From IMG/VR virus record IMGVR_UViG_3300049216_000635, positions 1-23,848 of that record: a DNA stretch of 23,848 nt; one strand, given 5' to 3'. The notes below the pieces were generated by a model that was given only the letters and a program-made list of their open reading frames with translations, was not told where the DNA came from and made no database searches. Positions 1-23,848 of this stretch are shown here, in pieces. Source of the stretch: a virus. How positions within the stretch are numbered: position 1 is the first letter of the stretch; each line of letters starts with the position of its first letter. The position numbers and the translations under genes were made by a program.

Positions 1-1371
1 GTGCCGAAGCGAGTTCCAGACCGCATCAAGTGGCGTAACGGCACGGCCTATTATTACCGACGCGTCCCGGCCGGGTTCCGGAACATCGATTCGCGCCAGT
101 TTGTCGACATCTCGCTCAAGACGGGAGACGCCAAGCACGCCGCGATGAAGGCGGCCGAGGTCGAGCGGGAGCTCGAGGCTCTGTGGCGGGCAAAGAAGAA
201 CGGCCAGTCCGACGACGCGACGGCACGCTACGCCGCCGCGATCGACCGCGTCCGGCTCGAGGGGTTCGATTACCGCCCGGCGGCGGCGCTGGCGGCGGAC
301 GCCCCGCTCACCGAGATCCTTCGCCGCCTTGCCCGCCTCGAGCAGCTGCGGGCGCTGCCGCGCGATGCGCCCTCGCCTGCTGGTGCGGCCGCGGCCGAGG
401 CGCTCCTCGGCGGCGCCAGGTCGCCGGTGCTCACGCTGTCGACAGGCCTGGACGAGTTCTTCCGGCTGACCCGGGATATCGTCCGCCGCAAATCGGCGCC
501 GCAGCTGCGCCATTGGCAGAACGTGCGGCGCCTGGCGGTCAGCAACCTGATCGCTCTCGTCGGCGACAAGCCGCTGTCTGAGATTACCCGGAGTGATGCA
601 CTGGCGCTGCATGGCTTCTGGCAGCAGCGCATTCTCGATGAGGGGTACAACTCCAACTCCGCGAACAAGAACTTCGGACAGCTCTCCTCGGTCTTCGATG
701 TTCTCGAAGAAAAGCTGCAGATCGGACTCCCGAACGTCTTCCAGAAACTGGTCATCAAGGGCCGCGACGCCGGCAAGCGCGCCGCCTTCGACCTCGCCGC
801 GGCCCGGCGCATCGCAGTCGACCCCACCGGCCTGAACTGGTTGAACGACCAGGCGCGGGGCATCGTCCTGGCGATGGTCGAGACCGGCATGAGCCCTTCG
901 GAGATCTGCGGGCTGACCGCCGAGCATATCCACCTCGAGGCGGCCGTTCCCCACATCCAGGTGCGGCCCGAGCAGAATCGCGAGCTGAAGACGGACTTCC
1001 GCGCGCGGGACATTCCGCTGGTCGGCGTGTCCCTGCAGGCCATCGCTGCGTTCCCGGCCGGCTTCCCGCGATACCGCAATAAGGCGGCCTACCTTTCGGC
1101 ATTGGTCAACAGGTCGCTGCGCGAACGGGGCCTGCTGCCCAGCAAGAAGCACACCCTCTATTCGTTCCGGCACTTCTTCCAGGAGCGCCTCAACGCGGTC
1201 GCGGTGCCCGACCGAATCCAGGCCGAGCTGATGGGACACAAGTTCGGCCGGCCGAGCTACGGCGAGGTCACGCTCGCGACGAAGCGGGACTGGCTCGAGA
1301 AAATCGCCATCACGAATCCGGCCGCGACCGAGCAGCCCGACGACGCCGCCCAGATGCCGCTCGACATTTGA
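1..1371 (+). CDS. int: Phage tyrosine-recombinase integrase
   Basis: Site-specific recombinase that would integrate and excise the prophage. The N-terminal ~60 residues look like the DUF6538 arm-binding region (RVPDRIKWRNGTAYYYRRVP), followed by a SAM-like core-binding region (~148-250) and a catalytic domain (~260-435). Visible active-site residues are Lys330 (RELKT), Arg390 in YSFRH, His413 in LMGHKF and the nucleophile Tyr420 in RPSYG. His of the HxxR box is Tyr387, a substitution I recall in related integrases. The first catalytic Arg is replaced: box I reads TGMSPSEICGL, with Ser298 where Arg is expected. The GTG start is the first base of the window, so upstream sequence and a longer start cannot be excluded. 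The gene is convergent with the leftward operon; the 163-bp gap to 1534 holds a 10-bp palindrome at 1388-1397 but no recognisable tRNA or att site. Confidence 0.92.
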   Translation: MPKRVPDRIKWRNGTAYYYRRVPAGFRNIDSRQFVDISLKTGDAKHAAMKAAEVERELEALWRAKKNGQSDDATARYAAAIDRVRLEGFDYRPAAALAADAPLTEILRRLARLEQLRALPRDAPSPAGAAAAEALLGGARSPVLTLSTGLDEFFRLTRDIVRRKSAPQLRHWQNVRRLAVSNLIALVGDKPLSEITRSDALALHGFWQQRILDEGYNSNSANKNFGQLSSVFDVLEEKLQIGLPNVFQKLVIKGRDAGKRAAFDLAAARRIAVDPTGLNWLNDQARGIVLAMVETGMSPSEICGLTAEHIHLEAAVPHIQVRPEQNRELKTDFRARDIPLVGVSLQAIAAFPAGFPRYRNKAAYLSALVNRSLRERGLLPSKKHTLYSFRHFFQERLNAVAVPDRIQAELMGHKFGRPSYGEVTLATKRDWLEKIAITNPAATEQPDDAAQMPLDI

Positions 1372-1534
1372 CAGCCCGAAGTCGGCAGGCTTAAGCCGAT
1401 CTCAGCTACCGACGGGTGCCACGATCGGCCCCCAAAAGTCTTAGGTCCTCTGTTTCGCCTCCGGGCGAGCACGTCCAAGATAAGCAAGGCGCCGAACGGC
1501 CGTGCATTACCTGCGCGGAGGCGTCGGCAGCACC

Positions 1535-2416
1535 TCACGCTTCCGATCGCGACCGAGCCGCTCGACGACGACGCCCAGATGCCGCTGGCCCTTTAGCCAT
1601 TTCGCGAGGCTCGAAGCCGTGTTCGCGCAACGCGGTCTCGATCGTCGCAGCGGCATCGCGGAGGGCGTTAGCCTGATAGAAAAGCCCGCTATAGGTTTTG
1701 TCGATGCCGGCGGCGAGGATTGCCTTGACGGCACGGCCGACATCCGTGGCCTGCGAAGTGAAGCCGCGTATGCCCTCGATGCTGATCTTAACGCCGCTCG
1801 CCGCTTCAAACGCCTCGACATCCTTCAGAATCGCGGTCGCGTCGGCAGTGCGGCGCTCCACTGCCCGCTCCACGGCTTGATCGAACTGCTCTTTGCGGCC
1901 CGCGTCCCGGCGGCCGATCTCTGCCTCCAGCAGCGCCTCGTCGGTGCGCGCCGCGCGACGGAGCAGAGCCGCCAGAAACCTCCTGTCCATCACCTTCGCC
2001 TCGAGGCGCGCCGGAGCCTTCCGCTCGGTGAAATGATCGCCGTCGAATTCGAACCAGCCCCACGTGCGCGGTATCTCGTCGGCGCGTTCGACGACCCCGG
2101 GCGTCGTGACCAGCCACCAGTAGTCGCAATACGAGGCGATCGGCTCGGCTTTCTCAGGGTGCGCCTTTTCCTTGAGCCAGTCGTACCTGCTGACCTTGAT
2201 CTCGAAGCCATGCAGGTCGAGGCCGCGCGATGGCCATAGGCTCATCGCCAGGGCATCGGCTGAGCGAGTGTGCGCGGCGCCCGTGGCGTTCAGCACCTCG
2301 AAGAGCAACGCCCATTGCGGGTCGCAGTACCGGCGCGTCATTGCGGCACGCACGTCGGCCGCGGTCTGCGGCCGACGTGGCTTGCTGTCGAGGAGCGGTG
2401 CGCTCGCCCCCGCCAC
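1535..2416 (-). CDS. Phage protein with PD-(D/E)XK nuclease-like core
   Basis: This 293-residue protein is of unknown exact role. The N-terminal half has the order of residues expected for a restriction-endonuclease-like fold: a Glu in LLFEVLNATG, an Asp in ADALAMSLWPS, and an E-x-K in GFEIKVSRYDWLKEK. Then comes YCDYWWLVTTPGVVERADEIP and WGWFEF, a stretch seen in phage proteins of this kind. The C-terminal half is helical and charged and ends in a basic tail. I chose the GTG at 2416 (VAGASAPLL) because it overlaps the stop of the previous gene by one base (TAGTG). The open frame extends to 2581 but its upstream part overlaps that gene and looks non-coding. It is the last gene of the leftward operon and faces the integrase. 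A nuclease role is inferred from motif order only. Confidence 0.7.
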   Translation of the reverse strand: MAGASAPLLDSKPRRPQTAADVRAAMTRRYCDPQWALLFEVLNATGAAHTRSADALAMSLWPSRGLDLHGFEIKVSRYDWLKEKAHPEKAEPIASYCDYWWLVTTPGVVERADEIPRTWGWFEFDGDHFTERKAPARLEAKVMDRRFLAALLRRAARTDEALLEAEIGRRDAGRKEQFDQAVERAVERRTADATAILKDVEAFEAASGVKISIEGIRGFTSQATDVGRAVKAILAAGIDKTYSGLFYQANALRDAAATIETALREHGFEPREMAKGPAASGRRRRAARSRSEA

Positions 2417-2625
2417 TAGAGCAACAGTTCGTAGCGATCGCCGTTCTTCGCGAACGCGATCGCTGCTGCGCCCGGCCGCCCCGCCTCGATGCGGTCTATA
2501 CCCGTCACCCTTACGGCGGCGTTTGTATCGACATCGACCCCCGTGATCGTGATGCCGGCGCCCGCGCGCCTGGCGCCCCACGCCTTCAGCTTCCGCTTCG
2601 CATCAGGAATCTTTGGCTTCCTCAT
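2416..2625 (-). CDS. Small phage protein of unknown function (69 aa)
   Basis: This small protein has a basic N-terminus (MRKPKIPDAKRKLKAWGARR) and then a beta-rich segment ending YELLL. I do not recognise a family. The start is well supported: an AGGAG ribosome-binding site lies about nine bases upstream of the ATG at 2625. The stop overlaps the GTG start of the next gene by one base, which suggests translational coupling. It belongs to the compact run of small genes between the reverse transcriptase and the integrase. Confidence 0.6.
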   Translation of the reverse strand: MRKPKIPDAKRKLKAWGARRAGAGITITGVDVDTNAAVRVTGIDRIEAGRPGAAAIAFAKNGDRYELLL

Positions 2626-2652
2626 CGCTCGTTTCTCCTCTCGTTTAAGTCC

Positions 2653-2883
2653 CTACTCCGCCGCCTCGGCGATCGCGCGCAGCCGTTCGCGCGTCGAGAG
2701 CGCGGCGTTCCGTTTGGCGATCTCCGCCTCCAGTCGATCGATGATCGGCATGTAGCGATCGCCGTAAAGCAACACGACCCGCGCCGCGGTCTTCAGGCCG
2801 TGCCTGATCTCCTCTAGCGACGGCTCGCCGGCGCTCGGCGCCGGCCGCCGTGGATCCAGCGGCAGGTCGAGCTGCGAGCTCAT
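2653..2883 (-). CDS. Small helical phage protein (76 aa)
   Basis: The ATG at 2883 overlaps the TGA of the preceding DUF1643 gene as ATGA, which fixes the start; the longer open frame to 2988 lies inside that gene and is rejected. The protein begins MSSQLDLPLDPRR and has a helical, charged C-terminal half (LLYGDRYMPIIDRLEAEIAK). I recognise this pattern from small phage hypothetical proteins, with no known function. No signal peptide or membrane segment is seen. Confidence 0.65.
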   Translation of the reverse strand: MSSQLDLPLDPRRPAPSAGEPSLEEIRHGLKTAARVVLLYGDRYMPIIDRLEAEIAKRNAALSTRERLRAIAEAAE

Positions 2884-3458
2884 GGAGGCGACCACCGCTG
2901 CGGCCGCGCGTTGTCGGGAATGCGCATGCGGCCGCGGGCGAGCGTGTGCCGCGGCGAGCCATCGTCGTTGACGGCGAGACACATCCACGGCACGTTGCCG
3001 GCGATGCGGTCGATTTCGGAGAGGAAGAGCTCGAGGTCGGCCGGCACGATGCCGGATCCCCAGATTGCCAGGCGCATCGCAGTGCCGCGAACCGCGTTGC
3101 CCGCGGCAAGATAATTACCGATCTGCCTGATCGCGTAGCCTTCGTTCCGCTCCCCAAGCCAGCGCTCGAGCTCACGCGGCCTCGAGGTGATGAACGGATA
3201 GACATTGACCTGCACCAGCGAGCCGAAGCCCCAGCGGTGCGCGAAGGCAATGTTGCGCAGCGTCGTAGGATCATCACGATCGCCGTCCGCCAGCGACGGG
3301 TTCTTGCCGGCGATCGCCAGGCGCGGTCCGGACCCCCACGCACGCACCATCGTGAGCCGGCAGTCGCCGACGATCTCTGCCTGGCGCACGATCGGCTCGG
3401 CCGGCATCCGCAATGGTCCGAGCTTGATATCGAGCGGAAAGGCGAGCTGGGCGATCAC
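2880..3458 (-). CDS. DUF1643 family protein
   Basis: This 192-residue protein has the DUF1643 pattern: a conserved GKNPSLADGDRDDPT segment, then RNIAFAHRWGFGSLVQVNVYP and an ITSRPRELERWL helix. The family is common in phages and mobile elements; I know of no established biochemical activity. The ATG at 3458 overlaps the preceding stop (ATGA), and its own stop overlaps the next start in the same way. It therefore sits in a tightly coupled operon. The remainder (IWGSGIVPADLELFLSEID) fits the C-terminal half of the domain, and the gene looks intact. Confidence 0.82.
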   Translation of the reverse strand: MIAQLAFPLDIKLGPLRMPAEPIVRQAEIVGDCRLTMVRAWGSGPRLAIAGKNPSLADGDRDDPTTLRNIAFAHRWGFGSLVQVNVYPFITSRPRELERWLGERNEGYAIRQIGNYLAAGNAVRGTAMRLAIWGSGIVPADLELFLSEIDRIAGNVPWMCLAVNDDGSPRHTLARGRMRIPDNARPQRWSPP

Positions 3459-3889
3459 TTTCCCACGCCCCCTGTGACGCCATCACTCAATGCGATCGGA
3501 TGTATGGTAACGACGCGACCGTCGCCGGTGACCACGAACGTCAACCCGTTCGCCACCAGCCCTGTCGCATCGCCCTTAACGGGAACGCGTTCGGCCGCCC
3601 CGTCGATGATCGAGGCGATCTCCTGGCGGATGGCATCCAGATCGATGCCCTTCACCCGTTCGAGGTAGCGGACGACAGCGTGATCGGTGACGTCCCACCG
3701 GCTGCGCGTACGGCTGCGAAGGATCTGGGTGATGCGGGCGATGCGAGAGTGGGCGAGCGTCTGCTCGGACGCCTTGACCTGCGCAACTCGGCCGAGGTCG
3801 ACACGCAGGCTCGCCAATTGCTCGCTCGACATCGCGGGGAATGTCGCCAACATCGGATCGTCGTCTGCGAAGCGGAACCGCTTGCTCAT
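3455..3889 (-). CDS. Phage protein of unknown function (144 aa)
   Basis: The start at 3889 (MSKRFRFADDDPML) is chosen because its ATG overlaps the stop of the upstream ASCH gene as ATGA; a frame extending to 3919 would overlap that gene by 34 bases. The N-terminal half is helical (SEQLASLRVDLGRVAQVKAS). The C-terminal half has WDVTDHAVVRYLERVKGIDL followed by short beta strands (LTFVVTGDGRVVTIHP). The HAVxRYLERV pattern is one I have seen in phage hypothetical proteins, and the strand layout is loosely reminiscent of small RelE/BrnT-like folds. I cannot assign it, and no partner antitoxin is evident. Confidence 0.65.
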   Translation of the reverse strand: MSKRFRFADDDPMLATFPAMSSEQLASLRVDLGRVAQVKASEQTLAHSRIARITQILRSRTRSRWDVTDHAVVRYLERVKGIDLDAIRQEIASIIDGAAERVPVKGDATGLVANGLTFVVTGDGRVVTIHPIALSDGVTGGVGK

Positions 3890-4308
3890 AGCCTGGCTCC
3901 GAGGGGCAGCCGTCGCCACCCGATCAGGAAACCGTCCCAGGCGCCCGCGACGCCGTTCTCATCGCGCCAGAAGCGCGCCATGTCGTCGAAGCTCTCGAAA
4001 CCGTCGCTGACCGCAAACGGCTCCGGCTGCATGGGCAAATATCCGGCGCCGGCGCGCACCCATTCGCCGAGGTGCTCGACCACGCGATAGAGCATGACGG
4101 CGGCCTGTTTGAAGTCGATCGTCACGCCGAGAAAATCTGTGCACGTACGCCGCATGATCAGCCGGCAGTGCGCGGTCCGCATGCCGGTGTAGAGCTGCAG
4201 TTCCTCGCCGGTCCTGGCGTGTCGGCGCCGGCGGCCGCGCAGCGTGTGCTGCTTCGAGCCGTCCTCGATCGAGGGCGCAAACCGGGCCTTGAAGGAGTAG
4301 GCGACCAT
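3886..4308 (-). CDS. ASCH-domain phage protein
   Basis: This 140-residue protein begins MVAYSFKARFAPSIEDGSKQ, then HTLRGRRRRHARTGEELQLY and TGMRTAHCRLI. That is the beta-barrel pattern of phage ASCH-like domains, which are related to PUA RNA-binding domains. The C-terminal part is tryptophan-rich (DDMARFWRD, WDGFLIGWRRL). The family is thought to bind RNA or nucleotides; its role in phages is not known to me. The start overlaps the upstream stop by one base (TGATG), so it is translationally coupled within the run of genes after the reverse transcriptase. Confidence 0.75.
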   Translation of the reverse strand: MVAYSFKARFAPSIEDGSKQHTLRGRRRRHARTGEELQLYTGMRTAHCRLIMRRTCTDFLGVTIDFKQAAVMLYRVVEHLGEWVRAGAGYLPMQPEPFAVSDGFESFDDMARFWRDENGVAGAWDGFLIGWRRLPLGARL

Positions 4309-4700
4309 CAGGCCGGCTCCGCATAGGCCGCGAGCATCTTCAGGCGCACGTCGACGGAGTGACCGGTGCGGTTGCGTCCGAACTCAGCGTTCAGCTTCTC
4401 GGCGATCGCCGCCACCGAAAGCCCGTCGACGCGCAGCTCCTCGAGGCGGCGGTCCTCGGCGGCGTCGAAATGAAAAATCGTGCGGCCGCGGCGCTGGTAG
4501 CTCGGCCGAGGCCCGTAGTGCCGTTCGCGGCGGATGAGACCGGCACAAATCATCTGCCACTGAATGGTCGCGGGATGCCGGTTCATTATCCGCGCGACCT
4601 TCCCTGGCGTCGGCGACCGCATCTGTTCGGCGAGCGTCCGCAGAACCTCGATCTCATCGGCCGTCAGGCGGCCGCGTTTGATGTTTGGGAGGGGCTTCAC
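4308..4700 (-). CDS. Helix-turn-helix / SANT-like DNA-binding protein
   Basis: This 130-residue protein has two helical segments consistent with DNA binding. The first (~11-56) includes LTADEIEVLRTLAEQM and PGKVARIMNRHPATIQWQM. The second (~78-122) is a Myb/SANT-like pattern, FDAAEDRRLEELRVDGLSVA followed by AIAEKLNAEFGRN. A regulator role is inferred. The GTG start at 4700 overlaps the TGA of the reverse transcriptase as GTGA, so translation of the two is probably coupled. It heads the group of small genes that follow the retroelement. Confidence 0.7.
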   Translation of the reverse strand: MKPLPNIKRGRLTADEIEVLRTLAEQMRSPTPGKVARIMNRHPATIQWQMICAGLIRRERHYGPRPSYQRRGRTIFHFDAAEDRRLEELRVDGLSVAAIAEKLNAEFGRNRTGHSVDVRLKMLAAYAEPA

Positions 4701-5728
4701 CCGTCCTCCAGCGCCAGCGAGCGGAGCAGGTTGTTGGCGTCGGCGAAGCGTGCGTGGCCGAGCCAGGCGGGCAGGAAGCGCTCAAGACGGTCGACGTCGC
4801 CGGCGCGCCGCCAGGCGGCGATCTTGCGCCGCGCCCGGGTAACGCTGTCGCGGCGGAGCAGCTTGTGGTCGGCGAAGATCCTGTAGCCGAGGAAATTCAC
4901 CCCGCGCGTCGACGGCGCGATCAGCCACTTCGAAAAACGCAGGCCGAGGCGCTCGCGCGAGAAGTGCTCGATCTCTTCCTTCAGCGCCCTGAGGTGTGTC
5001 GGCGAGCGGCCAAGGACGACCAGGTCGTCCATATAGCGGTACCAGTGAGGCTCGCCGAGCGCCTGCTGCAGGTGCCGGTCCAAGGTGGCTCCGGCGTAGT
5101 AGTTCGCGAAGATCTGAGAGGTGAGGCTGCCGATCGGCAGGCCAATGCCGTCGCGCGGTATCAGCCGCTCGAGCAGGAGCCTCGTCGCCCGGCAGGAAAT
5201 CTTGGCGTCGATCAGGCGCCAGAGCGTCGTTCGCTCGATCGAGGCGAAGTAGCTGGCGAAGTCCGTCTTCAGGAACCAGACACTTGCCGGCTTCCCCGTC
5301 GCGCCGGCCGGGCTTGCCGCCTCTTGCGAGCCGTCCCTCTCCAGCCGGCGGAGTTCCGCCTGCAGCATGCGCACTCCGGCGTGGGTGCCCTTTCCCTTCC
5401 GGCAGGCGAAGGCGCGCGGCAGCATCGCTCTGTCGAAGGTCGGGCCGATGACGCGGCAGATCGCCTGTTCGGCGACGCGATCGCGGAACGGGAGCGCGGC
5501 GATCGTGCGCCGCTTGGGATCGTAGACAGTGAAGATCGAAGGCGCCCCGGGCCGGTAGCTGCCGTGCTTCAGCTCGTCGGCAAGCAGCGCGAGGTTTAGC
5601 GCGTCGTACTCCTTGAACTCGAGGTAGCCCGAGCTCAGCCTCTTTCCCCGCGCGGTCAGTCGATATGCCAGAGCGAGGTTCGACGGGTCAGCGATCGCCC
5701 CGATGAGGTTGCGCGCGCGCTTGGTCAT
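4697..5728 (-). CDS. Diversity-generating-retroelement-type reverse transcriptase
   Basis: The enzyme would copy the template-repeat RNA into adenine-mutagenised cDNA. In the 343-residue form starting at the ATG at 5728, an N-terminal region (~38-110) is typical of DGR and related RTs: EYDALNLALLADELKHGSY, PFRDRVAEQAI and KGKGTH. A first catalytic Asp146 lies in FLKTDFASYFASI. The box GLPIGSLTSQIFANYY (~186-201) carries SQ, the DGR signature, rather than the SP of group II introns and retrons. The active site is YRYMDD (Asp214, Asp215), and NFLGYRIF follows. No maturase or endonuclease domain is present. The ATG has a GGAAAG-type site upstream; a GTG at 5788 in the same frame is an alternative. 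Upstream lie the template-like segment and avd; the stop overlaps the next gene. DGR membership is strongly supported by neighbours and motifs. Confidence 0.9.
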   Translation of the reverse strand: MTKRARNLIGAIADPSNLALAYRLTARGKRLSSGYLEFKEYDALNLALLADELKHGSYRPGAPSIFTVYDPKRRTIAALPFRDRVAEQAICRVIGPTFDRAMLPRAFACRKGKGTHAGVRMLQAELRRLERDGSQEAASPAGATGKPASVWFLKTDFASYFASIERTTLWRLIDAKISCRATRLLLERLIPRDGIGLPIGSLTSQIFANYYAGATLDRHLQQALGEPHWYRYMDDLVVLGRSPTHLRALKEEIEHFSRERLGLRFSKWLIAPSTRGVNFLGYRIFADHKLLRRDSVTRARRKIAAWRRAGDVDRLERFLPAWLGHARFADANNLLRSLALEDG

Positions 5729-6059
5729 GACGCGATCGCTTTCCGCAGCCAGCAGCCCCAGATGCGACACTGAGAGGCAGTGCACCACGGACAGAAGTGC
5801 GCGGCGATCGCCGGCCGCAGGTCTCGAACGCTACGACAAAACGCAACGCCTACGCCCTGTTCTGCCGGACCCTGAAGGGTGTTCGCCGAAGCCGGATATG
5901 CGGGCTGACCACCGATCGTAATCGCGCTCCTCTCGGGAGCTGTGGCCGGCCGGGGAGACCGTGGTCGACCCCGAGCCGCTCCCTGCAGGTGGCGCCGCGA
6001 CCCATACAAGAGGCGCGGAAGGCCGGAGGCCTGACAGGGAAAGCAAAAATGGTCACAGC
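5729..6059 (-). other. Spacer between template-like segment and RT (putative DGR RNA 3' part)
   Basis: These roughly 330 bases separate the template-like repeat from the RT start. They are GC-rich with local inverted repeats such as GGCCGGCC near 5945-5952. In the BPP-1 element the corresponding spacer is part of the structured RNA needed for cDNA priming, so a non-coding RNA role is inferred. A frame in phase with the template segment stays open across it and ends at 5725 in an ATGA overlap with the RT start, so translation cannot be excluded. I recognise no protein family in it. Confidence 0.45.
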
Positions 6060-8663
6060 GGCCGCGGGCCCCGATGTTCTCGTTCGAGTTGTCCGGCCAG
6101 TTGTAGGCGACGTTCGCCTGGCGCGAGCCGGCGTTGTCGTCGTTCCACCAGTTGCCGCCGAACAGGGACGCCCGGGGCATGACGCTACCCCGCATACCCG
6201 CCGGGGGCGGATGCTTCCGCCCCCGAACCGTTGATCAAAAGAGGGGCGGCCGCCGCCGCAGAGCTCTTGTTGCTGCCGAGCTTGCCGATCCAGGCACCCA
6301 GCATCCTGCCCGCCTCGGCAAGGAGCGCCAGCGCATGCTCCTGCTGGCGCGGTGTGATCATGCGTATCCCGGGTGACGCCGCGAAGCGGAGCAGCATCCG
6401 GAGCGTGGCGAAGTCGGCGTCGACGGCGTAGAGCCGCGACACCTGCCGCGATTTCGCCGCGTGGTAGAGGCCACCGACCGGCGCGAGCAACTGCGCGACC
6501 AGAACGTCCCGCGCGGCGCGATGCTGGCGCGGGCAATTCTCGATCGCCTTGTAGACGTAGCTGACCACGCTCTCGTAGCGCTCCACGATCTTGAGACCGT
6601 CGAGCGCTGCCCTGGTTTGGTCGCGAACCGTACTCATGGCTGGCGCTCTTCCCCTCACGCGCCGCCGCTGTCGCGGCGGCTAGATTTTTGCGAAGGTGGT
6701 TGCCCACCGCATCGGTGAGCGCGCCGGCATTTTGCGCGATGAACTGCTTAACGCCGGCGGCGTCGATGGTGTGAATGTGGATGTGGGTATCGCCACCGCC
6801 CGACGACGAGCCCGCGGCCGAGCGCGCGCCACCGCCGCCCGATGCCCCTGCCCCGGTCATGGCACTGCGCAGCGCGCCGGCGGCCTGAGCCGGGATGATC
6901 ATTTCGCCCTTGTGCACCTGCGCGACCATGTCGTTGGACAGGTTCCACGCGCCGACGTCAAAGGAGGGAATGCCGAGCGCCAGGCCAATGACGTTGCCGA
7001 TGAAGCCGAGCGATTGCATCAGGCCGGTCTTGGCGATCCATTCGGCCAGCATCTTCTCGAGGCCCTCGATGAAGTTCTTGACCATGTCGTCGACGACGAT
7101 GCGGAAGGCATCCCCGAAACTCGATGCCTGCTGGGTCGCCTGGTTGATCATCGAGAAGAAGCTGTTGAAGCCCTGGTCCCAGAGGTTGTATTCGCGCTCC
7201 GCTTCCTGCTCGTCGATCTGCTCGCGCTTCGCGGCGGCTTCCTGCTTGGCGGCCGTTATCTTGTTCTCGATCTGCTGACGCTGCGCGGCCGTGAGGCCCG
7301 CGATCGACAGTTCCTTCTGGTAGGCGGCAAGCGTGTCTGCCAGCTGTTGGTCGATCGCCTCCTTTTCGAAGGCAACGCCTTGCTGGGCGGTAATCTTGTG
7401 CATCGCGACCAGCGTCTGCAGGCCGCGCTCGGTCGCCGCGATCCCGGTCTTCCAGGCCGCGACATACTGCTCTTCGGACGCTATCGCCGCCTGGACGCCG
7501 CTGTTGTCGAAGTTCAGGCCGCCACCGCCGCCGCCATGTCCGCCGACCGTGATTTCCGCAGGGGGCGACTTGCCGCCGATGCCGTAGAGCTGCTCGACGA
7601 GCTCGGTATAGCTTTTCAGGACTCCGCCGATCTTGCCGCCGGTATCGGTGACGTCGCTGCCGAGCTGCTTCCACGTGTCGGCAAGGTCCTGGCCGGCCTT
7701 CTTGAAGTTGCCCCCGACGGCATCCACGACGCCTTTGGCGAGGCCGATCAATCCGTTGTTGATGGAAATGATCACGCCGCTGGCGACCTCGTACAGCACC
7801 TCGAAGGCCGCGACGAGCGTCAGTACCGAGGCGACGACGGCATCCACCGCGAAGACGATCGCGTTGAAGGCTACGGAAAGCAGATCGTTGTGGTGCAGCT
7901 CGTCATTGATGCCCTGCACCAGCTTGGTGAGACCCTCGACGACGGTGTCGATCGCCGGCTCGAACGCGGCGAAGATCGTCTCTCCGACGCCCGTAAAGCT
8001 CGTCTTCAGCGTATTGAGATCGTGCGCGGTGTTGGCGAAGGCGGCCGCGGTCGCGGCCGACATGCTGGCGCCCGTGGTTTCGAAGGTCTCCTTAAGCTGC
8101 GCCCACGCCGCGTTGTTGAGGTTCAGCACCGGCAGGAGCTGCTCGGCTCCGTTGCGGGCGAGCGCCATCGAGATCGCGGCTTTCTCCACGCCGTCGGGAA
8201 GCGCCGAAAAGCGCCCGCGCAGCGTGTCCAAGACGTCGAGGATATTTCCGTTCGCGAGCGACCGCGCGTCGAGGCCGAGCGCCCGGATCGCGGCCGCCGC
8301 GGGCGAGGCCTTGCCGCCTGCTTCTGCCAGGCGAAGTGTCAAGGTCTCGAGGGTCCGAATGAGAGCCTCGCCAGATCCACCCGTCTGCTCGGCCGCAAAG
8401 TTCAGCAGGCCGACCTGTTCGGTGGTGATGCCGAAGATTTCTGCCGTGCGCTCGGTCTGTTCGCCGAGCTCCGACATGCCTTCGACGAAGGCCTTCAGAC
8501 CCTCGAAGGTCAGCGATACGCCGACCAGATCGCCGAGCTCGCGGAAATTGTCGCTGACCTCGGCGACGGTGCCTTGCAGCCCTTCGAGGAGAGACTTGAC
8601 CGCGTTTACGCCTGCGCTGATCCCGGCCAGCTCGGCACCAAACTGGATGACAACATCGGCCAT
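5850..8663 (-). CDS. Tail tape measure protein (real C-terminus probably near 6640-6690)
   Basis: It sets siphovirus tail length and is ejected with the DNA. The N-terminus (IQFGAELAGISAGVNAVKSL) and a helical region up to ~250 are typical. Hydrophobic helices lie at ~265-320. A long coiled coil spans ~400-490 (KITAAKQEAAAKREQIDEQE), followed by FNSFFSMINQATQQASSFG. The conserved C-terminal segment is VHKGEMIIPAQAAGALR, with a Gly/Ser linker and THIHIHTIDAAGVKQFIAQN. Homology-like sequence stops near residue 660 (NHLRKNL). After that the frame continues for about 277 Arg/Pro-rich residues over avd and the template segment; I judge that part non-coding. A five-adenine run at 6685-6689 sits where loss of one base would give an immediate TAG. 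The start is the ATG at 8663. Confidence 0.8.
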   Translation of the reverse strand: MADVVIQFGAELAGISAGVNAVKSLLEGLQGTVAEVSDNFRELGDLVGVSLTFEGLKAFVEGMSELGEQTERTAEIFGITTEQVGLLNFAAEQTGGSGEALIRTLETLTLRLAEAGGKASPAAAAIRALGLDARSLANGNILDVLDTLRGRFSALPDGVEKAAISMALARNGAEQLLPVLNLNNAAWAQLKETFETTGASMSAATAAAFANTAHDLNTLKTSFTGVGETIFAAFEPAIDTVVEGLTKLVQGINDELHHNDLLSVAFNAIVFAVDAVVASVLTLVAAFEVLYEVASGVIISINNGLIGLAKGVVDAVGGNFKKAGQDLADTWKQLGSDVTDTGGKIGGVLKSYTELVEQLYGIGGKSPPAEITVGGHGGGGGGLNFDNSGVQAAIASEEQYVAAWKTGIAATERGLQTLVAMHKITAQQGVAFEKEAIDQQLADTLAAYQKELSIAGLTAAQRQQIENKITAAKQEAAAKREQIDEQEAEREYNLWDQGFNSFFSMINQATQQASSFGDAFRIVVDDMVKNFIEGLEKMLAEWIAKTGLMQSLGFIGNVIGLALGIPSFDVGAWNLSNDMVAQVHKGEMIIPAQAAGALRSAMTGAGASGGGGARSAAGSSSGGGDTHIHIHTIDAAGVKQFIAQNAGALTDAVGNHLRKNLAAATAAAREGKSASHEYGSRPNQGSARRSQDRGALRERGQLRLQGDRELPAPASRRAGRSGRAVARAGRWPLPRGEIAAGVAALRRRRRLRHAPDAAPLRGVTRDTHDHTAPAGACAGAPCRGGQDAGCLDRQARQQQELCGGGRPSFDQRFGGGSIRPRRVCGVASCPGRPCSAATGGTTTTPARARRTSPTTGRTTRTRTSGPAAAVTIFAFPVRPPAFRASCMGRGATCRERLGVDHGLPGRPQLPRGARLRSVVSPHIRLRRTPFRVRQNRA
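6060..6180 (-). repeat. Template-repeat-like segment of a diversity-generating retroelement
   Basis: Read leftward, this segment would encode ASLFGGNWWNDDNAGSRQAN and then VAYNWPDNSNENIGARGRCD. That matches the C-type-lectin / formylglycine-generating-enzyme-fold variable-region motif (GG.W...AG.....NIG.RG). All eight asparagines use AAC, the codon that adenine mutagenesis diversifies most widely. Its 3' part is GC-rich and almost adenine-free (ATCGGGGCCCGCGGCCGC), as expected near the initiation site of mutagenic homing. It lies between avd and RT on the same strand, the TR position in BPP-1. Exact ends are unknown because no matching variable repeat was found in the window. It could instead be a short coding variable region beginning at the ATG at 6180. 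Confidence 0.7.
6185..6637 (-). CDS. avd: DGR accessory protein Avd (four-helix bundle)
   Basis: Avd forms a basic pentameric barrel that binds the DGR reverse transcriptase and template RNA. This 150-residue protein has the family layout: helix 1 GLKIVERYESVVSYVYKAIE, a short loop with CPRQHR, helix 2 AARDVLVAQLLAPVGGLYHA, helix 3 DADFATLRMLLRFAA, then ITPRQQEHALALLAEAGRML and GAWI as helix 4. The TPRQ.EHA...EAGRMLGAW ending is characteristic of bacterial Avd proteins. Residues ~119-150 are a low-complexity Ala/Gly/Ser tail. The ATG at 6637 has a GAGGGGAAG site upstream. The stop lies a few bases before the template-like segment. The tape-measure frame overlaps the whole gene in another phase. 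Confidence 0.85.
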   Translation of the reverse strand: MSTVRDQTRAALDGLKIVERYESVVSYVYKAIENCPRQHRAARDVLVAQLLAPVGGLYHAAKSRQVSRLYAVDADFATLRMLLRFAASPGIRMITPRQQEHALALLAEAGRMLGAWIGKLGSNKSSAAAAAPLLINGSGAEASAPGGYAG

Positions 8664-8739
8664 GACGGGGGTCTCGACAAATCGGCGGAGGCGCGCTCTG
8701 ATCGCGGTTGCGATGGCGCCGGTTCGATTCCGAAACCCG

Positions 8740-8955
8740 ATGAACGGCTACGAGGAGCAGATACGCTTCGCGTGGCTCTGGTCGCTGCTGTTCGGGTTTC
8801 TCTATTTTGCGGTAAAAGGAGCGTGGGGCTATTGCCTGCTCACGCTGGTACTGGCCGTCTGCACGGCGGGGCTGTCGTGGTTTGTGGTGCCGTTCTTCGC
8901 GCACCGGATGATGGAGAGGCACTATCTTCGCGGCGGCTGGGTGCCGGTCGGATGA
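8740..8955 (+). CDS. Small two-helix membrane protein (probable moron)
   Basis: This 71-residue protein lies opposite to the surrounding tail operon. Two hydrophobic helices (~9-25 and ~28-52, including LLTLVLAVCTAGLSWFVVPF) are followed by a short basic cytoplasm-type tail ending RGGWVPVG. The layout resembles DUF2628-like small membrane proteins. Start choice is uncertain: ATG 8740 (MNGYEEQ) fits the protein pattern, and ATG 8713 is in frame. Its stop overlaps the start of the next rightward gene as ATGA. Its AT-richer sequence and reversed orientation between tail chaperone and tape measure suggest a separately acquired lysogenic-conversion gene. Function is unknown. Confidence 0.65.
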   Translation: MNGYEEQIRFAWLWSLLFGFLYFAVKGAWGYCLLTLVLAVCTAGLSWFVVPFFAHRMMERHYLRGGWVPVG

Positions 8956-9257
8956 GCGCGGTGTGGGTCCTCGCCTCTCTTATATTGGCGTGGTTTGCCT
9001 ATCGCGCGCTGCGCCGGCGATGGCTCTTTTCAAAGTATCACGACAAGCTCATCGTCAACCGGATCATGCGCCGGACTATCTGGCAGGGCATGACTATTGA
9101 GCAGTTGACAGACTGCTTGGGCCGGCCGTCCGCCATCGATCACGAGCAGCTGAAATCGAAGTCAAAGCAGCGATGGAAATATCGTCCCTTCGGGAAGAGC
9201 CGCTACCGGCAATGGGTGATGATCGAGGATGGCGTCGTCACCGGATGGAAGAACTAA
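8952..9257 (+). CDS. Small membrane-anchored protein with BamE/SmpA-like domain (probable moron)
   Basis: This 101-residue protein has an N-terminal membrane segment (VWVLASLILAWFAYRAL). After a basic stretch comes a small domain reading IWQGMTIEQLTDCLGRP, then SKQRWKYRPFGKSRY, QWVMIEDGVVTGWKN. The pattern (G-x-T/S-x-x-x-L x x x L/G-x-P, then WKY and a strand with GVVxGW) resembles SmpA/OmlA-like folds; I infer the fold from pattern only. It is coupled to the preceding membrane-protein gene (ATGA overlap), and both read against the tail operon. No promoter or terminator can be called with confidence. Confidence 0.65.
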   Translation: MSAVWVLASLILAWFAYRALRRRWLFSKYHDKLIVNRIMRRTIWQGMTIEQLTDCLGRPSAIDHEQLKSKSKQRWKYRPFGKSRYRQWVMIEDGVVTGWKN

Positions 9258-9286
9258 AAGCCAATGACGGCGACGAAAGTACGCGC

Positions 9287-9517
9287 CTAACGGTCGCTGC
9301 GACCGCCCACGATCTTGCCGCCTGCCTTGCGCGCGGCGGCCGCGAACTCCTCGAGCGTCGGCCGTGGCGGCTCAGCAGGCGCGGTATCCGTCGCACCGAC
9401 GAATGCGGCGACGAGCACGCGCAGCGGCGGTCGCCGCTCCCAGAAGGCAAAAAGCCGGTTCACCTCGTCGAGGGTCATCTCGCGGATCGCGGCGGGTGTA
9501 TATCCGCCGTCGGTCAT
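9287..9517 (-). CDS. Tail assembly chaperone, second (T-like) frame
   Basis: This 76-residue frame lies directly after the first chaperone gene and before the tape measure, the position of lambda gpT. It reads MTDGGYTPAAIREMTLDEVN then RLFAFWERRPPLR, a pattern I associate with GTA-like and phage tail chaperones. The ATG at 9517 lacks a good ribosome-binding site; a GAGGAG lies ~24 bases upstream, too far. The same frame is open upstream of the ATG and still looks coding (LAEELDEIFGLL). It is the -1 frame relative to the preceding gene, so it may be made mainly as a frameshift product of that gene. Confidence 0.7.
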   Translation of the reverse strand: MTDGGYTPAAIREMTLDEVNRLFAFWERRPPLRVLVAAFVGATDTAPAEPPRPTLEEFAAAARKAGGKIVGGRSDR

Positions 9518-9549
9518 CAGGAGACCGAAAATCTCGTCGAGCTCCTCGG

Positions 9550-9864
9550 CTAGCCCGCGGCGGCCGGCTGCGGTTCCCCCGAGTCCGGCACCTTTGTGCC
9601 ATCGGGGACAGGATCCTTCTTTCGAAGCCCGCTCAGCGCCAGGATCTGTGTGACCGCCGTCTGCAGTTCGCCGGCGTCGGGTTCCAGATCACTGACGATG
9701 GTGACCGGCACCACGCGTTCGAACGCGATGCGCAGCACCTCGAAAGGAAGCCGTTCCTTGGGCTGCTGAACGAGCGCCTCGGATGCGCGCTCGAGCTGGC
9801 CGAGGTTCAGCTTCGGCACATTGTAATCGGCGCCGTCGAGCGTGACGGTCACGGTCTTGCCCAT
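9550..9864 (-). CDS. Tail assembly chaperone, first (G-like) frame
   Basis: This 104-residue protein lies between the tail tube and the T-like frame. It begins MGKTVTVTLDGADYNVPKLN and continues with a helical body (LGQLERASEALV, FEVLRIAFERVV, ELQTAVTQILALSGL). It ends in a low-complexity Pro/Gly/Ala tail (VPDSGEPQPAAAG). This matches the size, position and alpha-helical character of phage tail assembly chaperones that coat the tape measure during assembly. Possible slip sites near the end are an AAGAAG (RKK codons) and a GGGGGAA run. Confidence 0.78.
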   Translation of the reverse strand: MGKTVTVTLDGADYNVPKLNLGQLERASEALVQQPKERLPFEVLRIAFERVVPVTIVSDLEPDAGELQTAVTQILALSGLRKKDPVPDGTKVPDSGEPQPAAAG

Positions 9865-9867
9865 GGA

Positions 9868-10608
9868 TTAAGAGACCTCCGGGAAGCTCGCCTCGTACAC
9901 GTTGCCGGCTGGGTTCTGGTAGAACGAGAAGTCCAGTTCCGGCATCGTGAAATCGGTAAGCGCGTGGGAATGCTGCAGCTGCGTGGCGACGCAGCTGAAG
10001 AAGCGGACGTAGTAGGGTTTGTTGTTGTACTTGGACGAATAGTCGAGCTGGAAGGTCGGCATCGTTCCAAGCGCCTTATTGGTCACCGTGCGCGTCTGGC
10101 CGCCGCTCGAGCTGGTATAGGCATAGGTCATCAGGACGTTGGCGCTGGCATCGCCGGCGGCGAACGTATAGACGCCCGCCGAGACCGAGTATTGGCCAGC
10201 CGCGGGACCCGAGGCGACCTTCTGCAGCGGCAGGCCGGTCGCGGCGTAGATCACGCCGAGATCAGTGTCGAAGTGGGCGGAGTTCGCGACCGTGAGGGTG
10301 TAGGTCGAGCTCCCCGGCACCGAGCCGGCTTCTTTCTCGACCATGAGCAGCTGGCCGGTGACAAAGGAATCGCCGTGGAACGCGGCGTTGAGAGCGATCG
10401 CCGAGACCGTAGCGGCCTTGGCCTTGCCGGTCGCCTTGATGGTGCCGCGGGCGACCGCAATCGGATACTGGTTCTGGCCGAAAAGTTCCTTCGAATCGCC
10501 CTGCTCGCTGTAGCTGAAGCTCTGGGCGTAGCCGATGTTGACCGGCGTCGCGTTGGCGATGTCGGTGCGGGTCAGGTAGAGCGACCCCGGGCCGAAGATG
10601 GGCAGCAT
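9868..10608 (-). CDS. Major tail (tube) protein with inserted beta domain
   Basis: This 246-residue protein lies between tail terminator and chaperones, where the tail tube gene belongs. The N-terminal region reads MLPIFGPGSLYLTRTDIANA, VNIGYAQSFSYSEQGDSKEL. The C-terminal region (LDYSSKYNNKPYYVRFFSCV, MPELDFSFYQNPAGNVYEAS) is typical of tubes in this class. Residues ~116-165 (DLGVIYAATGLPL ... GVYTFAAGDASANVLMTYAY) form an inserted beta-rich segment that closely resembles a segment in the head-tail connector at 11776-11934. The ATG has a GGAG site about nine bases upstream. Such insertions can face outward on the tube; that is inference. Confidence 0.85.
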   Translation of the reverse strand: MLPIFGPGSLYLTRTDIANATPVNIGYAQSFSYSEQGDSKELFGQNQYPIAVARGTIKATGKAKAATVSAIALNAAFHGDSFVTGQLLMVEKEAGSVPGSSTYTLTVANSAHFDTDLGVIYAATGLPLQKVASGPAAGQYSVSAGVYTFAAGDASANVLMTYAYTSSSGGQTRTVTNKALGTMPTFQLDYSSKYNNKPYYVRFFSCVATQLQHSHALTDFTMPELDFSFYQNPAGNVYEASFPEVS

Positions 10609-10624
10609 GTCGGAATTCTCCTGC

Positions 10625-11098
10625 TTAGGGGAGGCGTAGCTTGATCGGCACCATGAGGAGCGCCTGGCCCTCGAGGTCGCCGGGATCCTTGAGCAGCGTG
10701 CCTTCGATGAAGACCTCGCTGGCGAGGCCGCCGAGCGTCTGGCGCCCGGGCTCGGCCGGCGACGGCGCGAGCGCCGCCTCGAAGCTGTCGAGAAAGGAAT
10801 TCAGGATCATCGAACCGACGACGGCCGGATCCGTGAGGTCGATCGCGGCATAGACCCACGCCATCGCCTGGATCGTGCGCACGCCGAGGATCTGTTGCCT
10901 GACCGCCGTTTCCTCGTGGTCGATGAGGTAGAAGGTCGGCTGCTGGTCGCGCGGGACGTTATCCCAATGGACGAGACGCCGCGCGACGGCGAGCGCGTTC
11001 TTGAAACCTGTCGATCCGTCGGCGTTCGCGCCCTGGTAGCTGGCGAACAATCGCGACGCGAGCGCGTTCAGTGCGGCTTCCCGGGTGCTGTCGCTCAT
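10625..11098 (-). CDS. Tail terminator / tail completion protein
   Basis: This 157-residue protein follows the HK97-gp10-like gene and precedes the tail tube. The pattern is that of phage tail terminators: N-terminal helix (EAALNALASRLFASYQGA), then RRLVHWDNVPRDQQPTFYLI, a central strand-turn region, and a C-terminal strand ending in LLMVPIKLRLP. The protein caps the tail tube and joins it to the head. Its start overlaps the previous stop (ATGA). Assignment rests on position, size and pattern. Confidence 0.75.
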   Translation of the reverse strand: MSDSTREAALNALASRLFASYQGANADGSTGFKNALAVARRLVHWDNVPRDQQPTFYLIDHEETAVRQQILGVRTIQAMAWVYAAIDLTDPAVVGSMILNSFLDSFEAALAPSPAEPGRQTLGGLASEVFIEGTLLKDPGDLEGQALLMVPIKLRLP

Positions 11099-11568
11099 GC
11101 GTCGGCCGCCGCCTCTTTAGCGGCATCGCTGACCTCGCCTTGGATTTCGGAAGTCATTGCCGTCAGCGTCGGTTGCATGAAGGGATGGCGCGGAATGATC
11201 GCGCCAGGGTTCTGAACGCGGCCGGCGAAGTGGATCGAGCCGCCGGCGAGGAATGCGAGCGCCTTCGCCTTGGTGGCCAGGATCTCGTGCGCCGAGGTCT
11301 TGGCTCCCCGCTCCTGAGCGGAAGCGTAGGCGCGCGGCTTGCCCGGGCCGATGTCGACCGTGGCAATGACCTGCCGCGCCGATGATCTGATCTTGTCGCG
11401 GATATCGGCGGCCAGCGCTCCCGTTTTTTTCGGAGCTGCGGCCGCCGCCGCCGCGACGAACTGTTCTGCGATCGCTTCCAGCCGTTCGGCGAGCGCCGCG
11501 CGCACGGCGTCCGGAATGCGCCTCAGCCGCTCGAGGCCTTCGCGGAGATCCAGCGTGACCTTCAGCAT
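11095..11568 (-). CDS. HK97 gp10-like head-tail joining protein
   Basis: This 157-residue protein begins MLKVTLDLREGLERLRRIPD and has the family's AAAAAAPKKTGALAADIRDK motif. It then shows a beta region (VIATVDIGPGKPRAYASAQE, RGAKTSAHEI) and a C-terminal HPFMQPTLTAM segment. The PxxTGxL...I and the HPFM/RPFM endings are hallmarks of the HK97 gp10 family. It lies between the connector and the tail terminator and overlaps the next gene by four bases. Confidence 0.85.
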   Translation of the reverse strand: MLKVTLDLREGLERLRRIPDAVRAALAERLEAIAEQFVAAAAAAAPKKTGALAADIRDKIRSSARQVIATVDIGPGKPRAYASAQERGAKTSAHEILATKAKALAFLAGGSIHFAGRVQNPGAIIPRHPFMQPTLTAMTSEIQGEVSDAAKEAAADA

Positions 11569-11595
11569 CGGATGGGCAGCATCAGACGGGCAGCG

Positions 11596-12465
11596 TCAGG
11601 CGAAAACAGGATCGCGGTAGTTGTCGAGGATCGACTGCACGTAGGCGCTCATGGTGCGCGGGCTGTAGGAGACCGTCTCCTGCGTGGCGAGGCTCTTCGA
11701 CATGACGCCGATGCGGTCCTTGTAGGAATAGCGCTCTGCCACGATCTCGATGCAGACCTGCTCGAGGTCGGCGGGAATAAAGCCATAGGTCAGCAGCACC
11801 CCCGCTCCGGCGTCGGCGCCCGCGAATGTGTAGGCGCCGGCCGTGAGATCGAGCAGATACTGGCCCTGCGCCGGCGTGCCGGTCGCGATCGGGACGAGAG
11901 GTGTGCCGCCTGAGGCGTAGACGACGCCGACGTCGCTGGCGATGCGGCCGGCCGGCTGCACCGGCGCGACCTGGTAGGGGGAGGCGTTCGGCACAGTCGC
12001 GGCCTCGCCCGAGATCTGGTAGCCGGCAATGTAGCTCACGACGACATTGCGACGGCCGCGCGTGAATCGCTGGCAACCGCGCAGGGTGAGAAACTGGGCG
12101 TTGCCGGGCACCGTCCCGTCCCAGGCGTCGAGCACCCAGCCCTCCGGGAACGTTCCTGGAGCAGGGTCCGCCGCCTGATCGATTGCGACGCCGTCGATGG
12201 TGAGCGATGTCAGGGAAAGGATCGGGCGCCGGATGAATCCGATGCGTCGGCCGGCTTCCTCATCGATATTCGCCCAGCGGTCGCTGCCGCCGCCGTCAAG
12301 CACCTCCGTGACCGGGGTCGGGAGAAGCGTGGGCAGATTGAGGTAACCGTAGATAAAGCGACTGGCCTGGGTGATGAGCCGGCCCAAGACGGCATCGGCG
12401 TTGGCGGCGTTGGAGCAGAACGGCTTGACGTTCGCCAGCGTCGTGAGGTCGTTCGCGGCCACCAT
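11596..12465 (-). CDS. gp6-like head-tail connector with inserted beta domain
   Basis: The N-terminal ~60 residues (NDLTTLANVKPFCSNAANAD, LGRLITQASRFIYGYLNLPT) are the helical part of HK97 gp6-like connectors. A beta segment follows (RWANIDEEAGRRIGFIRRPI, LSLTSLTIDGVAI). The C-terminus (LEQVCIEIVAERYSYKDRIG, SILDNYRDP) contains the final connector helices. Residues ~178-229 are an insertion (DVGVVYASGGTPL ... GAYTFAGADAGAGVLLTYGF) nearly matching one in the tail tube. At 289 residues it is longer than the simple connectors, mostly because of that insertion and a preceding loop. Confidence 0.82.
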   Translation of the reverse strand: MVAANDLTTLANVKPFCSNAANADAVLGRLITQASRFIYGYLNLPTLLPTPVTEVLDGGGSDRWANIDEEAGRRIGFIRRPILSLTSLTIDGVAIDQAADPAPGTFPEGWVLDAWDGTVPGNAQFLTLRGCQRFTRGRRNVVVSYIAGYQISGEAATVPNASPYQVAPVQPAGRIASDVGVVYASGGTPLVPIATGTPAQGQYLLDLTAGAYTFAGADAGAGVLLTYGFIPADLEQVCIEIVAERYSYKDRIGVMSKSLATQETVSYSPRTMSAYVQSILDNYRDPVFA

Positions 12466-12470
12466 CGGCT

Positions 12471-12821
12471 TCAGGCGATCGGCTTGACGATCAGGCCAAG
12501 AGTGCGATCGGCGGTCTGGTTGACGGCCGACGCAGCCGGGCCGGAGCGCACCTTGATCATGTTCACGCCGCGCCAGATCGCCGGATCGAGCGCGATGTAC
12601 TCACCAGCAGCGGCCGTGACGGCGACCGCGGCGGAAATGGATTGCATTTCCCACCAGGTGTTGCCGCCGTCAGCGCTGACCTGAAACGACAGTCCCGCCG
12701 CATCCCAGCCCGCCGGCATCGCAATGCCGTGCAAGGTCTTTGCCCCGAGCGGGATCGCCGCCGACAGCGACGTGCCGCTTGCGATCAAGGCATTGATCGT
12801 CTCGATCCCGATCGCCAGCAT
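12471..12821 (-). CDS. Small beta-rich phage structural protein of unknown role
   Basis: This 116-residue protein sits between the lectin-fold protein and the connector. It reads as alternating strands (SLSAAIPLGAKTLHGIAMPA, LSFQVSADGGNTWWEMQS, YIALDPAIWRGVNMIKVRSG) with a sandwich-like character and no membrane segment. I know this pattern from phage genes between capsid and connector but no defined function. A capsid decoration or head-completion role is inferred from position alone. Confidence 0.6.
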   Translation of the reverse strand: MLAIGIETINALIASGTSLSAAIPLGAKTLHGIAMPAGWDAAGLSFQVSADGGNTWWEMQSISAAVAVTAAAGEYIALDPAIWRGVNMIKVRSGPAASAVNQTADRTLGLIVKPIA

Positions 12822-12896
12822 GGCTGTTCTCGCGCTTCGTTGAACGGATGAGGAAGTCGGCCCGGCGCACCATCCGGTCGGAGGGCGCGCGCACGA

Positions 12897-13640
12897 CTAT
12901 TGCCGGTTCATCCAGGCCTTGACGTAGTCGACGGTGAGGGTGCCGACACCCGTCCCCGACGGCTTGTACATGGCGAAATATGGCTGCAGCACCGCGAGCG
13001 TTCCGGTGGCGGCAAAATTCACCGCGCCGGTCGCGGAGACCTGGTTGCCGTTGACGAAGAATTTCACGTCCGTCGGGTCGCGGGCGTCGATGCGGACGAT
13101 CGCCCAGTCGGTGATCGCCAGAGCAAGACCCGAATCGATCGACTTCTGCGTAACGCCGTCGTAGCTGCGGATAAGGAGCTCGCCGTTGGCGGTTGCGCCC
13201 ATCTGCAGGTAGCAGGTGTTGTTGTCGGGGCCATCGATCCAGCTTGACGCGAGGCCGAAGACGGCCTGCACTCCGGTTGCCGAAGGAGTCACCGACAGCT
13301 GGACGCGCGCCTCGAACAGAAGTCCCTTGGTGACGTCGAGACCCTTCTGGTCGCCCCAGTAGAGCGCGGCGTCCTGCTTTTCGCTGGTCGAGGTCAGCGT
13401 GCAGGCGACCTGGCCACCGACCGCACTGGCAACGCCGGCGACGGTCGGAGGGCCCGAGCCGACGATCTTCTTGACCCAGTCGACGCCGTTTTCGGCCGAG
13501 CCCGCGGCGGGGATCGCCAGCGAACCGATGCCGAGAAAGTCGTCGCGATATTGCAGCGGCGCCATCGACAGCACGCGCTCGTGAGAAACGCTGTCGTAGA
13601 AATCGAGGACGCCGGCGTTGAACTTGGAACGGGTCGACAT
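12897..13640 (-). CDS. Concanavalin-A-like (LamG-type) phage head or fibre protein
   Basis: The 247-residue protein has a short N-terminal segment (FNAGVLDFYDSVSHERVL) and YRDDFLGIGSL. A jelly-roll pattern follows, as in LamG/ConA-like lectin folds: LLFEARVQLSVT, VFGLASSWIDGPDNNTCYLQ, WAIVRIDARDPTDVKFFVNG, and ending LTVDYVKAWMNRQ. The fold is inferred from strand pattern. It lies directly after the major capsid and a small putative decoration gene, so it could be a capsid-exposed glycan-binding decoration. It is separated from the upstream gene by an intrinsic terminator, which would lower its expression relative to capsid. Confidence 0.65.
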   Translation of the reverse strand: MSTRSKFNAGVLDFYDSVSHERVLSMAPLQYRDDFLGIGSLAIPAAGSAENGVDWVKKIVGSGPPTVAGVASAVGGQVACTLTSTSEKQDAALYWGDQKGLDVTKGLLFEARVQLSVTPSATGVQAVFGLASSWIDGPDNNTCYLQMGATANGELLIRSYDGVTQKSIDSGLALAITDWAIVRIDARDPTDVKFFVNGNQVSATGAVNFAATGTLAVLQPYFAMYKPSGTGVGTLTVDYVKAWMNRQ

Positions 13641-13703
13641 GGATCACAAATCTCCTTGCCGTCCGCGCATTGGCGGACGTCGAAAACGACGGGTCGGAGG
13701 GCA

Positions 13704-13743
13704 GCAAGAAATAAAGGGAGGCGTCGCTCGCGAGCGACGCCTC
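13704..13743 (-). terminator. Intrinsic terminator after capsid-associated gene
   Basis: A perfect inverted repeat with 13-base arms spans 13718-13743. On the leftward strand it is followed by CCCTTTATTTCTT. It lies just after the stop of the gene at 13771-14256 and before the lectin-fold gene, so it probably reduces read-through from capsid genes into the connector and tail genes. Confidence 0.7.
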
Positions 13744-13770
13744 AAGGTTCCGCGGGGAGTTATCGCGGGC

Positions 13771-14256
13771 CTAGTTGTTGTACGAGCTCGGCGGCGTCGC
13801 CTGCTGGTAGCTGCCGAGGATGAGGAGGATCGCCTCAGTGATATTGCCGGCGTTCGACGCGCTGGTCTGGAGGGCGATGCAGTCGAAGCCGTTGGCGACG
13901 TCAAGCGCCTGATCGGGCGTGATCTCGAAGACGACGAGCTTGTCCTTGGTCGTGGCCGACAGCTGGATGTTGGCAGCGGCCGCCTGGGCGACGAGCGCGT
14001 CGCTCAGCGAGGTATCGGCATCCAGCCAGATCGGCACGGCGGCGATTGCCTTGGCGGCGGTGCCGGAGACGTCCTGGGCCTGCAGGGGCGTGAAGGTCAC
14101 CTGCGCCGCGTTGCCCTGGTTCACGCGCGCCACGATGAATGCCTTCTCGGCGTTCTTGAGACTGCGGTAGGAACCGGTGCGGCCGGCGGCATCGGTCGCG
14201 GCCGGGAGGAGCGAGATCGGCGGCAGCTGAGCCGTGAGGGAGAACTGGCGAGCCAT
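13771..14256 (-). CDS. Capsid-associated phage protein, possibly decoration protein
   Basis: This 161-residue protein directly follows the major capsid gene. It reads MARQFSLTAQLPPISLLPAA, GSYRSLKNAEKAFIVARVNQ, then FTPLQAQDVSGTAAKAIAAV and VPIWLDADTSLSDALVAQ. A strand-rich end follows (KLVVFEITPDQALDVANGFD, CIALQTSASN). I recognise this type from phage structural modules, with no proven function. An AAGGAAG ribosome-binding site precedes the ATG. The gene is bracketed by two terminator-like hairpins, which suggests a set stoichiometry relative to capsid. Confidence 0.65.
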   Translation of the reverse strand: MARQFSLTAQLPPISLLPAATDAAGRTGSYRSLKNAEKAFIVARVNQGNAAQVTFTPLQAQDVSGTAAKAIAAVPIWLDADTSLSDALVAQAAAANIQLSATTKDKLVVFEITPDQALDVANGFDCIALQTSASNAGNITEAILLILGSYQQATPPSSYNN

Positions 14257-14312
14257 GGTGAGCGGCTTCCTTCTGGTAGTGGGCTACACCAGCAGCCCGA
14301 GGGATGAGAGGC

Positions 14313-14333
14313 AATAAGGCGGCTGGTGCCGCC
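14313..14333 (-). terminator. Terminator-like hairpin after the major capsid gene
   Basis: On the leftward strand a perfect six-base stem, GGCGGC-ACCA-GCCGCC, is followed by TTATTGCC. It lies about 75 bases after the capsid stop. The U-tract is short, so partial termination or RNA stabilisation is as likely as full termination. Confidence 0.5.
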
Positions 14334-14405
14334 GAAAAACGGGGAAGTGCTGAGGCCGTCACCACACGAAATGGCGGCGGCCCTGCTCGTCCCCGCGGAC
14401 CGCGC

Positions 14406-15833
14406 TTAGCGGGCGGCCAGCGTAACGAAGGGCGACTTGGTGAGGGTGCCCTTGAAGGGGGTGATCGGCTGATGCCACATCGGCTTGCCGTCGACGCGGT
14501 AGGTGACGCGGAACCGCATTTCGTCGGTATCGAAGGCAACATGCATCGAGGTGGCGAACTGGACGCCGCCCTTGTCGACGATCGTGTACTGGCTGAGATC
14601 GACCAGAGCGATGTCACCGACGGCGCCCAGCGCGGCGCTGTATTCGGTTGCCACCACCGGCTTGCCATAGAGCGTGGCGTACGGAGCCGCTGAGATGCCG
14701 CCAGGCGGGAGATAGACCAGCTGGCCGCCGGTGCCGACGGCGCCGTTCAGCGCGTTGAGCTGCGGTTCGATGTCCTGGTTGATCAGCCAGACCACGTTCT
14801 TGCGCGAACGGGCCCAGGTGCGCGACCAGATCTTGTCGATATTCTCCTTGACGATCGTTGCCGCTGCCTGGCCGGTTTCCTTGGCGACGGTGACGAGCGC
14901 CGGCGAGTTGATATATCCGAGCGGCTGGCCGGCGCCGGTGCCCTCGACGATCGCGTCCTCCGTCATGAACATCACTTCTTCCGAGAACGCCATCGAGGCG
15001 ATCGCGGTCAGCGCGGTCGAGTCCTGCAGGAGCTCGTCCGTGATGGTCATCTTGGAGATGAGCTTCTTCAGGTCGAACTCGACCAGGCGGAACTTCGGCC
15101 GGCTCTCGATTCCGGAAACGCCTTCCGCGGCCCAGTTGGACTGCACGCCGCCCCAGCGGGAACCGGTGGCGCGGCTCGATTCGTCGACGCCCGGGATTTT
15201 CAGGCCGTTGGAGGTAGCGCTGATCGGGATCTTGTTTACCCGGTCGAGAATCTCGCCCATGTCGTGGGCGAGCATGAAGATCGCGGCCTGGAAGTCGGTC
15301 TGCACGAGGAAACCGCCGCCGGTCGGATCGACCTCGCCGGCGCCGGTCGGCGCACGGATCAGGCGAGCGTCGCTGCTGGTGCCACGGGAGGCGTAGTGGG
15401 TATGGATCGCCTGCAGCTGCTCGCCGAGATTCTTGAACTGCTTGCTGCGGTCGATCGAGAGATTGAGGCCCTTCCGTGCGATGCCGATGCAGTCGTCGAA
15501 GTTGATCGAGCGCATCTCGCGACGGCGCACGGAACGGGCTTCCGCGACCAGGCTGGAAAGCGTGCGGCCATCGGCATCGATGTCGGCAGCGGCAACGCCG
15601 TCCTGGCCGGGAACCGGGCGCGCAAGCGCGGCGGCGGAGCGCTCGGCCGCTTCGGCCGCGGTGATGGCGCGCGCCAGGCGATCGACCTCGCCGCTGGCCG
15701 CGGCAATTTCGGTCTCCTTGGCGGTGAACGCCTTATCGTCGTTGACGAGATCGCTGAGTTCCGCGGTGAGCTTGCTGACCTTGTCGATCGCCGCCCCGCG
15801 GGTCTGGCGAAGCTCGTTGAGCTTATCCTTCAT
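14406..15833 (-). CDS. Major capsid protein, HK97 gp5 family
   Basis: This 475-residue protein has the two-part HK97 layout. Residues ~1-115 are a charged coiled-coil delta/scaffold domain (MKDKLNELRQTRGAAIDKVS, EVDRLARAITAAEAAERSAA), normally removed by the prohead protease. The coat domain follows: GGGFLVQTDFQAAIFMLAHD, FDLKKLISKMTITDELLQDS, EDAIVEGTGAGQPLGYINSP, VVWLINQDIEPQLNALNG, PVVATEYSAALGAVGDIALV and the P-domain ending. The ATG at 15833 is chosen for its GGAG site and because the upstream 21 residues of the longer frame look non-coding. The gene follows the protease in the standard head order. Confidence 0.95.
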   Translation of the reverse strand: MKDKLNELRQTRGAAIDKVSKLTAELSDLVNDDKAFTAKETEIAAASGEVDRLARAITAAEAAERSAAALARPVPGQDGVAAADIDADGRTLSSLVAEARSVRRREMRSINFDDCIGIARKGLNLSIDRSKQFKNLGEQLQAIHTHYASRGTSSDARLIRAPTGAGEVDPTGGGFLVQTDFQAAIFMLAHDMGEILDRVNKIPISATSNGLKIPGVDESSRATGSRWGGVQSNWAAEGVSGIESRPKFRLVEFDLKKLISKMTITDELLQDSTALTAIASMAFSEEVMFMTEDAIVEGTGAGQPLGYINSPALVTVAKETGQAAATIVKENIDKIWSRTWARSRKNVVWLINQDIEPQLNALNGAVGTGGQLVYLPPGGISAAPYATLYGKPVVATEYSAALGAVGDIALVDLSQYTIVDKGGVQFATSMHVAFDTDEMRFRVTYRVDGKPMWHQPITPFKGTLTKSPFVTLAAR

Positions 15834-15980
15834 GGTAGAGGGCTCCATCAGATGGGAGTGGCGCGTCGTCACGACGGGCCGGTGCACCTTGCCCAAGGGC
15901 GTGTCGGGCTTGCGCGAGGCAGCCGCCGGAGCGGCGCCTCGGGTTTTCGAGAAAGGCGTTGTCGACGCGCGCGGGGCGCG

Positions 15981-17318
15981 TCAGGAGTGCTTGAGGAGGC
16001 TTGCGGCAGCCCCCAGGCGCGCAGCGCGGGCCTTGCGGCCGCGGCGAAGGGTGGCCTCGTCGGGGGCAACGGTTTCGGCCGGCTTATCGCCGCCGGCCGC
16101 CACTTCAGCGGCGGCAGCGGACGCAGGAGCGTCGTAGATACGAAGCTTCACGCCCCCATCCAAAACCAGTGTCGCGCCGGGCGTTCGCTTCCAGGCGTCG
16201 ACCTCTGCCCTCATTCGCCGCGCCGCATGATCTGAAATCGGTTCCTTAGGCTCGACCAGATAGCGCACGCCGGTGGCGCTCCGTGCCTGGCCGGCGATCG
16301 CCGAGAGGATGGACATGGCACGCAGCGCCGGCTTGTCGGCCGCGTAAGTGACCGCGTCGCCGACGACGACCGTGATCTCCTCATCGTCGTCGCGATCGAG
16401 GAACTCCGCGACTTCTTCGGCGGTCATATCCATCAGCACCTGGCCGAGTGCCTTCAACGCGGCGAGCAGCTGGGCCGGCACGGGGCTATCGTCGCCTTCG
16501 ATCTCGGCTTCGACCGCGACATTGTCCTGCAGCCAGCCCAGCGAATAGAGAAGACTGGCGAGGTCAGAGACGTGCCAGAGCGAGCGCTTGACCGGGCTCG
16601 GCGCCGGCGGCGTCTTCTGTGTCGTCACGACGGGGGCTGTCGGCATTCTGGCCATCCTTCTCAGGGTCTCGAGCTCGCCGCGCGGCACGATGAGCATGCC
16701 GCCGCTGTCGAGCAGCCGTTCTGTCCATTCGAAAAGCGGTCCCGTATCGATGCCGACCGAGCGGGCGGAAACCAGCGCCTCGGGATCGGCAGGCACGTTG
16801 ACGACCGACCACTCCCAGAGCTCCTGCTCGACAATGTCGATATCGCCGGCGCGCTCGGGTTCGGTGGCGCGCTGCGCCTTCAGGACCTGAAAGCCGACCG
16901 ACACTGCGTTCAGGAACCGCTGCTTCAGCAGCTGGTAGATCGTATCGGCCAGCGGATGAATCTCGCGGGTCGCGAATATCCCGGTCGAGCGCAGGACGCC
17001 GCCGGCGACCCGGGTGTCGATGGCGCGGCCGATCGCCGGCGTGGCGTCATCGTGAGCCCAGAGCACCACCGGGTTTTTGAGGAAATTTGCCGTCTTCCAG
17101 CCGGCCGGCGCGATGGTCATGCCATCCCGTGCCACGCCAGCGGTGGAGATGGCAAAGCTGATCGCGCGGCTGTCGGTCGCCTCATCCGCCGTCGCTTCAC
17201 CATAAGGTGCGACGAGCCGGGTCCGCCGGCCGTCGTCGCCCGGCGCAAAGATGCTGGCCGGATCCTCGCCGGCCGCAAAACGGGCGGCGAAGTCTGCAGG
17301 CTTGAGGATGCCGGGCAT
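15981..17318 (-). CDS. Prohead protease (HK97 family) with long C-terminal extension
   Basis: The enzyme cleaves capsid scaffold domains during head maturation. The catalytic domain spans ~35-190: ISFAISTAGVARDGMTIAPA, NPVVLWAHDD with His89, FLNAVSVGFQ with Ser140, and ELWEWSVVNVPADPEAL as the third-residue region. The protein is 445 residues, about twice the usual length. The extra C-terminal part contains a Pro-rich linker (~228-245), an acidic helical region (DMTAEEVAEFLDRDDDEE), a segment near 365-415 (RYLVEPKEPISDHAARRM) and a basic tail. The extension may act as scaffold; this is inference. It lies two bases after the portal stop. Confidence 0.88.
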   Translation of the reverse strand: MPGILKPADFAARFAAGEDPASIFAPGDDGRRTRLVAPYGEATADEATDSRAISFAISTAGVARDGMTIAPAGWKTANFLKNPVVLWAHDDATPAIGRAIDTRVAGGVLRSTGIFATREIHPLADTIYQLLKQRFLNAVSVGFQVLKAQRATEPERAGDIDIVEQELWEWSVVNVPADPEALVSARSVGIDTGPLFEWTERLLDSGGMLIVPRGELETLRRMARMPTAPVVTTQKTPPAPSPVKRSLWHVSDLASLLYSLGWLQDNVAVEAEIEGDDSPVPAQLLAALKALGQVLMDMTAEEVAEFLDRDDDEEITVVVGDAVTYAADKPALRAMSILSAIAGQARSATGVRYLVEPKEPISDHAARRMRAEVDAWKRTPGATLVLDGGVKLRIYDAPASAAAAEVAAGGDKPAETVAPDEATLRRGRKARAARLGAAASLLKHS

Positions 17319-17320
17319 GT

Positions 17321-18598
17321 TCAGTTCACCGTGCCGTCTTCGGGGCGGCCGCCGCCGTCGGCCTTCTGGCCGGACGCGGCACTGCCGCCGGCGCCGGCCA
17401 TGTTTGACGGGGACAACAGGCGATCGCCGCCGGCGATCGGATTCTTGCCGTCGTCGATGCGCGCCTCGTTCTGCGTCATGATCCCGGAGAGGATGGCGAC
17501 GCGGTAGGCGTTATAGCGGGCGGTGACGTCGGCGCGGGTCAGCTGCGAAGTGTCGAAGTCGATGAACATCCCGAGCTTCCGCAGCCCGAAGTGCCATTCC
17601 ATCTTGCGGGCCCACCGGTTGGTGAACCCCGCGATCGTGTAGTTGATGTAGTCGAGGCCCTGCGTCTCGATGTTCGAGAACGTCGAGCGCGAAAGGTCGC
17701 CGATCATGTGCGGCGGGATGCGGAAGATGCGCGCGATCTCCGCCACCTGGAAGGTGCGCGACGCAATGAACTCGAGATCGGAGGCGCTCATGCCGAGCGC
17801 CTGGTATTTGAGCCCTTGCTCGAGGACGGGAACGTTGCCCGTGTTCTGGAGCCCGCTGAACGAGGACTGCCACTCCGCGCGCATGCGCTTGGCGGCGCCG
17901 TCGTTGAGCGTCTTGTCGGTTTGCAGCACGCCGCTGGAGCGGGTGCCATTCGCCATCCAGCGCGCGGCCTGCTGCTGCTGGCCGATGGCCAGGCCGACCG
18001 CATCGTTGGCGAGCGCGATGCGCGAGGCGCCGAGCAGGCCACCGAGCGAGAAGCCCTTGACGTGCAGGACGTCGCGGGCCGGGATCAGCGACGGCTGGCC
18101 GCGGAGCTTTGCCAGCATGTGCAGCCCCTGAGGGGTCACACGGTAAAAGAGCTCTCCCGTCGGCGCTTCCCAGAGCGCCACCCAGTCGGGGTTGACGGGC
18201 ACAAATTCGATGACGCGGCCGCGCGTGTCGCGAAGCAGCACGACATAGGCGTTCCCGCGGAAGACGAGGCCGGCGGTGCCCAGCTCGAAGAACTCGAAGC
18301 CGTCCTGCCAGTCGTTCGGCGAGGCGAACAGCTCGTAGAGGAAGTGATCTTTGGCCGGTGCGCGGCCGCCATCGTCACGCCGGGCGTAGATCTGAGGGGT
18401 GCACTTGGCGACGTCCTCGGAAATCATCGTCACGCAGGCCATGACCGCCGTGCAGGCGAGCGCGGTCTGCGGGTTGACCCGAATGCCGGTAAGCGACGTC
18501 GTCGACCAGAGCGATTCCTGGTAGAAAATGTCCTCGCGATCGACTTCGCGAATGTTCCTCTCGGCGCCGCGGCCGGCGAGCGCCGTCATCAGGCCCAT
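17321..18598 (-). CDS. Portal protein, HK97 family
   Basis: It forms the dodecameric vertex through which DNA is packaged. The 425-residue protein shows the family signatures: AVMACVTMISEDVAKCTPQI, FLYELFASPNDWQDGFEFFE, LVFRGNAYVVLLRDTRGRVI, DVLHVKGFSLGGLLGASRIA and GVLQTDKTLNDGAAKRMRAE. The C-terminal wing and crown follow: DLEFIASRTFQVAEIARIFR, PPHMIGDLSRSTFSNIETQG. A disordered Gly/Ala end completes it. Length and order (small membrane gene, portal, protease, capsid) are standard. Confidence 0.95.
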   Translation of the reverse strand: MGLMTALAGRGAERNIREVDREDIFYQESLWSTTSLTGIRVNPQTALACTAVMACVTMISEDVAKCTPQIYARRDDGGRAPAKDHFLYELFASPNDWQDGFEFFELGTAGLVFRGNAYVVLLRDTRGRVIEFVPVNPDWVALWEAPTGELFYRVTPQGLHMLAKLRGQPSLIPARDVLHVKGFSLGGLLGASRIALANDAVGLAIGQQQQAARWMANGTRSSGVLQTDKTLNDGAAKRMRAEWQSSFSGLQNTGNVPVLEQGLKYQALGMSASDLEFIASRTFQVAEIARIFRIPPHMIGDLSRSTFSNIETQGLDYINYTIAGFTNRWARKMEWHFGLRKLGMFIDFDTSQLTRADVTARYNAYRVAILSGIMTQNEARIDDGKNPIAGGDRLLSPSNMAGAGGSAASGQKADGGGRPEDGTVN

Positions 18599-18607
18599 GG
18601 CGGCGGG

Positions 18608-18790
18608 CTACCTTGAGAGCCGCCACGCAACGGCGATAAGCGCCCCGCCAAGCACGAGCGTGGCCAGGCCAGGGTGGATGAGCGCCGCCCCGACGAGTGC
18701 CAGGAGGAAGCCGGCGCCACCGATCACGTCGCGTTTGTCGATGACCAGCGCGAACGTATTCTTCGGCGCGTCGGGCTGCGGATCGGTCAT
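18608..18790 (-). CDS. Small membrane protein between terminase and portal
   Basis: This 60-residue protein begins MTDPQPDAPKNTFALVIDKR, then has two short hydrophobic stretches (VIGGAGFLLALVGAALI and LATLVLGGALIAVAWRL). It sits between the terminase large subunit and the portal, where small membrane proteins of unknown role are frequent in phages of this type. Function is unknown. Confidence 0.6.
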   Translation of the reverse strand: MTDPQPDAPKNTFALVIDKRDVIGGAGFLLALVGAALIHPGLATLVLGGALIAVAWRLSR

Positions 18791-18800
18791 CGGGGCACTC

Positions 18801-20507
18801 TCAAAAGAAACGAAGGCCGCGGTCGGCGGAATAGATCGAACCCGGGGGTTCGGGGTTCATCCCCATCAGCGCGCTTGCGTTGAAGCCTGCCATCAGCGGG
18901 TCAACCTTCCCGAAGCCCGAGGCGTCGCGCGCGATGCGCATGCCGGTGGGGGTGGGCTCGACGACAGCGTTGCCGGCGCACCAGGCCATGATTTCTTGAT
19001 CGGCGTGGACAAAGGTGCCGTCCGCGAGCTTGCGCTCGATCGTCTTGATGGCACCCATCAGGGCGATGCCCTGGCGCACGCCGCCGAGGAGCTCGGAGTC
19101 TTCCGTCACGCCGATGGCGGCGAGCGCATCGACGATGATGCCGAGACCGGCTGGGTCGACGCCCACCTTCGCCAGCAGACCGGCGTCTTTCACGCGGCGG
19201 ACGATGTCGACGACCGCGTCAACATCATCGCGGAGCTTCGCGACTTTCACGAGCTCGCCGCGCTTCAGGAATTCCTCGTAATGGGTCCAGTTCGCCTTGC
19301 GGCGGTCCCATCCCTCGGGCGAAATGAACGCCTTGCCCCATCCCAGCCAGAGGGCAGTCACCTTCTCGCGGCCAAGCACATAGAGGCCAAGCAGATCGTC
19401 CAGGCCGCCGCCATCGATGCCGATGGTGCAGACCTCGCACCGTGTCAGGATCGCCTCGAGCGTGACCGCGGCGTCGACGCCGCGCGGCCAGAGCGCCGCT
19501 CCGGCCCAGCCGCGATCGTGGATGCCGCGGCCGACCTCGATGTTGAGATGCTGCGAGGACCAGCGGATGAGCTCGGCGAGGCCATTCTCGGCGGCCTCAC
19601 GGTACTTCTCCTCGAGGTCCTTCAGTGGGACCGAGCGGTTAAGGCTCGGACTGACGACGTGCCAGAGCGCCGGGTTGCGCCATTTCGCATCCGTCTCCTC
19701 GGCGGGGACGTTGGCGATCTCCTCGGGGAACTCGTAGAGGATCGACAGGCTCGGCCCATCGGCCTCGCCGTCGCGGATCTTGCGGGCCCGCTCGAGCTCG
19801 TTCTTGAAGACGCCGGCGGGCTTTCGCTCCGACTGCGTCGTGATGAAGATGCCGAAGCCTTCCGGCTGCGAGAGCAGGCCGCCGCGCAGCTGACCGATGA
19901 CCCGGTCGGCGTTGGCGATATCGCCCAAGAGATGGAGCTCGTCGACCAGGAAGCCGGCCGGCTTGGTGCCGGTGACGATCTTGGGATCGAACGAGACAAC
20001 CTGCAGCTTGGCCTGCGTCTGCAGGTGCGTGATCGTCTTCAGGTGCGGCGTCACCTTCAGGCGATCGCGCAGCACCGGATCGGCGAGGATCATGCCTTCG
20101 ATCTGCTCGAAGGCCTGCGTCGAAATTTTCTGGGTGGCGCCAACCAAAAGGAACGTGGCGCGCGGCCGCTGATTGAGCATCAGCGAAACCAGCATCAGCG
20201 CCGCGGCGTTGGTCGTCTTGCCGTTCTTTTTGGGAACGAGCAGGAAGACGTTCTTGATCTTCCGGTCGCCGTCGACGTCGAGCGACCCGTGCAGGGCGCC
20301 GACGATTTCGCGAAACCACTCGCCGCCGCTGTCCCTGATCAGCGGCTGCCCGGGGACGTCCGGAATGTGCAGCGCGTTGTAGAAGCGGATCGCCCGCTGC
20401 GCCCGCTCCTGGTCGAGCCAGGGCAGGTCCGGCATCAGCGAGCGGCCGTCCATGATGCGCTCGCGCCAGTCCAGGCGCGCGAACGCCTTGGGCGGCAGGT
20501 GCATCAA
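18801..20507 (-). CDS. terL: Terminase large subunit
   Basis: It is the packaging ATPase and nuclease. The 568-residue protein has a Walker A-type motif LLVPKKNGKTTNAAAL (~90-105) and a Walker B motif FLVDELHLL (Asp189, Glu190). The coupling motif region is FITTQSE (~221-227). The nuclease domain begins IGIDGGGLDDLLGLYVLG (Asp365), with a later acidic site VGVDPAGLGIIVDAL (~474-488). The KKNGKT variant of the P-loop is typical of the HK97-like terminase family. The start is the ATG at 20507, 15 bases after the small-subunit stop. Confidence 0.95.
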   Translation of the reverse strand: MMHLPPKAFARLDWRERIMDGRSLMPDLPWLDQERAQRAIRFYNALHIPDVPGQPLIRDSGGEWFREIVGALHGSLDVDGDRKIKNVFLLVPKKNGKTTNAAALMLVSLMLNQRPRATFLLVGATQKISTQAFEQIEGMILADPVLRDRLKVTPHLKTITHLQTQAKLQVVSFDPKIVTGTKPAGFLVDELHLLGDIANADRVIGQLRGGLLSQPEGFGIFITTQSERKPAGVFKNELERARKIRDGEADGPSLSILYEFPEEIANVPAEETDAKWRNPALWHVVSPSLNRSVPLKDLEEKYREAAENGLAELIRWSSQHLNIEVGRGIHDRGWAGAALWPRGVDAAVTLEAILTRCEVCTIGIDGGGLDDLLGLYVLGREKVTALWLGWGKAFISPEGWDRRKANWTHYEEFLKRGELVKVAKLRDDVDAVVDIVRRVKDAGLLAKVGVDPAGLGIIVDALAAIGVTEDSELLGGVRQGIALMGAIKTIERKLADGTFVHADQEIMAWCAGNAVVEPTPTGMRIARDASGFGKVDPLMAGFNASALMGMNPEPPGSIYSADRGLRFF

Positions 20508-20522
20508 GGGAAAGAGCTCTCG

Positions 20523-21119
20523 CTAGTTCGGCTTTGTGCCGGCGGGCGGCGGCTCGTCCCAGACGGACGGGGGAGCTGCTGCCGGCGTACCCGGCTTGTC
20601 GGCATCACCCGTAGGCTTCGCCGGCCTTTGAGGTGGCTGCGCGGCCTTCAGAAAGCGAAGTAGGTCCCCGAGCGCCTGGCGCTTCGGGTGCATTTTTACC
20701 TTGATGGCGCCGAGCGATGCTCTCGACACCTCGGCGATGGCCGCGGTTACCGATGGCGGCAGATCCTCGCTGTTCACCAGCACGACGTCGTTGATGTGCG
20801 TGAGGTGGACGATGTCGGGGTCGTCCTCGTCGATGATCTGGCTGAGGACGTCGCCCTTCCACTGAACGACGTCGCGGATATTGGCGAAGCCGATCCTGGC
20901 CAGCTCGGTGACGACGCGGTCGAGGGTGACGCCGGCGCGCTCGAGGGCCGTGGCCGAGACGGTCTGAACGACGGCGCGGATCTCCGGCTTCTTCAGGAGA
21001 TCGGACGCCGTCGACGCCGCGCTGGCTTCGGAATAGCCGGCGCGGATTGCGGCCTTTGTCCCGTTCAGATCAACCAGGTATTCGGCGAGAAATCGCTCTT
21101 GCAACTTGGTCAGGGGCAT
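20523..21119 (-). CDS. terS: Terminase small subunit
   Basis: It recognises the packaging site and loads the large subunit. From the ATG at 21119 the N-terminus reads MPLTKLQERFLAEYLVDLNG, TKAAIRAGYSEASAASTASD, LLKKPEIRAVVQ. This is the terminase_2 helix-turn-helix pattern. Central helices (ALERAGVTLDRVVTELARIG) and a strand segment follow, and a Pro-rich tail completes the protein. A TTG at 21164 in the same frame is an alternative start, but the added residues do not match the family. Confidence 0.92.
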   Translation of the reverse strand: MPLTKLQERFLAEYLVDLNGTKAAIRAGYSEASAASTASDLLKKPEIRAVVQTVSATALERAGVTLDRVVTELARIGFANIRDVVQWKGDVLSQIIDEDDPDIVHLTHINDVVLVNSEDLPPSVTAAIAEVSRASLGAIKVKMHPKRQALGDLLRFLKAAQPPQRPAKPTGDADKPGTPAAAPPSVWDEPPPAGTKPN

Positions 21120-21271
21120 GAAAACCGCAGAAATCCGCCATTGTGCGGCGTTTTTCCGCGCCAAACCTTAGGTTTTCTTAGGCGACGAAAAAATCTCGCG
21201 CCGGTCCAAAAAATCTCCGCGTGACCCGCAGCTGGGTTTCTGAGGCGCCTGCCTCTAGCTTTTCAAACCCC
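21120..21271. other. Candidate packaging (cos/pac) region with direct repeats
   Basis: This non-coding stretch of about 150 bases lies between the HNH gene and the terminase small subunit and is clearly AT-richer than its surroundings. On the plus strand it holds a near-perfect direct repeat, AAAAAATCTCGCG (21188) and AAAAAATCTCCGCG (21208), spaced 20 bases apart. It also holds a short inverted repeat AAACC-TTA-GGTTT (21163-21175). Position and helically phased repeats fit a terminase-binding site, but also an operator; no nicking site can be seen. Confidence 0.4.
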
Positions 21272-21598
21272 CTACGCCCTAGCCGCTCGCCGTGCTCGCT
21301 CGCGGTTGGTCTTGCGCTGATGGCACGACCAGCACCGCAGCATGATGTTGTTAGGAGCGAGCTTGGCGCCCCCATCCTTCAGCTCGACGATGTGGTCGGG
21401 GATGACCCGGACAGCTGGCCCGAAGTGTGGCAGTGCATCGTCGTGCCGCGGATCCTCGCAACGACGACCACGCTGGTCGAAGATGTAATCCACGAATGCT
21501 CGCCACTCGTCCGAAAGGTAGAACGGGTCGGCTTCCTTGACCGGTGGCTGGACGCGCCGAAGATCGAGCGGCGCAACCTTGCGAGCGACGAGCTTCAA
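21272..21598 (-). CDS. HNH endonuclease
   Basis: This 108-residue protein has YLSDEWRAFVDYIFDQRGRR and then the HNH core: DHIVELKDGGAKLAPNNIML, followed by RCWSCHQRKT. His of DHI, Asn of PNN and His of CHQ are present. HNH proteins next to terminase genes assist cos cleavage and packaging in HK97-like phages; that role is inferred here from position. The TTG start at 21598 overlaps the previous stop as TTGA. Of the usual zinc-binding cysteines I see CWSC plus a single Cys in RRCEDP. Confidence 0.88.
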   Translation of the reverse strand: MKLVARKVAPLDLRRVQPPVKEADPFYLSDEWRAFVDYIFDQRGRRCEDPRHDDALPHFGPAVRVIPDHIVELKDGGAKLAPNNIMLRCWSCHQRKTNRERARRAARA

Positions 21599-21804
21599 GC
21601 GTCGGCGCGCAGGTAGTTGTCGATCGCGGTCGCCAGTTCCTCCAGCTGTTCGACCGTCAGATCGATGCAGCCGAGTTTGCGGCCGCCGTCGCCATGGCTT
21701 CGGACCGTGAGCAGGATCTGGCCGTCGACGTCGTTGAGCGAAACGTACGCCGGAAAGTCGGCGCCCGGTTCGGTGAAGGCAAAGATGTTGCGGGGCACGG
21801 GCAT
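21595..21804 (-). CDS. Small phage protein of unknown function (69 aa)
   Basis: The ATG at 21804 (MPVPRNIFAFTEPGADFPAY) overlaps the TAA of the previous gene by one base (TAATG). The protein has a strand-rich body (VSLNDVDGQILLTVRSHG) and a C-terminal helix (LTVEQLEELATAIDNYL). I recognise this shape from phage hypothetical proteins only. It is coupled to the HNH gene downstream. Confidence 0.65.
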   Translation of the reverse strand: MPVPRNIFAFTEPGADFPAYVSLNDVDGQILLTVRSHGDGGRKLGCIDLTVEQLEELATAIDNYLRADA

Positions 21805-22004
21805 TAGGTATCGACCTCCCAGCTGACGATCTCGAACGACTGACGGTCTTCCGAGATTTTCAGTAGCGGCCGAGCGTATGGCCACGAGTCCTCGCCGATG
21901 CCTCGGCGACCATCGGGCACCGGACCAGAAAGCAGCAATTCGGTTTGATCAGGGACCCAGCCTTCCCGGCCCCGCGCCTTCGCTCGGCCGACAGCTCGGC
22001 CCAT
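21804..22004 (-). CDS. Small phage ORF, possibly the displaced 3' part of a broken gene
   Basis: This is a 66-residue frame. Its second half (GIGEDSWPYARPLLKISEDR, QSFEIVSWEVDT) reads like a real protein, and its stop is coupled to the next start. The first part is Arg/Gly-rich and overlaps the frame at 21860-22162 by 145 bases. Either it starts later than 22004 or it is the continuation of that frame after a frameshift. No family recognised. Confidence 0.45.
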   Translation of the reverse strand: MGRAVGRAKARGREGWVPDQTELLLSGPVPDGRRGIGEDSWPYARPLLKISEDRQSFEIVSWEVDT

Positions 22005-22162
22005 CGCTCCGATTTCAGGTATTCGGCGTAGCTCGCCGGCGGCTGCAGGACGAACGCCGGCACCGGCGGCCGCTCAAAAGGCAGCGCCGACGCAAACGGC
22101 AATCGATCCGGAAAAAGGGTGAGCTGCTCAGCCGATCTGCTTCGCCAGCTTCGCGAGGGCAT
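21860..22162 (-). CDS. Small phage ORF, N-terminal part coding-like
   Basis: This is a 100-residue frame. The first half (EQLTLFPDRLPFASALPFER, YAEYLKSERWAELSAERRR) looks like a real phage protein. The second half loses that character where the other frame (21804-22004) gains it. The start at 22162 overlaps the previous gene by 35 bases. It may be one gene with a frameshift near 21950-22000. No function can be assigned. Confidence 0.4.
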   Translation of the reverse strand: MPSRSWRSRSAEQLTLFPDRLPFASALPFERPPVPAFVLQPPASYAEYLKSERWAELSAERRRGAGKAGSLIKPNCCFLVRCPMVAEASARTRGHTLGRY

Positions 22163-22427
22163 TCGCGATCTCGGAACGCTCGATGAAGAATCGCTCGGTG
22201 TCGTTGTTGAAGGGCATCAGGCGACGAACGCGGCTGGTCAGCCGGTCGAGCTCGTCGCGAAAGTTGACCGCCGTGGTAGGCACCGGTTGCGCATCCGCGG
22301 CGCTGCCCTTGCCCTTCAGTCTGCCGTGAACAACGGGAACGGTGCGGCCGCCGGCGTCGCGCAGCGAGGTGCGATAGGCAGCCATGTCGATTTTCTTGAC
22401 CTTCTCGTCGGGGCGATTTCTCGACAT
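22128..22427 (-). CDS. Small phage protein of unknown function (99 aa)
   Basis: Starting from MSRNRPDEKVKKIDMAAYRT, the protein has a basic N-terminal half and a helical C-terminal half (NFRDELDRLTSRVRRLMPFN, TERFFIERSEIANALAKLAK). The longer frame to 22496 adds Arg/Cys-rich residues that look non-coding. It is the first gene of the leftward run after the 416-bp gap, so its promoter may lie in that gap. No family recognised. Confidence 0.55.
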   Translation of the reverse strand: MSRNRPDEKVKKIDMAAYRTSLRDAGGRTVPVVHGRLKGKGSAADAQPVPTTAVNFRDELDRLTSRVRRLMPFNNDTERFFIERSEIANALAKLAKQIG

Positions 22428-22843
22428 GGTCTGTCGAAGATGGCGCAGGTCGAGGCCGGCGGAGATAACTCGACACCGGCCTCGCCTGTGCAGCACCGTG
22501 ACCGGACGCGGTCGCGGTGATAATGCGCCATCGAGCCACGCGGGTGTTACGTCCGCGACGCCTGGAGATGATCACGCAAGACGAGGGGCTCTCGAGCGCA
22601 TACGAAAAGAGCCGCGCGCCCTTCCGGGTGCCGGCTCACACGCACTTTTCGCCTTGGGAGGATGGCCCGATTCAGAATCGGCGACCATACCGAGCGAATG
22701 GGCGATTTCTGCCGCATCGCCCGCACGCCGTCAAAGAGCGCAAAAGGCGCCAAAGGGCACAATTCGGCCGAAACGTTGCACCCAAAGGGTGCCACGTTGC
22801 ATTTCCGGGTATTTTTAATCGGGGAAATTCAGCCGTCGTCGCC
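22428..22843. promoter_or_regulatory. 416-bp gap with inverted and direct repeats, candidate operator/promoter region
   Basis: I see no convincing gene here. The gap holds several ordered repeats. One is an inverted repeat with nine-base arms CGAGGCCGG / CCGGCCTCG (22451-22459 and 22476-22484). A second has eleven-base arms with one mismatch (22494-22519). GGCGCCAAAGGGCAC (22746-22760) and the palindrome GCACCCAAAGGGTGC (22778-22792) share CCAAAGGG and lie 32 bases apart. A direct repeat ACGTTGCA occurs at 22773 and 22794, 21 bases apart. The 22690-22830 part is AT-richer. This layout suits a repressor or activator region for the leftward operon; no clear -35/-10 pair is seen. Confidence 0.45.
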
Positions 22844-23209
22844 TCAGTGCGTCCCGATGGCGGCCGCGATCGCCCGAACGCGGTCGTCGCTGCCGAGGAT
22901 GATGTCCAGCAGCCCTTCGTGAACGATGGTGTGCAGGATCTCTGAGACGAGCTCGCCGCGACTGAAGCCGCGCCGGGCCGCTTCGCCGGCGAGTTCACGC
23001 GCTGTAAAGGCGTCCGCGGCCGCCACGACGACGGGCGCGGTCTCGCCGGTGGGCATTCTCGCCTGGGTTTGCCGCCAGATCCGGCGATAGCGCGCGGCCG
23101 TGCGCCTGGTGACGCCGGTCGCGGCAGCGAGCTGCCGGATCGATCGCGATGGCTCATCGGCGATGTGCGCCAGCAGCTCTTCGGCGCGCTGGGGCGGCAG
23201 CGTGTTCAC
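22844..23209 (-). CDS. Helix-turn-helix DNA-binding protein
   Basis: This 121-residue protein begins VNTLPPQRAEELLAHIADEP, then a helix-turn-helix segment IRQLAAATGVTRRTAARYRR (~25-45). A C-terminal helical region follows (FTARELAGEAARRGFSRGEL and VSEILHTIVHEGLLDIILG). A regulatory role is inferred. The GTG at 23209 overlaps the stop of the small upstream gene as GTGA, which fixes the start. Downstream lies the gap with operator-like repeats. Confidence 0.65.
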   Translation of the reverse strand: MNTLPPQRAEELLAHIADEPSRSIRQLAAATGVTRRTAARYRRIWRQTQARMPTGETAPVVVAAADAFTARELAGEAARRGFSRGELVSEILHTIVHEGLLDIILGSDDRVRAIAAAIGTH

Positions 23210-23334
23210 CAAACAGCAGCTCCCATGGAGGCCTTCATGGTTTTGGCACGGGCAGCATGATACATACCCGCCCGCAGCATCGTGTTAACCGGCCGGTCCT
23301 CCTTAACTTTTCGTTTCGAAGGGGGCTTCGGCAT
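23206..23334 (-). CDS. Very small basic protein (42 aa)
   Basis: The frame reads MPKPPSKRKVKEDRPVNTML then RAGMYHAARAKTMKASMGAA and VW. The basic, compositionally normal sequence and the GTGA coupling to the next gene support it as a real gene. A longer frame to 23466 would overlap the divergent gene and is rejected. It lies head to head with the DUF6362-like gene. Function is unknown. Confidence 0.5.
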   Translation of the reverse strand: MPKPPSKRKVKEDRPVNTMLRAGMYHAARAKTMKASMGAAVW

Positions 23335-23344
23335 CTTGGCTCTC

Positions 23345-23848
23345 ATGGCCGCCGGCGCCCTTCGTGCGTCGGCCGACAACCAGGTCGCGGTCCCGCCCGT
23401 CCCTCCGGAACGGGCGCGTGAGCTATTGGGGCAGGCGACCGTTCTCCTGCGGCGCTCCGTCCTCACCCTGCGCGCGGTCCCCGACGCCGAGCGCCGATAT
23501 CTCGCCTCGCCGCGCTGCGCACTGCCACCCTCCGCGCCGACGTACGACCCGACTTACGACGCCGAGGCGTTGAGAAGCGTCACGCCGCCGCCGAAGTTCA
23601 ACCCAAGCCGCGCCGATCTCGGGCGTTACATGGAAGTGCTCGACTGGCTCGCCTGGCTGAAAAGACAGGGCGAGTTCGGCGAACGAGGCGCCAAGATCAT
23701 CGCGCAGCGCGCCCTCGGTAATTCCTTCTGGCGCATAGCAAAACGCCAATACGGCGCCTCCGACGACACGCTGCGTCGCTGGGAAGCTGCTGCTGTCCGG
23801 ACGATTCTCGCCAGCTATTGGCCGCGCATCGAGGAGCTCTCGAAATGA
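23345..23848 (+). CDS. DUF6362-like phage protein
   Basis: This 167-residue protein (ATG at 23345) has a helical N-terminal half (RARELLGQATVLLRRSVLTL) and a Pro-rich middle. The C-terminal helix-turn-helix-like region reads YMEVLDWLAWLKRQGEFGER, GAKIIAQRALGNSFWRIAKR, DTLRRWEAAAVRTILASYW. The WL..L and W-R..G-S..T-xRW pattern resembles DUF6362, a phage family I associate with DNA binding; that role is inferred. A GTG at 23282 would add 21 residues but would overlap the divergent small gene. The gene ends with the last base of the window. Confidence 0.65.
   Translation: MAAGALRASADNQVAVPPVPPERARELLGQATVLLRRSVLTLRAVPDAERRYLASPRCALPPSAPTYDPTYDAEALRSVTPPPKFNPSRADLGRYMEVLDWLAWLKRQGEFGERGAKIIAQRALGNSFWRIAKRQYGASDDTLRRWEAAAVRTILASYWPRIEELSK

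Follow-up and report, generated by a model that had tools for sequence, protein, structure and literature searches.

Gene layout of the viral fragment

The window, i.e., the whole stretch of DNA analysed here (record IMGVR_UViG_3300049216_000635; 23,848 bp), is a fragment with both ends open. From high to low coordinates, its minus strand encodes the small terminase, large terminase, portal, protease, capsid, connectors, and tail tube, followed by the tape measure, avd, the template repeat (TR), a reverse transcriptase (RT), an HTH gene, a phrog_8581 gene, a DUF1643 gene, and further genes; several of the late-gene names were assigned by gene order and relatives instead of a family match of the window protein. 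The left end carries an integrase, encoded on the plus strand. The features at and around the diversity-generating retroelement (DGR) are listed below, with L002 denoting the related contig IMGVR_UViG_3300031712_000136.

2880-3458, minus strand: DUF1643 gene (Pfam/PHROG), in the block common with L002
3455-3919, minus strand: phrog_8252 gene (Pfam/PHROG), in the same block
3886-4308, minus strand: phrog_8581 gene (Pfam/PHROG), in the same block
4308-4700, minus strand: HTH gene (Pfam/PHROG), in the same block
2880-4700, minus strand: the block itself, four genes 3' of the RT, colinear with L002
4697-5728, minus strand: DGR reverse transcriptase (PDB 8ub7_A, Pfam RVT_1, phrog_1423)
5810-5958, minus strand: DGR RNA between TR and RT (Rfam RF03022 Phage_DGR, 66.9 bits)
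about 6048-6180, minus strand: TR, template of a C-type-lectin-like variable repeat (VR), 133 nt (L002 and BPP-1 TR matches)
6185-6637, minus strand: avd, accessory variability determinant (Pfam, NCBIfam, and PDB matches)
6661-6680, minus strand: orphan hairpin GCCGCCGC-GACA-GCGGCGGC, 8-bp stem and GRNA-type GACA loop, right after the leftover stop codon
6680-6684, minus strand: TC + TAG, the last 2 nt and the stop codon of the lost target (aligned with the L002 target stop codon)
6684-6685, no strand: junction between tape-measure sequence and target-avd spacer (breakpoint likelihood; three-way comparison of L037, window, and L002)
6685-8663, minus strand: truncated tail tape measure gene (PHROG tail tape measure families)

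Two local differences were found between the late region and the related contig L037, which comes from metagenome 3300031712, as does L002. Just upstream of the tape measure, about 340 bp (8944-9283) have no counterpart in the otherwise colinear L037 and contain a plus-strand ORF (8955-9257) that opposes the late genes and is possibly a moron gene. The protease gene (15981-17318) shows a pS of 0.46 and a pN of 0.15 compared to L037, far above those of the neighbouring genes, and this divergence is likely a recombination patch.

The DGR core is intact

The original prediction of a DGR core at 4697-6637 (minus strand) was borne out, with avd, TR, the Phage_DGR RNA, and RT all intact and in the canonical BPP-1-type order. 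The RT matches PDB 8ub7_A, an RT deposited together with Avd, with an E-value of 1.6e-101, far above retron and group II RTs, and contains the expected YMDD and SQ-type box (motif 4: GLPIGSLTSQ). Its 35 relatives mostly carry adjacent TR/VR pairs, and these pairs, the 8ub7_A match, and BPP-1 (brt) as the closest named phage (50% identical) argue for membership in the DGR clade. The proposed Avd was identified by Pfam (bAvd, 3e-23), NCBIfam (DivGenRetAVD, 4e-29, above cut-off), and PDB (4dwl [Bbp7/Avd], 2e-24; 8ub7_B was also matched), and the accessory protein of a BPP-1-type DGR is thus present. The TR is identical to that of L002 at 131 of 133 positions and 76% identical to the annotated BPP-1 TR. 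Together with a full-length RF03022 match (66.9 bits vs. a gathering threshold of 50; E-value 1.2e-9; model positions 1-127 of 127), this homology places a template repeat in an RNA beside the RT. Compared to L002, pN is below pS in both avd (0.096 and 0.332) and RT (0.075 and 0.407), suggesting that the two genes are under purifying selection.

The window and the Bordetella phage BPP-1 DGR (mtd-VR, avd, TR, brt) share the avd-TR-RNA-RT order and strand, homologous Avd and TR, and a hairpin with an 8-bp stem and a GRNA loop. In BPP-1, mtd with its VR precedes avd, whereas the window keeps only a stop codon and the hairpin at this position, after the tape-measure gene.

Targets and gene order in related DGRs

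The related contigs have their VR some 0.5-0.65 kb upstream of the TR, where it occupies the 3' end of the gene just before avd. This position, directly upstream of avd, was found in nearly all relatives with enough flanking sequence (several further loci end too near the core to show a VR), and the TR-VR mismatches concentrate on template adenines (e.g., 16 of the 22 differences in L002, counted over the 133-nt frame). The intact relatives share the order target with 3' VR, stop codon, GRNA-loop hairpin, avd, TR, DGR RNA, and RT. The target proteins tested belong to phrog_11262, a tail protein family, and the family of the lost target is predictable as phrog_11262 on the basis of the TR and the relatives.

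The exceptions with adequate flanking sequence are of three kinds: the window, L071 (Mesorhizobium norvegicum), and L072 (Pandoraea nosoerga prophage; identical to L020 over their common stretch). All three encode RTs of the same group and have an incomplete DGR, and they differ in what is retained. The target gene of L071 (8900-11000) runs straight into TR-like sequence and the RT with avd missing, an arrangement that a VR x TR crossover, or assembly collapse of the two repeats, would produce. L072/L020 (L072: 9300-10972) has the BPP-1-group RT, but avd, a TR/VR pair, and a target were not found nearby upstream. Neither of them keeps avd, TR, and RT together with an orphan hairpin, as the window does.

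Other variations were observed within the group. In three contigs (L009, L010, and L011), one TR serves two neighbouring phrog_11262-type targets, each of which has a VR. In L026 (9140-9834), the TR-position copy and the target copy each lack adenines kept by the other, and the template itself looks mutagenised. In L007 (4992-13000) and L070 (3800-17231), the phrog_11262 target and DGR are located in an early/regulatory region outside the tail module, next to ParB-like, repressor, replication, or integrase genes.

A tape-measure gene joined to the end of a probably lost target

The late region of the window is 91-94% identical to that of L037. Relative to the L037 form, the truncated tape measure lacks only about 11 codons at its end and shows 97% protein identity. 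In L037, the gene has its native end NHLRKNHTARSAWKFA before the stop codon and is followed by DUF2460 (PF09343, 4e-36) and a DUF2163-like gene. The same succession of a related tape measure and DUF2460 occurs in more than a dozen other phages, most of which also have DUF2163 and some DUF2460 only. Downstream of the junction, the window shows 82% DNA identity with L002, beginning at the target stop codon and extending over avd, TR, RT, and the four downstream genes. Upstream of this stop codon, L002 has a phrog_11262 target with VR and early genes, in contrast to the tape measure in the window.

A three-way comparison showed that the window is L037-like up to rc17164 and L002-like from rc17165 (plus-strand 6685/6684), and a simple breakpoint likelihood was best at rc17164/17165, with an uncertainty of about 2 nt. 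The target stop codon precedes the avd start by 45 nt in the window vs. 46 nt in L002. Because its own stop codon is lost, the tape-measure frame remains open from 8663 to 5850, passing out of frame through avd and TR; this is the expected leftover of an accidental join in GC-rich DNA. A search for the junction pattern across IMG/VR found no second contig. L037 and L002 have in common only a short ACCACCTGC-type stretch just upstream of the join. In-register recombination via this common ACCACCTGC was considered and rejected: the tape-measure codons HLRKN go on beyond it, and the stop spacing is off by one.

An orphan recipient-site hairpin

In BPP-1, a hairpin with an 8-bp stem and a GRNA loop just downstream of the VR is needed for efficient target recognition and homing (PMC3240598). 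A GC-rich hairpin of the same kind follows the target stop codon in 18 compared relatives. In their alignment, both sides of seven of the eight pairs vary, 93% of cells are paired, and the covariation score was reached by none of 500 shuffles. The window hairpin at 6661-6680 folds alone (z = -3.1), and the adjoining VR/IMH is gone. Since this recipient-site hairpin is present without a VR, the former end of the target gene can be located here, and the comparison identifies the orphan hairpin as marking the putative DGR recipient site of the lost target. The DGR-side breakpoint lies only a few nucleotides from the hairpin base; breakage at an extruded cruciform is therefore a possible cause of the join, proposed after the fact. 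The original prediction mentioned neither this hairpin nor the junction or the run of the tape-measure frame into avd and TR.

Search for a variable repeat

The original prediction had noted no second copy of the TR. This held within the 23.8-kb record, as determined by a repeat search and an adenine-tolerant scan. With template adenines left free, the best other site in the window was wrong at 15 of 46 fixed positions, compared to 17-18 in mononucleotide shuffles. In this incomplete record, no target gene has a VR differing at template adenines, and the window is therefore classified as a derivative of a DGR core and not as a complete DGR; a further VR outside the record is possible. The adenine-free search of related phages that had been proposed returned only the L002 TR from IMG/VR and no VR copy in a target gene. 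This search used exact matching, which limits its sensitivity (e.g., it misses the VR of L002 itself, which has a non-adenine change). Allowing up to three mismatches, we found no match to the VR pattern in 397 genomes of the order of the Mesorhizobium relative (G007), an order from which the true host of the window may differ. An RT search of the same genomes recovered the known Mesorhizobium locus only, and a plasmid collection yielded only a 41-bp match and no core relative.

Origin of the target-less core

On balance, we interpret the locus as a BPP-1-type DGR core that probably lost its cis target in a single illegitimate DNA join. The original prediction had left three options (an orphan element, action in trans, or the remnant of a deletion), among which the retained hairpin and the junction favour the remnant, and action in trans found no positive support. 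In BPP-1, the TR RNA is reverse-transcribed by RT and Avd with errors at adenines, and the VR is exchanged for the resulting cDNA. The intact ancestor of the window would have worked in the same way, with the replaced VR just upstream of the hairpin. The proposed join would have fused the 3' part of the tape-measure gene with the boundary of the target stop codon and hairpin, and in doing so removed both the target gene and the tail-tip genes found after the tape measure in L037. Taken together, L037 and L002 point to an ancestor in which tail-tip and early genes separated the tape measure from the target. Under an ancestral order of tail, early genes, and DGR on one strand, the event would have deleted some 6 kb or more, given the length of such sequence adjoining the breakpoint in L037 (about 1.0 kb) and in L002 (about 4.9 kb). 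With enzymes, template, and hairpin in place and the IMH and VR gone, the core is expected to be idle: it would still express a working RNP with no VR to rewrite. The phage itself should be defective, as the tail tip would be missing. Judging from pN below pS in avd and RT and from a nearly unchanged TR while the aligned block is about 82% identical, the target was probably lost recently.

Equal divergence of both halves would have supported a deletion in a single genome, and this was not obtained: synonymous differences are mostly 0.03-0.29 on the L037 side (protease 0.46) and 0.25-0.46 on the L002 side. This unequal closeness to the sister contigs weakens the case for a deletion, as it agrees with a join between phages or a chimeric contig no less than with a deletion. 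In addition, the DGR and late genes occur in other relative orders in L007 and the Mesorhizobium prophage. The unequal divergence, the varied module orders, and the lack of a second junction contig keep a join between two phages, or a chimera, in play, and we infer a deletion as opposed to an inter-phage join.

A chimeric contig is the strongest competitor, and we consider it unlikely without being negligible. Its tape-measure and DGR halves would derive from two phage genomes, or from two parts of one, that were joined while the library was prepared or the reads were assembled, with the actual phages being intact. It would account for the different divergence of the halves from the contigs of metagenome 3300031712, the absence of the junction from other IMG/VR contigs, and a join that disrupts both the tail module and the target order. 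However, no k-mer of the usual length is common to both sides at the join, as judged by the sister contigs and not the true parents, which argues against an assembler artefact. Moreover, the window does not cross over at the short stretch common to L037 and L002, there is no run of N at the join, and the last tape-measure codons have their own synonymous changes. We therefore favour a real deletion or recombination over a chimeric contig.

Much less probable is that the core acts in trans on a VR gene outside the 23.8-kb record, be it in the rest of the phage genome, on a different prophage, or in the host genome. The intact, conserved core and TR, the two-target DGRs within the clade, and the fragmentary record would all be compatible with it, but the second targets of the clade also adjoin the core, the adenine-free VR pattern led only to the L002 TR in IMG/VR and to nothing in the 397 genomes, and the recipient-site hairpin sits at this core without its VR. 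We give slightly less credence still to a complete, selected core without a cis target, which would diversify a VR in trans on another replicon or resident prophage, or whose Avd, RT, and RNA would be kept for another role. Transfer of avd-TR-RT as a mobile cassette into the end of a foreign tape-measure gene is very improbable, even though the core directly follows the tape measure and interrupts the tail module, because homology to L002 runs past the RT through four more genes, as it would not for a discrete insert, and the tail genes do not restart on the far side.

Implications for DGR decay

With loss of the target in a single join as the preferred reading, the orphan recipient-site hairpin stands out as the most useful new element. 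A DGR whose target is gone can stay recognisable, with this hairpin persisting as a scar. A previous large survey (Roux et al. 2021; PMC8144416) accepted an RT only with an imperfect repeat at most 20 kb away, and target-less cores would therefore have been left out. Searches based on Avd, the RF03022 RNA, and orphan GRNA hairpins would expose decayed and trans-acting DGRs and the frequency of each route of decay.
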